A DNA stretch of 47,933 bases. Source: Kiritimatiellia bacterium. Lineage in GTDB: Bacteria; Verrucomicrobiota; Kiritimatiellia; JAAZAB01. Each line of letters opens with the position of its first letter. Within the stretch, counting starts at the first letter, position 1. The notes beneath the pieces are model-generated. The model saw only the letters and a list, made by a program, of their open reading frames with translations. It did not search any database and was not told the DNA's origin. The stretch is from NCBI GenBank assembly GCA_028715905.1, contig JAQUQV010000011.1, positions 1 through 47,933 on the forward strand, written 5' to 3'. The position numbers and the translations under genes were made by a program. This document shows, in pieces, positions 1-47,933 of this stretch.

Positions 1-64
1 TCCCCTCCTGATTTAATCGCAATACCTCCGTGATTTTTCGCATGGATAACCTTTCTCTTGCCAT
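1..64 (-). CDS. istA: IS21 transposase IstA, N-terminus only
   Basis: The frame opens at the ATG at 64 and runs off the left edge, giving about 21 residues that begin MARERLSMRKITEVLRL. This matches the start of IS21-family IstA proteins, where it leads into the helix-turn-helix DNA-binding domain. A GGAGG ribosome-binding site lies about eight bases upstream on the minus strand. IstA is the DDE recombinase that acts with the IstB ATPase. Only the first residues are visible, so whether the gene is intact is unknown. Confidence 0.8.
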   Translation of the reverse strand, partial: MARERLSMRKITEVLRLNQEG

Positions 65-153
65 TTTTTGGCCTCCTTTCGGAAACCTTTATGGCTTTTG
101 TTATCCAGCGCCGCTATCTCTTTTTTTCAACCTCCGCCCATTACCCAAGGGGG

Positions 154-225
154 GGTGGCCGATTTGACCGGAATAGGTGGCCGGTTTGAATCAGAATCGG
201 TGGCCGGAATCAACCGGAATACGCA
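154..225. repeat. IS21 terminal multiple repeats
   Basis: Three related units of roughly 22-27 bases each begin GGTGGCC and continue with a TTTGA/CCGGAAT-like core (starts at 154, 176 and 199). They lie between istA and the presumed outer end of the element. In IS21 elements such end repeats are transposase-binding sites. The last unit ends in ACGCA, compatible with a TG...CA type terminus at 225. Confidence 0.75.
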
Positions 226-226
226 T

Positions 227-847
227 GTGGGATACGAAGCGATTGGATACTCCATTCTGTTGCCGGCCAGTGCCGTGCCCGGGTGGCCGGCGGAAGCGCC
301 CTTGCCAATTGAGCCGGAATGGAAAAGAGATTACGCCGCCAGCGTTCAACGTTTGATCCGCGATGGAGTGGATTCGCATCTCGGCAACCTGTTTGTGCAT
401 GCGACCCGCGCGTTTCAACGCGACGCCGAAGGCGCGGATCGGGCGCGGAGCGCCACGGAGGCATTCCTGTATCGGCGGCTGGAAACGTTGCCCGCAACGC
501 AGGGGAAGTTCCGCCTCAATGCCGATTTGCCGATTCCTTTTGATGGACACGGACGCATGGAGGTGGATTTGCTTTTCGCGGAAAAGCGTGTTGCGATAGA
601 ACTCGACGGCCCCCAGCATCTTTCGGATGCCGAAGCCTATCGCCGTGACCGGCGCAAGGACGCTCTGCTGCAGGAAAACGGCTATTTTGTCCTGCGGTTT
701 CTGGCTGAGGATGTCGGCCGGCATCTGGATGCGGTCCTCGACGCCATCCTGCGCATCCTGGTGCATCAGGCAGAATTGAAGATCTTGGCGAGAAAATGGT
801 ATTTCTCGGCGGACCGCGGCAGGTCGGTAAAACCACCCTGGCTTTGA
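227..847 (+). pseudogene. DUF559 endonuclease-fold protein, 5' end lost to IS21, 3' end fused
   Basis: The recognisable part is a DUF559 domain, a restriction-endonuclease-like fold related to very short patch repair nucleases. Its core reads IELDGPQH, then RRDRRKDALLQENGYFVLRF, with the usual acidic residue, His, and Arg/Lys-Asp-rich helix. The reading frame extends left into the IS21 end, so upstream residues are IS-derived and the original N-terminus is missing. A GTG at 227 just outside the IS could serve as a makeshift start. After about 770 the frame runs over a fragment of an AAA ATPase gene in another frame, so the natural C-terminus also appears lost. It is probably non-functional. 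Confidence 0.65.
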
Positions 848-951
848 GTTTGCTGGCGGGCGGGAACGAAACACATCGCGCTTACGAAATCGCCGAATAC
901 AAAGCGCGTATTCTGCCATTTACAGTCATGGCCGGTATCATGGCTGTTTAA
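775..951 (+). pseudogene. AAA_14/DUF4143-type ATPase remnant
   Basis: In a different frame from the DUF559 fragment, the sequence encodes IEDLGEKMVFLGGPRQVGKT, the characteristic start of AAA_14 ATPases, with Walker A GPRQVGKT. From the ATG at 796 only 51 codons follow before a TAA at 949. After about 880 the residues no longer resemble the family. No Walker B, sensor or DUF4143 C-terminal domain is present. This looks like the first 30-40 codons of such a gene, left behind after a deletion that joined it to the DUF559 gene. Confidence 0.6.
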
Positions 952-957
952 TAAGGC

Positions 958-3714
958 TCATCTTCCATCATCTGCAACCAGTGATTCCAGCTTGTCGCAC
1001 AACATGGGCAGGGTGGCGGGCGGACGGCCTTCGGCCAAAACCATGAGTTCCGGATGCGACGCGCCCCAGACGTGCGCCAGCGGACCGGTCAATGCCTCCG
1101 CAATGGTTTTTGGCTCCTCCCAGCGTTTTTCCGCGGCCTTTGCCTTGGCTACAAGACACACTGCCTCGGCCAGCGGAATATGCGCCTCGTCGGCCAATTC
1201 CGCCTGGGCCAGAGCGCGCGCCGCCTTGAGTTTGCGCGCCGCATTTTTACGGAGATCGCTAATGATGCGCTGTTCTTCCGGTGTAAGCGGCCTGGCATGC
1301 TCCGCCTCCACGGGAAAGAGGTGGCGCGTGGCGCGCACTGCGGTTGCAATTAATCCAAGTTCGGCCATTTGTTTTAAGGCTTCGGCAGCGGCACGGTCAA
1401 TCACTTGCAGACGTACAGGCGCCAGAGGATCGGTTTTGTCTTTGCCGAACCATTCGGCATGCAAGGCGCCGAGTTGCTCGCGCCACGATTCGGCGTCGCG
1501 GTCCACGACCACCATCATCACCGAATGAGCGCCTTCCGCCGGGAACTGTTCCTCGCACGCCACAAGCCGCTGCTGCAGCAAGGCGGCCGCGCGTTCGGAA
1601 AAACCGAGGGCGCGGTCAGCCGGCAATGCGGCAATGTGCGGTTTTTCAACCGAAAGCGGGACCGGTGCGGTCATGATTTGCTGCAGACGCTGCAGGAAGG
1701 CCTGGCGGCCGCCTTTTAGCTTGATTTCGGCAAAATCGCCCCGGCCGTCCAGCACGCCGTCGGCCAGGCCTTTTTTCGCGGCCAGGGTTTCAAGCATGCG
1801 GCTTTCAATGGTTTTTTCGGCGACCAGGTTGACGACCGTGACGGATTTGGTCTGGAATTTACGCCAGGCGCGGCCGATGCGCTGTTCCAGCTTGGCGGGG
1901 TTCCAGGGCAGATCGCAATTGACCACCACAGAGGCATTTTGCAGGTTGAGTCCTACGCCGCCTGAATCAGTGCTCAAAAAAACGCGGCAGGCCGGATCGC
2001 TTTTGAAGGTCATGATTTCAGCCCGCCGGCGGCGCTGGGGAACCGAGCCGGTGTGCCAGGCATAACCGATCTTCTCCCGTTTGCATAAATCCCGGACCAG
2101 TTCCAGCATCCTTTCCCATTCCGAAAACACGATGATTTTGGCGTCGGTTTCGGCCAGGCAGGAGTCAAAAAGCTTGTCCAGTTCCGCCAGTTTCGGGCAA
2201 ACGCGGTCATTGGGGTCAAGAATATAATTCGTATCGCATATCATGCGCATCATGGCCAATTCGCGCATGAGTTTATCCTGCTCCTGCCGGGTGAGCGGAC
2301 GGCGTTTGGCAGTGCTGATTAGCCGGGCTACCCGCGCTTCATGATCGGTATAGGCCGACTGCTGGCCGGCGCTCATCGGCACGAAATAATGCTGGTCTGT
2401 GCGGCCTGGCAGTTCGGTCTCCACGTCCGCTTTGCGGCGCCGCAACATAACCGGCCTGATGCGTTGATGAAGCTTGTCCAGATTCTGATACTCCTCGGGC
2501 CGGCCGCGTTCGTCGAACCGGTAAAAATCGCGGTTAAAGCGGAAGAGCGGACCCAGTATGGACGGGTCAAGAAAACTCGTGATGGAATAGATTTCGTCAA
2601 TCCGATTTTCGAGAGGAGTGCCGGTCAGCACAAAGGCATAGCGGCTCTTGAGGCGTTTCACGGCCTGAGCTGTCTTGGTATCCCAGTTTTTTATGCGCTG
2701 CGCCTCGTCCAGGATGACGATATCTGGTTTAAGCCGCGCGTTGACATCCATCACATCGCGCACGATTTGTTCGTAGTTGACGATGGTGAAGAACGGCGGC
2801 CGGGCATAATTTTCAAGCCGGGCATGGCGGCTGCCGAAGACGATCTGGAGCGGCAGGTCGGCGAAGCGTTGGATCTGGTCCTCCCATTCGGTTTTCAGCG
2901 AGGCGGGCGTGACCACCAGCACGCGCTGCGCTTTGCCGATACGCCGGAGCAAGGCGCAAGCGGCAATGGCCTGGATGGTTTTACCCAGTCCCATTTCATC
3001 GGCCAGCAGGGCCCGTTCGGTGAATGCCAGGTGCAGCATGCCCTCGCGTTGGTAGGGAAAAAGCGGCAATTTGGTTTCGTGCTGAGGATATTCGCCTGAC
3101 AGGATTTTTTGCTCATAATCCCGCCGCAACCGTTTTCGTTCCTCCAGGCGTTCGAGGGTTTGCAACCAGGACGCCACGTCTTGCGACACGCGCATGAGGC
3201 CGTCCGCCTTATGCAAGGCGGCCAGCGCCTCGTGCATATCCTCCGGCGCGCAACGTCCTTCGGAATCGAAATAACGGCGCAACTTGCGCGGCAGTTTGTC
3301 AAGATTGCGTTCCACCCGAATCGAGCGGCGCTCCATGTCCGGCACTATATCCATGCGTCCGGAACTATTACAGAGAGCCTGACGGAAAACCCGCGGCGCG
3401 ACTGCTTTCAGGTGATTAAGAACCGCTTCCACGTGCTTGCAAGTAGCCAGGCCGTTGATGCTGAAATCCACGCAATTGCATGAGAATTGCCGCCGGCGCA
3501 AGTCGCGGATTTCGACCTGATAGTCCATACCGCTAAGCGAAGTTACGTGAAAGTTTGAAAATACAGGATGGAATTTTTCCACTGCCCGGATGCGGAACGA
3601 TTCGTGTCGTGCCCGCCATTTTCGCCGGTTGATTTCATCCTGGTCCGTGGTGTGCCAGTTGTGGGTGTTGGGCGGCTGGATTTCGCGGCCGGTCTGTGTG
3701 TTTCTGGTTTTCAT
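958..3714 (-). CDS. SWIM zinc-finger SNF2-family helicase
   Basis: This is a 918-residue ATP-dependent DNA translocase of the SNF2/RapA type. An N-terminal SWIM zinc finger has Cys79, Cys81, Cys92 and His94. It is followed by the SNF2 N-terminal ATPase lobe with Walker A DEMGLGKT (about 239-246), motif II DEAQ (about 336-339) and motif III LTGTP, then the C-terminal helicase lobe with STDSGGVGLN and motif VI QRIGRAWRK. An extra C-terminal region of about 230 residues is not recognised. The family remodels or translocates on duplex DNA; a role in defence or repair is possible here but not shown. The gene is complete and lies between broken accessory genes. No strong ribosome-binding site precedes the chosen ATG, so a slightly later start is possible. 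Confidence 0.9.
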   Translation of the reverse strand: MKTRNTQTGREIQPPNTHNWHTTDQDEINRRKWRARHESFRIRAVEKFHPVFSNFHVTSLSGMDYQVEIRDLRRRQFSCNCVDFSINGLATCKHVEAVLNHLKAVAPRVFRQALCNSSGRMDIVPDMERRSIRVERNLDKLPRKLRRYFDSEGRCAPEDMHEALAALHKADGLMRVSQDVASWLQTLERLEERKRLRRDYEQKILSGEYPQHETKLPLFPYQREGMLHLAFTERALLADEMGLGKTIQAIAACALLRRIGKAQRVLVVTPASLKTEWEDQIQRFADLPLQIVFGSRHARLENYARPPFFTIVNYEQIVRDVMDVNARLKPDIVILDEAQRIKNWDTKTAQAVKRLKSRYAFVLTGTPLENRIDEIYSITSFLDPSILGPLFRFNRDFYRFDERGRPEEYQNLDKLHQRIRPVMLRRRKADVETELPGRTDQHYFVPMSAGQQSAYTDHEARVARLISTAKRRPLTRQEQDKLMRELAMMRMICDTNYILDPNDRVCPKLAELDKLFDSCLAETDAKIIVFSEWERMLELVRDLCKREKIGYAWHTGSVPQRRRRAEIMTFKSDPACRVFLSTDSGGVGLNLQNASVVVNCDLPWNPAKLEQRIGRAWRKFQTKSVTVVNLVAEKTIESRMLETLAAKKGLADGVLDGRGDFAEIKLKGGRQAFLQRLQQIMTAPVPLSVEKPHIAALPADRALGFSERAAALLQQRLVACEEQFPAEGAHSVMMVVVDRDAESWREQLGALHAEWFGKDKTDPLAPVRLQVIDRAAAEALKQMAELGLIATAVRATRHLFPVEAEHARPLTPEEQRIISDLRKNAARKLKAARALAQAELADEAHIPLAEAVCLVAKAKAAEKRWEEPKTIAEALTGPLAHVWGASHPELMVLAEGRPPATLPMLCDKLESLVADDGR

Positions 3715-3789
3715 GTGGGCAATGAACGTGTTGGCTTAACTTTCAATCTTGATGTTTTCGGATAGAAATATCGGGCAGTATCCGTTGTT

Positions 3790-4137
3790 TCATAAAATAG
3801 TAATATACGGCTTTAAGTGTGAAAATAAAGCTTTTTCAGCTTTCATCAAATGGCAGTAGAAAAGCTTGCATCTTGGTGCGTCAAAATCGAGCATCAGAAG
3901 TAGAGAATGTATAGAACAATGTAATGAACGGTAATGAATGTTTTTGTGGCTGCCCCAGTTTGCCAGATACAGGTGCGCGTCAAAATATCGGACAAGCACA
4001 TCTTCGGGATCGTGCTTAAAATCGCCCCAGGAATAAGTAACCACCGCGCTGCTGGGTGATACCTCAATGTGGCTGGATAATCCTTGGACCGGCTCCTGTT
4101 CATCTTCCGTAAGTCGCCGATCAACGGCTTGCTTCAC
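3790..4137 (-). pseudogene. Truncated companion of the SNF2 helicase (unknown family)
   Basis: The first 65 or so residues contain a distinctive block: SSAVVTYSWGDFKHDPEDVL followed by VRYFDAHLYLANWGS. I recall similar openings in hypothetical proteins encoded beside SWIM/SNF2 helicases, where the protein continues for several hundred residues. Here the sequence after WGS turns into a low-information, His/Leu-rich tail and stops at 115 residues. The most likely reading is a gene broken by deletion or frameshift, with only the N-terminus left, lying directly upstream of the helicase on the same strand. The family assignment comes from memory and has not been checked. Confidence 0.5.
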
Positions 4138-4181
4138 CTAATACAAATTTCGCCTCCCCCCGCGGACACGGTGATTGAAAC

Positions 4182-4209
4182 TTGCAAATGCCGCCCGGCC
4201 TGTCATAAT
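4182..4209 (+). promoter_or_regulatory. Candidate promoter of the GreA-like gene
   Basis: A TTGCAA -35 box (4182-4187) and a CATAAT -10 box (4204-4209) are separated by 16 bases. The expected start point is about 4216, directly at the ATG at 4217, so the transcript would be nearly leaderless. No Shine-Dalgarno sequence precedes that ATG. Confidence 0.4.
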
Positions 4210-4216
4210 GCCGCGC

Positions 4217-6385
4217 ATGAAAAATGACGTGAACATGACAACGGCGGTTTCACCGCAGAATCTGCCGGACACCGCCCTGGAGGAATGGTTTCTTAACCGT
4301 CTGCCGGAAACGAAAAATTGCTTTCGTCAATTACTGGAAGCAATCCTCCGTTTTGCCGGAAAAAATCAGACGGACAAAGCCGAGGCTTGCGCGGAGCTGC
4401 TGGAGGATGCGCTCATGAAAATCCAGGCCGGGGATGAACTGATCCTCCTGCTTGCAGAACGCGCCGCCTGGCAGACGGATCCCGATGCATACGCTTCCGC
4501 CTGCGCCGCAGTTTTGAAGGAAACGTTCCGCGGACAAAGTTTTATGCCGGCCTTTCTTGAGGAAAGCGGTTTTTTTTCCGGAAAAGAACCCAAGGAGGCG
4601 CTGCGCCGCTTGCGCGTCCTGCGCAAATTACTGCCCGGGAAATGCTGTTACGAAAAAACATGGGGGCTGGGAATTATTTCCGGAATAGATGAATTTGACC
4701 GCAAACTGGTGATAGATTTTGAAAACAAGCGCGCCCATCGCCTCGCGTTCGGCTACGCGGCGGAATCGGTCCGGCCGCTGGAGGAGGATCATTTCCTGGC
4801 GCGCAAGCTGCGCGATCCCGCAAATTTTGCCCAGTGGGTGAAAAACAATCCGGCGGCGGCGGTAAAAGCCGTGATCGCTGAATTCGGCGAAATGAATTTG
4901 CCGCAATTGCGCGTTTTGACAACCAGCCTGATTATCTCCGAAAATGAATGGAGCTCGTTCTGGGCTGCGGCCCGCGCGGAACTCGCGCGCGATCCGCTGA
5001 TCCGGATGCCGGCCGGCCGCAATGGCCCGTTGAAAATTATGGTTGAAACAAAAGAATTTGATAATTGCTGGCTCCGCGATTTCCTGGCCCTGCGCGACGG
5101 AGATCGCATACTGGAGGAGTTGGATATTCTTGGCCGGAAAATTCCGCCGCACAGTCTGGACAAGGAAATGAAAGAGGCGGCGGCGGACCGCTTGAAATAC
5201 GTTATCCGGGGAGCGGCGGCGGACCGGCGCGACCTCGTTGTCCGGGCGCTTTTATTTGCCGCGGCCGCCGGCCTTGATGACGACGCTTTCCACAGCGCTC
5301 TTTACAGCGGGCGGGAATTTCTCGCTTCCGCGCTTTCTTCCCTTCCCGTCCGGCTTATCCGGCCGTTCCTTGAATATCTCCGCGAAAATTCGCCGGCGGC
5401 GGCGGAAACACTCCTGCAAATCATGCCGTGCCTGCCGGTTTCCGCGCTGGGCGAGGTTGTGCTCCATTTCCGCCAGCATAACCGGCAGGAACAGGCATAT
5501 GAAAAATTGCGCGTTTTTATCCGGGAAGGCAAAACCGGCGTTGATATGGTCCTGTGGATGGGACGCGATCTTCAGGAGGACGGCGGCGCGCATGTCTGCC
5601 AGCCGGAAGTTTTCGCCCGAATTGCCCTGGACGCCCTGCAGCAGGCGGCCGCCGCGGGGAAAAGGAAAGAGACCGGACAGTTATTGCGCAATATTTTTAC
5701 AGACCAGGCGCTTGCAAAAAAAATGCTCCAGTCCCTGGCGGCGGCCGCGCGCCTTGATTACGTCCAGCGGTTTAAATCCATCTCCGGCCTGACCGGCGCC
5801 GATAAAACCAGGGTGGCCGCAAAAATTATTCCCCTGTTCCCCGAATTGGCCGCGGTTTTCGGCGCGCCGCCGTCCGGCGCGGTCCATCAAAAAATAACGT
5901 CCTGGCGCGTCTATCGCGAGCGGCAGGCTCAGCTGGAAAAAATCATCAAGGAGGAAATCCCGCGCAACAGCATGGAAATCGGCACGGCCAGAAGTTACGG
6001 CGACCTGCGCGAAAATTACGAATACAAGGCGGCCAAGGAAATGCAGGGACTGCTCATGCGTCGGAAGGCGGAGCTGGAACAAATGCTGTCCGAGGTCAGG
6101 GGCGCTGATTTCGCCGGTTTTCCGCATGAGGCGGCCGGACCGGGAACTGCCGTTGAACTGAAAATCCCGGACGGCAACCGCCAAGTCTATCACATTCTCG
6201 GGGAATGGGATTCGGATGAAAAACTCGGAATAATTTCATGCCGCTCCAAACTGGCCGAAGTTTTGACCGGCCGGCGCGCGGGCGATTCCGTTGAAATTCC
6301 CGGCGAAAAACAGCCGGTCCGCGCCGTGATTGGAGCAGTCCGCTCCCTTCCGCCGGAAATCATGGCGTGGATCAACGGCGGTTAA
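4217..6385 (+). CDS. Extended GreA/GreB-type transcription elongation factor
   Basis: The 722-residue protein ends in a GreA/GreB module (about residues 575-722). This has an N-terminal coiled-coil half with ARSYGDLRENYEYKAAKEMQ, where acidic residues sit at the hairpin tip, and a C-terminal FKBP-like half with GIISCRSKLAEVLTGRRAGD. GreA normally has about 160 residues and stimulates transcript cleavage by stalled RNA polymerase. The extra 570 residues are mostly helical, with a CarD/Tudor-like beta segment near 146-185 (KTWGLGIISGIDEFDRKLVI). I know long GreA forms of this kind from PVC-group bacteria. The start at 4217 fits the candidate promoter; an in-frame ATG eight residues earlier is less likely. 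The last bases overlap the convergent HD gene. Confidence 0.85.
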   Translation: MKNDVNMTTAVSPQNLPDTALEEWFLNRLPETKNCFRQLLEAILRFAGKNQTDKAEACAELLEDALMKIQAGDELILLLAERAAWQTDPDAYASACAAVLKETFRGQSFMPAFLEESGFFSGKEPKEALRRLRVLRKLLPGKCCYEKTWGLGIISGIDEFDRKLVIDFENKRAHRLAFGYAAESVRPLEEDHFLARKLRDPANFAQWVKNNPAAAVKAVIAEFGEMNLPQLRVLTTSLIISENEWSSFWAAARAELARDPLIRMPAGRNGPLKIMVETKEFDNCWLRDFLALRDGDRILEELDILGRKIPPHSLDKEMKEAAADRLKYVIRGAAADRRDLVVRALLFAAAAGLDDDAFHSALYSGREFLASALSSLPVRLIRPFLEYLRENSPAAAETLLQIMPCLPVSALGEVVLHFRQHNRQEQAYEKLRVFIREGKTGVDMVLWMGRDLQEDGGAHVCQPEVFARIALDALQQAAAAGKRKETGQLLRNIFTDQALAKKMLQSLAAAARLDYVQRFKSISGLTGADKTRVAAKIIPLFPELAAVFGAPPSGAVHQKITSWRVYRERQAQLEKIIKEEIPRNSMEIGTARSYGDLRENYEYKAAKEMQGLLMRRKAELEQMLSEVRGADFAGFPHEAAGPGTAVELKIPDGNRQVYHILGEWDSDEKLGIISCRSKLAEVLTGRRAGDSVEIPGEKQPVRAVIGAVRSLPPEIMAWINGG

Positions 6386-7205
6386 AAACAACCGGTTTTG
6401 CGCTGTCCAGTTGTTTTTTCACATGTTTTCTTGCCAGCGCAATCAGGCTTGTTATTTCCCTTGTCCGCGGCAGCACCCCGGCAATTTTTTCAATGAACGC
6501 GCGCCGCAGTAAGCGCTGGTAGGAGGGACGGAAATTAAAATCATATACCCAGGACAACTGGAGCAGGAAAAAGTCATGCAGCGATTTAACATTTTTCATG
6601 GAGACAGACTTTCTGCGTTTAATTTCCTCCAGGGCGCCGGGATTCAGTGGTCCTTCCAGGTTGACATGGAAGGTTATATCGGGACTGCGCAGTAAGTCGC
6701 CGTTTTTCCAGGCGCGGTAAAGGACAAAAGAAATATCCAGCTTGTCGGCGTCGCGGATCAGCCTGACAAAATCAATGACGTCCGGGGCAAGTCCTGCGGG
6801 CAGATTCATTTTGTTGTGGTAAAGGACGCCGGTCGTCAGCCGGCGGCGGTCCGGGTCGGAACAGGTTGCCAGGGGGACGCTTGCGGCCAGGATTTCCGCG
6901 CCGCGCCGCCCGTGGTCCAGGGAATGATCGTCGCGGAATGTCCGGTGGCGGGTAAACTGGACAAAGCGTCCGACGTCGTGGAGCAGACCGAGCGTTCCGG
7001 CCGTGCGCGCATCTCCGGAATCAAAGCCCAAGTCGCGGGCGATGGCGGCCGCGTCCGCGGCCACGCGCCGGCTGTGGTCCAGTTTTAACTGCAACATCGG
7101 CGGCAATTTCCCGTCTTTTCCGGCGAACTTCCGCAGATATGCTTCAAACCATTTTGAAAGGCGTCTGGCTTCTATTGCTTTCATCAACTCACAGGCTTTC
7201 CTCAT
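6372..7205 (-). CDS. HD-domain metal-dependent phosphohydrolase
   Basis: The protein of about 277 residues contains the HD superfamily metal site: an early His in LDHSRR, the HD pair in GLLHDVGRF, and further His residues in DDHSLDHGRR. HD proteins hydrolyse nucleotides or cyclic nucleotides; the substrate here is unknown. The C-terminal part (about 130 residues) has no motif I recognise. No EAL, GGDEF or RelA synthetase domain is attached. Two starts are possible, at 7205 or at MKAI (7184). The 3' end overlaps the end of the GreA-like gene by 14 bases in convergent orientation. Confidence 0.8.
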   Translation of the reverse strand: MRKACELMKAIEARRLSKWFEAYLRKFAGKDGKLPPMLQLKLDHSRRVAADAAAIARDLGFDSGDARTAGTLGLLHDVGRFVQFTRHRTFRDDHSLDHGRRGAEILAASVPLATCSDPDRRRLTTGVLYHNKMNLPAGLAPDVIDFVRLIRDADKLDISFVLYRAWKNGDLLRSPDITFHVNLEGPLNPGALEEIKRRKSVSMKNVKSLHDFFLLQLSWVYDFNFRPSYQRLLRRAFIEKIAGVLPRTREITSLIALARKHVKKQLDSAKPVVFNRR

Positions 7206-7291
7206 TCATGCCGCCATGAACGGGAGGGGAAAATAAACTTAATTCGGGCGGCCGTCCAGCTTTTCTTTTTTGGGAATGGGAAAAAATGGCA

Positions 7292-7319
7292 TTGACACAT
7301 CGGGGGCGGGACATAACAT
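7292..7319 (+). promoter_or_regulatory. Promoter of the M19-pyrK-pyrD operon
   Basis: A perfect TTGACA -35 box (7292-7297) and TAACAT -10 box (7314-7319) are spaced by 16 bases. Transcription would start near 7326 and leave a leader of about 93 bases before the ATG at 7419. Confidence 0.55.
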
Positions 7320-7325
7320 GTCAAA

Positions 7326-7418
7326 AACAGTTTGAGCAATGCCCCGCGGAAGGCGGCACCCGGTAGTTTTGCCGGGGGGGGGAAGCATTGGCCGGGCGCA
7401 TGAAAGGTTTGCAACAAC
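7326..7418 (+). promoter_or_regulatory. Structured 5' leader, candidate cis-regulatory RNA
   Basis: The leader can fold as a three-way junction. A closing stem CAATGC (7337-7342) pairs with GCATTG (7385-7390). Inside are two hairpins: CCGC/GCGG with loop GGAAG (7344-7356) and CCCGG/CCGGG with an eight-base loop (7359-7376). The fold lies between promoter and start codon, where a riboswitch or protein-binding leader would be. It does not match a riboswitch class whose consensus I know. No U-rich terminator follows; an AAAGG ribosome-binding site lies about ten bases before the ATG. Function is unproven. Confidence 0.3.
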
Positions 7419-8684
7419 ATGCAAGACAATTCGTTTTTTGAGACGAGCCGCCAGTGCGCATTAAAAATCCTTGCCCCGGCCAAAAAAGATTTGGAGCACG
7501 GCCTGGAATTGCACCGCCATTCGGTCGTGGTTGACAGTTACGGGTTCGGGCCTTGCGGCACGCATGAAATGGAAGCGGAAAAAATACTCGCGGCTATCCG
7601 GGCCGGCGCTTCGCCCAATGAGATCCAGGATATGCGCGAGAATGCGATCATGACCGGCTATGTCGCCGACGCCGCGCAATCGCGCGAATTCAGGAAAATG
7701 TGGGACGCCGCAGGCGTAACGTGTGTCTTCCGCAATGCCGGCGAGGAAGGCCAGTCGCCGATGCGCCTCATAAAGCGCCTGGCCCATTATATTTATGTTA
7801 CCGACCGGATGAGGGACTCTTTTTCCAAGGCGCTTGCTCCGGCCGATGTTCTCCGGGCCAAAAAGGAGCAAAAACACTGCCTTTGTCTCACCTGCAACGG
7901 AATTCCGATTGTTCAGGACTGGAATTCCGTTGAAGACGAATTGAGATATATCGGGATTTTCTTCCAGTTGGGATGCCGGATGATGCACCTGACCTATAAC
8001 CGGCGCAATATGCTCGGCGACGGCTGCGCGGAAACGGCCAACGGCGGCTTGAGCGATTTCGGGCGAAGGGTGATCGGGGAGATGAACCGTATCGGCATTA
8101 TTGTGGACGTGGCCCATTCCGGCTGGCGGACCAGCCTGGAAGCCGCGCGGGTTTCCGGCAAGCCGATCGTCGCCAGCCATACGGTCTGCGCCGCCCTTAA
8201 CCGGCATATCCGTTCCAAGCCGGACGAGGTTATCCGGGCGATAGTGGATGGCGGCGGAGTAATCGGCATCTGCGCCGTGCCGGCTTTTCTGGGAAGAAAC
8301 GGGGATATCAACGCCTTGCTTGATCATATTGATTACATGGCGAAAACTTTCGGTCCGGATTGTGTCGCCATCGGCACCGATGTCTGCGAAAACTTATCGC
8401 CTTCCAGGCCGGACAACGAATTGTCCGCTCAATTAACCGGCGAATATCCGAAGAGCCGGCGCAGTTTTGAGTCGCTCTGGCCGCCCGACGACCCGCTCTT
8501 CAGCCCGGATTGGAATAAGAAAGAGCAGCTTCTCAGCCTGGCATGGGGCAATTTTCCCCTCTTTACGGTCGGCCTCGTTCAGCGCGGTTATTCAGACGCC
8601 GATATCCAAAAAATACTGGGCGGCAACATGCTGCGCGTTTTTGACGCCGTCCTGCCGGATACGGAGAAAAACATTGCAAACTGA
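7419..8684 (+). CDS. M19-like (membrane/renal dipeptidase family) protein
   Basis: The 421-residue TIM-barrel amidohydrolase belongs to the M19 dipeptidase family. It keeps the second-half metal and substrate residues: His in GIIVDVAHSG, His in PIVASHT, Arg in ALNRHIRSKPDEV and Asp in CVAIGTD. However, the N-terminal HxD metal pair expected near residues 41-43 is Tyr-Gly-Phe in VVVDSYGFGP, and the bridging Glu of the usual EGGH motif appears to be Asn. I recall a subfamily with this same N-terminus and the conserved block MMHLTYNRRNMLGDGCAE, so the change is probably ancestral and not decay. Real activity is unknown. It is the first gene of an operon with pyrK and pyrD and overlaps the pyrK start. 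Confidence 0.8.
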   Translation: MQDNSFFETSRQCALKILAPAKKDLEHGLELHRHSVVVDSYGFGPCGTHEMEAEKILAAIRAGASPNEIQDMRENAIMTGYVADAAQSREFRKMWDAAGVTCVFRNAGEEGQSPMRLIKRLAHYIYVTDRMRDSFSKALAPADVLRAKKEQKHCLCLTCNGIPIVQDWNSVEDELRYIGIFFQLGCRMMHLTYNRRNMLGDGCAETANGGLSDFGRRVIGEMNRIGIIVDVAHSGWRTSLEAARVSGKPIVASHTVCAALNRHIRSKPDEVIRAIVDGGGVIGICAVPAFLGRNGDINALLDHIDYMAKTFGPDCVAIGTDVCENLSPSRPDNELSAQLTGEYPKSRRSFESLWPPDDPLFSPDWNKKEQLLSLAWGNFPLFTVGLVQRGYSDADIQKILGGNMLRVFDAVLPDTEKNIAN

Positions 8685-9477
8685 AACCGCAAGCGTGATT
8701 GAACAACGCAGCCTCGGCGGCGATTATCGCGTCTTGGAATTTGCCTCGTCCAAAGTGGCGCCGCGCGTCAAGCCGGGACAATTCATCCATCTGCGCGTGG
8801 ATGAGCGCAACGAGCTTGTCCTGCGGCGGCCTTTCAGCGTATTCAAAACCGGAAAAAAAAGCCTGGCCATACTTTACAAGATCGTCGGACGGGGCACGCA
8901 AATACTGGCCCGCCTGCGGCCGGGCGACCGGGCCGGCATCATGGGCCCCCTCGGCAACGGGTTCCCCCTGCCGGCGTCCCAAACCTTTCCCTTGCTCGCC
9001 GCCGGCGGATACGGCGCCGCCGCGCTTTACCTGCTTGCGCAACAGGCTCGCAAAAAGGGAATAATTTTTATCGGCGGCGCGACGGCGGACGATATTCTCT
9101 GCGCTGATGATTTCAAAAAAATCGGCTGGAAGGTAAAAATTGCGACCGAAGACGGCGCGGCTGGTCAAAAAGGACTGGCGACGGATATCCTCACAGAATA
9201 TCTTTCTGAAAAAAGCAAAATGCGCCAAATGGCGCTTTATGCCTGCGGCCCGATGGGAATGCTGAAGGCGGTTGCCGAAATAGCCGTCAAGAACGGACAA
9301 AAGGCATGGCTTTCGCTGGACCGGCGCATGGGCTGCGGGGTGGGGGCATGTCTGGGTTGCGTCCAGAAAGTGAAGGATGGGAAAAGCTGGAAATGGGCGC
9401 GGGTCTGCCGCGACGGGCCGGTCTTTGAATGCCGTCAGATAGTCTGGGAGAATGGCAAATGGGAAAAAGAAAAATAG
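8674..9477 (+). CDS. pyrK: Dihydroorotate dehydrogenase electron-transfer subunit
   Basis: PyrK passes electrons from the PyrD flavin through a [2Fe-2S] cluster and FAD to NAD+, in pyrimidine synthesis. The 267-residue protein has a ferredoxin-reductase FAD domain with LRRPFSVF, the nucleotide domain with GGYGAAALYLLA and YACGPMGML, and the cluster-binding cysteines in CGVGACLGC plus a later Cys in WARVCRDGPVF. I place the start at a TTG at 8674, which has GGAG seven bases upstream and overlaps the stop of the M19 gene by 11 bases. A GTG at 8695 is an alternative. Its end overlaps pyrD, so the three genes are probably translationally coupled. Confidence 0.9.
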   Translation: MQTETASVIEQRSLGGDYRVLEFASSKVAPRVKPGQFIHLRVDERNELVLRRPFSVFKTGKKSLAILYKIVGRGTQILARLRPGDRAGIMGPLGNGFPLPASQTFPLLAAGGYGAAALYLLAQQARKKGIIFIGGATADDILCADDFKKIGWKVKIATEDGAAGQKGLATDILTEYLSEKSKMRQMALYACGPMGMLKAVAEIAVKNGQKAWLSLDRRMGCGVGACLGCVQKVKDGKSWKWARVCRDGPVFECRQIVWENGKWEKEK

Positions 9478-10409
9478 ACGCGCCCGCGACAAACGGACCG
9501 GATATGCGGGTCAACCTTGCCGGAATTGCGATGAAAAATCCGGTCATGGCCGCTTCCGGAACCTTCGGCTACGGAAAAGAATACGCGCCCCTGGTTGATT
9601 TGAACAAACTGGGCGCGCTCGTCGTCAAGGGCATAAGCTTGCGGCCCGAAAGAGGCAATGAAACGCCGCGCATAGTTGAAGCCGCCGGAGGCTTGATCAA
9701 TGCCATCGGCCTGCAGAATCCAGGTTTTGACGGATTTACGAAAAAACACCTGCCTTTCCTGAAAAAATACAAAGTGCCCGTGATTGTCAATATCTGGGGA
9801 AGGAGCGCGGAGGAATACGCCGAGGTTGCCGGGCGCTTTGACGGGGTGCGGGGCGTGCAAGGGCTGGAGGTCAACATTTCATGCCCCAACATCAAGCGCG
9901 GAGGAATCGCCTTCGGCACCGACCCGCGCCTGACGGCCGAAGTTGTCGCCAAAACGCGCCGGAAAACGAAACTGCCGCTGATCGTTAAGCTTTCCCCGAA
10001 CGTTACCAGAATCGGCGAATTTGCGCGGATTGCCGAAGCAAACGGCGCCGACGTTATTTCGCTGATCAATTCCTTCCCGGCCATGGCGATTGACATTGAA
10101 ACGCGCGCACCCGTCCTGGCCAACGTTACCGGCGGCTTGAGCGGGCCGGCAATCCACCCGATCGCCTTGAAAATGGTCTGGGAGGCGGCTGCGGCCGTAG
10201 AAATACCGGTCGTCGGGATGGGAGGAATAACCTCGGAGAAAGAAGCATTGGCTTTTATCATTGCGGGCGCCGCGGCGGTGGCGGTCGGCACGGCGAATTT
10301 CACGGACCCGGGCATAATCTTGAAAGTTGTCAAGGGGATTGAGGCTTACCTGGTCCGTTGCAAACTGAAAAGCGTCCGAGAATTGACGGGCTCCCTGCAG
10401 CTCTCCTGA
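9459..10409 (+). CDS. pyrD: Dihydroorotate dehydrogenase, class 1B catalytic subunit
   Basis: PyrD oxidises dihydroorotate to orotate with FMN, the fourth step of UMP synthesis. The 316-residue TIM barrel shows PVMAASGTFGYG at the start, the active-site Cys of class 1 enzymes in VNISCPN, FMN-phosphate binding GMGGI and a late GTANFTDP. Together with the adjacent PyrK this identifies the NAD-linked 1B heterotetramer. I choose the ATG at 9459 because GGGAG lies eight bases upstream; an in-frame ATG at 9429 would lengthen the overlap with pyrK and has no such site. A strong hairpin follows four bases after the stop. Confidence 0.93.
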   Translation: MGKRKIDAPATNGPDMRVNLAGIAMKNPVMAASGTFGYGKEYAPLVDLNKLGALVVKGISLRPERGNETPRIVEAAGGLINAIGLQNPGFDGFTKKHLPFLKKYKVPVIVNIWGRSAEEYAEVAGRFDGVRGVQGLEVNISCPNIKRGGIAFGTDPRLTAEVVAKTRRKTKLPLIVKLSPNVTRIGEFARIAEANGADVISLINSFPAMAIDIETRAPVLANVTGGLSGPAIHPIALKMVWEAAAAVEIPVVGMGGITSEKEALAFIIAGAAAVAVGTANFTDPGIILKVVKGIEAYLVRCKLKSVRELTGSLQLS

Positions 10410-10412
10410 TGT

Positions 10413-10445
10413 TTTCGCAATGCGGCGCGCCGCCGCATTGCGAAA
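10413..10445. repeat. Perfect 15-bp inverted repeat after pyrD
   Basis: TTTCGCAATGCGGCG and its exact complement are separated by three bases. The hairpin starts four bases after the pyrD stop codon. It has no run of T on either side, so it is not a standard rho-independent terminator. It may protect the 3' end of the operon mRNA, act as a rho-linked pause site, or be a solitary REP-like element. Confidence 0.7.
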
Positions 10446-10499
10446 CATGCGCAAAAAAAATAGCCGGAGCGGGTATTCCGTCTGGGCCTTTTGGAAAAC

Positions 10500-12167
10500 A
10501 TGATGAACATGCGGGTTACCTGCAAACAACGCCCGGCTGTATGGATGTTAATCGCGTCGCTCGGCGTCTTTTTTGTTTTCTTTATTCTCCGGACGCCTCC
10601 CGACCGTCTCCGGCTACTGCGCCCGATACCGTCCGATGCGGTTTTAATCGGTGCGCACCATAAACTCGGGGCGCGTCTGCCGGAATTGAAGACAAATGTT
10701 TTTCTCAAGCCGGTCATGGACAGCGCGCATTTCCCGGCGGCAAATTTTTTTCAAAACAGGATGATTGCGGGCCGCCTGGCGGCGAAAACAACATGCTGGG
10801 CGTACGTTCCCGATTTCAACCGGACCGGCCGGCCCGTCCTTGTGATTTCCTCGTGGATCGGGGGATGGGCGACGCTCTTGCGCTGGCTGTTCTGGATTTA
10901 TTGCCCGCCGGATATCGCGCCGCTGGGGGTGTACGACGGACACCGATTATGGACCATAAAGGAACCGGTGCCATTCATGGGGCATCCCAATTTTCTTTCA
11001 TTTGCCTTTCACGACGGCGTCTTAATCGCCTCGTTTTCCCGGGACCGCGGCGATATAGCGCATTTAATGCGGATTTGCGACAGCCGGGGTGGTATCGTTT
11101 CCAAGTGGCAATGCCGGACGCTGAAAAATCCACCGGCGGATGAAATCCGGGCGCGCATGACGCCGCGGCGCTGCCCGCCGGAACAATCGGTTTGGGCAAC
11201 CGCGTCGCTTGGGAAATTGAAAAACGATTATCTCGCGGCCGCCGTCAGGTTTGAGCCGGATTTTTGCTTTGATCGTTATTTGCTTCGGAATCAGGCCCGC
11301 GCGGGAGCCGCGGAAATGTGCGCCTGCTCCCCCTCGGCGGCGGTCTTGCTGCCCGCGGCGCTGGCGGCCGAAGGCATCAAGCGGACAATTTCTCCGGAAT
11401 GGGCGCGGGAAATCATGCCGCTTATCGCGCCGCCTTCCGGCACGAACGAGGCGTGCTTGCTGATGATTTTTACGGATGATTATAGCGGACGGTTCGGCCG
11501 CGATCCTTTCAGGATCAGAGTGCCGACCTTTTTGCTGGCAGTCTCGGGGGTTCGGGAGGAAAAGGCAAAAACAACGGTTACGGGTTTGCTGGATTTCATC
11601 AATCGCAAATACCGGGCCGGCCTGATTCTGAACGCAAACCTGCCGTCGGCCGGGCGATGCCCGCTTTTCGCGATTGAAGCCACTTCCGGCGGCGCGCTGC
11701 ATTCGCTCTCGGCCGAGGACTGCCCGGCGTTTGCCGTTTACAATGGATGGCTGCTGCTGGCAAGCAACAGCGCCGGATTGCGGAAACTGCTTCTCAAGTT
11801 TCAAACGCCGGATGTTCCCGGTTCCGTTGCCGCGGCTGGCAACGGCTGGCTGCAACAGGCCGCCGAACGGCAAAGAAACGCTTTTCTCTGGTTTGATCCG
11901 GACAAGGGCGGCAAGGCAATCCGTTTCGCGCTCATGGCCGGCGCCCTTGCCATGCGCGCCGACAACCGGCCGGCGGCCGGCCGGGACCCGGCCGGAGTTC
12001 TCAAGGCGGTCCGCGTCTGGCTGGAAGGAATAGGTAATTTGGAAAACTGCGCGGTCTGGCTGGAAACGGACGATAACGGCGCGCTGGTGCGCCTTGAACT
12101 GGGGCCGGGACGGAAAAAAAAACAACCATTGTCTGGCGGCCCCGGCCGTCTTGCCCCCGTGCGATAA
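10500..12167 (+). CDS. Membrane-anchored protein of unknown function (DUF3352-like)
   Basis: The protein of about 555 residues has one N-terminal transmembrane segment (VWMLIASLGVFFVFFIL) followed by a large presumably periplasmic domain. Blocks such as AVYNGWLLLASNSAGLRKLL near residue 415 resemble the repeated domain of DUF3352-type proteins, but the similarity is weak and remembered only. No catalytic motif is visible. Two or three ATG codons lie close together at the start (10500, 10503, 10509); a TTG at 10491 is less likely. It follows pyrD on the same strand but is separated from it by the 10413-10445 hairpin, so co-transcription is uncertain. Confidence 0.6.
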   Translation: MMNMRVTCKQRPAVWMLIASLGVFFVFFILRTPPDRLRLLRPIPSDAVLIGAHHKLGARLPELKTNVFLKPVMDSAHFPAANFFQNRMIAGRLAAKTTCWAYVPDFNRTGRPVLVISSWIGGWATLLRWLFWIYCPPDIAPLGVYDGHRLWTIKEPVPFMGHPNFLSFAFHDGVLIASFSRDRGDIAHLMRICDSRGGIVSKWQCRTLKNPPADEIRARMTPRRCPPEQSVWATASLGKLKNDYLAAAVRFEPDFCFDRYLLRNQARAGAAEMCACSPSAAVLLPAALAAEGIKRTISPEWAREIMPLIAPPSGTNEACLLMIFTDDYSGRFGRDPFRIRVPTFLLAVSGVREEKAKTTVTGLLDFINRKYRAGLILNANLPSAGRCPLFAIEATSGGALHSLSAEDCPAFAVYNGWLLLASNSAGLRKLLLKFQTPDVPGSVAAAGNGWLQQAAERQRNAFLWFDPDKGGKAIRFALMAGALAMRADNRPAAGRDPAGVLKAVRVWLEGIGNLENCAVWLETDDNGALVRLELGPGRKKKQPLSGGPGRLAPVR

Positions 12168-12172
12168 ACGGG

Positions 12173-12829
12173 TTAGTCGTTTGCCCGGCGCTGTTTGGCG
12201 CGCTGTTCCGGCGATAAAACGCGCGGCCATTCAATGTCGTCCGAGGCCAGCACAAACCCCCATTTTTCTCTGGCCATCCGGAACGCCTCGGCCCGGTGGG
12301 AAATCATGTTTTTGAGCGGAGCGGACATTTCCGCAAAGGTGCGGTCATAGCCTTCCGGCACAAAGAGGGGATCAAAGCCGAATCCTTCCTTGCCCCGCAA
12401 TTCGTTGATGATGCGTCCTTCGCATTTTGCCTCCACGGTTTGCGCGCGGCCGGAGGGGCTGGCAAGGGCGACCACGCACCAGAAGCGCGCCGTCCGCACG
12501 GGAATGCCGTCCAGTTCATTCAGGAGCTTGGCGTTGTTGGCGGCATAGTCAACCGGTTCACCGGCATAACGCGCCGAATACACACCGGGGGCGCCGCCGA
12601 GCGCGTCAACTTCCAGTCCCGAATCATCGGCCATGGTCCACATGCGGAAAAACATCGCGAGGGTAACCGCTTTTTTGACGGCGTTGATCTGGAAAGTGTT
12701 GCCATCCTCAACCACCGGGGGCGGGTTTTCAATTTCATCCGCGCCGACGAGGGTAACCCCGGGCATGTTGAAAATCGCCCGGATTTCCTCCAGTTTGTGC
12801 CTGTTCCGGCTGGCAATGAGGATTTTCAT
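12173..12829 (-). CDS. rdgB: Non-canonical purine NTP pyrophosphatase
   Basis: RdgB/HAM1 proteins hydrolyse dITP, ITP and XTP to the monophosphate and so clean the nucleotide pool. The 218 residues include the N-terminal nucleotide motif ASRNRHKLEEI, the catalytic Asp block MADDSGLEVDAL, GFGFDPLFVPEG and SHRAEAF. The C-terminal 25 residues extend slightly beyond the usual 195-200. The gene lies convergent with the preceding unknown gene, five bases apart. No obvious terminator separates them. Confidence 0.92.
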   Translation of the reverse strand: MKILIASRNRHKLEEIRAIFNMPGVTLVGADEIENPPPVVEDGNTFQINAVKKAVTLAMFFRMWTMADDSGLEVDALGGAPGVYSARYAGEPVDYAANNAKLLNELDGIPVRTARFWCVVALASPSGRAQTVEAKCEGRIINELRGKEGFGFDPLFVPEGYDRTFAEMSAPLKNMISHRAEAFRMAREKWGFVLASDDIEWPRVLSPEQRAKQRRAND

Positions 12830-12944
12830 AGGCTTGTCTGAAAATCATGCGCGGCGGCCGGACCGCCGTTCTCACCGGCAACCGCCTTTTGCGCGGCGGG
12901 CCGGCGGACTGGCTTTTGCCGCAAGAAGAAAAAAACTGCCGGGC

Positions 12945-13030
12945 TGGTGCACGGGGCGGGGATCGAACCCGCACGCCATTGCTGGCATTAGCCCCTTAAA
13001 CTAACGCGTCTGCCATTCCGCCACCCGTGC
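12945..13030 (-). tRNA. tRNA-Leu, anticodon AAG
   Basis: The minus strand folds as a class II tRNA: acceptor GCACGGG/CCCGTGC with discriminator A and encoded CCA, a three-pair D stem, anticodon stem TTAGT/GCTAA, a variable arm with a GCC/GGC stem, and T arm GCGGG-TTCGATC-CCCGC. The seven-base anticodon loop is TTAAGGG, which places AAG at positions 34-36 with T33 and G37. This reads CTT, or all CTN codons if A34 is converted to inosine. The alternative TAA reading would break the stem. It lies between rdgB and a divergent gene. Confidence 0.9.
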
Positions 13031-13091
13031 GTTTGCGAACACCGGAAAATATATATGCGGCGCGGAAAGAAATCAAGCGTTATAAACTTTA

Positions 13092-13119
13092 TTGACATTC
13101 AATATCGGCTGCATACACT
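13092..13119 (+). promoter_or_regulatory. Candidate promoter of the 13133 gene
   Basis: TTGACA (13092-13097) and TACACT (13114-13119) are spaced 16 bases. The expected start is about 13126, leaving a leader of only six or seven bases before the ATG at 13133. No Shine-Dalgarno sequence is present. Confidence 0.45.
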
Positions 13120-13132
13120 TATCCTTCAACAC

Positions 13133-13777
13133 ATGAGCAACGGCGAAAAAAAAAGCCAGGACGGCGAAAACATCCTGCATCTGACAAAAGAGGAACGGCT
13201 GCCGGCGGCCGCCAATTCCTCCCAGGGGGCGGAACTGGTCAGGCAGATTATTGAACAAATCCTGATCAATGAACGCCGGCGCGCGCGGGTTGAATTTCTC
13301 CAGATCGGTCTTTTTTTTCTGGTTTTTTTGTTCGCGGTGCTCGGCACGGGAATCTGGTTTGCCCGGCAACTGCTGGTCCAACTGCGGGTGGAACGCCAGT
13401 TCGCGGAACAAACATGGCGCATGATGGCCGGCGGAAAAGGCAATGGAACCGCCGCTCCTTCCGCGGAAAATTGGGGCAATTTGCTTGACCAGTCCGTTAT
13501 GGAAATTCCGCCGGCTTTAAACCGGGAAGAAGTCGCCAAGCTGGAGCGGAATATAAAAAATGTTTCCGAGCTCCTGAAAAACAGCCCGGAAAATCTGTCA
13601 ACCACCGTCCGCGAAACACTCCGGCGCCAGCAAAACTCAATCCAGGCATTGAGCGCGCGGCTCAGTGAAATCCGAAGCGGATCGGGAGCCGTTTCCGAAA
13701 AAAACGCGCCGGTTGATTTCATTGCGGCCCCTGTCGGCGGAGATATTGACTTGCGCATGCCAATCCCTTCGTTGTAG
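13133..13777 (+). CDS. Single-pass membrane protein with coiled-coil-like tail, unknown function
   Basis: The 214-residue product has a charged N-terminus (about 60 residues), one transmembrane helix (IGLFFLVFLFAVLGTGIWFA) and a C-terminal region rich in Glu, Arg, Leu and Asn that is probably helical. No enzymatic motif or known domain is evident. It may be a bitopic inner-membrane protein with scaffolding function, but that is only inference. The start at 13133 is chosen because the candidate promoter lies just upstream; an in-frame extension to 13055 would include the promoter. recD2 follows about 80 bases later and may be co-transcribed. Confidence 0.6.
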   Translation: MSNGEKKSQDGENILHLTKEERLPAAANSSQGAELVRQIIEQILINERRRARVEFLQIGLFFLVFLFAVLGTGIWFARQLLVQLRVERQFAEQTWRMMAGGKGNGTAAPSAENWGNLLDQSVMEIPPALNREEVAKLERNIKNVSELLKNSPENLSTTVRETLRRQQNSIQALSARLSEIRSGSGAVSEKNAPVDFIAAPVGGDIDLRMPIPSL

Positions 13778-13856
13778 GCAAGGCGCGGACGCCGTTTCGT
13801 CCGCTAGCCCGGGACACCCCCCCGCGGAAGGACAACTCATAAATATACGGCGCGAA

Positions 13857-16040
13857 ATGAATGCCCCTCCTTCCAATAACGCCGAAACCGTTTCCGGCAC
13901 CGTTCAAAGAATCATTTACCGCGATGAGAACACCGCTTACACCGTTTGTTCGCTGAAACCAGACGCCGGACACGATGAAATCACGGTGGTGGGCGCCAGC
14001 GCCGCCATCTGGCCGGGCGAGCGCCTGCAGGTTTCCGGCCGGTGGACACGCCACAAAACGCACGGGGTTCAGTTTAACGCGGACAAAATCGTCTGTATTG
14101 AGCCGCGGACCGTTTCCGGGATAAAAAAATATCTGGCCAGCGGTCTGATCAAGGGGGTGGGGGAGATGCTGGCCGAACGGCTGGTTAAAAAATTCGGAAC
14201 GGACACCCTGCGGGTGATTGACGAGGAATCGGCGCGCCTGGAATCGGTGGAAGGAATCGGCCGCAGAAAACGCGAACGGATCAGGCAATCGTGGCTTGAA
14301 CAGAAAGCGGTGCGCGACATCATGATTTTTCTTCACGCAAACGGGGTGAGCGCATCGCAGGCCACCCGCATTTACAACGCTTACGGCGATAACGCGGTCG
14401 CCGTTCTCCGGCAGAACCCGTACCGGCTTGCCGCCGATATCTGGGGGATCGGGTTCAAATCGGCCGATAAAATTGCGATGAACATGGGCATCCCGATGCA
14501 ATCGGTGGTTCGCGCGCGGGCGGGGCTGGCTTATATGTTGCAAACCATGGCCGAGGAAGGACATTGCTATTGCGGCAAGGACGAATTGCTGGCCGGAACG
14601 GGCGAACAGTTGGAGATCGGATTCAATCTGCTGGAAGAAGCGCTTGGACTGGAACTGGCCGCGGGCAACCTTATCAGCGAAAACACGGAAATTTATATGC
14701 CCGCTTTATATTATTCCGAGACGGGCTGCGCCTCCAATTTAAAACGTTTGCAGGAGGACAGCGTCTCAAACGCCGGCCGCATCAAAGCGGCCAGCGCGGT
14801 GGAATGGGCCGCCGGCCGGATGAAAATTTCCTTCTCGCCGGCGCAGGCCGCGGCGCTCAATATGGCCATTAACGAGAAAGTCGGCATCATAACGGGCGGA
14901 CCGGGTGTCGGGAAAACCACGATTATCAAGGCGCTCGTGGACATTTTTTCGGCCAAAAAGATGGCGGTGCGCCTGGCCGCGCCCACCGGCCGGGCCGCCA
15001 AAAGGATGGAAGAAGCCACGGGCCATCAGGCCACGACCATTCACCGCCTGTTAAAATTCCAACCCGGCCTTGAAAGGTTTGAATATGGCGCCGACAAACG
15101 ACTGGAAGGCGATGTCTTTATTCTGGACGAAGTATCCATGATTGACGTTGTGCTCATGAATTGCTTTCTGCGGGCTTTGCCGGGCCGGGCGCGCCTCCTG
15201 TTGATCGGCGATGCTGACCAACTGCCGAGCGTCGGCCCCGGCAATGTGCTCCGCGACCTGATTGACAGCGGCGCTTTCCCGGCCATTAAGCTGGATAAAA
15301 TTTTCCGCCAATCAGAGAAAAGCCTGATTGTGCGCAATGCGCACCTGGTGAATTCCGGCCGATTTTTTGAACTGGGCGGCGACGGTGAAAATGATTTTAT
15401 CCGGGATTTTTATTTCATTGAGGAAAACGAGCCGGCGCAGGTTGTCGCCCGGATGCTTGAACTGGTTGCGGAACGCATTCCGCGCCGGTTCAGGATGAGC
15501 CCGCGCACCGATATTCAGGTGCTGACTCCCATGCGCCGCTTTGAACTGGGCGCGGACAATTTGAACGCGGTTTTACAGGGCGCGATTAATCCGCGGGGCG
15601 AGGGGATCGTTTCATTCGGACGCACCTACCGCGCCGGGGACCGGGTGATGCAGATGCGCAATAATTATGACAAAGACGTCTACAACGGCGATATCGGCCT
15701 GATTCGCAGTGTTAATCATGAGGACCAACAGGTGATTATTGATTATGACGGACGGGAGGTCGTCTACGATTTCAGCGAAATGGACGAAATCAACCTGGCC
15801 TACGCCTCTTCCATTCACAAGGCCCAGGGCAGCGAATATCCCGCGGTGATCATCCTGCTGACGACCCAGCATTTCAAGCTGCTCCAGCGCAACCTGCTGT
15901 ACACGGCCCTGACCCGGGGGCGGAAACTGGTCTGCCTGGTCGGCTCCAGGAAGGCCGCGGCCATAGCCATTCATAACAATCATACCGCCGCGCGCCGCAC
16001 GGGGCTTAAACAGCGCCTGTCCGGAAGAAATATAATCTGA
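13857..16040 (+). CDS. recD2: RecD2-type 5'-3' DNA helicase
   Basis: The 727-residue superfamily 1B helicase has the RecD2 N-terminal OB-like region (SGTVQRIIYRDENTAYTVC), the helix-hairpin-helix pair (SGLIKGVGEMLAERL and VEGIGRRKRERI), then Walker A GGPGVGKTT, motif II LDEVSMID, GDADQLPSVGPGN and C-terminal motifs SSIHKAQGSEYPAV and ALTRGRK. RecD2 lacks partnership with RecBC and works in DNA repair. GGAAGGA lies about 25 bases before the ATG at 13857, farther than usual, so the true start may be a nearby non-ATG codon. The protein seems complete and shows no missing motif. Confidence 0.93.
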   Translation: MNAPPSNNAETVSGTVQRIIYRDENTAYTVCSLKPDAGHDEITVVGASAAIWPGERLQVSGRWTRHKTHGVQFNADKIVCIEPRTVSGIKKYLASGLIKGVGEMLAERLVKKFGTDTLRVIDEESARLESVEGIGRRKRERIRQSWLEQKAVRDIMIFLHANGVSASQATRIYNAYGDNAVAVLRQNPYRLAADIWGIGFKSADKIAMNMGIPMQSVVRARAGLAYMLQTMAEEGHCYCGKDELLAGTGEQLEIGFNLLEEALGLELAAGNLISENTEIYMPALYYSETGCASNLKRLQEDSVSNAGRIKAASAVEWAAGRMKISFSPAQAAALNMAINEKVGIITGGPGVGKTTIIKALVDIFSAKKMAVRLAAPTGRAAKRMEEATGHQATTIHRLLKFQPGLERFEYGADKRLEGDVFILDEVSMIDVVLMNCFLRALPGRARLLLIGDADQLPSVGPGNVLRDLIDSGAFPAIKLDKIFRQSEKSLIVRNAHLVNSGRFFELGGDGENDFIRDFYFIEENEPAQVVARMLELVAERIPRRFRMSPRTDIQVLTPMRRFELGADNLNAVLQGAINPRGEGIVSFGRTYRAGDRVMQMRNNYDKDVYNGDIGLIRSVNHEDQQVIIDYDGREVVYDFSEMDEINLAYASSIHKAQGSEYPAVIILLTTQHFKLLQRNLLYTALTRGRKLVCLVGSRKAAAIAIHNNHTAARRTGLKQRLSGRNII

Positions 16041-16110
16041 CCAGGGCGGCAGTGCCGGTCTTCTTCAAACTTCTACGCAAAAACGTGTGTATGTTTACAG
16101 AAAAGGTTCC

Positions 16111-16178
16111 AAAGCGGGTTATGCCCGCAACCCAAGACAATCAACCACGGATGGACACTGATGAACGCCGATAAAAAA
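16111..16178 (+). repeat. Dispersed hairpin repeat, copy A
   Basis: AAAGCGGGTTATGCCCGCAA opens the unit (GCGGG/CCCGC stem, TTATG loop), followed by CCCAA and, after a short spacer, ACCACGGATGGACACTGATG. Copies B (21148-21216) and C (40857-40925) share the hairpin and AACCCAA and an ACGGA-type tail. The tail runs into the first in-frame ATG upstream of the glycoside-hydrolase-like gene, so that ATG is repeat-derived and not the gene start. Confidence 0.8.
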
Positions 16179-16195
16179 ATCAGAAAAAAAATGAC

Positions 16196-16216
16196 TTTAA
16201 CATCGTTTATGTTAAA
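16196..16216. promoter_or_regulatory. Inverted repeat, candidate operator of the 16239 operon
   Basis: TTTAACAT and its perfect complement ATGTTAAA flank a five-base centre (CGTTT). The site sits eight bases before the GGGAGGGG ribosome-binding site of the following gene. Its symmetry and size fit a dimeric repressor site or a small hairpin at the start of the mRNA. No regulator is encoded nearby, so this is a suggestion only. Confidence 0.35.
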
Positions 16217-16238
16217 AAAGCAAGGGAGGGGAAATAAA

Positions 16239-18431
16239 GTGTCAGGACAAAACATGGTCGATCTGCCGGTCGGCGCCAATCCGCCGCCGCTGGAATTTGC
16301 TCATTTCCCGACGAAACACCAGGCGGTAATCTGGCGCAACTGGGAAATGACGCCGGTTAAACGGCTGGCGGATGTTTTAATGGCCACGGAGACAGAAATA
16401 ACGGTTGCCGCCGGGGAAATGGGACTGCGCGTTCCGCCGGAGGTTGAAAAGAAATGGCTTGAGCGCGGTTATATCACCATTATCCGCAGCAACTGGCATC
16501 TTTTGCCCTATGAACAGCTTCTGCAACTGCTGGGCTGGACTCCTGAAAGACTGGCCTATACATTGCGCGAGGATGATTTCCTCTGGCACAAACTGGGATC
16601 GTTGAAGCCGGCCGCGCCGGCGGTGTATTACCGGCCGCTGACTGGCGGCGAAGCCGCGCGCACGAGAGAAATCAAAGCGACAATTAAAAAGCATTTTCCT
16701 TCCGTTCCGGAAAACAGCGGCGAAAAACCATTCGCTTTCCTGGCTGAATTTCACAAGAGGGGCGGAGGACAAAAGCCGGGCAGGGATCGTTATGATAATT
16801 TTGATTTAAGGCTGGCGTATTCGTATGCGGCGGTTTACGGGGACCCGCTTCTGGAGCCGGCGCTTGATCCTTACCCGGATGATTTGCTGGCTTGTTACCG
16901 ACGATATGGCATTAACGGCGTGTGGCTGCAGGGAATCCTTTACAGTCTTATTCCCTGGAAAATTGCGCCGGAGTTTTCCGCGGGCTGGGAAAAACGGCTG
17001 GCAAGCCTGAGGAAACTCACCGAACGGGCGGCCAGATACGGCATAGGAATTTACCTTTATCTTAACGAACCGCGCCCGTTGCCAATAAAATTTTTTAAGC
17101 ATCATCCCGAATTGAAAGGCGCGGAATATCCCCGTTCGGGACTGGCAAATTTCTGCACTTCCAGAAAACCTGTTCTTGAGTTCTTGGAAAAATCCAGCGC
17201 GCGTCTTTTTACGGAAGCGCCCGCCCTGGCCGGGGTCTTTACCATCACCATGTCGGAAAACCCCACCAACTGTCATTCAAAAGGCCAGGTCCGGCAATGC
17301 CCGCGTTGTTCAAAGCGGCCGGCGCCGGAAGTCATTGCCGAGGTGAACCGCGTCATTGAACGCGGGATTCACCGCGCTAATCCTTCGGCCCGCGTGATTG
17401 TATGGGATTGGGCCTGGAGGACGGAATGGGAACACGCGGCCCTGGACCTTCTGCCGAACAATGTGGAATTGATGTGCACCAGCGAATGGGGCACGCCGAT
17501 AAGCGCCGGTGGAATCAGAAGTTCAGTGAAGGATTATTCCATCTCGCAGGTCGGCCCGTCCGCCCGGGCGAAAGCGATGTGGGCGCATGCCCGGCGGCGC
17601 GGGCTGAAAACAATCGCCAAAATCCAGATCAACAACAGCTGGGAATGCTCGGCGGTTCCTTTTGTTCCGGTCCCGGATCTCGTGGAAAAACATCTCCGGA
17701 ACCTGAAAAAATGCGGGGTGAACGGCGTGATGACCAACTGGACGCTGGGTGGATATCCGGGCGGGAATATGGAACTGTTCCGCCGCACCCCGGGGCAAAT
17801 AGCCGAGAACTTCGGCCCGCGGGCAGCGGCTTATGTGCGCAAGGGACAAAAACTGTTAAGCCGGGCTTTTGCCGAATTTCCCTTTCATGTTGCGGTGCTT
17901 TATTGTGCCCCGCAGAACATGGGACCGGCCAACCTGCTCCATGCAAAACCGACCCGTTACAAAGCAACCATGGTCGGCATTCCGTATGACGATGTGACAT
18001 CCTGGCGGGCGATCTATCCGCGCGCAATTTTTGAAAAGCAGTTTGAAAAATTATGCGTCGGATGGGAAAAAGGGTTCCGCCGGCTGCGGAAAGCCCTGAC
18101 ATTGCCGGGGGCGCGGCGCAAGCAAGAACTTGAGGAATTACTGCGAATCACCACGGCGGTCTACTGTCACTTCCGGACCGTCTGCCTGCAGACTGCCTTC
18201 GTCCGTTTGCGCGGCCGCGCCGGCCGGAAAATATCGGCAATCATTGCCGAGGAAATGGAGCTGGCAAAAACCCTGCATGGCGTCATGACCGCGGACTCGC
18301 GGATCGGGTTTGAAGCCAGTAATCATTACTATTACACGGCCAATTCTCTCATGGAAAAAGTCCTGAATTGCGCATATTTGCAGGAAGCATATGCGCGGAA
18401 AAACAAAAAACAAGAAAACGAGAGGCAGTAA
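16239..18431 (+). CDS. Glycoside-hydrolase-like TIM-barrel protein, uncharacterised family
   Basis: The start is a GTG at 16239, seven bases after GGGAGGGG; in-frame ATG codons upstream lie in repeat DNA. The 730-residue protein begins with a domain of about 110 residues rich in Trp and Leu (WERLAYTL-like blocks around LLGWTPERLAYTLRED). A probable barrel follows, with YGINGVWLQG, YGIGIYLYLNEPRPLP, AGVFTITMSENPTNCHS, VIVWDWAWRTEWE and VNGVMTNWTLGGYPGG. These Trp/Asn/Glu-rich strand ends resemble GH20- or GH-A-like barrels, with candidate acids at the NEP and SEN positions. No signal peptide is seen. I cannot assign a family or substrate. The M24-like gene starts two bases after its stop, so the pair form an operon. 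Confidence 0.5.
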   Translation: MSGQNMVDLPVGANPPPLEFAHFPTKHQAVIWRNWEMTPVKRLADVLMATETEITVAAGEMGLRVPPEVEKKWLERGYITIIRSNWHLLPYEQLLQLLGWTPERLAYTLREDDFLWHKLGSLKPAAPAVYYRPLTGGEAARTREIKATIKKHFPSVPENSGEKPFAFLAEFHKRGGGQKPGRDRYDNFDLRLAYSYAAVYGDPLLEPALDPYPDDLLACYRRYGINGVWLQGILYSLIPWKIAPEFSAGWEKRLASLRKLTERAARYGIGIYLYLNEPRPLPIKFFKHHPELKGAEYPRSGLANFCTSRKPVLEFLEKSSARLFTEAPALAGVFTITMSENPTNCHSKGQVRQCPRCSKRPAPEVIAEVNRVIERGIHRANPSARVIVWDWAWRTEWEHAALDLLPNNVELMCTSEWGTPISAGGIRSSVKDYSISQVGPSARAKAMWAHARRRGLKTIAKIQINNSWECSAVPFVPVPDLVEKHLRNLKKCGVNGVMTNWTLGGYPGGNMELFRRTPGQIAENFGPRAAAYVRKGQKLLSRAFAEFPFHVAVLYCAPQNMGPANLLHAKPTRYKATMVGIPYDDVTSWRAIYPRAIFEKQFEKLCVGWEKGFRRLRKALTLPGARRKQELEELLRITTAVYCHFRTVCLQTAFVRLRGRAGRKISAIIAEEMELAKTLHGVMTADSRIGFEASNHYYYTANSLMEKVLNCAYLQEAYARKNKKQENERQ

Positions 18432-18432
18432 A

Positions 18433-19599
18433 ATGGCCTATCTGGATAAAAAAGAAAGCAATGTCCGCGCCGCCAACCTCCGCAAAATCATGAAAGCAAA
18501 AGCCCTTGACGCGGTCCTCGTTTATTACGACGAATTCAACATCGGCAACGGCTGGTATCTGACGGGATGGTGTCCGCAGTTTGAATGCGGCGCGGTCCTG
18601 GTGCCGGCCAGGGGCGCGCCGTTAATTCTGGGCGGACCGGAAAGCGAGCCTTTCGCCAAGCTGGACAGCGCCATTACCGATACCAGGAATTTCCCGGTCT
18701 TCATGGTGCCCGACGAGGAATATCCCAATGCCGTCATCACGGATTTCAAGGCGCTTTTCAATGAAATGAAAAAGCGCCTGGGCAGGTTAAAGAAAATCGG
18801 CCTGGTGGGCGGCGGGCGGATGCCGGCCGACTGTTCCCGTCAGATTGCGGCCGGATTTAAAAGCGTCCGGCTGGTTGACATAACGGAAGCTTTTGTACGT
18901 TTGCGCTATATTAAATCGCCATGGGAAAGATCGCAAATCCGCGCGGCTTTTAAGCTGGCCGACTGTGCATATGCGGCCATGAAAAAGACGGTCGCGCCCG
19001 GAGTGTCTGAAATTGAGGTGGCGGCCGCCGGTGAGTATGCCGTCCGCCGCCGCGGCGCGAGCGGTTTTGGATTCACCGCGATTGTGGGAAGCGGCCGGCG
19101 CTCCAACGCCGTTGTGCCCACCGCCAGCTCAAAAAAAATGACAAACGGAGAACTGGTCATGATCGGCATTGCGCCGAAAGTGCGGGGATACGCGGGTGTG
19201 GTTGGCGACGTGCTGGCGGTCAACGGGAAATACACTGCCCGGCAGAAGGAGTGCGTAAAACATCTGAAAGAAGCCTTTTGTCTTACAAGGGAGGCTTTGG
19301 CGGCCGGCAGGCCCGGCTGTGAGATTGACGCGCCGGCCCGGGCCTATTTCACGAAAGTCGGCCTGTCAAAATATCTTGTCTGCCCGTTCGTGCATACCAT
19401 CGGTCTGCACGAGGCGGAATCGCCGTTCTTCGGCCCCAACAGCAAGGACGTGCTCAAGCCCGGCATGACGGTCTGTGTTGACGTAAGCTTCTTCGGGCAT
19501 CCGGAATTTAACGGGGTCCGGATTGAAACGGGCTATGAAATTTCCAATAAAGGCATTATTCCTTTGAGTCCGTCAATGGACACGCATTTTACCGTCTGA
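18433..19599 (+). CDS. M24/creatinase-fold protein lacking canonical metal ligands
   Basis: The 388-residue protein has the creatinase N-terminal domain followed by a pita-bread fold typical of M24 peptidases and creatinase. Conserved features include YIKSPWERSQIRAAFKLAD, VAPGVSEIEV, the His in FVHTIGLHEAESPFF and LKPGMTVCVDVSFFG. The first Asp pair that binds metal in aminopeptidase P (the DxG...GYxSD block) is not seen: the region reads MIGIAPKVRGYAGVVGDV. This is more like creatinase, which is metal-free, than like a peptidase. The start has GAGAGG seven bases upstream. The neighbouring barrel protein suggests work on a sugar- or creatine-like small molecule, but that is speculative. Confidence 0.75.
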   Translation: MAYLDKKESNVRAANLRKIMKAKALDAVLVYYDEFNIGNGWYLTGWCPQFECGAVLVPARGAPLILGGPESEPFAKLDSAITDTRNFPVFMVPDEEYPNAVITDFKALFNEMKKRLGRLKKIGLVGGGRMPADCSRQIAAGFKSVRLVDITEAFVRLRYIKSPWERSQIRAAFKLADCAYAAMKKTVAPGVSEIEVAAAGEYAVRRRGASGFGFTAIVGSGRRSNAVVPTASSKKMTNGELVMIGIAPKVRGYAGVVGDVLAVNGKYTARQKECVKHLKEAFCLTREALAAGRPGCEIDAPARAYFTKVGLSKYLVCPFVHTIGLHEAESPFFGPNSKDVLKPGMTVCVDVSFFGHPEFNGVRIETGYEISNKGIIPLSPSMDTHFTV

Positions 19600-19772
19600 A
19601 CGGGATGGTTTTTTGCTTGTTTTTTTCCGGGATTGTAATAGTATTCACTTTATTTCATTCCCATAACAATCGGGGGAGAAAGGAGGAAGACGGGCATTAA
19701 ATTTGCGCAATTTTCCGCATTTTCGGCAGAACGATAAACTTTAAGCAGTTATAAATCTAAAAGGAGAAATAT

Positions 19773-20261
19773 ATGAGTTGGAAAATGTTGTTGATGGTAG
19801 CCGTTGTTGCCGCGTTTTCGGCCGTGTCGTTTAACGCCGTTGCCAATGAAAAAGATGCCTGTGACAAGCAGTTGACGGCGACCCATGAAATGACCCTGAC
19901 CGGGAAAATCATCCTGCAGGAAGACGCAAAGGGCGATATCAAGGCCACGGATAAAGTGGAAAAGACCAAGGAAGTCATTGACATCAAGGGGTTTGAGAAA
20001 ATCACCATAAAATATGCCCTGGTTGAAGCCGATGGATCCGAAATAGCCCTGCCGATTCCCAAGGCCCGGCCCGGCGAGAAGGCCATTGATTTGGCGGCGC
20101 TTGTGGGCAAAAACGTAAAACTTGTCGCCAAGGGCAAAATCAAGGACGGCAAGAAATGCATCGCAAAAATCCTGAGCGTTGAGGAAGAAGCGGCTTCGCC
20201 GGAAACGCCGGCCTCGGCCGAGACACCGGCTGAAGTTCCGGCCGCCCCTGCCGCGGAATAA
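19773..20261 (+). CDS. Small exported protein with Ala/Pro/Glu-rich tail
   Basis: The 162 residues start with a signal peptide (LLMVAVVAAFSAVSFNAVA, cleavage likely after Ala-Asn-Ala-type motif near residue 25). A beta-rich middle contains KITIKYALVEADGSEIALP and VGKNVKLVAKGKIKDGKKC, reminiscent of small OB-like domains of unknown function. The tail repeats Pro/Ala/Glu (SPETPASAETPAEVPAAPAA) and is probably disordered. An AAGGAG site lies seven bases before the ATG. A strong terminator follows directly. Function is unknown. Confidence 0.75.
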   Translation: MSWKMLLMVAVVAAFSAVSFNAVANEKDACDKQLTATHEMTLTGKIILQEDAKGDIKATDKVEKTKEVIDIKGFEKITIKYALVEADGSEIALPIPKARPGEKAIDLAALVGKNVKLVAKGKIKDGKKCIAKILSVEEEAASPETPASAETPAEVPAAPAAE

Positions 20262-20283
20262 CATCCGCCGGAAAAGTTGTTTT

Positions 20284-20327
20284 AAAAAAAAGAAGGAAGC
20301 GCCTGCATGCGTTTCCTTCTTTTTTTT
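20284..20327 (+). terminator. Rho-independent terminator
   Basis: A 19-pair stem starts with an A run (20284-20291), continues with GAAGGAAGCGC, and pairs with GCGTTTCCTTC followed by a T run to 20327, around a six-base loop. There is one G-T pair. The A run and T run make it likely to work in both directions; it follows the secreted-protein gene by about 20 bases. Confidence 0.9.
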
Positions 20328-20353
20328 ATTGCGCCGCGGAAAACCGGTTATGC

Positions 20354-20381
20354 TTGATTTTTATGTATTACTTGTTAAAAT
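20354..20381 (+). promoter_or_regulatory. Candidate promoter of pcm
   Basis: TTGATT (20354-20359) and TAAAAT (20376-20381) are spaced 16 bases. A start near 20388 leaves about 25 bases before the GTG at 20414. Confidence 0.4.
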
Positions 20382-20413
20382 TTATGCAAACTGAAAGGGG
20401 TTAATCGGAAAAA

Positions 20414-21136
20414 GTGAGCAAAACTTTTTTACCGGGTATTTTCCTTGTCATGCAATTGTTTTTTAACGCGGATTATGCCGCCTCTCAAAACCGGCAGAGT
20501 GCGGACACCGGCGATTGGCCGGAAGAAAGGGAGGCGATGGTCAGGACTTTGCGCGCCCACGGCATGCGGGACGAACGCGTGCTCGCGGCCATGGCCAAAG
20601 TGCGGCGCCACATGTTCATCCCGGAAAATTACCGCCGCCGGAGCGACGCCTACGGCGATTACCCATGCCCCATCGGTTATGACCAGACCATTTCCCAGCC
20701 GTATATTGTCGCGTACATGACCGAAAAAATCAAACCCGAGCCGGGCGAAAAAATCCTGGAAATCGGCGCCGGATCGGGGTACCAGGCCGCCGTTCTGGCG
20801 GAGTGCGGCGCCGAAGTCTACAGCATGGAAATCGTGCCCGCACTGGCGCGCCACGCGCAGGCGGCATTGAAGAAGGAAGGCTATAACAAAGTCCATGTTC
20901 TGGCCGGAGACGGATATAAGGGCTGGCCCGAACACGCGCCTTTTAACGCCATCATCGTTACATGCGCCCCGGAAGATATTCCCGGGGCGCTGGTTGACCA
21001 GTTGAAAGACAGAGGCCGGATGATCCTACCGCTGGGAAGCGCGTTCCAGCGCCTGGTCATCCTGCGGAAAAAGGACGGCAAAATTTTCAAGGAGGAAGAT
21101 ATTCCGGTCAGGTTCGTGCCGATGGTCAAACATTAG
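20414..21136 (+). CDS. pcm: Protein-L-isoaspartate O-methyltransferase, exported form
   Basis: PIMT methylates L-isoaspartyl residues so that damaged proteins can be repaired. The 240-residue protein carries the family's DERVLAAMAKVRRHMFIPE block, the PIGYDQTISQPYIVAYMTE active-site region, SAM-binding LEIGAGSGYQAAVLA and the C-terminal VRFVPMV. Its first 25 residues look like a signal peptide (hydrophobic FLPGIFLVMQLFF, then ADYAASQ), so it probably acts in the periplasm. The start is a GTG; the next in-frame ATG at 20450 would remove part of the hydrophobic stretch. AGGGG lies 13 bases upstream. A dispersed repeat separates it from the convergent rsmB. Confidence 0.9.
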   Translation: MSKTFLPGIFLVMQLFFNADYAASQNRQSADTGDWPEEREAMVRTLRAHGMRDERVLAAMAKVRRHMFIPENYRRRSDAYGDYPCPIGYDQTISQPYIVAYMTEKIKPEPGEKILEIGAGSGYQAAVLAECGAEVYSMEIVPALARHAQAALKKEGYNKVHVLAGDGYKGWPEHAPFNAIIVTCAPEDIPGALVDQLKDRGRMILPLGSAFQRLVILRKKDGKIFKEEDIPVRFVPMVKH

Positions 21137-21147
21137 TTGCTTAAATT

Positions 21148-21216
21148 TCTCTATGAACTCCGTGGTCTCTGCGAGAAACATCTTTCTTTTATTTGGGTTG
21201 CGGGCATACCCGCTTT
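21148..21216 (-). repeat. Dispersed hairpin repeat, copy B
   Basis: On the minus strand the unit starts AAAGCGGGTATGCCCGCAAC (21216 downwards), continues CCAA, and after a spacer shows ACCACGGAGTTCATAGAG. It lies between the convergent genes pcm and rsmB. The hairpin arms GCGGG/CCCGC are the same as in copies A and C; the loop is one base shorter. Confidence 0.8.
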
Positions 21217-21247
21217 AGACAAAGAGGGTGGGCTTACCTTCCGGCCG

Positions 21248-22618
21248 CTATCTTCTCGTGATTGCCGCCGCATAACCTCCGTCCGTGCCGCTGTCCGGCG
21301 GAAAAAAACTGCGCTCGCCGGCCAGGCGGAAATCAGGATGCTTCGCCAGCCATTTCGTTATTTGCCCCCGGTTTTCTTCCGGCTCCAGGCTGCAGGTGCT
21401 GTAGACCAGAGTTCCGCCGGGCTTGAGGAGCGGCGCGAGCCGGTCAAGCATTTTTGTCTGGGTTTTTACAATCAAATTCAGCCCGTTCAGACTGAAACGC
21501 CAGCGGACATCCGGCTTGCGGCGGATGACGCCGGTGTTTGAACAGGGAACATCGGCCAGGATGCGGTCGTATTTCCGGTTGTCAGCGGGCATGGGGCCGA
21601 GAATATTTTGTTTTTTGATTGCCGCAAAATCAGATATTTGCAACCGCTGAAAATTGGTTTTCATTATCAGGATACGGTCTTCGCTGACGTCAAACGCCTG
21701 TAATTTTCCGGAAAAACGCATTTTTTCGGCGATCAGAAACGTCTTGCCGCCCGGCGCGGCGCAGGAATCCAGTATGTTTTCATCCGGCCGGGGGGCCAGC
21801 AGGTCAATGGCGTTGGCGGCAAAGGGGGCTATCACCAGGAACATGCCTTCGGCGTAACCCGGCAAATCTTCTATCCGCAGGCCGCGGGGCAGGAGAAAAT
21901 AACCGTCAAAATTTGCGGACGGCAAAACGCCGCGCCGCTTCAGTTGCGCGGCAAAAGAGCGGACAAGGCCGGGGGACCGCAAAAGGTTGATTTTTATGAA
22001 AACATCCGGCCGCGTGTTGTTCCATGCGCAGAGCCGCAGGGTTGCCTTCGCGCCGCGGGCTTTTGTCCAGCGTTTCAACAAAAGATCGGGATGGGAATGC
22101 CTGATGCCGGGCGGCAGTTTGTTTGCCGCCTTCGCGATGGAATCCCTTTCGGCGGCGCAGCGCCGCAGAACGGCGTTGACAAAGTCGGTTTGTTTTTTGG
22201 AAAAATCGCTTTTTGTCAGCTTCACCGTTTCGTTGACCGCGGCGTAATCGGCCTCATTTTGCATTATCAGTATCTGGTACAACCCTGTCAGCAGGATGGA
22301 TTTCAAAGAGGGTGGGGGCATACTTTTGACGTGTTGCCGGATAACCCATTCCAGGAAACGTTTCCAGCGAACGACCCCCTGGACGACTTCGGTCACAAAA
22401 GCGCCGGACGGGGGGGCGGAATTCAGGATGCGATTCGGAAAATCGCCCGTGGCCAGCCAGCGGGCGATGATTTGCGCGGCAACAGCACGCGAAGAAAGAT
22501 TTCTCACCCGCTCGCTCTTCTCGCTAGAATTCACAGAGATCGCAGAGGCGGATGCTGTTTTTGTTTTTTTCTTGTTCTCCGTGAATTCTGTGCGCTCTGT
22601 GAGAAATCCCCTCTTCAT
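21248..22618 (-). CDS. rsmB: 16S rRNA (cytosine-967-C5)-methyltransferase
   Basis: RsmB methylates C967 of 16S rRNA. The product has the NusB-like N-terminal domain (from RAVAAQIIARWL through SDFSKKQTDFVNAVLRR), then the Rossmann methyltransferase domain with DSCAAPGGKT, motif IV DVPCSNTGVIRRKPDVRW and the catalytic-cysteine motif YSTCSLEPEEN. The start shown (ATG at 22618, one base after the argS stop, with GAGAG upstream) gives an N-terminal extension of about 45 residues (KRGFLTERTEFTENKKK and onward). That extension is encoded by dispersed-repeat DNA and has no counterpart in the family. A GTG at 22507 would start just before the conserved domain. The true start is unresolved. Confidence 0.9.
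   Translation of the reverse strand: MKRGFLTERTEFTENKKKTKTASASAISVNSSEKSERVRNLSSRAVAAQIIARWLATGDFPNRILNSAPPSGAFVTEVVQGVVRWKRFLEWVIRQHVKSMPPPSLKSILLTGLYQILIMQNEADYAAVNETVKLTKSDFSKKQTDFVNAVLRRCAAERDSIAKAANKLPPGIRHSHPDLLLKRWTKARGAKATLRLCAWNNTRPDVFIKINLLRSPGLVRSFAAQLKRRGVLPSANFDGYFLLPRGLRIEDLPGYAEGMFLVIAPFAANAIDLLAPRPDENILDSCAAPGGKTFLIAEKMRFSGKLQAFDVSEDRILIMKTNFQRLQISDFAAIKKQNILGPMPADNRKYDRILADVPCSNTGVIRRKPDVRWRFSLNGLNLIVKTQTKMLDRLAPLLKPGGTLVYSTCSLEPEENRGQITKWLAKHPDFRLAGERSFFPPDSGTDGGYAAAITRR
22526..22608. repeat. Repeat tail sequence inside the rsmB 5' end
   Basis: AGAATTCACAGAGA (22526-22539) and its near-complement TCTCCGTGAATTCT (22576-22589, one mismatch) flank a T-rich centre. The sequence belongs to the ACGGAG/CTCTGTG tail type seen next to the hairpin repeats at 16111, 21216 and 40857, but lacks the GCGGG hairpin. 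It lies between the argS stop and the conserved part of rsmB and stays open in the rsmB frame. Confidence 0.6.
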
Positions 22619-22619
22619 T

Positions 22620-24368
22620 TCAAATTCTCTCAGGCGTGTCAATTCCCAGAAGCTGGAGCCCCTGCTTCAAAACCCCGGCGATGATGCTCCCCAGGCGGAC
22701 GCGGCTTTCGCGAATACCGTCGGCGGCCTTCAGGAAAGGAACATTCTGATAAAAAAGGTTATACTCGGAAGCCAATTGGTAAAGATAATCGGCCAGGACG
22801 TTCGGCTTGTAAAGTTGCGCCGCGAGCGGGACAATTTCCGCAAAGCGGGCCAGGATGAGCGCCAAGTTCCGTTCCTGGGGCTCTTTTAAAAGAATATCAA
22901 ATGAATGAAAGTCTTTTTGCGGAAACGCGGCGAAATATTTGTTTTCCACGCTGCGGATACGGGCATAGGTATACTGCAGGTAAGGGGCAGAATTGCCGTT
23001 CAACGCCATGGCCTTGTCCCAGTTGAAAGTAACGACGCTTTGCGGATTCTGGCAGAGGTCGGCGTATTTGACCGCGCCGATGCCCACGGCGCGCGCAACT
23101 TCTTTCTGTTCTTCGGCCGGCATTTCCGGGTTGATTTCCCGGACCAGCTCAAAAGCGCGCGCTTCGGCTTCATCCAGCAATTTTTCCAATTTGATGACAT
23201 TGCCCTCGCGGGTTGAAAAGGTTCCCTGCGGCAGGCGCATCAGGCCGAACCAGACATGCTCCAGGCCGGTTTTTATGCCCATCCGCCGGCAGACGGCGAA
23301 AAGCTGCTTGAAATGCAGTTGCTGCCTTTCGTCGGTTACATAAATGATTTTTTCCGGCTGAAATTCTTCGTTCCGGCTGAGCACGGTGGCGATATCGGTT
23401 GCCAGATAATTAAACGCCCCGTCGCTTTTCCGGACGATGGCGGGGGGCAGCTTGTTTTCATCCAGAAATGCGACCAGCGCGCCTTCGCTTTCCCGGATTA
23501 TGTTTTTTTCGGCGAGTGCAGATATCAGGGGGGGCAATTTTTTATGGTAAAAACTTTCGCCGCGGACAAAATCAAATTTTACATCGAGCCGCCGATAAAT
23601 CTTGTCAAATTCCTCCATGGAAAATTTTACAAACTGTTCCCAGAGGGCGGTGTTTTCCCGGTCGCCGGCCTGCAACTTTACCAGTTCCCGGCGGCACTGC
23701 TCCATCCAGTCCTTATCCTGCGCGGTTTTTTCATAACTTTTGACGTAAACCCGCTCCAGTTCCTCAACCGGCGAGTTTTGCAGGGCATTTTGATTGAGGA
23801 AATTGCGGTATCCCATGATGATGATGCCGAACTGGGTGCCCCAATCGCCGAGGTGGTTGTCGGAAATGACCCGATAGCCCAGAAAACGGTGAATCCGGTC
23901 CAGCGCGTTGCCGATAACGGTTGAACGGATATGCCCGATGTGCATGGGTTTGGCCACATTGGGGCTGGAATAATCAATGATAACGACGCGGCCATGGCCG
24001 CTTTTTGGCACGCCGCGTTCCGGGTCGCGGCCGATTTCCTCCGCCCGCCGGGCAAGCCATTCATCGGAGAGAAAAATATTAATGAAGCCGGCGCCGGCCA
24101 CTTCCATCTTAGCCACCCAGTCTTGCGGCACGGCTTTTTCAATTATTTGCGCGGCGACGGCACGCGGGGGCATTTTCAGGACCTTCGCCAAAGTCATGGC
24201 GGCGTTGCATTGATAATCGCCGAATTCCGGGCGGGTAGCGTGGGTAACGTGCAGCGGGACGGCTCCGTGATCAGCATCCGGGAAGGCCCTTTTGAAATTA
24301 AGGCGCATCCAGTCCGTCAATAACATGTTGGCCGGGACATTCATCTTCTCAATGCTTAGCGTCTTCAT
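22620..24368 (-). CDS. argS: Arginyl-tRNA synthetase
   Basis: ArgS is a class I aminoacyl-tRNA synthetase of the cytoplasm. The 582-residue protein has the N-terminal Arg-tRNA-synthetase D-loop-binding domain, the signature SSPNVAKPMHIGHIRST with HIGH, the GDWGTQFG block, a KMSKS-equivalent region RLPQGTFSTREGNVIKL (the usual degenerate form in ArgRS), and the C-terminal DALR anticodon-binding domain. I use the ATG at 24368 (MKTLSIEK), which overlaps the upstream gene's end by 20 bases; the ATG at 24344 (MNVPAN) is an equally possible start just after that stop. It is followed directly by rsmB. Confidence 0.95.
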   Translation of the reverse strand: MKTLSIEKMNVPANMLLTDWMRLNFKRAFPDADHGAVPLHVTHATRPEFGDYQCNAAMTLAKVLKMPPRAVAAQIIEKAVPQDWVAKMEVAGAGFINIFLSDEWLARRAEEIGRDPERGVPKSGHGRVVIIDYSSPNVAKPMHIGHIRSTVIGNALDRIHRFLGYRVISDNHLGDWGTQFGIIIMGYRNFLNQNALQNSPVEELERVYVKSYEKTAQDKDWMEQCRRELVKLQAGDRENTALWEQFVKFSMEEFDKIYRRLDVKFDFVRGESFYHKKLPPLISALAEKNIIRESEGALVAFLDENKLPPAIVRKSDGAFNYLATDIATVLSRNEEFQPEKIIYVTDERQQLHFKQLFAVCRRMGIKTGLEHVWFGLMRLPQGTFSTREGNVIKLEKLLDEAEARAFELVREINPEMPAEEQKEVARAVGIGAVKYADLCQNPQSVVTFNWDKAMALNGNSAPYLQYTYARIRSVENKYFAAFPQKDFHSFDILLKEPQERNLALILARFAEIVPLAAQLYKPNVLADYLYQLASEYNLFYQNVPFLKAADGIRESRVRLGSIIAGVLKQGLQLLGIDTPERI

Positions 24369-25236
24369 GCCGTATCTTTTCAAGGATCGCGGGTTCAGCC
24401 TGGTCGTAAATTTCGCGTATCTCCGGGGCATGGAAGTGGAAAACCCGGTCTTCAAACTTGGTCAGGGGCAGGCGGTCAAACAAGCGCTGTTTTGCGCTTT
24501 CAATATCCTTGCCGTAAATATGAAAAGAATCAACCTGCCAGTTCAGGCGTCCCAACTGCACTTCGCGTCCGGAACGGCGGCCCACCTCGGCGGCGATCAC
24601 TTCCTTATTGAAAATGATGAAGCCGAACATATTCATAAAAGCGGCGCCCCATGCGTCGTTGCTCCGGAAACGGATATTGCAGTTCAGCCAGCGGCCTCCT
24701 TGCCGGTCTTCAACGATGCGGTACCAGAGCGACTGCAGGCAGGGCGGATCGTAGCATTCCAGGTCAATATTCGGCATCCAGGTGATCATCTGGGCCTGGC
24801 GGGTGAAAGGCTGGCTCACCAGTTTTTTTATCACGCCTTCAATCTGGTCCACGGAAAAATGGCCGGCCGGCGACGAACGGTTGTCGTGAATTTCGCGCCA
24901 CTGCCCGTAATTTTTAAGGCGGCCGTGGTAGGTGTATTCCCAGCGCGTGTCGTCGGCGTCATTCATGTTTTTGACCCAGTGATCCTTGGCGCCCTGGACC
25001 TCCATGACGTATTCGCGTAAATCTTCAATCCCGCCCGGAAACGCCTTGTGAATCATCGGATCAGTCAACGGCTCCAGCACGGTGATGTTCATCGTGCAAT
25101 CCAGGCTGGGCGGATCGCCCGGCTTGTCGTATTGGGTTTGGAACGGGATGCCGTGCATATGCAGCGCAATCAGCGCTTTTTCATAAGCTTCCGCCAAAGT
25201 TGCTTCGCTTACGTTCAAAACAGGTATATTTTGCAT
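24349..25236 (-). CDS. Thymidylate-synthase-family protein
   Basis: The 295-residue protein has the ThyA-fold landmarks: a catalytic Cys in DPPCLQSLWYRI (PCH in E. coli ThyA), the dUMP-binding RSNDAWGAAFMNMFGF (compare RSxDxxLGxPFN) and VDSFHIYGKDI (compare the DxHxY motif). These suggest it methylates dUMP or a related pyrimidine. It is more divergent than typical bacterial ThyA, and I recall similar proteins annotated as thymidylate synthase in PVC bacteria and spirochaetes. The ATG at 25236 has AGGAG six bases upstream. No dihydrofolate reductase gene is nearby. argS overlaps its 3' end, so the two are probably co-transcribed. Confidence 0.75.
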   Translation of the reverse strand: MQNIPVLNVSEATLAEAYEKALIALHMHGIPFQTQYDKPGDPPSLDCTMNITVLEPLTDPMIHKAFPGGIEDLREYVMEVQGAKDHWVKNMNDADDTRWEYTYHGRLKNYGQWREIHDNRSSPAGHFSVDQIEGVIKKLVSQPFTRQAQMITWMPNIDLECYDPPCLQSLWYRIVEDRQGGRWLNCNIRFRSNDAWGAAFMNMFGFIIFNKEVIAAEVGRRSGREVQLGRLNWQVDSFHIYGKDIESAKQRLFDRLPLTKFEDRVFHFHAPEIREIYDQAEPAILEKIRHEDAKH

Positions 25237-25365
25237 TTTTTCTCCTGAGCAAATTGCTGACAAGATGACGGCAAGCATAACAAACCGGCCGGCGATGGGA
25301 AACAAAAATCACCGCCAAGACCAGTCTCCCGCGCAGACTTGCTTTTACCGGCTGGAAGGAGTTTA

Positions 25366-26979
25366 ATGCAGTTACTCCGGACACATCGTAAGGGTTCTGC
25401 TTTCCAGCGCGGCGGGGACGACAATTTGAAAATTACAGGCGTTATTATCGGCGGCATCATCATGGCGGTTCTGATTTCGCCGTTCGGCGGCCGTCTGCCG
25501 CCGTCATTAAGGTCGGGCGCGTTATTCTATCTGCCCGTGTTTCTGGCGGCGTGGCTGCTGCTGCCGGCCGTTTCACGGTCCGCAATTTTTTATGAGCGCC
25601 TGCCGAGGAGGATGTCCGCCTGGGCCGCAATCAGCCTTCTGACAATTGTTTTTGCGCTGACCGGGTTGTACTGGACCGCATCCGTCGGGGCGCATTCCGG
25701 CGATGAAGGCCATTATCTCATTTTGATTGAAAGTCTGCGCGCGGACGGCGACCTTGACATCCGCAACAACCTGGAAAATGAAATAGGGGAGGCGGCGGTT
25801 GCCGAGCTTGGCCGGTCCACTTTTCATATCAGTCCTTTTGCCCGGGGCGCGCGCTGGCACAGCCTGCATCCGGCCGGACTGCCGTTTCTGCTGGCGCCGT
25901 TCGCGGGGGGCGGGGCGGCGGGCCGGCATCTGGCGCTAGGCTTGATCGCCGCCCTGACGGTTTATGCGGTCTGGCGGCTTTGCCGCATGGCCGGGGCTTC
26001 GCCGGCCGCGTCCTTCATAATCAACGCCGGTTTTTTCGGCAGTCTCTATGGGATATGTTACGCCTCGCGCTGTCTGCCCGAGATGCTGGGGGCCGGCCTG
26101 ATCGCCTGGCTTTGCTGGTGCATTTTTGCGCAGGAAGATTGGCCATGGACTTCCGCGGTTCTGGCAGGTTTCTGCTGTGCTTTCATGCCCTGGGCCCATT
26201 TGCGTTTTTATCCCCCGGCTCTGCTCGGCGTTTTATTTTACGGCGCGGCCGGACTGCGCGCGCCGGAACCCGCGGCGAGAAAAACGGTCCGGCTGGCGGT
26301 TTTTCTGGGGCTGGCTACGGGAGGGATCGTGTTTCATCAACACGTCCAGGATTGGATGTACGAAGGCGGCGCGGCGCACGCCGTGAGCGATGTTCTGTTT
26401 TCATATCCGCCGGGGCTTTGGTGCGTGTTCACGAAAGCGGCCGGATTGCTCAATGTTTTCCCCCTGGCGATCGGATTAATTGCGGCGGCCTGCATCTGGT
26501 TGTTTGCGGCGCGGGGACGGCGCGGGATGGCCATGGCGCTGGGCGCAATGTTCGGCGCAGTCTGGCTGACATCCTGCGGGGGCGAGAATTACTTCGGCGG
26601 CGCCACGCTCGGCGGGCGGTTCCTTTTTGCGGTTATGCCGCTCTTTCTTCCGGCGGCGGCGGTAATATGGGACCGGGCCGCGGGCCCGGCGCGCTGGTGG
26701 TTGCTGGTTCTGGCAATGGCTTCCATCGGCCTGGCCATTCTGGAATTGATTTATCTGCCGCAACTGGGCCGGTCGTTTATTTTTCCATACAACGCTTTAC
26801 CGGTTGCGGCGCCGCTGCTGGCCGGGCTGCCGCCGCCGTTCTGCGGAATATGGCATGCGCTCGCCGCCGGCATATTAACCCTTGGCGCGCTGGGCGCGCG
26901 GCGCCGGGCGCCGGCGGCCGTGTTCGTCGGCCTGATCATTGCGGTTACGCTGGTCTGGCAGATTGCCGCCAGAATATAA
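25366..26979 (+). CDS. Polytopic membrane protein, GT-C glycosyltransferase-like
   Basis: The 537-residue protein has about ten or more transmembrane helices. After the second helix comes a periplasmic loop with SGDEGHYLILIESLRADGDL, which resembles the acidic DE-containing loop of GT-C (ArnT/PMT-like) lipid-linked sugar transferases. A further loop holds RWHSLHPAGLPFLLAPFA. The start at 25366 has GGAAGGAG five bases upstream. It stands alone between a minus-strand operon and a convergent methyltransferase gene. Sugar donor and acceptor are unknown; a cell-envelope function is inferred. Confidence 0.65.
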   Translation: MQLLRTHRKGSAFQRGGDDNLKITGVIIGGIIMAVLISPFGGRLPPSLRSGALFYLPVFLAAWLLLPAVSRSAIFYERLPRRMSAWAAISLLTIVFALTGLYWTASVGAHSGDEGHYLILIESLRADGDLDIRNNLENEIGEAAVAELGRSTFHISPFARGARWHSLHPAGLPFLLAPFAGGGAAGRHLALGLIAALTVYAVWRLCRMAGASPAASFIINAGFFGSLYGICYASRCLPEMLGAGLIAWLCWCIFAQEDWPWTSAVLAGFCCAFMPWAHLRFYPPALLGVLFYGAAGLRAPEPAARKTVRLAVFLGLATGGIVFHQHVQDWMYEGGAAHAVSDVLFSYPPGLWCVFTKAAGLLNVFPLAIGLIAAACIWLFAARGRRGMAMALGAMFGAVWLTSCGGENYFGGATLGGRFLFAVMPLFLPAAAVIWDRAAGPARWWLLVLAMASIGLAILELIYLPQLGRSFIFPYNALPVAAPLLAGLPPPFCGIWHALAAGILTLGALGARRRAPAAVFVGLIIAVTLVWQIAARI

Positions 26980-27079
26980 TCCGCGCGCGGGCAGGTTTTG
27001 AAGAAGAGAGGCGGCAGGCCGTGATATTTTGCGGCAAGAAAATCTCCGCGCCAGCCGCGGCTTACAGCGGCCCGGACGG

Positions 27080-27826
27080 TTATTGCTTGCGCAGAATTAT
27101 GATGACTTCCGACCGCCGGTTGCATATCAACTCAAGACATGCGTCCATGTTCAACCGCCGTTTCAGGAAAAGAATCATTTCCATGATTTCCCATTCCGTC
27201 CAGGCATGATAGTGGATGGAGTAGCTGGTCTGCAGATAGATGTTCACCCGTTCAGCGGCTTTTTCCGGGTCGGTGATTTTTTCAACCAGCCGCACGTATT
27301 CCTCAAAGGCCGTCCGGCGCGACCAGGCGGGTCCCTCGCGGTAATCGCGTTCAACGTGCGCAAAACCGGTCGTCGGCCGGTCCTTGTCAAAAGTGGCGCG
27401 CTTTTCGGGCACGACCAGGTAAATGACTCCATTCGGGCGCAAGACCCTGATCATGTTCTGCAACGCCAGGATGGGGTTTTCGCAATGCTCCAGAAAATGA
27501 CTGGCAACGACAAAATCCAGCGAGCCATTCGCAACGCTCGCAAGCGTCTCGCCGTTGTCAATGATGTCGGGCGCCGCCAGGCGCTTTTTTTTGAATTCCG
27601 GATACTGCCGGCGCAGTTCCGCCAGGGACATGCGGTCCACGTATTTCGCGCGCGCCCCGCGGGGAAGACAGAGCGGATTGTGCAGAGCGCCGATTTCAAT
27701 GCCGTCGCCGGCAAGATAACGGGCCGCGATCCGCGTGCGCGAAAACGCGTCCGGATTGAAGCGGCGCAGAAATGGAAATATCTGGCAAGCCCGGGCGGCA
27801 CAGAGAATAAAAAAATGTTTCAACAT
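27080..27826 (-). CDS. SAM-dependent methyltransferase (class I)
   Basis: The 248 residues contain a Methyltransf_11-like core: IEIGALHNPL (motif I region), the acidic LDFVVASHFLEHCENP block where His-Glu-His is typical of the family, and IRVLRPNGVIYLVVPEK. The C-terminal part adds ERDYREGPAW and a probable substrate-binding region. The substrate is unknown; similar proteins methylate sugars or lipids of surface polysaccharides. It follows the DUF2752 gene by 24 bases on the same strand. Confidence 0.75.
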   Translation of the reverse strand: MLKHFFILCAARACQIFPFLRRFNPDAFSRTRIAARYLAGDGIEIGALHNPLCLPRGARAKYVDRMSLAELRRQYPEFKKKRLAAPDIIDNGETLASVANGSLDFVVASHFLEHCENPILALQNMIRVLRPNGVIYLVVPEKRATFDKDRPTTGFAHVERDYREGPAWSRRTAFEEYVRLVEKITDPEKAAERVNIYLQTSYSIHYHAWTEWEIMEMILFLKRRLNMDACLELICNRRSEVIIILRKQ

Positions 27827-27850
27827 GCGTTTGCGGACGGGGAACCCCCG

Positions 27851-28441
27851 CTATTTGAATCCCATACCCAAACGGTAAATCCAGTTGGCCAGCAGGAGCA
27901 GTAAAAAAACAACGGCAAACATGGCCGCCGCTTTCCCGGAAACTTGCAACATTGCCCCGCGGTTGACCCGCCGGCCGAACAAGGCCGCAACCACGACAAA
28001 TGCATTATAGAGAAAGACGCAGACGGCCGCAAGATAAACAACGACGGCAACGGGGCATTCATGAATGCCGCTGCCCCAGTTGCCGCGGGCGAAATCGCAA
28101 AAGGCGCGGGTAAAGCCGCAGGTGGGGCAGGGGAACCCCGTCCAATGCAGGAAGAGGCAAAACCCGGCCGGGAAACGGTCAAACGGAAACAGGCGCGCCA
28201 GCAGGAGGGCGCCGCCGCTGAACAGCAGGAGAAAGACATTGCCGGCAAACGTGTTCCCGAATCTGACGCGGCGGGCCGGCCGGGTTATTGTAAAAAACAA
28301 CGCCATGAACGGAACGATCAAACAGGCCGATTGAAATCCGGCGATTAAAGGACTGATCGAGATAAATTTCCCGGCTTCAGTTCCCGGCCTGTTGCGTCTG
28401 ATTTTCCTGCCGGCCGAATAAATCGCGGTAAGCCGCGGCAA
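27851..28441 (-). CDS. DUF2752 membrane protein
   Basis: The protein has four or five transmembrane segments and the DUF2752 signature GFPCPTCGFTRAFCDFARG, a CPxCGxTRA-type motif with paired cysteines at the membrane surface. The function of the family is unknown. The start is uncertain: the ATG at 28441 lies 65 bases inside the upstream gene, and no good internal start with a ribosome-binding site is seen before the first conserved helix. It is the third gene of the DUF4190-DUF4013-DUF2752 operon. Confidence 0.7.
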   Translation of the reverse strand: MPRLTAIYSAGRKIRRNRPGTEAGKFISISPLIAGFQSACLIVPFMALFFTITRPARRVRFGNTFAGNVFLLLFSGGALLLARLFPFDRFPAGFCLFLHWTGFPCPTCGFTRAFCDFARGNWGSGIHECPVAVVVYLAAVCVFLYNAFVVVAALFGRRVNRGAMLQVSGKAAAMFAVVFLLLLLANWIYRLGMGFK

Positions 28442-29006
28442 TGATACATGCGCCGATCGGCATAGTGATGATCATCCCGATGCCGCAGGCCAGCGCGCCG
28501 ACATAACCCAGAACCATGGCGACAACCAACAATCCGGCAAACGGGAAGAAATTGGTCTTGACCAGGTTGATGCTTTCCAGGGAGGCCGGCCAGAAATTCA
28601 TCTTGCGGTCAACGATCAGGAACATGCCGAACATGACCAGGGCGCTGATGACAATTGAGACAAATATTGAAAGCACTTGGCCGGCGCAGGGGATCAGGTT
28701 CAACAACAGTGTGAGGACAATGGAGATGGCCCCCCAGACTATGACAAAAAGAAACGCATCAAGAAAATATTCAAACCCCTTGAACACGTCGCCGATTTCG
28801 GCCTTAGGTTCCTTTTTGTCAATAATGGCCAGGATGATGACGATCAGGCCGGCCAGCATCGGTCCGAAAAGGATGCCCATGGTAACCGCGCTCAAGACTG
28901 CGGCAATGAGATTGGCCACCACCAAAACGACAAAATTATCGCGGTAGAGGGACAATCCGCCCTGTATCCACTCGCCGAATTTAACGATAGGCTTTGAATC
29001 GTTCAT
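28377..29006 (-). CDS. DUF4013-like polytopic membrane protein
   Basis: The 209-residue protein has about five transmembrane helices with Gly/Ala-rich turns (FGPMLAGLIVIILAIIDKKE, then IGDVFKGFEYFLDAFLF). The FKGFEYF block and overall pattern resemble DUF4013/DUF975-like proteins that may act as small integral membrane regulators or transporters. AGGAGG lies seven bases before the ATG. It is 19 bases downstream of the DUF4190 gene. Confidence 0.65.
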   Translation of the reverse strand: MNDSKPIVKFGEWIQGGLSLYRDNFVVLVVANLIAAVLSAVTMGILFGPMLAGLIVIILAIIDKKEPKAEIGDVFKGFEYFLDAFLFVIVWGAISIVLTLLLNLIPCAGQVLSIFVSIVISALVMFGMFLIVDRKMNFWPASLESINLVKTNFFPFAGLLVVAMVLGYVGALACGIGMIITMPIGACIIAAAYRDLFGRQENQTQQAGN

Positions 29007-29025
29007 TGTTTTCCTCCTCTGGTTT

Positions 29026-29370
29026 TTATCCTGCTATGCATTTAACCGCGCAAATCAAACTATCCTGTATTAAACCGCAAACGGGTGAATTTGTCAAATT
29101 CTGCTGCATTTTAATCGCGGACGGAATAATGATTGCCGCCATAATGGCGAATATGACAAAGAGAACGAACGCGACTATGCTGAAATATCCCATAATCAAG
29201 CCGACCAGCGCCATGCCGTCGCCCGCAAGGTTATTGGGATCAGATTTGATTTTTGACCTGGCCATATGGCCGCAGATAATGGCAGGCACTCCGGTGACAG
29301 GCCCACACGTTACAATAGAAAGTATGCCCAGCACAAGCGACCATACCGCCAACGGGTGGTTAGACTTCAT
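29026..29370 (-). CDS. DUF4190 domain protein
   Basis: The 114 residues have two hydrophobic segments with the typical DUF4190 order: AVWSLVLGILSIVTCGPVTG, GHMARSKIKSDP, GMALVGLIMGYFSIV. A short extracytoplasmic tail follows with ALKxQ-like residues (IKMQQN) and three cysteines. Such proteins often stand near membrane or pilin-like proteins; their role is unknown. It is the first gene of a three-gene membrane-protein operon with a promoter about 155 bases upstream. Confidence 0.75.
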   Translation of the reverse strand: MKSNHPLAVWSLVLGILSIVTCGPVTGVPAIICGHMARSKIKSDPNNLAGDGMALVGLIMGYFSIVAFVLFVIFAIMAAIIIPSAIKMQQNLTNSPVCGLIQDSLICAVKCIAG

Positions 29371-29525
29371 GGAAATAAGAGCCTTTCAATTAAACGACCC
29401 GGCCAGCGCATGGATTGAACCTGATGCCAATCCGGCCTTAATATAACGTCGCATAATATATCTTATGTCTACTAATATATATATCAGAATACAAGGAATA
29501 GTGTTTTTCCGCTTTGAATGAGGAA

Positions 29526-29555
29526 ATAATACAATAACTGTCTACCGCCTGTCAA
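29526..29555 (-). promoter_or_regulatory. Promoter of the DUF4190 operon
   Basis: On the minus strand TTGACA (29555-29550) and TATTAT (29531-29526) are separated by 18 bases. The start point would be near 29519, leaving an AT-rich leader of about 150 bases with several alternating AT runs. Confidence 0.55.
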
Positions 29556-29629
29556 TAGAGTCTTTTGGAGACAAAATGATGACGGGAAACTTCAAAAAAA
29601 ATCTGTAAAAAACAAATTAAACGCGCCTG

Positions 29630-30517
29630 TTATCTGACCATATAAATAAGTTTTTCCTTTTGGCCTGCCCGTTCAATATTCAGGACAAACCCGTTGACGC
29701 GGTTTTTGACAAATTCACTGATAAAATATTCGGCCCTGGCCTGGCTCGTCATGGGCATGGAATTAACCTGGCGGATGACGTCGCCCGGTTGCAGGCCGAA
29801 AGCCGCGAACATATCGCCCTCGCCTTCAACAACCAGCGTGTACCCGGCAATATTCCGGCCTTCGTAAACCGGCTTCAGGGAATCATATATTTTGGCCAGC
29901 CGGTCGGTGTCATTCAAGACTTCATTGTAATAATTCATCAATTCCGACCTTGTCAACACCCAGCGCTTGTCTCCGACCATTTTTCCGAACCGGCTTTGGA
30001 GATCAGCCCCCTGCCGGATGCCGGTGGACATTGTTTGCGCGCCGTGGCCGGCAAAACAAAGCCGGATTTCTTCATCGCCGGAATTGCGGCGCAATATAAT
30101 CCTGTCGGACAGAATGGACTGCACGCGCGTGTCGTTATCAATCAGGTCGCCCTCTGTAACAAGCAATTGTTCTTTTTTATGCAAATCGTCCAGGATGGCC
30201 TTGCGCGACTGCTGATTTGCCCCGAATGCGAAAAAAGTTCCGGCCAAACGGAATCTTCCGGCGGTTGATGATGCCCGCCCTGCGTCCGGCATGGCGACGC
30301 TTTTTTCAAACACAGCGGCATCAAATGCAAACATGCCGGCCGCAACCGCCGGCCAAACCGCTTTTTTGACGGCGGCGGCGTGCTCCGGGGCGCGGGGGGG
30401 AAAGTCATTCTTATCAAACCGCAGGAGATGAATGACGGCGGCGGTTCCCAGGCACAAGGTCGCCGCGAAAACAGTCAGGCTTGTCCGGTAAATCAATTGG
30501 AATGACTGCGTATCCAT
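29630..30517 (-). CDS. GspC-like type II secretion protein with PDZ domain
   Basis: The 295-residue protein has one N-terminal membrane anchor (LTVFAATLCLGTAAVIHLL), an HR-like region (FRLAGTFFAFG, KKEQLLVTEGDLID, IILRRNSGDEEIRL) and a C-terminal PDZ domain with AGYTLVVEGEGDMFAAFGLQ and PGDVIRQVN. This is the GspC architecture, linking the inner-membrane platform to the secretin of a type II secretion system. No other gsp genes lie in the window, so its partners are elsewhere. It is encoded just downstream of rnpB. Confidence 0.75.
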   Translation of the reverse strand: MDTQSFQLIYRTSLTVFAATLCLGTAAVIHLLRFDKNDFPPRAPEHAAAVKKAVWPAVAAGMFAFDAAVFEKSVAMPDAGRASSTAGRFRLAGTFFAFGANQQSRKAILDDLHKKEQLLVTEGDLIDNDTRVQSILSDRIILRRNSGDEEIRLCFAGHGAQTMSTGIRQGADLQSRFGKMVGDKRWVLTRSELMNYYNEVLNDTDRLAKIYDSLKPVYEGRNIAGYTLVVEGEGDMFAAFGLQPGDVIRQVNSMPMTSQARAEYFISEFVKNRVNGFVLNIERAGQKEKLIYMVR

Positions 30518-30553
30518 CAGTTCCGTTTAAACATATTACTGCAATTGAAAATT

Positions 30554-31000
30554 GCGGACGGCGCGGTTATAAGCCGGATTTTGTGTTCCGGCCGAAATCC
30601 GGCCGGAATGATGATCATTTGTCTTATATTGGAACAAGTTTTAATTGCCCAATAGTTTCAGCGATCAACCCGAAACTGCTCGCCGCGAAGCGAATCAGGC
30701 GGGCCGCCTGAACAGTTTCCTATTTGATCTTGCTCCGGACGGGGTTTGCCTTGCAGCCGGACATTACTGCCCGGCCCGGTGGTCTCTTACACCGCCTTTT
30801 CACCCTTGTCCCTGCGGATTACCGCAAGGACGGTTTGTTTCTGTGGCACTTTCCATCTCTTCCGTTTATTCGGAAGATTTCCCGTTGTTTACCAGGCCGA
30901 AGGCCTGATTTACATCGGGACGCCCTGCCCTTTGGAGTCCGGACTTTCCTCCCCGGCCGATTCAAAACCGGCCGGAGCGATCATCCGCCGCGCCTTCCGC
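30554..31000 (-). ncRNA. rnpB: RNase P RNA
   Basis: The minus strand carries the conserved 5' block GAGGAAAGTCCGGACTCC (30954-30936) and the 3' block ACAAAATCCGGCTTAT (30584-30569). The ends pair as helix P1: GCGGAAGGCGCGG at 31000 with CCGCGCCGTCCGC at 30554, one mismatch. The core GGGCAGGGC, CAGGCC and GGTGTAAGAGACCACC blocks typical of type A RNase P RNA are present. At about 447 bases it is longer than the 377 of E. coli, so some helices are extended. A GATAAT -10-like box at 31014-31009 fits a start near 31000. It lies 12 bases downstream of the zinc-ribbon gene. Confidence 0.93.
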
Positions 31001-31012
31001 AAAAATCAATTA

Positions 31013-31732
31013 TCAAGGAACGAGGTATAATATGCGGCCGCAGAAAGAACAGGCAATCAAGTCGGATTTTTTTTTCAGGTCGCAGATGACTTGCGCCGGC
31101 AGGTGCATACGGCACCCGGCGCAGGCGCCGTTCTCAACCGCGACCAGGGCCTGGTCCCTTTTATTTTCAAGGATGCGGTTATATTTTAAGAGCCAATCCC
31201 CGGCAATGCTTTTTGCCAGATGATCCCGGTCCGCCTGCAGTTGCCTGATTTCGGTCTCCAGACCGGCCTGCCGTTCGCCGAGCGCCTGCAAACGCTCTTT
31301 AATTGCGTTTTCAGTTGCCCGTAAATTTTCCAGGGCTTTTGATTCTCTCTGCCGGGCTTCTTCCGCCATTTCCATGGAGGTTATCTCCCGGTCTTCCATA
31401 ACCTTTATTTCCTCGTTTAAATTGACGATTTCCTTATTCAATGCCTTGAACTCATCATTGGACTTGATTTGAAACTGCTGTTCGCGCAATTTTGCTATTT
31501 TCTGGCGGACAGATTCAATCTCAAGCTCGGTTTTTTTAACCTCGGACTGATGAGCCATTAACTCGTCCTTTGCGGTTTTAGCCGCAAGCCGCATCTGTTC
31601 GGCCTCGCTCTCCGTTTCCTTGTATGCGCGCGGAATCTGGTCAATCTCCCTTTGACAGCGCATAATCCGCATATCCCGCTCCTGGACAATGAGGAGCTTG
31701 CTGATTGTTTCCGAAAAACCGTCTGAATTCAT
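31013..31732 (-). CDS. Coiled-coil C4 zinc-ribbon protein (DUF164/CdsZ-like)
   Basis: The 239 residues are mostly a long helical hairpin rich in Glu, Arg, Lys and Leu (about 10-185), followed by a C4 zinc ribbon with CAGC and CSFC pairs near the end. This is the DUF164 family; a chlamydial member, CdsZ, has been linked to type III secretion, but most members have unknown functions. I recall such genes directly upstream of rnpB in several phyla. The stop lies 12 bases before the rnpB 5' end, so the two may share a transcript. Confidence 0.85.
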   Translation of the reverse strand: MNSDGFSETISKLLIVQERDMRIMRCQREIDQIPRAYKETESEAEQMRLAAKTAKDELMAHQSEVKKTELEIESVRQKIAKLREQQFQIKSNDEFKALNKEIVNLNEEIKVMEDREITSMEMAEEARQRESKALENLRATENAIKERLQALGERQAGLETEIRQLQADRDHLAKSIAGDWLLKYNRILENKRDQALVAVENGACAGCRMHLPAQVICDLKKKSDLIACSFCGRILYLVP

Positions 31733-31793
31733 GCTGAAAATATATATTTGTTTTTTATTATCCGCAAGCTAAATTATCAGGGAGGGAGGCAAC

Positions 31794-32249
31794 ATGAATA
31801 AGCAACGGGATGTGAAAAGACGGACCGGCCTTGCGGACGGCATTACCATATTGCGCAGAAGCATTCAGCGGTATCCGGGCAACCCGGCGGAGGCGAAGCT
31901 GGAAGTTTTCCCCAACCCGCGTCCGGATCGGGATTACTGGATTCATTTTGAATGTCCGGAATTCACATCGCTCTGTCCGATAACCGGCCAGCCGGATTTC
32001 GCCCTGATAACGATTGACTATATCCCGGCCAAGCTTTGTCTGGAAAGCAAATCATTGAAATTATATCTGTTTTCCTACCGCAATACCGGAGTGTTTCACG
32101 AAGACGCGACAAACCGCATTCTGGACGATATCGTGAAAACATGCCGTCCGCGGCGGCTGACGGTGAACGGCCGGTTTAATTCCCGCGGCGGCATTGCCAT
32201 TACGGTCAGGGTTGAACATCCAAGCCTGATCGCGAAAAGGAAGGCTTAA
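31794..32249 (+). CDS. queF: NADPH-dependent preQ0 reductase
   Basis: QueF reduces the nitrile of 7-cyano-7-deazaguanine to preQ1 for queuosine in tRNA. The 151-residue protein is of the short, YkvM-like type. It has the active-site Cys in SLCPITGQPDFA, the Glu in ESKSLKLYLFSYRN, and HEDATNRI. GGGAGG lies six bases before the ATG. It stands alone, convergent with the hybrid sensor gene; queG is 8 kb away. Confidence 0.93.
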   Translation: MNKQRDVKRRTGLADGITILRRSIQRYPGNPAEAKLEVFPNPRPDRDYWIHFECPEFTSLCPITGQPDFALITIDYIPAKLCLESKSLKLYLFSYRNTGVFHEDATNRILDDIVKTCRPRRLTVNGRFNSRGGIAITVRVEHPSLIAKRKA

Positions 32250-32253
32250 GGGA

Positions 32254-34263
32254 TCATGTTTTACGGGCCGGCTTGTCAAGCTCACGCCGCACCGCCTTGG
32301 CAAGCTCCTCGCATTCATAAGGCTTGAGGAGGCATTCCCCTGCCCCGAGTTGTATGGCGTTCTTAATGCGGTTGGTAATACTGAACCCGCTCGCCATAAT
32401 TGCCTTCTGCCGCGGATTAAACTTGAGCATGGCCGTATAAGTATCCAGGCCGTCAAAGCCGTCGGGCATGATCATATCCAGAATGACAAGGTCAATGGCC
32501 GGCCCTTGTCCCGCCACCGCCTTTTTAACGAGTTCCACCGCATCGGCGCCGTTGCCGGCGCCGATGACTTTGTAACCGATTGAGCGCAGGTATCCCATGA
32601 TTGTTTTGCGGAGGTCGGCATCGTCATCCACGATAAGGACTGTTTCAACTCCCTGGACGTCAATGGTTTCCGAATGATCAGCAACCTGATCCGGCCCCGT
32701 ATAAACTGGGAAATAAACAGATATTTCAGTGCCTTTTCCCGGCCGGGATTGAACGTCAATCATGCCTTTGTGCCCTTTAATAATGGCATAGGCGACGGCC
32801 ATGCCCAGACCGTTTCCCGGAGACGAATGTTTTCCGTCGGATTTACCGGCAAATGGCTCAAAAAAACGGTTAATTTTTTCTTCGCTGATTTCCGGCCCGG
32901 TATCGGAGATTTTTAAAACGGCATATTCGCCCGTTTCCACGGCCTCGAAACCCGATATCAGTTCGTTGATTTTGCCCCGTTCCGTCAAAACCCTGACCAC
33001 CCCCGTGCCGCCGATGGCAGTATACGCATTGGCGACAAGGTTCCTTATCATTTCGATCAGGTTCTGCTTGCATCCGTTTATAACCGGCGGCTGAAGAGCG
33101 GGTTCAAAACGGAATTCAACGAGGGGAAATGCCTGCTGTTGTTCTCTGAGAAACGGAGAATCAAGCGTGTCCTCAATGATCGCATTAAGGCTTAAAGGTT
33201 CCATGGCATAGTCGCGCATCTGTCCCAGAGTGATCAGGTTGCCGAGAATTTCAATCGCCTTCCGGGCCGAGTTCTGGATCACGGTCAGGTCCTGCTTAAT
33301 ATCATCGCCCGGCGTCAGCTTGTTCACCATCGTCCGGGAATATTCCACGATCGGCTCAATAATATGGCGCAATTGTCCGGCGACGCCGTCCGCCAGCATG
33401 CCGAGGGATTCCATTCTCTGCGCCCGGAATAAGCGCCGTTGAAACATCTGTTCCCGCGCCACGGCCTTCTGGCGGGCGGTGGTGTCGTGCAGCACAAAAA
33501 CAACACCGAGAATTTTGTCGTCAAGATGCGTCAGGGGGGCGGCATGGCATTCAACCGCTATTTGCCGGCCGGCTTTGTTAATCAAAACGACCTCGTTTTC
33601 CGGAGAGGGGCATGTGTTTTCCCGAACAATCAACCCGGGATTGATTTCAACCGCGCTCATATCCCTCTTGCGCTTCAAAACAACAACTTCGTCAAACCGG
33701 CGGCCGGTCATTTCGTCCGCTGTCCAGCCGGTGAGCGCCTCGGCGACGGGATTGCAGAACTCAATCAAACCGTCCACATTCGTTGTCAGAACGCCATCGG
33801 CGATGGAACGCAATATGGTTTCAAGCCATTCGCGGTTTTGCTTCAGCTTCAGTTCCATGGCGTGCTTATAGAGCGCCATTTCAATGGTCGTGCGCAGTTC
33901 CCGCTCTTCAAACGGCTTTAATAAATAGCCGAAGGCATTGGCTTCCTTCGCGCGGCCGATGGTGCTTTCATCGGAGAAAGCCGTAAGAAAAACAACGGGC
34001 GCGCCCGAATGCGATGTGATCTGCTTCGCGGTTTCAATGCCGTCGGTTTCCCCCTTCAGCATGATATCCATCAGAACGAGGTCGGGGGGCTTTTCCCGGG
34101 CGGCGGCCAGCGCCTCCTCGCCCGAGGAAGACACGGCACAGATTGAATAACCGAGGCCCAGCAGGCTGTTTTCAATATCCTTGGCCACAATGGCCTCGTC
34201 CTCCACAATCATGATGGAAGGCGGAGGCGCGCTGTTTTTAGGCGGCATTATTTCTGCATTCAT
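32254..34263 (-). CDS. Receiver-PAS-histidine-kinase-receiver hybrid protein, phospho-His site missing
   Basis: The 669 residues comprise a receiver domain (about 15-130, phospho-acceptor Asp66 in LVLMDIML), a PAS domain (about 145-260), a dimerisation helix region, a HATPase domain with NLVANAYTAI, DTGPEI and GNGLGMAVAYAI, and a C-terminal receiver with DLVILDMIMPDG. In the dimerisation helix the usual AHDFNN reads AGQLRH (295-300), so the phospho-accepting His is Gly. The ATP site is nearly complete but the second Gly of DTGxGI is Glu. It may signal without autophosphorylation or accept phosphate from another kinase. I use the ATG at 34263 since upstream residues look non-coding. Its stop is five bases from queF, convergent. 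Confidence 0.85.
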   Translation of the reverse strand: MNAEIMPPKNSAPPPSIMIVEDEAIVAKDIENSLLGLGYSICAVSSSGEEALAAAREKPPDLVLMDIMLKGETDGIETAKQITSHSGAPVVFLTAFSDESTIGRAKEANAFGYLLKPFEERELRTTIEMALYKHAMELKLKQNREWLETILRSIADGVLTTNVDGLIEFCNPVAEALTGWTADEMTGRRFDEVVVLKRKRDMSAVEINPGLIVRENTCPSPENEVVLINKAGRQIAVECHAAPLTHLDDKILGVVFVLHDTTARQKAVAREQMFQRRLFRAQRMESLGMLADGVAGQLRHIIEPIVEYSRTMVNKLTPGDDIKQDLTVIQNSARKAIEILGNLITLGQMRDYAMEPLSLNAIIEDTLDSPFLREQQQAFPLVEFRFEPALQPPVINGCKQNLIEMIRNLVANAYTAIGGTGVVRVLTERGKINELISGFEAVETGEYAVLKISDTGPEISEEKINRFFEPFAGKSDGKHSSPGNGLGMAVAYAIIKGHKGMIDVQSRPGKGTEISVYFPVYTGPDQVADHSETIDVQGVETVLIVDDDADLRKTIMGYLRSIGYKVIGAGNGADAVELVKKAVAGQGPAIDLVILDMIMPDGFDGLDTYTAMLKFNPRQKAIMASGFSITNRIKNAIQLGAGECLLKPYECEELAKAVRRELDKPARKT

Positions 34264-34472
34264 ATTTTTGTTACGGCAACCCGGCGGCGGCTTTCCGCCC
34301 CTATTCTTTCGCGGCAAAATACGCGAAACGCGGCGCTGCGACCCATGGCCAACCGGCCCCCTCCGGCAGGCGATCAACCCGGCGCGCCGTTTCTTCCATA
34401 GACACTACCAAATCCACCCGCCAAAAGCACGCCTTTAATATTGCCAGGCGGGAAAAATGTCCGCAAATTTTC

Positions 34473-34501
34473 TTTCCAACAAGATTAATAATGTGTAAAA
34501 T
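34473..34501 (+). promoter_or_regulatory. Candidate promoter of the DUF4139 operon
   Basis: TTTCCA (34473-34478) and TAAAAT (34496-34501) are spaced 17 bases. The start point would be about 34508, two or three bases before the ATG at 34511. No Shine-Dalgarno sequence is present. Confidence 0.35.
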
Positions 34502-34510
34502 GCAAAACAA

Positions 34511-35680
34511 ATGCAAATTAATTTGGCACGGATTTTAGGCTTGGCGTTTTTTGCGATCGCCCTGGCGTCGGCGGGCGAGGCGCGCATCAAGCTCGTGGCC
34601 CTGCCCGACCGCGCCAAAACCGTTATCCGCCTGGATAATCCGCGCGCCACCCTGATAGAAGAGGAACGGCTCCTCCCCCTTCAAAAAGGGCTGAACAAGA
34701 TTGATTTTTCATGGAAAGGCGTCAGCATTGACGAGGATTCCATCCGGCTTCTGCCCCTTGGCAAACCCGAAGACGTTGTGATTTTGAACGTGAGTTATCC
34801 GCCCGGTGAAGAAGCCCTGCTCTGGGAAATCAACAGCCGGGAAGCCGGCGAACAGCCAATCCGGATATCGTATCTCCTTTCCAATATAGACCGGCTTATC
34901 GCCTACCGGCTGATGGTTGACAAGCCCGAAACAAAAGCCGACCTGGCGGGATACGTAATCCTGCGCAATTTCTCGGGCGAGGATTTTGAACGCTCTGTCG
35001 TAAGCCTCGGCCAGGGCGGCCCTTTTGAACAGCAGGCGCTGAGCCATGAGGAAACGCGCCGGATTCTTTTCTTGAAGGCGCCCGCCGTGCCGATAAAAAA
35101 AACATGGACATTTGACGCCGCCCGCAAGCCCTGGGACCCGGCGGAGCTTGACCGGAACGTCGGTATTCCCGTGTTTTATGAAATAACCAACTCCCGGGAA
35201 AACAACCTCGGCCAATTCATGCTTTGGGGCGGCAAATGCCGGGTTCATCAGGACGACGGCCGGGCAACCGCTATTTTCCTGGGCGAGGATGAGGCCCAAG
35301 TCGTCCCCGTCGGCGAAAAAATGGAAATCGGCGTGGGCGAAAGCCGCGACATTTCCGTGACCCAGCGGCTCATGGAACAGCGCCGGGTCAACTTGCGCAA
35401 AAACACGGACGAACGGATCATTCTTTACGACAGCGACGAAACGATCTCCGCCAAAATTGAAAATTTCAAGGATAAACCCGCCGCATTGACCATGTTACAG
35501 CATATCCGCGGGCAATGGGAAATGGCGGAATGCAATTTGAAATACGAGCGCAAAGACGCCGAAACCATCCGTTTTTTAATTGATCTGCCGCCGCAAGGAC
35601 GGCAGGAACTGAAAATGCATTATATCCGCCGGAATATCCGCCCGGGGATGGAAAACGTTTCCGTGTGCGGGAAAAAGTGA
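34511..35680 (+). CDS. Exported DUF4139-like protein, first paralogue
   Basis: The 389-residue protein has a signal peptide (LARILGLAFFAIALASAGEA), followed by beta-rich sequence. The DUF4139-like blocks include TVIRLDNPRATLIEEERLLP, KGLNKIDFSWKGVSIDEDSI, ISYLLSNIDRLIAYRLMVD and VILRNFSGEDFERSVVSL. It shares this plan with the next gene, where they align as VYNSADLTLVREQR-like, GLNRLQFSWAGTLIDPTS and YVRVNNNSGEDYENA, so the two arose by duplication. The family probably forms beta-sandwich surface or periplasmic proteins; function unknown. The second gene starts four bases after this stop. Confidence 0.7.
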   Translation: MQINLARILGLAFFAIALASAGEARIKLVALPDRAKTVIRLDNPRATLIEEERLLPLQKGLNKIDFSWKGVSIDEDSIRLLPLGKPEDVVILNVSYPPGEEALLWEINSREAGEQPIRISYLLSNIDRLIAYRLMVDKPETKADLAGYVILRNFSGEDFERSVVSLGQGGPFEQQALSHEETRRILFLKAPAVPIKKTWTFDAARKPWDPAELDRNVGIPVFYEITNSRENNLGQFMLWGGKCRVHQDDGRATAIFLGEDEAQVVPVGEKMEIGVGESRDISVTQRLMEQRRVNLRKNTDERIILYDSDETISAKIENFKDKPAALTMLQHIRGQWEMAECNLKYERKDAETIRFLIDLPPQGRQELKMHYIRRNIRPGMENVSVCGKK

Positions 35681-35684
35681 AAGG

Positions 35685-37136
35685 ATGCTTTCTTTGCGAT
35701 TGAACCGATATCGCCATCACGGGCGGCGCGGCAAACATGCCGTTACTCCGCCCTCTTTTCTCACCGCGCGGGCGATGGCTTCCCGCCCCGCCCTTATTCC
35801 GCTTATGCTTCTGGCCTTTTTTTGCGCCGCCCCGCTCCCCTCCCCGGCGAAAACCGATTTGGTTACATTGCCGGCCCGGGAAAACGTGCAGTTGACCATT
35901 TATAATTCCGCGGATCTGACGCTGGTCCGCGAACAGCGCCTGCTGACCTTGAGGTCCGGGCTGAACCGTTTGCAGTTTTCCTGGGCCGGCACCCTTATTG
36001 ACCCGACGAGCCTGGAACTGACGCCGAAGGAACACGGCGATAAAATTGAGGTTGTTTCCCTGGCTTATCCGCCGCGCGTTGCGCAGGCGGGGGTTTGGAG
36101 CGTCAACAGCCGCGCGGCATGCAAGGTGCCGGTTGAAATCACCTATTTGACGAGCGGTCTTTCATGGCGGGCTTTTTACCTCGGGCTGATTTCCGAAGAC
36201 GAGTGCTCAATGCGCCTGGAAGCGTACGTCCGGGTAAACAACAACAGCGGCGAGGATTACGAGAACGCCAGCACGCGTTTAATCGTGGGCACAATCCATA
36301 TTCTGGATGAAATCGCCGCCCTCGCCCGGCGCCATTACCCGTATGGCACTCCCCTGCCCCTCTTGCCTGATAGCGTCCGCGTGGACGGTGATATGCGGTT
36401 GGAAGACAAAGTAAGAAGACAAACTGCCAAATCCCAGGTGGTGCTGGCCGCCGCAGGGGCCATGGCGCCGAAGGAAATCGTCAAGGAAGGCCTGAGCGAA
36501 TACTTTTTATACACCATTGAAGGCACGGAAACCATTCCGCACGGCTGGGGCAAACGTTTGCCAAGTTTTTCGGCGGACAATATCGCCATCACCAATCTTT
36601 ACAAGTACGAAGAGGAAAAATACGGGCGGCAGGTAACGCGTTTCATCAGTTTCATCAACGATAAGGCCAACCATCTGGGGGAAACCCCCATCCCGGACGG
36701 CCAAATGAGGTTTTTCCGCCTTATTGACAAGGCCGGCGCGCTTTCCTACGAAGGCCGGTCGGAATTCAAGTATATCCCAGTAAACAAAGAAGCGGAATTA
36801 AACCTCGGCCCCGTTGACAACGTGGTCGTTGAAATCACTTTGATGGATTTCAAAAGCGATAATTACATTTTTGACGTCCATAAAAACATTTGCGGCTGGG
36901 ATGAAATCCGCGAATTCAAGGTTGAAGTCAAAAACACCCGGCCTTTGCCGGTGCGGGTGGAAATAAAACGCCGTCTGCCGGTCCCCTCCTGGGAAATGAC
37001 CCGCGGCGGCGACTGCGGGAATTTTGAGAAAATTGATCTGCAGACGGTAAAATTCACGCTCTCCCTGCCGGCCGCTTCAAAAAAGGAATTCCGTTACATT
37101 GCCACAACCAGGCACGGCACGCGGGCGGAAAGATAA
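35685..37136 (+). CDS. Exported DUF4139 protein, second paralogue
   Basis: The 483 residues contain a clearer DUF4139 domain: LTIYNSADLTLVREQRLLTL, SGLNRLQFSWAGTLIDPTSL, VEITYLTSGLSWRAFYLGLI, YVRVNNNSGEDYENASTRLI and later LSEYFLYTIEGTETIPHGW. The first 30 residues of the long start are Arg/His rich and precede a signal peptide-like MASRPALIPLMLLAFFCAA; a start at the ATG at 35775 would give a standard signal peptide but lacks a ribosome-binding site. It is longer than its upstream paralogue by about 95 residues, mostly in the middle. Confidence 0.8.
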   Translation: MLSLRLNRYRHHGRRGKHAVTPPSFLTARAMASRPALIPLMLLAFFCAAPLPSPAKTDLVTLPARENVQLTIYNSADLTLVREQRLLTLRSGLNRLQFSWAGTLIDPTSLELTPKEHGDKIEVVSLAYPPRVAQAGVWSVNSRAACKVPVEITYLTSGLSWRAFYLGLISEDECSMRLEAYVRVNNNSGEDYENASTRLIVGTIHILDEIAALARRHYPYGTPLPLLPDSVRVDGDMRLEDKVRRQTAKSQVVLAAAGAMAPKEIVKEGLSEYFLYTIEGTETIPHGWGKRLPSFSADNIAITNLYKYEEEKYGRQVTRFISFINDKANHLGETPIPDGQMRFFRLIDKAGALSYEGRSEFKYIPVNKEAELNLGPVDNVVVEITLMDFKSDNYIFDVHKNICGWDEIREFKVEVKNTRPLPVRVEIKRRLPVPSWEMTRGGDCGNFEKIDLQTVKFTLSLPAASKKEFRYIATTRHGTRAER

Positions 37137-37154
37137 TCGCACAGGGAGGTTCAC

Positions 37155-37568
37155 ATGAAAAACAAACTTCTGGCAACAAGTCTGACGGCGTTTATGGCAT
37201 TTTGTTTTTTAGAGAACGGTTTCGCGCAGCAACAGCCTTGCTGCCAGGCCGGCGCCCCTTTCGGTCCGCCCGGCTTGAAAATGCAAAAAACACAGCCATC
37301 GGCCCGTGCCGAGGACTGGGTCAATGCCTGGCAAGCGGCCAAACAGGCCTGCCCCGGGGCGGACACCGTGGCAATTCAGTTGGTTGACCGGTTGGGGCCG
37401 TCCTTCCAGGCGTTGAAAGTTTTTGAATCCGTTACTCTGGCGGCCTTCGGCGAACTCCTCGTAATCACCGTCAAAGAAACGAAAAAAAAGGAAGAACAGG
37501 TTATCGTAATCCGCGCCGCCGACATGGTCAGAATTGAGGCCGTCCGGCGCGCGGGCGCGCAAGATTGA
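37155..37568 (+). CDS. Small exported protein of unknown function
   Basis: The 137-residue product starts with a signal peptide (LLATSLTAFMAFCFLENGFA), then a Gln/Pro/Cys segment (QQQPCCQAGAPFGPPG) and a folded domain of about 90 residues with LGPSFQALKVFESVTLAAFG and a beta strand IVIRAADMVRIEAV. No family is recognised. GGGAGG lies seven bases before the ATG. It follows the DUF4139 pair by 18 bases and is probably co-transcribed with them. Confidence 0.65.
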   Translation: MKNKLLATSLTAFMAFCFLENGFAQQQPCCQAGAPFGPPGLKMQKTQPSARAEDWVNAWQAAKQACPGADTVAIQLVDRLGPSFQALKVFESVTLAAFGELLVITVKETKKKEEQVIVIRAADMVRIEAVRRAGAQD

Positions 37569-37603
37569 CGATAGTGTTTTTGAGCCGCCGGGCGCAAGCT
37601 GTT

Positions 37604-37954
37604 TTATTCGCTTTCCGATGTATCCCCGTCAGCCGACCGGCGAGCCAGGCGGCGCGCCGCGAATTTAAGGAGCGGCACAATTGCGATCCCCCCCAGCGCA
37701 GTGAGCGCGCCCATGAGAAAGATGCGGGCGATTCCGGCCGGAGTATCCGGCCATGCCTCTCCGGCGCATGACGACTGCGGCCCGTAATACAAAAGGACAA
37801 GCGCAATGAGAATCACCGGCACGGGCAGTATCCAGGAAAGCAGACGCTTGGCGTAATCCGGAAGCGGCGCGTACCAGACCAGGCAACTGATGAACGCCGT
37901 AGCCGCGGTTCCGGCGGCATACGCCGTCAGAAGCTTCAATAAATGTTCGCTCAC
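37604..37954 (-). CDS. Small three-helix membrane protein
   Basis: The 116 residues contain three hydrophobic helices (AYAAGTAATAFISCLVWYA, LPVPVILIALVLLYYG, IARIFLMGALTALGGIAIVP) and an Arg-rich cytoplasmic tail ending TSESE. No family is recognised. It starts 16 bases after the HEPN stop on the same strand, but nothing ties it functionally to that pair. Confidence 0.6.
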   Translation of the reverse strand: MSEHLLKLLTAYAAGTAATAFISCLVWYAPLPDYAKRLLSWILPVPVILIALVLLYYGPQSSCAGEAWPDTPAGIARIFLMGALTALGGIAIVPLLKFAARRLARRSADGDTSESE

Positions 37955-37970
37955 TTGAAGGTCTCAATAT

Positions 37971-38381
37971 TTAATTTTTCTCGGACCGCTCATATTGGAG
38001 CAGCTGGCGGCAGGCATTAATGAACGTTTCGGACAGGCTGATCTCTTCGCGGGCCTGCGCCTCGGTGAAATGCGAGAACGCGGTATAATCGCTCAATTCG
38101 CGATAGGTCTCAAGGCGGGATAAATGACCCGCGGTTTCTTCCGTAACCGTGCCGGCCCGCACAAAATTATGATGGAACAACTGAATGACCCCGCGATGGG
38201 TTTTTGCTTCAATGCCGCGCGAAACAAGAAGGGCGCGCGCCCAATGAAAAGCGGCATAATATGCCCGTGAAACGGCGTCATTATAAAAGCCGGACGATAA
38301 AAGATGCCGGGCGGCGCCAAGCGCTTCGTCTCCGCGCCGCGCTTCGTCGTCAGAATTTTTTACGGCATTATCTTTTGTCAT
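37971..38381 (-). CDS. HEPN-domain protein, likely toxin of a MNT/HEPN pair
   Basis: The 136-residue all-helical HEPN protein has AAFHWARALLVSRG after SRAYY, giving the R-x6-H pattern RAYYAAFH of the RNase-like HEPN active site. It continues with THRGVIQLFHHNFVRAGTV, typical of the C-terminal half. HEPN proteins in such pairs are RNases or tRNA-directed toxins; the neighbouring nucleotidyltransferase silences them, in studied cases by AMPylation. Its start overlaps the antitoxin's stop by four bases (ATGA). Confidence 0.8.
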   Translation of the reverse strand: MTKDNAVKNSDDEARRGDEALGAARHLLSSGFYNDAVSRAYYAAFHWARALLVSRGIEAKTHRGVIQLFHHNFVRAGTVTEETAGHLSRLETYRELSDYTAFSHFTEAQAREEISLSETFINACRQLLQYERSEKN

Positions 38382-38749
38382 AAATCCATTCCTTCCCGCT
38401 GCACTTCAATGGCAAAGAGACGCTCGCGTTCCAGTAATCGGGCAAAATCCGACTCAGCCATAAATAAAGGCTGGATGAGGATGCCGCTGCCGCCGACTCC
38501 CAGTTCCGTTGCCCGGCAAATAAGCCAACGTTCATCATCGCCGGCAATATGATCCAGCAAAACAAGGATATCAATATCCGATTCCGGCGACCAGTCTCCC
38601 CGCGCCGCAGAACCGTAAAGACAAATCCGGCGCAATCGGTTTTTGAAGTGTTCCCTTGTTTCCAATGCGTATTGACGGGCCAGATTCCTCACCTCGGCCA
38701 GCTTTGTCCCGCCGGTTTCAATGTCGGTTTTGGCGATCATAATGACCAT
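38378..38749 (-). CDS. Minimal nucleotidyltransferase, likely antitoxin of the HEPN protein
   Basis: The 123 residues show the MNT signature YGSAARGDWSPESDIDILVL, with the Gly-Ser pair and both Asp residues that bind metal and nucleotide. The remaining part (WLICRATELGVGGSGILIQP) fits the family. MNT proteins of type VII systems transfer AMP to the partner HEPN toxin. The gene precedes and overlaps the HEPN gene by four bases. No promoter was identified in the 75 bases between it and apt. Confidence 0.8.
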   Translation of the reverse strand: MVIMIAKTDIETGGTKLAEVRNLARQYALETREHFKNRLRRICLYGSAARGDWSPESDIDILVLLDHIAGDDERWLICRATELGVGGSGILIQPLFMAESDFARLLERERLFAIEVQREGMDL

Positions 38750-38823
38750 CCCAGCATGGAATTAAATTTATCATCAGTTCTGACAAAATCAAGCCGCATC
38801 GTTCCGGCAAAACGGGCGGTGAA

Positions 38824-39345
38824 TTAAAAAACAATCGCGGAAAAGACCGGATAATTCGCCAGTTTGGCCCGTCCCTTAAGGCCGGCCAGTTCAATCAGAA
38901 AGGCGATTTCCTTTATCTTTCCGCCCAGTTTTTCAATCATGGCCGCGGTGGCCGCGGCCGTGCCGCCCGTGGCCAGAAGGTCGTCAATGACAAGAATGGT
39001 CTCGCCCGGCTGGATGGCGTCAACATGCATGCTGAGCGCGGCGGAACCGTATTCAAGCTCGTAGGATTGCTCTATTGTTTGGAAAGGCAATTTGCCTTTT
39101 TTGCGGACCGGGATAAAGCCGGCGTCGAGTTTAAGCGCCGCCGCCGCGCCGAAAATAAAGCCGCGCGCGTCAACCGCCGCCACTTTGCTGACGCTCCCCC
39201 TGGGATGGCGCTTGCAAAGGATGTTGACGGCCGCCTTAAAAAGACGGGGGTCGGCCAGGACGGGGGTGATATCCCTGAAAATAATGCCCTTCTGCGGAAA
39301 ATCGGGGATATCGCGGATGGCGGACTTGATTTTTTTAATGCTCAT
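38824..39345 (-). CDS. apt: Adenine phosphoribosyltransferase
   Basis: Apt salvages adenine by joining it to PRPP, giving AMP. The 173 residues include FPQKGIIFRDITPVLADP, AAVDARGFIFGAAAALKL, and the PRPP-binding motif ILVIDDLLATGGTAAA. GAGGAG lies seven bases before the ATG. It overlaps the 3' end of queG by 11 bases and forms an operon with aroK and queG. Confidence 0.93.
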   Translation of the reverse strand: MSIKKIKSAIRDIPDFPQKGIIFRDITPVLADPRLFKAAVNILCKRHPRGSVSKVAAVDARGFIFGAAAALKLDAGFIPVRKKGKLPFQTIEQSYELEYGSAALSMHVDAIQPGETILVIDDLLATGGTAAATAAMIEKLGGKIKEIAFLIELAGLKGRAKLANYPVFSAIVF

Positions 39346-40267
39346 AATTTTGCTCCTCTGGATTGTTATGGCCTTTCAACGCTAAATTAACATTTCGCAA
39401 AAAACGTTCCAAGCCAATTCTTTCAACCGGAGTTCCGCTGAATTTTTTCGCAAATTCCTCCTGATTCAAGGCGGCTAATTCCGCAAGCGGCGGCACGACG
39501 GAAGGCGGCACGTCAAATTCGGGCATGACCGGCGCCGGGCGGCGGCGGTTCCACGGGCAAACCGCGGTGCAACAATCGCATCCGAAAATCGAATTGCCTG
39601 CAAAAGGCTGCCGGGCCGGGTCAAGTCCGCCTTTGTGTTCAACGGTCAAATAAGAAATGCAGCGCCGCGCGTCAACACAATTGCCGGGCATTATCGCGCC
39701 GGCCGGACAGGCGTCAACGCAAAGGCGGCAAGCGCCGCATTGCGGCCGCAATTCACGGTCCGGCTCAAGCGCGATATTGACCATCAATTCTCCGAGAAAA
39801 AAACAGCATCCGATTTCCGGGTTGACCACGCTTCCCTGCCGGCCGATCCATCCTATTCCCGCCCGCACCGCCCATTCCCTTTCGGCCAGCGGGGCCGAAT
39901 CAACACACACGCGCCCGCCGCAGGCGCGGCCGGTTTTCGCGTCAAGCGCCGCGGAAAGCTGTTTCAGCTTTGCCCGCACGACATCATGGTAATCCGCGCC
40001 GCGCGCATAGTTTGATATCGGACAATCATTTTGTTCCGCAGGATAAGGGGCGGCCGCGACGATAATGGATTTTGCCTGCGGCGCCAGGTTGCGCGGGTCG
40101 GCGCGCAGCGCCGCGCGTTTTTTCAAATAATCCATCCCGCCGCAGCAACCGCGGGAAAGCCATTCATTAAAAGCGGGAAAGGATTTGCTCGGCCCGGCGG
40201 CGGCAATCCCCACCGCGCCGAAACCGAGCGCAAACGCCTGCTCGCGGATAAATTGTTCAAGCTTCAT
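39335..40267 (-). CDS. queG: Epoxyqueuosine reductase
   Basis: QueG reduces epoxyqueuosine to queuosine in tRNA using a cobalamin cofactor and two [4Fe-4S] clusters. The 310-residue protein has GFGAVGIAAAGPS, WLSRGCCGGMDYL, VCVDSAPLAEREWA, the GIGWIGRQGSVVNPEIGCC active-site block, and cluster motifs CGACRLCVDACP and CDCCTAVCPWN. The usual C-terminal HEAT-like tail is short. It sits between aroK and apt. Confidence 0.93.
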   Translation of the reverse strand: MKLEQFIREQAFALGFGAVGIAAAGPSKSFPAFNEWLSRGCCGGMDYLKKRAALRADPRNLAPQAKSIIVAAAPYPAEQNDCPISNYARGADYHDVVRAKLKQLSAALDAKTGRACGGRVCVDSAPLAEREWAVRAGIGWIGRQGSVVNPEIGCCFFLGELMVNIALEPDRELRPQCGACRLCVDACPAGAIMPGNCVDARRCISYLTVEHKGGLDPARQPFAGNSIFGCDCCTAVCPWNRRRPAPVMPEFDVPPSVVPPLAELAALNQEEFAKKFSGTPVERIGLERFLRNVNLALKGHNNPEEQNYEH

Positions 40268-40315
40268 ATCCGGAAAGAGCCGGTCGCGGCAAGTTTGGAT
40301 GGCGCCCCGGCCGCC

Positions 40316-40828
40316 TTAAGCGTCCCTTGTCAAGATCAGCATGACCTCTTCCGCCACTTCCCGCGGAGCGAGGCCGGAAGTATTTATGCGGTTCGGAATT
40401 GACTCATAGAGGCCGCGGCGCTGTTCCATCAGATTTTTAATGTTCTGGAGCTTATCGCTTTTTTCCAGCAGCGGTCGCGCAGTTGAAGAAGAAACCCGGC
40501 GCAGAATTTCCTCTTCGGCGGCGAACAGACAAATCACCTTTCCGGTCCGGCTGAAATCGCGGACATTGTCCGGATCAAGGACAATGCCGCCGCCGGCGGC
40601 GATGACCTGGTTTTTTGCGGCCGCAAGCTCACGCGCCAGTTGCCGTTCCATATTGCGGAAATACGGCTCGCCGTCCTCGGCAAAAATGCGGGCGATGGAT
40701 TTGCCGGTCCGCTCTTCCAGTTCGGAATCCATGTCAACGAATTTCTTGCGCAATTGTTCCGCCAGTATTTTTCCAACTGTGGTTTTGCCGGTCCCCATGA
40801 AACCGGCGAGGATTATGTTTCCAGACAT
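40316..40828 (-). CDS. aroK: Shikimate kinase
   Basis: AroK phosphorylates shikimate at the 3-hydroxyl in aromatic amino-acid synthesis. The 170 residues include Walker A GFMGTGKTTVGKILA, the shikimate-binding FVDMDSELEERTGKSIARIF, RNMERQLARELAA, AAGGGIVLDPDN and the lid Arg region RRVSSSTARPLLE. It starts the aroK-queG-apt operon; the 370 bases upstream are occupied by repeats. The aroE gene for the preceding pathway step is 1.2 kb away in another operon. Confidence 0.93.
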   Translation of the reverse strand: MSGNIILAGFMGTGKTTVGKILAEQLRKKFVDMDSELEERTGKSIARIFAEDGEPYFRNMERQLARELAAAKNQVIAAGGGIVLDPDNVRDFSRTGKVICLFAAEEEILRRVSSSTARPLLEKSDKLQNIKNLMEQRRGLYESIPNRINTSGLAPREVAEEVMLILTRDA

Positions 40829-40856
40829 GATATTTTCCTGTCAAATGGAACGGCTT

Positions 40857-40925
40857 AAGGCGGGCTTATGCCCGCAACCCAAATTAAAAAAAAGAACAAC
40901 TACGGAGTCGCCGAGGCACGGAGTT
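40857..40925 (+). repeat. Dispersed hairpin repeat, copy C
   Basis: AAGGCGGGCTTATGCCCGCA opens the unit, followed by ACCCAA, an A-rich spacer and ACTACGGAGTCGCCGAGGCA plus CGGAG. It is oriented as copy A, with the same GCGGG/CCCGC stem, and lies just upstream of aroK on the other strand's 5' side. Confidence 0.8.
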
Positions 40926-40943
40926 AAACAAGAGGAGCTTTTG

Positions 40944-40984
40944 GTCAAATTTGAGGCCGGCGTCCCGCCGCTCCTAAATTTGAC
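40944..40984. repeat. Imperfect hairpin
   Basis: Outer arms GTCAAATTT and AAATTTGAC pair perfectly. An inner stem CGGCG/CGCCG closes a TCC loop. The bases between outer and inner stems (GAGGC and CTCCT) pair only in part. Confidence 0.7.
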
Positions 40985-41072
40985 AAACCCAGTTCTCTTT
41001 TGGAGGAAGACGAGAGATTCCATCTGTTCTTCAACCGCCATTTTATGCTCCTTCTTTCTCCAATACAGTTCG

Positions 41073-41119
41073 TTGCTTGAAATCAGGTTTTGCGTCCGGT
41101 AAAATCTGATTTCAAGCAA
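41073..41119. repeat. 19-bp inverted repeat with nine-base loop
   Basis: TTGCTTGAAATCAGGTTTT (41073-41091) and its complement AAAATCTGATTTCAAGCAA (41101-41119) differ at one position. It lies about 80 bases beyond the 3' end of the prepilin peptidase gene and could end the ilv-leu-aroE operon or be part of a mobile repeat. No T run follows on the minus strand. Confidence 0.75.
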
Positions 41120-41196
41120 TCTCTTCTTCGCATCCTATCTCTGTGGTGAATCTTTTCAGATCAAACTTTCCTGTTGTTTGGCACAGCTTCAAACGT

Positions 41197-42012
41197 TTAA
41201 GATGCGCTCCGCAGCCAGCCCAAATACGCGGACCACCAATCGCTTCCCCCCGCCATCCAGACGATTGCCGCCAGAGCGAGATACGGTCCGAACGGGATTT
41301 TACTGCCCATGCCTTTCCGCCCGCACAAAACCATGGCAAGCCCGGCCAGGGCGCCGGCCAGGGAGGCGATCATAATCGTGAAAACAACCGCCTGCCAGCC
41401 GAGGAAAGCGCCAAGCGCCGCCAGCAGTTTCACATCCCCCATGCCCATGGCTTCCTTCCGGAAAGCCAGGCGGCCGAGTTCTCCGACCAGCCAGAGAGAC
41501 ATGCCGCCGATCAGCATTCCCACGAATGCGGTGCGGAAAGATTCCGCATGGGTGTTCACCCCGTGGAGTTGCGGAAAAACAATGCTGATCAGCAACCCGG
41601 CAAAAATGCCGCCGATTGTGATCTGATCGGGGATAATCATGTAATCAAAGTCTATGAAGGTGGCGATAATCAACCCCGTTGCGACCAGCCAGTAGACAAG
41701 AGTCCGGACGTCAAATCCGTAACGCAGGAAAACGACCAGGAAAAGCGCGCCCGTCAGCAGCTCAACCAGAAAGTAACGCCGCGATATTTCACCCGTACAG
41801 GCCCGGCAGCGGCCGCCCAGAAAAAGGAGGCTTAGCAACGGGATATTGTCAAACCAGGCGATCAACGCCCCGCAATCCGGACAATGCGAGCGCGGCACGA
41901 TTACGGAACGCCCCAGCGGCATGCGGTAGATGCAGACATTTGCAAAACTGCCGATACATGTTCCCAGGATGAAAGCGATAATGCTGTAAAAAACAAATAT
42001 TGCGTAAGGCAT
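41197..42012 (-). CDS. Type IV prepilin peptidase (A24)
   Basis: The enzyme cleaves leader peptides of type IV pilins or type II pseudopilins and methylates the new N-terminus. The 271-residue membrane protein has about seven or eight helices, the zinc-binding pairs CPDCG and CRAC in the cytoplasmic N-terminal domain, and the two catalytic aspartates in FIDFDYMIIPDQ and AMGMGDVKLLAALG. It is the last gene of the ilv-leu-aroE operon, 20 bases after aroE. It could serve the secretion system whose GspC-like component is encoded at 29630. Confidence 0.92.
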   Translation of the reverse strand: MPYAIFVFYSIIAFILGTCIGSFANVCIYRMPLGRSVIVPRSHCPDCGALIAWFDNIPLLSLLFLGGRCRACTGEISRRYFLVELLTGALFLVVFLRYGFDVRTLVYWLVATGLIIATFIDFDYMIIPDQITIGGIFAGLLISIVFPQLHGVNTHAESFRTAFVGMLIGGMSLWLVGELGRLAFRKEAMGMGDVKLLAALGAFLGWQAVVFTIMIASLAGALAGLAMVLCGRKGMGSKIPFGPYLALAAIVWMAGGSDWWSAYLGWLRSAS

Positions 42013-42032
42013 GAAAGCCCCTTAAATCTGGA

Positions 42033-42902
42033 TCACAACTCGCGTCCGTACACGGCTTTTTCCAGGGTTTTGCGCATGACGTCAATCGGGGCTTTTTTTC
42101 CGGTCCAGAGTTCCAGCGCAAGCGCGCCCTGGAAGAGAAGCATATCAAGACCGTTGGCGGCCAGGGCGCCCGCCGCCCGGGCAATTTTCATCAGCCCCGT
42201 TTCGGGGAACATGTAAATCAGGTCGTAAAATTTTTGTTTCCGCGAAAAGGCGTCCTTGTCAAGCAAGGGAAGATCGTTCGGGTGCATGCCGACCGGCGTG
42301 GCTTGCACCACCAGGTCGGCGGAACGCGCCGCGCGGTTGCGCGCCGCGCGCGGCGCGGGCGCGATTTCAAGGTCAATGCGCGGCCGGGCGGCTTTGATGT
42401 CCACCGCCAGTTTTTCCGCGCGTTTCAGGTCGGAATCGGCCAGCACAATTTTTTTTGCGCCCGCCCCGGCGCAGGCCAGGGCCACCGCGCGGCCGGCTCC
42501 GCCGCAGCCCAACAGAAAAACAATCTGCCCTTCCGGCGAGCATTTAAAAGTTTTTTTGAGCGCCGCCAGAAACCCATGCCCATCCGTGCTGTAGCCTTTC
42601 ATGCCGCCGGGAAAGAACTTTACGGTGTTCACCGAGCCGAGCCGCCGGGCGGCGGGATCAATGTTTTTCAACCCGCGGAAAGCCGCTTCCTTGAGCGGCA
42701 CCGTAAGATTGACGCCGGCGAACCCCATTTCCATCATGCTTTTCAAAGTATCCAGCAACCGTTCGGGCCGGACATCAAACGCCAGGTAGACCGCGTCCAG
42801 CCCCATTTTTTCCAGGGCCGCATTCTGCATTTGGGGGGAAAGCGAATGGGCAATCGGGTGACCGATGACGGCATAGAGTCTGGTAGAGGAAGAGATGTTC
42901 AT
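42033..42902 (-). CDS. aroE: Shikimate dehydrogenase
   Basis: AroE reduces 3-dehydroshikimate with NADPH. The 289-residue protein has the substrate block IGHPIAHSLSPQMQNAALE, catalytic Lys in GVNLTVPLKEAA, Asp in GYSTDGHGFLAAL, the NADP loop LLGCGGAGRAVALACAG and VVQATPVGMHPND. The start ATG overlaps the leuA stop as ATGA, so translation is coupled. Upstream in-frame extension to 42944 would overlap leuA further and has no merit. Confidence 0.93.
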   Translation of the reverse strand: MNISSSTRLYAVIGHPIAHSLSPQMQNAALEKMGLDAVYLAFDVRPERLLDTLKSMMEMGFAGVNLTVPLKEAAFRGLKNIDPAARRLGSVNTVKFFPGGMKGYSTDGHGFLAALKKTFKCSPEGQIVFLLGCGGAGRAVALACAGAGAKKIVLADSDLKRAEKLAVDIKAARPRIDLEIAPAPRAARNRAARSADLVVQATPVGMHPNDLPLLDKDAFSRKQKFYDLIYMFPETGLMKIARAAGALAANGLDMLLFQGALALELWTGKKAPIDVMRKTLEKAVYGREL

Positions 42903-44431
42903 GATGCTTGCTTCCCGCCCATCGTCAAATGCCGGTTTACGCACGCCAGATAGGCGGCTGCGCTGGCCTGGACAATATCGGTGTTGGCGGCTTTCCCGCT
43001 GACAATGTCCGCGCCGAACGAGACGCGGACGCTCACTTCACCCTGGGCGTCTTTGCCGATGGTAACGGCCTGGATGGAATAATCAACCAATTTTCCCTTC
43101 ACGCCGGAGATCCGGTCTATTGTTTTCAATGCGGCGTCCACCGGGCCGTCGCCGCAGGCCGCGTCCTGGATGATGTTGTCGCCTTTCTTCAGGCGGATAG
43201 TGGCGGTGGGCACGGTTTTCGTCCCGGTCGTCACATTGAGGTAATCAAGAATATACAAACCACCGGCGGCCTCCTCCATTTCATCGCGCGCAATGGCGAC
43301 CAGGTCGTCATCATAGACGGCCTTTTTCTTGTCGGCCAGTTCAATGAAACGGCCGTAGGCCCGCTCCAGTTCGCGCGGGCTCAATTTGAATCCCATGCGC
43401 GCGAGCCTTTCGCGGAAAGCGTGCCGGCCGGAATGTTTTCCGAGAATGAGTTCCGAGCCTTCAATGCCGACGTCCTGCGGGCGCATGATTTCGTAAGTTG
43501 TTCTTTCCTTGAGGATGCCGTCCTGATGAATGCCGGCCTCATGGGCAAAGGCATTGGCGCCGACAATCGCCTTGTTGCGTTGAACGACCATGCCGGTGAG
43601 TCCGCTGACAAGCTTGCTGGCGCGGTGCAATTCGCGCGTCAAAACATCCGTTTTCAGATGAAAGGCGTCCGCGCGGGTCCGCAAGGCCATGACGAGTTCC
43701 TCAAGGGCGCAGTTCCCGGCTCTTTCGCCGATGCCGTTGATAGTGCATTCCACGCCGCGCGCGCCGTTTTTCAAGGCGGCCAGCGAATTGGCCACCGCCA
43801 GGCCGAGATCATTGTGACAGTGCACATTGATAACCGCCCCGGAAATATTCGGGACATTTTCAAACAGGGAGGCAATCAGCGCTCCGAATTCATGCGGCAC
43901 GGCATAACCGACTGTGTCGGGAATATTCACGGTGGCGGCCCCGGCGTCAATCACGGCCCGCGTAACCTCCGCGAGAAAATCCGGCTCCGTGCGGGTGGCG
44001 TCCTCGGGACTGAACTCCACGTCCGGGCAGAGGCGGCGCGCGTAGCGGACGGCGGAGGATGCCTGGCGGAGAATTTCTTTTTTATCCATTTTAAGCTTGA
44101 AGCGCCGGTGGATGGGGGAAGTGGCCAGGAAAACGTGGATTCTCCCGCGTTTACCGGCCGGCGCGACCGCCTCCGCGCAGCGTTCAATGTCCTTTTTCAG
44201 GCATCTTGACAGGCCGGCAATGCGCGGCCCCTTGATGTTTTCGGCGATGGCCTTTACCGCGTGAAAATCGTCCGGGGATGCGATCGGGAATCCGGCCTCA
44301 ATCACGTCAACATTGAGACGCGCCAGTTGGCGCGCGATTTCCAGTTTTTCGCGGTGGTTGAGGCTGGCGCCCGGGCACTGCTCGCCGTCCCGGAGGGTTG
44401 TGTCAAAAATCAAAACCTTGTCAGGTTTCAT
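42899..44431 (-). CDS. leuA: 2-isopropylmalate synthase
   Basis: LeuA condenses acetyl-CoA with 2-oxoisovalerate, the first committed step to leucine. The 510-residue protein has the HMGL-like barrel with FDTTLRDGEQCPGASL, EFSPEDATRTE, the metal site NVHCHNDLGLAVANSLAAL and NGIGERAGNCALEE, plus a full C-terminal LeuA allosteric domain, so leucine feedback is likely. I choose the ATG at 44431 because GGAG lies six bases upstream; the ATG four codons earlier has no site. It lies between ilvN and aroE. Confidence 0.95.
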   Translation of the reverse strand: MKPDKVLIFDTTLRDGEQCPGASLNHREKLEIARQLARLNVDVIEAGFPIASPDDFHAVKAIAENIKGPRIAGLSRCLKKDIERCAEAVAPAGKRGRIHVFLATSPIHRRFKLKMDKKEILRQASSAVRYARRLCPDVEFSPEDATRTEPDFLAEVTRAVIDAGAATVNIPDTVGYAVPHEFGALIASLFENVPNISGAVINVHCHNDLGLAVANSLAALKNGARGVECTINGIGERAGNCALEELVMALRTRADAFHLKTDVLTRELHRASKLVSGLTGMVVQRNKAIVGANAFAHEAGIHQDGILKERTTYEIMRPQDVGIEGSELILGKHSGRHAFRERLARMGFKLSPRELERAYGRFIELADKKKAVYDDDLVAIARDEMEEAAGGLYILDYLNVTTGTKTVPTATIRLKKGDNIIQDAACGDGPVDAALKTIDRISGVKGKLVDYSIQAVTIGKDAQGEVSVRVSFGADIVSGKAANTDIVQASAAAYLACVNRHLTMGGKQAS

Positions 44432-44483
44432 TGTCTTCTCCATAGCTTGTCATTTTTATAAAGTCACATCCACAACTCCCTTG

Positions 44484-44969
44484 CTATTCCTTCCCCTCCG
44501 TCCTTCCCAGGGCAATCACTCCGGTCCGGGAAACATCCACGATACCGTTTGCCCGCACCAATTCAAGGAAATTGTCAATTTCATCGCTGCCGCCGACAAT
44601 CTGAATTGTGAGCGATTTATGATGGACATGAACCACCTCGGCCTTGAAGAGGGAGGCCAGCTCCATGACTGACGAGCGATTCCGGCCGGAAATCTGCACT
44701 TTTATCAAAGCCAGTTCGCGGTCAATGAACTTTTCGCCGGTCAAATCGTAGACCTTGATGACGTCCACCAGCTTGTTCAGCTGTTTGGTCACCTGTTCCA
44801 GGACGCGGTCGTCTCCGGGCACGGTCATGGTGATTCTGGAAACCGTCAGGTCATGGGTCGGCGCCACGTTGAGCGTCTCAATATTATAACCGCGGCCGGA
44901 AATCAGGCCGACCACCCGGGCCAGGACGCCGGGCTTGTTTTCAACCAGAACTGAAATAACATGTTTCAT
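44484..44969 (-). CDS. ilvN: Acetolactate synthase small subunit
   Basis: The 161-residue regulatory subunit has an N-terminal ACT domain (VLVENKPGVLARVVGLISGR, GYNIETLNVAPT) that binds valine, and a C-terminal ferredoxin-like domain with IDRELALIKVQ. It activates and gives feedback control to IlvB. It lies 49 bases downstream of ilvB and 52 before the chosen leuA start. The symbol ilvH would be equally fitting. Confidence 0.93.
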   Translation of the reverse strand: MKHVISVLVENKPGVLARVVGLISGRGYNIETLNVAPTHDLTVSRITMTVPGDDRVLEQVTKQLNKLVDVIKVYDLTGEKFIDRELALIKVQISGRNRSSVMELASLFKAEVVHVHHKSLTIQIVGGSDEIDNFLELVRANGIVDVSRTGVIALGRTEGKE

Positions 44970-45018
44970 GTTTTTAACCTGTTAATGCTTTTATCCTTCT
45001 TCCTTTGTGCCTCTCTTC

Positions 45019-46740
45019 TTACGCCATGCTTTGAATCATTTCGGTCAGGGAGGCGCCCGCCGGGACCATGGGATACACGTTGGCCTCAGGCTCAACCATG
45101 CACTCCACGACCACGGGGCCGTCATGGGTAAACGCCTTTTTCAAGGTTGCCTCAACCTGCGCGCGCGCCTCCACTCTGAGTCCGAGCGCGCCGTGGGCTT
45201 CGGCCAGCCTGACGAAATCCGGCAGGTATTTGGCGCCTTTTTTTGTCTTGATGTTTTCATTCTTGCCGCGCTCCGCCTGTCCCAAACGCGTGGCGGAATA
45301 TTCCTTTTTGTAAAACAGTTCCTGCCATTGCCGCACCATTCCCAGGTAACCGTTGTTCAGGATAACGATTTTGATCGGCACGTTATGCTCAACCGCCACC
45401 ACCACTTCCTGGAAATTCATCTGCGCACTGCCGTCGCCGGAAATATCAACCACGATTTTATCGGGCCGGGCGATCTGGGCGCCGATGGCCGCCGGCAGAC
45501 CGAAGCCCATGGTGCCCAGGCCGCCGGACGAGATAAAAGTCCGCGGCTGGGTATATTTATAATACTGAGCGGCCCACATCTGGTGCTGGCCGACCTCGGT
45601 AACAATGACCGCCTCGCCCTTGGTCAGGCTGTAAATCTGCTCAATGACGTACTGCGGCATCAATTTTTTGGAATCGCGGTCATAAGAGAAGGGATGTTTT
45701 TCTTTCCACGCCATAATCTGTTCTCGCCATTCTTTCCTTTCCCCGGAGTCAACATGGGGAAGCAATGCGCGCAGAATGCTTTTCACATCGCCCACAACCG
45801 GGATATCAACCGGCACGCTTTTTGAAATGGCGCTGGGATCAATGTCAATATGGGCGATCCGCGCTTTGGGCGCAAATTCCGATATCTTGCCCGTCACCCG
45901 GTCGTCAAACCGGGCGCCGATTGAAACCAGCAGATCGCAATGGTGCGTGGCGTAATTGGCCGTAACGCTCCCATGCATGCCGAGCATACGCAGGGCCAAG
46001 GCGTCCGTTTCCGGAAAGGCTCCCAATCCCAGAAGCGTGGTAGTGACCGGCAGTCCGCTTTTATGCGCCAGCGCCGCCACTTCCGCGGCGGCGTTGCCTG
46101 CAATGGCGCCACCGCCGACGTAAAGGAGCGGACGGGCGGCCTTGTTTATCGCTTCCGCCAGCCGCGCGATCTGTTTGGGATGGCCATCGGTCGTCGGGTG
46201 GTAACTGCGGATATCCACCGCGTCCGGCGTCGGGGCGGACGTTGAGGCGCGCTGGACATCCTTGGGAATATCTATCAGCACCGGGCCGGGCCGGCCGGTG
46301 GCGGCGATGTGAAAAGCTTCCGCGATAATCCGCGGCAATTCATCCACGTTGCGGACCAGATAATTATGTTTGGTCACCGGGCGCGTAATGCCGGTGATAT
46401 CCGCCTCCTGAAAGGCGTCATTGCCGATCATGGGGGTTGGAACCTGCCCGGTGATGCAGACCAGAGGGATGGAATCCATGTTGGCGTTGGCCAGTCCGGT
46501 CACGGTATTGGTGGCGCCGGGGCCGGAAGTCGCCAGGCAGCAGCCGACCTTGCCGCTGGCGCGCGCGTAGCCGTCGGCCATATGGGTGGCGCCCTGCTCG
46601 TGCCGGGCCAGGATGAATTCAAACGGCGCGTGGTATAATTTGTTAAAAATATCCAGAACCGAGCCGCCCGGCAGACCGAATATGGTTTTCACGCCCGCCT
46701 TTTTCAATCCGTCAATCAAACATTCAACTCCTGTGCGCAT
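45019..46740 (-). CDS. ilvB: Acetolactate synthase large subunit
   Basis: IlvB makes 2-acetolactate or acetohydroxybutyrate with thiamine diphosphate, the first common step to valine, leucine and isoleucine. The 573 residues include the TPP-activating Glu in FILARHEQGATHMADGYARA, GRPGPVLIDIPKDVQ, the central FAD-type domain and the TPP/Mg motif ISGDGSAQMNFQE with ILNNGYLGMVRQWQELFY. AGGGGGA lies just upstream of the ATG. It is preceded by the attenuator at 46791-46955. Confidence 0.95.
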   Translation of the reverse strand: MRTGVECLIDGLKKAGVKTIFGLPGGSVLDIFNKLYHAPFEFILARHEQGATHMADGYARASGKVGCCLATSGPGATNTVTGLANANMDSIPLVCITGQVPTPMIGNDAFQEADITGITRPVTKHNYLVRNVDELPRIIAEAFHIAATGRPGPVLIDIPKDVQRASTSAPTPDAVDIRSYHPTTDGHPKQIARLAEAINKAARPLLYVGGGAIAGNAAAEVAALAHKSGLPVTTTLLGLGAFPETDALALRMLGMHGSVTANYATHHCDLLVSIGARFDDRVTGKISEFAPKARIAHIDIDPSAISKSVPVDIPVVGDVKSILRALLPHVDSGERKEWREQIMAWKEKHPFSYDRDSKKLMPQYVIEQIYSLTKGEAVIVTEVGQHQMWAAQYYKYTQPRTFISSGGLGTMGFGLPAAIGAQIARPDKIVVDISGDGSAQMNFQEVVVAVEHNVPIKIVILNNGYLGMVRQWQELFYKKEYSATRLGQAERGKNENIKTKKGAKYLPDFVRLAEAHGALGLRVEARAQVEATLKKAFTHDGPVVVECMVEPEANVYPMVPAGASLTEMIQSMA

Positions 46741-46790
46741 ATATCCCCCTGTCAGAATAATTCGTGGTATTGGCTTATATCATACTGAAA

Positions 46791-46821
46791 ACAAAAAACC
46801 CACCGTTTTTTTCGGCGGGTT
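46791..46821 (-). terminator. Attenuator terminator upstream of ilvB
   Basis: On the minus strand AACCCGCCG (46821-46813) pairs with CGGTGGGTT (46805-46797), one G-T pair, around a seven-A loop, followed by TTTTTTGTTTT. This is a typical rho-independent terminator placed between the leader peptide stop and ilvB. Its 5' arm can also pair with a second CGGTGGG in the leader-peptide coding region (46876-46870). Confidence 0.85.
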
Positions 46822-46853
46822 CAAATCTCGTCCGGGTTATACGATGGTCCGTA

Positions 46854-46955
46854 TCAGCCGGGAGGTTCTCCCACCGCGGGACGCAACACTACAAGCAGGC
46901 CGGCAACCGACAGCCCCGCCCCTTTTAACCGCGCGATGGAAGTTTTATTGCTCAT
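46854..46955 (-). CDS. ilv operon leader peptide
   Basis: A 33-codon frame starts at the ATG at 46955 and ends at TGA (46856-46854). Its middle reads LSVAGLLVVLRPAV: four Leu and four Val in 14 residues. A hairpin GGGAG/CTCCC (46872-46860) lies in its last codons, and a terminator follows before ilvB. This is the standard layout of leader-peptide attenuation, where ribosome stalling at scarce Leu- or Val-tRNA prevents termination. There is no convincing Shine-Dalgarno sequence, and the promoter places the start point almost at the ATG. Confidence 0.75.
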   Translation of the reverse strand: MSNKTSIARLKGAGLSVAGLLVVLRPAVGEPPG

Positions 46956-46962
46956 GGCCAAC

Positions 46963-46991
46963 TTTTTATCAATGCAATTTTAACATGTCAA
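46963..46991 (-). promoter_or_regulatory. Promoter of the ilvBN-leuA-aroE operon
   Basis: TTGACA (46991-46986) and TAAAAA (46968-46963) are spaced exactly 17 bases on the minus strand. The predicted start is about 46956, one base before the leader peptide ATG. Confidence 0.6.
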
Positions 46992-47303
46992 ATGTTTTTT
47001 TGTTTTTTTTGTAATGCATCAGTCTTATGGGTATTTGGTGAGATTTGATGATTCTGAGAATGCGCGGCGCATTTCGTTCGAAAAACCTCCGGCGATTCCA
47101 ACCCATCTGTTCCGTTGCCGCGCTCGCGCATACACGAGTATAGCGTTTCGCGCGGCGCCGGCACATCTGGGCCGGACTTGCCGGATTTTTTCGAATCCCT
47201 TGCGGGCAGCGAAATGCGTCGCGCGGATTCATATCGCGCCAGGCAGCCCCCTTGGCGCGATGGCCCGGTTAGATCGCGGCCTGTTTCGACGTGGCATCCG
47301 GTT
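46991..47303. other. Gene-free stretch between the ilv promoter and the IS66 remnant
   Basis: These 313 bases show frames in several directions but none has a ribosome-binding site or a recognisable product. The left part is AT-rich (a T run to about 47010); the rest is GC-rich with CpG-rich blocks and short local palindromes. It may include the degraded end of the IS66 element, but I cannot identify its terminal repeat. Confidence 0.5.
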
Positions 47304-47933
47304 TTAAGATGAGTTTGCGTTAAACAACGCTGTATAACGATCTATATTGGGATCGGCCGCGATTTTATCGAGGGCGGACTTGAAAGCCTGTTCGACCAAG
47401 TCATGCCGGCATGCTGTTGTATTGACGGAACGTTTTTTTAGTGTGTGCAAGACCGTCATCAGGATTTCGCGTGTTCTGGCGCCGGCATCGGATTGGGAAC
47501 CAAAACTGAGCTTGCGGGCAATGACCAGGGGACGCAATTCGCGTTCAGCAAAATTATTATCGGCTGGGATCAGCGGGTCTTCAACCCAATGAAACAGGCG
47601 TTTGCCTTTTTCGCGGAAAATATTTTGAATGCCTTGAATGGCGGGATGTTGCGCTTCCGTATTAATGACTTTCAAGATGGCGCGCTTGATCTGCCGCGCC
47701 TGGCGACAAAACTGGCCTTTGGATAAAGGCAGCCGGCGCAGACTCATGGCGCTGGCCATGAGCGGCGCCAAAGCGGCCACAAACCGACGGATTTCTTCGT
47801 TATCTCGCTTCTGGCTACGGCGTCTTTTTTTCAGTGAGTCAACGGACAAGCCTAAGAAAAACAATTTTTTCGCTTTTCACCGGCGGGCGTGGGCCGCAAC
47901 GGCGCGCGCCGTTTCGCGTTCCACGGTCTCCTG
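47304..47933 (-). pseudogene. IS66-family transposase TnpC remnant
   Basis: The C-terminal part is clearly IS66 TnpC: FVAALAPLMASAMSLRRLPL, AQHPAIQGIQNIFREKGKRL, HWVEDPLIPADNNFAERELR, FGSQSDAGARTREILMTVLH. It contains the final Glu of the DDE triad (in NNFAERELRP) but no upstream Asp residues. Further upstream in the same frame a TGA (47879-47877) interrupts, and before it the frame reads ETVERETARAVAAHARR to the window edge, which resembles the N-terminal Arg/His segment of IS66 TnpC. The catalytic middle would then be deleted. The gene is non-functional on this reading; the link between the two parts is inferred. Confidence 0.75.

Follow-up and report, generated by a model that had tools for sequence, protein, structure and literature searches.

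A putative catabolic module pairing a glycosidase-like barrel protein with a pita-bread protein that lacks the metal-ligand aspartates

Two adjacent genes on the forward strand of the window, the whole stretch of 47,933 nucleotides that was analysed, raise the question of what their products do and whether they work together. The first-pass annotation placed the pair at 16239–19599 and read it as a small catabolic module, made by a barrel protein and a creatinase-like partner. The pair is real. Both reading frames are open at these coordinates, and close relatives of both proteins exist in other genomes, at 46–60% identity for the barrel and 70–75% for the pita-bread (M24) protein, which sets the pair beyond chance. 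The mechanical ORF of the barrel gene opens at ATG 16161, but an alternative GTG at 16239, with AGGGAGGGG just upstream, yields the 730-residue form. The GTG chosen in the first-pass annotation is the better start, because of this upstream motif and because the alignment of close relatives begins only at about residue 29–35 of the longer form. The M24 gene starts at ATG 18433 and has GAGAGG upstream. The barrel gene stops with TAA at 18429–18431, and a single base (18432), rather than the two bases annotated, separates the genes, which form a tight two-gene unit. The features of the pair are collected in Table 1. Terminator-like hairpins are slightly more frequent in the region (10) than in shuffled sequences (6.5 ± 2.7), and an Rfam search of 15900–20400 identified no RNA family.

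Table 1. Features of the gene pair (nucleotide positions refer to the window, residue numbers to the proteins)
Feature	Position	Strand	Description
Barrel protein gene	16239..18431	+	730 aa, GTG start; ORF and RBS
Barrel protein domains			Residues ~1-175 all-helical N-terminal, ~186-516 TIM barrel, then C-terminal helices; AlphaFold secondary structure
E340 codon	17256..17258	+	Candidate acid/base (inferred); C-terminal end of strand 4 (332-336); invariant in 49/49
E416 codon	17484..17486	+	Candidate nucleophile (inferred); C-terminal end of strand 6 (410-414); invariant in 49/49
M24 (pita-bread) protein gene	18433..19599	+	388 aa; Pfam, model, fold matches, ligand positions
G245 codon	19165..19167	+	Replaces first ligand Asp
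V256 codon	19198..19200	+	Replaces second ligand Asp
H321 codon	19393..19395	+	Ligand-position His kept; H in 69/69 family and paralog sequences
D350 codon	19480..19482	+	Replaces ligand Glu; D in 68/68 (one fragment gapped)
E365 codon	19525..19527	+	Ligand-position Glu kept; E in 68/68 (one fragment gapped)
Terminator-like hairpin and T-run	19591..19609	+	End of unit, overlaps 3' end of M24 gene; weak

The barrel protein had been described as fitting no nameable family, and sequence searches agree. No Pfam or NCBIfam model scored above its cut-off, the single sub-threshold Pfam match being the xylose-isomerase-like TIM barrel (E 0.068). Queried alone against PDB sequences (6hzf included), the protein matched none at E ≤0.1 (best E 1); a profile of 49 sequences reached E 0.13 with a mite allergen and matched nothing relevant. 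These 49 sequences (alignment A3) are the window protein and members of 48 of the 79 barrel loci, the frameshifted L136 being among the loci omitted. Scanned against Pfam at E 0.01, they matched one family only, DUF4838, weakly and in 4 of 49 sequences (best 5.7e-5); DUF4838 is associated with glycosidase-like proteins. The other 45 matched no family at that threshold, GH models included. Thus Pfam, NCBIfam and PDB sequences assign the protein to no characterised GH family, and Pfam assigns its relatives to none. The relatives are widespread: one scan of GTDB species genomes identified 402 stretches encoding them, in many phyla to judge from the record titles, and the gene is present in Oligosphaera ethanolica DSM 24202 (L090); none were found in the viral contigs searched. 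So widespread, and yet so largely devoid of Pfam matches, the barrel proteins are promising candidates for a glycosidase family of their own.

Structure is more informative. The AlphaFold model of the barrel protein (pLDDT 93.2) has the TIM-barrel fold of glycosidases. Foldseek, a check proposed in the first-pass annotation, led from the barrel model to glycosidase-type TIM barrels and from the M24 model to pita-bread folds; for the barrel, GH138, GH20, GH89, GH67, GH115 and GH84 head the list, and D-psicose 3-epimerases occur lower down. These epimerases, along with the xylose-isomerase-like Pfam match, are what a sugar isomerase, epimerase or lyase built on a TIM barrel would be expected to show. 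We regard such an enzyme as improbable, since the top structural matches are glycosidases, DUF4838 is the sole Pfam family met among the relatives, and the invariant glutamates following strands 4 and 6 fit a glycosidase pair. Against singling out these two stands the equal invariance of other acidic residues in the alignment, namely E111, D113, E277, E469, D584, D686, E692 and E706. A hydrophobic segment lies upstream of the barrel in 31 of 78 loci (the 79 barrel loci less L080), but in none of the 10 of 79 loci which carry a close M24 gene, as detected by tblastn; for this reason the operon form of the protein looks cytoplasmic. The barrel protein is most likely an intracellular exo-glycosidase of a family that Pfam, NCBIfam and PDB sequences leave unassigned.

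The partner protein matches PF00557 (6.2e-32) and PF01321 (6.1e-8), and its model (pLDDT 84.5) features the pita-bread fold and a creatinase-type N-terminal domain. Structural comparison ranks creatinase first (Z 39.2, 2.4 Å over 363 residues), with prolidase (37.4) and EutD (37.1) not far behind. By sequence the protein is nearer to prolidases, and creatinases score lower. The metal-ligand set of M24B metallopeptidases, D, D, H, E and E, reads G245, V256, H321, D350 and E365 here. Neither ligand Asp survives in any of the 42 sequences of the protein's group, as the first-pass annotation had noticed for the window protein, and pairwise alignments show that the peptidase His near the first of them is replaced as well. 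The idea of a true prolidase was dropped, since metal ligands are lost. Creatinase lacks the Asp pair of the peptidases on the same fold, a combination found also in the M24 protein. The NCBIfam ectoine model NF038259 scored 40.7 bits against the protein, below its cut-off of 575.

The losses suggest that the M24-like protein may be a catalytically dead pseudoenzyme with a ligand-binding or regulatory role, comparable to the eukaryotic Spt16 and Ebp1, and that only the barrel and a deacetylase found near many M24 genes act on the substrate; Spt16 is indeed present among the fold matches. This is unlikely. The residues at the positions of H321, D350 and E365 are kept wherever a residue is present among the 69 family and paralog sequences (deduplicated by exact sequence identity alone), and the high identity within the family (71–75%) looks like that of a preserved active site. 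Moreover, creatinase and ectoine hydrolase carry out C-N hydrolysis on the pita-bread fold without peptidase chemistry. The clade to which the protein belongs offers a further test of how this fold works without the two-metal site.

The two genes of the window pair form part of a more extensive recurring set, which includes a LacI-type regulator, the M24-like protein, a NodB/CE4-like deacetylase, a DUF6786 protein and the barrel. Linkage was measured in 37 loci chosen from the M24 gene alone, independently of the partners. Within 8 kb of the M24 gene, the barrel resides in 11 loci by the strict count or 13 by HMM, the CE4 gene in 15, the DUF6786 gene in 9, and a LacI-type regulator in 21, a figure without control for genes as common as the LacI type. 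The barrel is missing from this interval in 24 of the 37 loci, and all four partners in 10, although several contigs end nearby. The order of neighbouring module genes varies among genomes, and in two (G252 and G267) the CE4 gene adjoins the barrel apart from the M24 gene. CE4-like proteins conserve D16, H78 and H82 in 13/13. In the window genome, CE4 (contig C17) and DUF6786 relatives reside on contigs other than that of the pair, and a search reaching 8 kb from the pair revealed no LacI-type gene; any co-regulation in this genome would thus be hypothetical. Creatininase genes occur beside some module loci, and an M20-type gene lies a few genes downstream of M24 in L150. A peptide-degradation operon was considered and dropped, as the loci, the M20-type gene notwithstanding, reveal no peptide theme.

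The same grouping is found among divergent paralogs. In 20 paralog stretches, a non-random sample picked for known CE4 or DUF6786 matches, a CE4-like gene is present in 19, accompanied within 6.5 kb by DUF6786 in 16 cases and by an M24 gene in 11. A barrel relative is also present in two paralogous cassettes (L241 and L254), and one genome (G153) hosts a DUF6786-CE4-M24 cassette (L243) without the M24 type of the window. The neighbourhood is therefore conserved, both in the loci and in the paralogs, and the first-pass reading, which either a lack of such conservation or a characterised GH family for the barrel protein would have undone, is supported by the searches made and needs amendment in size: the small catabolic module keeps conserved company, the set is larger than two genes, and the term catabolic derives from the neighbours.

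Co-occurrence was assessed in 387 genomes of the phylum, in which the M24 family was found in 36, the barrel in 68 and the CE4-like protein in 50. M24 genomes carry the barrel in 33/36 cases (Fisher p 2e-25) and CE4 in 34/36 (p 4e-34), and barrel and CE4 coexist in 41 genomes (p 2e-28), related genomes being treated as independent in these tests. Counted by genus (24, 41 and 28 of 198), the values are 3e-14 for M24 and barrel, 3e-24 for M24 and CE4, and 4e-16 for barrel and CE4. Barrel, M24 and CE4 might nonetheless share no pathway, and co-occur as traits of bacteria living on complex glycans. The M24 loci devoid of partners are consistent with this, as is the fact that L-rhamnose isomerase is likewise enriched in the carriers, being encoded by 34 of 36 M24 genomes and 133 of 230 phylum genomes (thresholds were E 0.001 for the former and E 1e-100 for the latter; all 34 pass the stricter limit). 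We consider it very improbable, because in many genomes the genes lie close together, although their order differs, because the same grouping recurs among divergent paralogs, and because the overlap of M24 and CE4 is much tighter than that of rhaA, CE4 occurring in only 16 of 351 non-M24 genomes. The probable explanation is that a GH-like barrel and an M24 protein that is not a peptidase belong to a conserved catabolic module.

Genes for L-rhamnose utilisation lie near some module genes. In the window genome (L139) rhaA is located 3 bases from the CE4 gene; rhaM and rhaT are found within the M24-CE4-barrel run of L188, rhaA near M24 in L205 and L208, rhaT adjoining the barrel in L120, and an FGGY kinase gene adjoining M24-CE4 in L211. 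In most carrier genomes rhaA resides on a contig other than that of M24, and its enrichment in the carriers could reflect a glycan-eating life style. A link of the module to rhamnose is at present a tentative suggestion.

The data are best read as a cytoplasmic catabolic module, often linked to a LacI-type regulator, whose substrate would be an acylated glycoside taken up by the cell, perhaps one linked to rhamnose; we infer the substrate and each catalytic step from homology, conserved residues and gene company. The barrel would act as an exo-glycosidase, with E340 and E416 as catalytic pair, and release a sugar from the imported glycoside, and the NodB/CE4-like partner would strip an acyl group. 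The M24-like protein, with little or no bound metal, would hydrolyse C-N or C-O bonds much as creatinase or ectoine hydrolase does, and would not act as a peptidase. The DUF6786 protein would aid in handling the sugar product, possibly L-rhamnose or another 6-deoxyhexose related to it. Confidence in these chemical details is low. No tested activity of barrel, M24, CE4 or DUF6786 proteins was found in the literature searched, nor any paper on DUF6786, and searches around creatininase, rhamnose, polysaccharide deacetylase, Planctomycetes, Lentisphaerae and Kiritimatiellota yielded nothing on the module; those on ectoine hydrolase (EutD) and on the pita-bread fold or creatinase brought up general background. 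It is conceivable, though we would not bet on it, that Lentisphaerae, Kiritimatiellota and relatives share an undescribed degradation pathway in which glycosidases of a new family work with M24 hydrolases of a metal-free clade and with a deacylase of the NodB/CE4 type, and that paralogous M24-CE4-DUF6786 cassettes, sometimes with a barrel or creatininase relative, serve different substrates, as amide- or amidine-bearing 6-deoxyhexose conjugates. The partner set offers a concrete route to the substrate in a cultured relative, by way of its LacI-type regulator and the genes linked to it.

Known systems resemble the module in part. The best Foldseek match of the barrel (5.6e-12) is the GH138 enzyme targeting rhamnogalacturonan II (6hzf), and GH67 (VIA, Z 18.3 to the barrel model) is also similar. 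Enzymes of families GH138, GH20, GH67, GH84, GH89 and GH115 share with the barrel protein a TIM barrel and a subsequent helical region, but identity is 6–16% in the listed fold alignments, and the barrel protein has an extra N-terminal helical domain, scarcely covered by the fold searches. L-rhamnose utilisation operons have rhaA, rhaM, rhaT or an FGGY kinase gene in common with some module loci; in contrast to these operons, such a gene is found in only four of the 37 M24 loci (L188, L205, L208 and L211). Xaa-Pro dipeptidase and aminopeptidase P (M24B) are nearest to the M24 protein by sequence and have an equal two-domain layout, but in the M24 protein two of the five metal ligands are lost and one Glu is changed to Asp. 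Creatinase (1kp0, 1chm, 7yto) features the same pita-bread fold at 18–19% identity; unlike creatinase, the M24 protein is linked to sugar genes. Ectoine hydrolase EutD/DoeA is an M24-type hydrolase as well, close to the M24 protein in fold. The deacetylase partner of the M24 protein is of the NodB/CE4 type, whereas EutE, the deacetylase partner of EutD, belongs to another family. The eutDE genes are grouped in the catabolic clusters described in PMC13188858.

Two open reading frames lie at the positions claimed by the first-pass annotation, and the observation is sound (see Table). The genes flanking the pair within the window, read by eye, show no obvious sugar link.

Table. Features of the window and of related loci (L, genomic locus; G000, the window's own genome; C, contig)
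Feature	Position	Remarks
Barrel gene	16239-18431 (+)	most likely start GTG 16239; strong ribosome-binding site upstream; product 730 aa
M24 gene	18433-19599 (+)	start ATG 18433, one base past the barrel stop; product 388 aa
Terminator-like hairpin	19591-19609	hairpins here not much above shuffles
rhaA, then directly a CE4-like gene	L139:334-2490 (G000:C17)	window's own genome
Creatininase-family gene	L042:6686-7426	PF02633; also beside a barrel relative
Creatininase-family gene	L147:8327-9067	PF02633
Creatininase-family genes	L250, L252	identified by BLAST

The first protein fits none of the named families searched, in line with the annotation, and neither product is filed under a characterised family. 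No match above cut-off was found in Pfam or NCBIfam. When 49 barrel relatives were scanned with a limit of E 0.01, 4 weakly matched DUF4838 (best 5.7e-5), and no match came up for the window's own protein. PDB sequence searches, one with a 49-row profile included, returned nothing relevant. AlphaFold gives a confident model (pLDDT 93.2) with a helical N-terminal domain, a TIM barrel and a helical C-terminal part. Glycosidases of the GH138, GH20, GH89, GH67, GH115 and GH84 families occupy the top Foldseek ranks. With a second structural aligner, Cwp19 scored Z 19.6 and GH67 Z 18.3; many rows cluster closely, and these include GH5-type cellulases. E340 and E416, located after strands 4 and 6 according to alignment and model, are invariant in 49/49 rows and plausibly represent the catalytic pair of a glycosidase; the pair is regarded as a candidate because other acids, such as E277 after strand 3 and E469 after strand 7, are also invariant. 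Distant relatives at L016, L017 and L022-L024 reside in open frames of 958-984 codons, and may therefore carry extra domains.

In a simple hydropathy test, a hydrophobic leader precedes the barrel in 31/78 loci overall, but in 0/10 of those with a close M24 gene; since the leader is missing there, the barrel of these loci probably acts inside the cell. Leader-bearing relatives (L093, L108, L117, L131 and 27 further loci) occur in records of Planctomycetota, Bacteroidota, Hydrogenedentota and Omnitrophota, among others, and their sequences suggest an exported form of the family.

The second protein combines M24 and Creatinase_N domains. In fold its model (pLDDT 84.5) comes nearest to creatinase, at Z 39.2 and 2.4 A over 363 residues, and the structural scores of prolidase and EutD follow closely; prolidases give the best sequence scores. 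The reported absence of the Asp metal ligands is borne out by alignments, in which G245 and V256 stand in place of two ligand Asp. D350 replaces a ligand Glu, and H321 and E365 are kept. Residues were counted in a group of 42 sequences (that of the window, 40 others of its type and a divergent one from L076) and in 27 paralogs. H321, D350 and E365 are constant in the group, and in the paralogs at every position bearing a letter. At position 245 the group has G (41) or N (1), and the paralogs have N (20), A (5), S (1) or D (1); position 256 is V (34), A (6), S (1) or T (1) in the group, S (21), T (5) or G (1) in paralogs. By these counts, loss of the ligand Asp is common to a wide M24 clade, one sequence of which keeps Asp at the first position.

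Scanning named GTDB genomes yielded 402 stretches with barrel relatives; 79 loci were kept. Contigs often end near these loci, and the partners counted were a close M24 gene in 10/79 (plus the divergent M24 at L076), a NodB/CE4-like deacetylase gene in 8/79 (a ninth, at L074, is a fragment at a contig end), DUF6786 in 8/79 and a LacI-type regulator in 8/79. The order is LacI, M24, CE4, barrel, DUF6786 in L063, and LacI, M24, CE4, DUF6786, barrel in L073. URO-D/MtaA-like genes recur near barrel relatives (L060, L061, L065, L104, L037, L039). The barrel gene of L067 is on a record titled Candidatus Uhrbacteria, which may be a mis-binned contig, as many close relatives come from Lentisphaerae records.

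An M24 profile was also run against 387 genomes of the phylum, so that loci were not picked via the barrel. It found 37 genes in 36 genomes at or above 567 bits, the next score being 215. Within 8 kb of these genes were found barrel (13/37), DUF6786 (9/37) and LacI-type (21/37) genes; a stricter count gave barrel 11/37 and CE4 15/37. None of the four partners is within 8 kb in 10/37 loci. Genome-wide, barrel and CE4 genes accompany M24 in 33/36 and 34/36 genomes, respectively. The barrel is absent at cut-off from G003, G311 and G359, though in G311 a weaker match adjoins the M24 gene; CE4 is absent from G312 and G365. Taken by itself the barrel is the commoner gene, CE4 being absent from 27/68 barrel genomes. 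The co-occurrence tests ignore relatedness, but are still strong when counted by genus.

Second and third DUF6786-CE4-M24 sets are grouped in other stretches, often within the same genomes. In 20 chosen stretches, a CE4-like gene was found in 19, accompanied by DUF6786 within 6.5 kb in 16 and by an M24 gene in 11. In L241 and L254 the paralogous cassette also includes a divergent barrel. Next to the M24 paralog is a creatininase-family gene in L042, L147 and L250 and a PIG-L gene in L144; in L252 the creatininase-family gene is beside CE4. The window's genome holds relatives of all parts, scattered: an M24 paralog with NagB-like and (by eye) Gfo/Idh-like genes in L140, a DUF6786 relative (29%) on C6, and further barrel relatives on C25 and C6. 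In L141, L142 and L149, of the same genome family, M24 paralogs lie with genes reading like NagB, Gfo/Idh or glycosyltransferases, and L142 also has CE4; this setting could be biosynthetic rather than catabolic.

L-rhamnose is a lead on the substrate, not a finding. rhaM and rhaT are inside the L188 run, rhaA is near M24 in L205 and L208, rhaT adjoins the barrel in L120, and in L211 M24 is next to an FGGY kinase that reads as rhamnulokinase-like. Upstream in L139 are an Amidohydro_2 gene and, by eye, an aminotransferase-like gene. rhaA marks 34/36 M24 genomes versus 133/230 in the phylum, mostly on other contigs.

The evidence supports interpreting the pair as a catabolic module with an unknown substrate, and this reading is extended by the LacI, CE4 and DUF6786 partners recurring in related genomes. 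Most likely, with neither step order nor target bonds implied, a glycoside would be imported and cleaved by the barrel enzyme, the CE4-like enzyme would deacylate, the M24 protein would carry out further hydrolysis, and the sugar would enter central pathways, under control of the LacI-type regulator where linked.

Follow-up and report, generated by a model that had tools for sequence, protein, structure and literature searches.

The window, by which is meant the whole 47,933-nucleotide stretch of DNA that was analysed, very probably contains a transcription attenuator of the ribosome-mediated kind, which responds to the charging of Leu- and Val-tRNA and governs ilvB-ilvN-leuA-aroE, probably together with a prepilin peptidase gene; the regulation itself is predicted from sequence and from modelling. 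Direct support exists for the elements of the leader, for their conservation, for the covariation of two competing helices (1:2 and 2:3, named after the segments that they join), for the placement of the Leu and Val codons in the leader peptide, and for the predicted folds.

From this material we infer the start site, the stalling, the termination and the read-through. Transcription would begin at or adjoining the leader ATG, so that the ribosome would load on a bare 5' end without a Shine-Dalgarno sequence. When no ribosome translates the leader, segment 1 is predicted by the folding model to sequester segment 2, and the terminator (3:4) would form. When Leu and Val are ample, the ribosome would reach the stop codon and cover segment 2, again leaving the terminator to form. 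When Leu or Val is short, the ribosome would stall at Leu20-Val23 with its front edge just before the CGGTGGG at 46876, segment 2 would take segment 3 as an antiterminator, and the polymerase would read on.

Leader elements and promoter

The elements described here all lie on the minus strand upstream of ilvB. The −35 box TTGACA (46986..46991), which is absent from the initial annotation, begins 36 nt upstream of the first base of the leader ATG and is separated by a 17-nt spacer from the −10 box TAAAAA (46963..46968), which is a consensus match only. The leader peptide ORF, MSNKTSIARLKGAGLSVAGLLVVLRPAVGEPPG (46854..46955), has the 33 residues first reported for it, followed by a stop codon, and includes the control codons Leu20, Leu21, Val22, Val23 and Leu24; Leu, Val and Ile make up 30% of the peptide, which is thus a short ORF rich in codons for the products of the pathway. 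Segment 1, CTTCCATCGCGCGG (46929..46942), which the initial annotation had also missed, is a third strand about 16 nt past the ATG that is identified by the minimum free energy (MFE) fold, by covariation, and by its conservation at that position in most relatives. Segment 2 (46868..46880) is the switching strand within the leader ORF. Segment 3, GAACCCGCCG (46813..46822), is the 5' arm of the terminator and is common to the antiterminator and the terminator, while segment 4, CGGTGGGTTT (46796..46805), is the 3' arm and is followed by a T-rich tract.

The terminator reads GAACCCGCCG-AAAAAAA-CGGTGGGTTT, then TTTGTTTT. Its core consists of CCCGCCG (46819-46813), a loop of seven A residues (46812-46806) and CGGTGGG (46805-46799), and the full stem with its flanking pairs (46822-46796) has 10 pairs and a folding energy of −15.2 kcal/mol. 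The double occurrence of CGGTGGG, once as the core of segment 2 (46876-46870) and once in the 3' arm of the terminator, was confirmed, as was the terminator with its seven-A loop, except that the stem begins 31 nt past the leader stop and not 33 nt as had been given. A second copy of the terminator pattern was searched for, and the ilvB leader is its single match in the whole genome.

The region that runs from the end of the leader to the end of the terminator has a folding z of −3.8, and none of 200 dinucleotide shuffles folds as well. The MFE stability of the whole leader was dropped as evidence; its z is only −1.3, which is unremarkable compared to shuffles, so fold energy is insufficient by itself. 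The single window would also be compatible with a hairpin that terminates constitutively or that ends a transcript from upstream, beside which the ORF and the CGGTGGG repeat are coincidental, and a pattern-based terminator scan by itself did not rise above shuffled sequence. This explanation is nevertheless very improbable, given that 44 to 45 genomes have a promoter and a Leu/Val-rich ORF immediately before it, that the leader and terminator arms co-evolve, and that the control codons are specifically placed.

Promoters were compared across 45 representative leaders, from which near-duplicates had been removed. In 44 of the 45 genomes TTGAC occurs 35-41 nt before an in-frame leader start, compared to a mean of 0.5 and a maximum of 4 when the upstream DNA is shuffled, and the −10 box mostly ends 6-12 nt before the ATG in the relatives. 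Taken with standard sigma-70 spacing, the TTGAC spacing suggests a transcription start on the ATG or no more than a few bases away from it; in the window the start is predicted at or within about 1 nt of it. A Shine-Dalgarno-like pentamer at the right distance was found in 1 of the 45 leaders versus 25 of 45 in the 45 nt immediately preceding ilvB, a comparison which is only rough because the stretch searched before ilvB was longer. Given the promoter spacing, the mRNA from which the leader peptide is translated is probably leaderless.

A broader reading, to which we incline without great firmness, is that these leaders form a class-wide, undescribed family of leaderless Leu/Val attenuators, in which transcription starts on the ATG, no Shine-Dalgarno sequence is used, and a conserved strand at about +16, where the ribosome has its edge during initiation, keeps the switching strand sequestered until the first ribosome advances. 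If this is true, expression of ilvBN-leuA-aroE would depend both on the charging of Leu- and Val-tRNA and on the capacity of the cell for leaderless initiation.

Competing helices and control codons

The three helices form a mutually competing set: helix 1:2 joins 46942-46929 with 46880-46868, helix 2:3 joins 46876-46870 with 46819-46813, and helix 3:4 is the terminator. Co-evolution of the leader and the terminator arm was examined by a swap test (n=45), which combined the leader 3' half from each genome with the terminator 5' arm of that genome and of every other genome. The own partner gave −24.3 kcal/mol versus −19.4 kcal/mol for swapped partners (z −10.9), and none of 20000 permutations reached the own-partner score. 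Segment 1 (leader nt 10-39), tested with its own partner, gave a z of −7.2. The controls were flat, with z values of 0.2 for shuffled segment 3, 0.4 for DNA upstream of the ORF, and 0.1 for segment 1 with segment 3.

Compensatory changes point in the same direction. In position-defined alignments the fourth pair of helix 2:3 is A-U in 7 and G-C in 7 of 16 genomes, the matching pair of helix 1:2 is U-A in 7, C-G in 6 and U-G in 2, and sliding the partner by 1-3 columns lowers the pairing from 75-82% to 31-53%. When position-fixed 12-mers from the 16 genomes are compared, the contrast for helix 2:3 is weaker, being reached in 558 of 50000 swaps, since the core does not vary and the register is shifted in some relatives, and it was for this reason that the unrestricted swap test and its controls were used. 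One such shift, in L127 and its kin, places GGUGCGUGUC opposite GACACCCACC by eye. Shifted registers are expected where function is conserved while sequence drifts. In L115-L118, L127-L134 and L012 the leader strand pairs at and just upstream of the terminator arm, and not with the core alone.

The proposal that the leader and terminator copies of CGGTGGG compete for the CCCGCCG arm is thus supported by own-versus-swapped pairing as well as by the predicted folds, and the alignment of relatives that had been put forward as a check shows conservation of the leader frame, of the Leu/Val codons and of the alternate helix, with compensatory changes. A caveat applies to this genome, in that the 2:3 core of the window has just 7 pairs, one of them G-U, and its energy is worse than the mean for its segment 2 with the segment 3 of other genomes.

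The composition of the leaders was evaluated in the same 45 genomes. Val accounts for 18.5% and Leu for 14.2% of residues (32.7% together), and there is no enrichment of Ile, which accounts for only 3.7%. A qualifying ATG ORF is present in 43 of the 45 real leaders versus about 9 of 45 after dinucleotide shuffling of the region, and Leu and Val make up 32% of the real ORFs versus 16% of the shuffled ones. Leaders of another family resemble that of the window, with GLLVILRPAVGGG in L144/L150 compared to GLLVVLRPAVGEP here.

When codon positions are counted from the start of segment 2, which was picked by complementarity only, the Leu+Val frequency peaks at 0.60-0.69 at 4-6 codons upstream and is lower at most downstream positions. 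The front edge of a stalled ribosome lies about 12 nt past the first base of the A-site codon, and a ribosome stalled at this peak would therefore halt just short of segment 2. In the window, any codon from Leu20 to Val23 in the A site leaves 46876-46870 free, while a stall at Leu24 would cover its first bases; the folds agree with the earlier proposal that stalling at Leu20-Val22 frees the leader copy, and the usable codons are widened to Leu20-Val23.

Folding with and without a masked leader, as had also been suggested, gave the predicted switch in structure. If a ribosome sits at Leu21, Val22 or Val23 before segment 4 has been transcribed, the MFE fold (−26.3 kcal/mol) is the antiterminator, which takes the form of a long hairpin with interruptions that the 7 pairs of helix 2:3 close. 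A ribosome at the stop codon leaves only −3.5 kcal/mol of structure, and transcription of segment 4 then allows the terminator to form; when there is no ribosome, helix 1:2 and the terminator coexist in the MFE fold. At full length the antiterminator is itself the MFE fold for a stall at Val23, and for a stall at Val22 it is close to the best alternative (−31.4 versus −33.6 kcal/mol). The in silico folds thus include an antiterminator that is incompatible with the terminator and becomes available when the ribosome stalls at the control codons. Since segment 1 lies behind a ribosome stalled at these codons, re-pairing of helix 1:2 around the ribosome is conceivable.

These data also bear on the possibility that the leader acts on ilvB by translational coupling or translational attenuation and not by transcription termination. 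Some actinobacterial leu leaders lack terminators (PMC8079986), but here a strong U-tract terminator is conserved and lies between the leader stop and the ilvB start, which are 113 nt apart, and such a mechanism is extremely unlikely.

Downstream genes and distribution

Profile matches identify the downstream genes, all on the minus strand, as those originally named: ilvB, acetolactate synthase large subunit (45019..46740; TIGR00118, 815 bits); ilvN, the small subunit (44484..44969; NF008864 and TIGR00119); leuA, 2-isopropylmalate synthase (42899..44443; TIGR00973); aroE, shikimate dehydrogenase (42033..42902; TIGR00507), whose ATG overlaps the leuA stop (ATGA); and an A24 prepilin peptidase (41197..42012; PF06750 and PF01478), which is the probable last gene of the unit. 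The products of ilvB, ilvN and leuA make the amino acids that would be sensed. No terminator-like site was found on the operon strand in the ilvB-ilvN (49 nt) and ilvN-leuA (40 nt) gaps. The order ilvB-ilvN-leuA-aroE-prepilin peptidase is kept in eight relatives (L167-L173, L177), and ilvB-ilvN-leuA-aroE also in L032, L033 and L034.

The gap scan, the aroE overlap and the conserved gene order together indicate that the attenuator most likely controls ilvB through aroE. Co-transcription of aroE with leuA and the preceding genes is strongly indicated by the ATG overlap and the conserved order, and the conserved place of aroE suggests that the supply of branched-chain amino acids may be linked to that of aromatic ones, which is open to testing. 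Of the two genes that the initial annotation had tied to branched-chain supply, aroE is upheld as a co-transcribed gene and its regulation is a prediction, while inclusion of the prepilin peptidase gene in the controlled unit is plausible. A 368-nt gap follows the prepilin peptidase gene, and an extension of control beyond it, to aroK, queG and apt, is unsupported.

Several other features of the window were observed. A perfect inverted repeat of about 20 pairs, TGCTTGAAATCAG...CTGATTTCAAGCA (41074-41118), lies between the prepilin peptidase gene and aroK and has no T-tract on the operon strand. Adjacent, just-overlapping ORFs at 37971-38749 (minus strand) encode a nucleotidyltransferase (PF01909) and a HEPN protein (PF05168), a pair resembling MNT-HEPN toxin-antitoxin systems, with an NCBIfam MntA match below its cut-off. 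A partial IS66-family transposase (47304-47864, minus strand) is found close to the end of the contig, on the upstream side of the attenuator promoter, and a class A bacterial RNase P RNA lies at 30554-30996 (minus strand).

The distribution of the leader was evaluated with a uniform pipeline that scores a locus when an ORF containing 28% or more Leu/Val/Ile lies no further than 60 nt before an intrinsic terminator, applied to same-family, same-class and distant loci fetched via IlvB. The layout was found at 50 of 72 same-class ilvB loci versus 4 of 70 more distant loci, which are mostly from other phyla. Some of the 4 positive distant loci may be genuine proteobacterial attenuators. In two proteobacterial genomes (L094, L109) the region upstream of ilvB has a terminator preceded by a short leader (MKNFTVLIVVGKRMGRMV and MIKIANILVVGRRMGRMV), and these are probably genuine attenuators of another type. 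The 22 class loci that did not score include L010 (G008), of the same family, in which the 500 nt before ilvB lack both terminator and leader although IlvB is 84% identical; its attenuator appears to have been lost, or its ilvB moved. A further locus, L009 (G011), looked T-box-like by eye (TGGTACCACCG), but this received no support from Rfam, and its upstream DNA ends at the contig end. The comparative evidence is dense, and the alignment is one from which an RNA family could be built.

Comparison with known systems

A search of the window and 13 relatives against Rfam 15 at gathering and loose thresholds gave no match for the ilvB leader element; the best loose match was anti-hemB (E 0.04), far under its cut-off. 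The search bears on the possibility of a translation-independent RNA switch (a T-box, a riboswitch or a protein-bound leader) that merely contains an ORF. The structured leader with its terminator would suit such a switch, and ilvB genes elsewhere can be under T-boxes. In addition, ppGpp riboswitches can govern ilvB elsewhere (PMC10272879). Neither the T-box model nor any riboswitch or leader family matched at gathering score, however, and the ORF, its start codon and its Leu/Val codons are conserved while the sequence and the pairing register drift, which leaves such a switch a highly unlikely explanation. Counted against the attenuator is the behaviour of a similar-looking ilvB leader in Streptomyces coelicolor, which is reported not to have acted as a classical attenuator when its codons were mutated (PMC1262725).

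The type of attenuation proposed is classic and already known, while this group of ilvB leaders is without an Rfam model. The E. coli ivbL-ilvBN, ilvGMEDA and leu attenuators, compared only via Rfam, use the same logic of control codons, antiterminator and terminator, and the leader of one relative (L014) has a VVVVGN run that recalls E. coli IvbL. Proteobacterial ilv/leu leaders have a normal 5' UTR with a Shine-Dalgarno sequence, and their Rfam leader models have no match here. The ilvB-OMG and Leptospira ilvB motifs are RNA motifs before ilvB with branched-chain-rich uORFs and are proposed attenuators (PMC10272879); these families, and known ilv/leu families such as the Leu leader, likewise gave no match at the Rfam 15 gathering threshold. 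The literature describes ilvB attenuators or candidates in Corynebacterium, Streptomyces, Mycobacterium, Leptospira and the ilvB-OMG group; it yielded nothing for the present class in a search that did not use the class name, so that absence is unproven.

A close parallel is the C. glutamicum ilvBNC leader (ilvB-II motif), which also has a short ORF with branched-chain codons before ilvB and three competing hairpins, and in which transcription starts one nucleotide from the leader start codon, so that it is leaderless (PMC11857589, PMC10272879). The present leader differs in its length (33 codons versus about 15), in its lack of Ile enrichment and of an Rfam match, and in its operon (ilvBN-leuA-aroE versus ilvBNC); moreover, hairpin H1 of C. 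glutamicum shields the start region, whereas segment 1 here begins about 13-16 nt past the first base of the ATG, near the edge of the initiating ribosome. RNAs that start at the leader-peptide ATG are also known for Sinorhizobium meliloti trpL (PMC7298713) and Streptomyces lividans ilvL, leuL and trpL (PMC8079986), which belong to other phyla and encode other peptides, while the leaderless state here is a prediction from promoter spacing. The present leaders are a possible independent case of leaderless leader peptides, after those of the Actinobacteria and Alphaproteobacteria, and bear on whether attenuation and leaderless initiation are linked; they would also bring into the known range of ribosome-mediated attenuation an uncultured bacterial class on which the literature searched yielded no such description.
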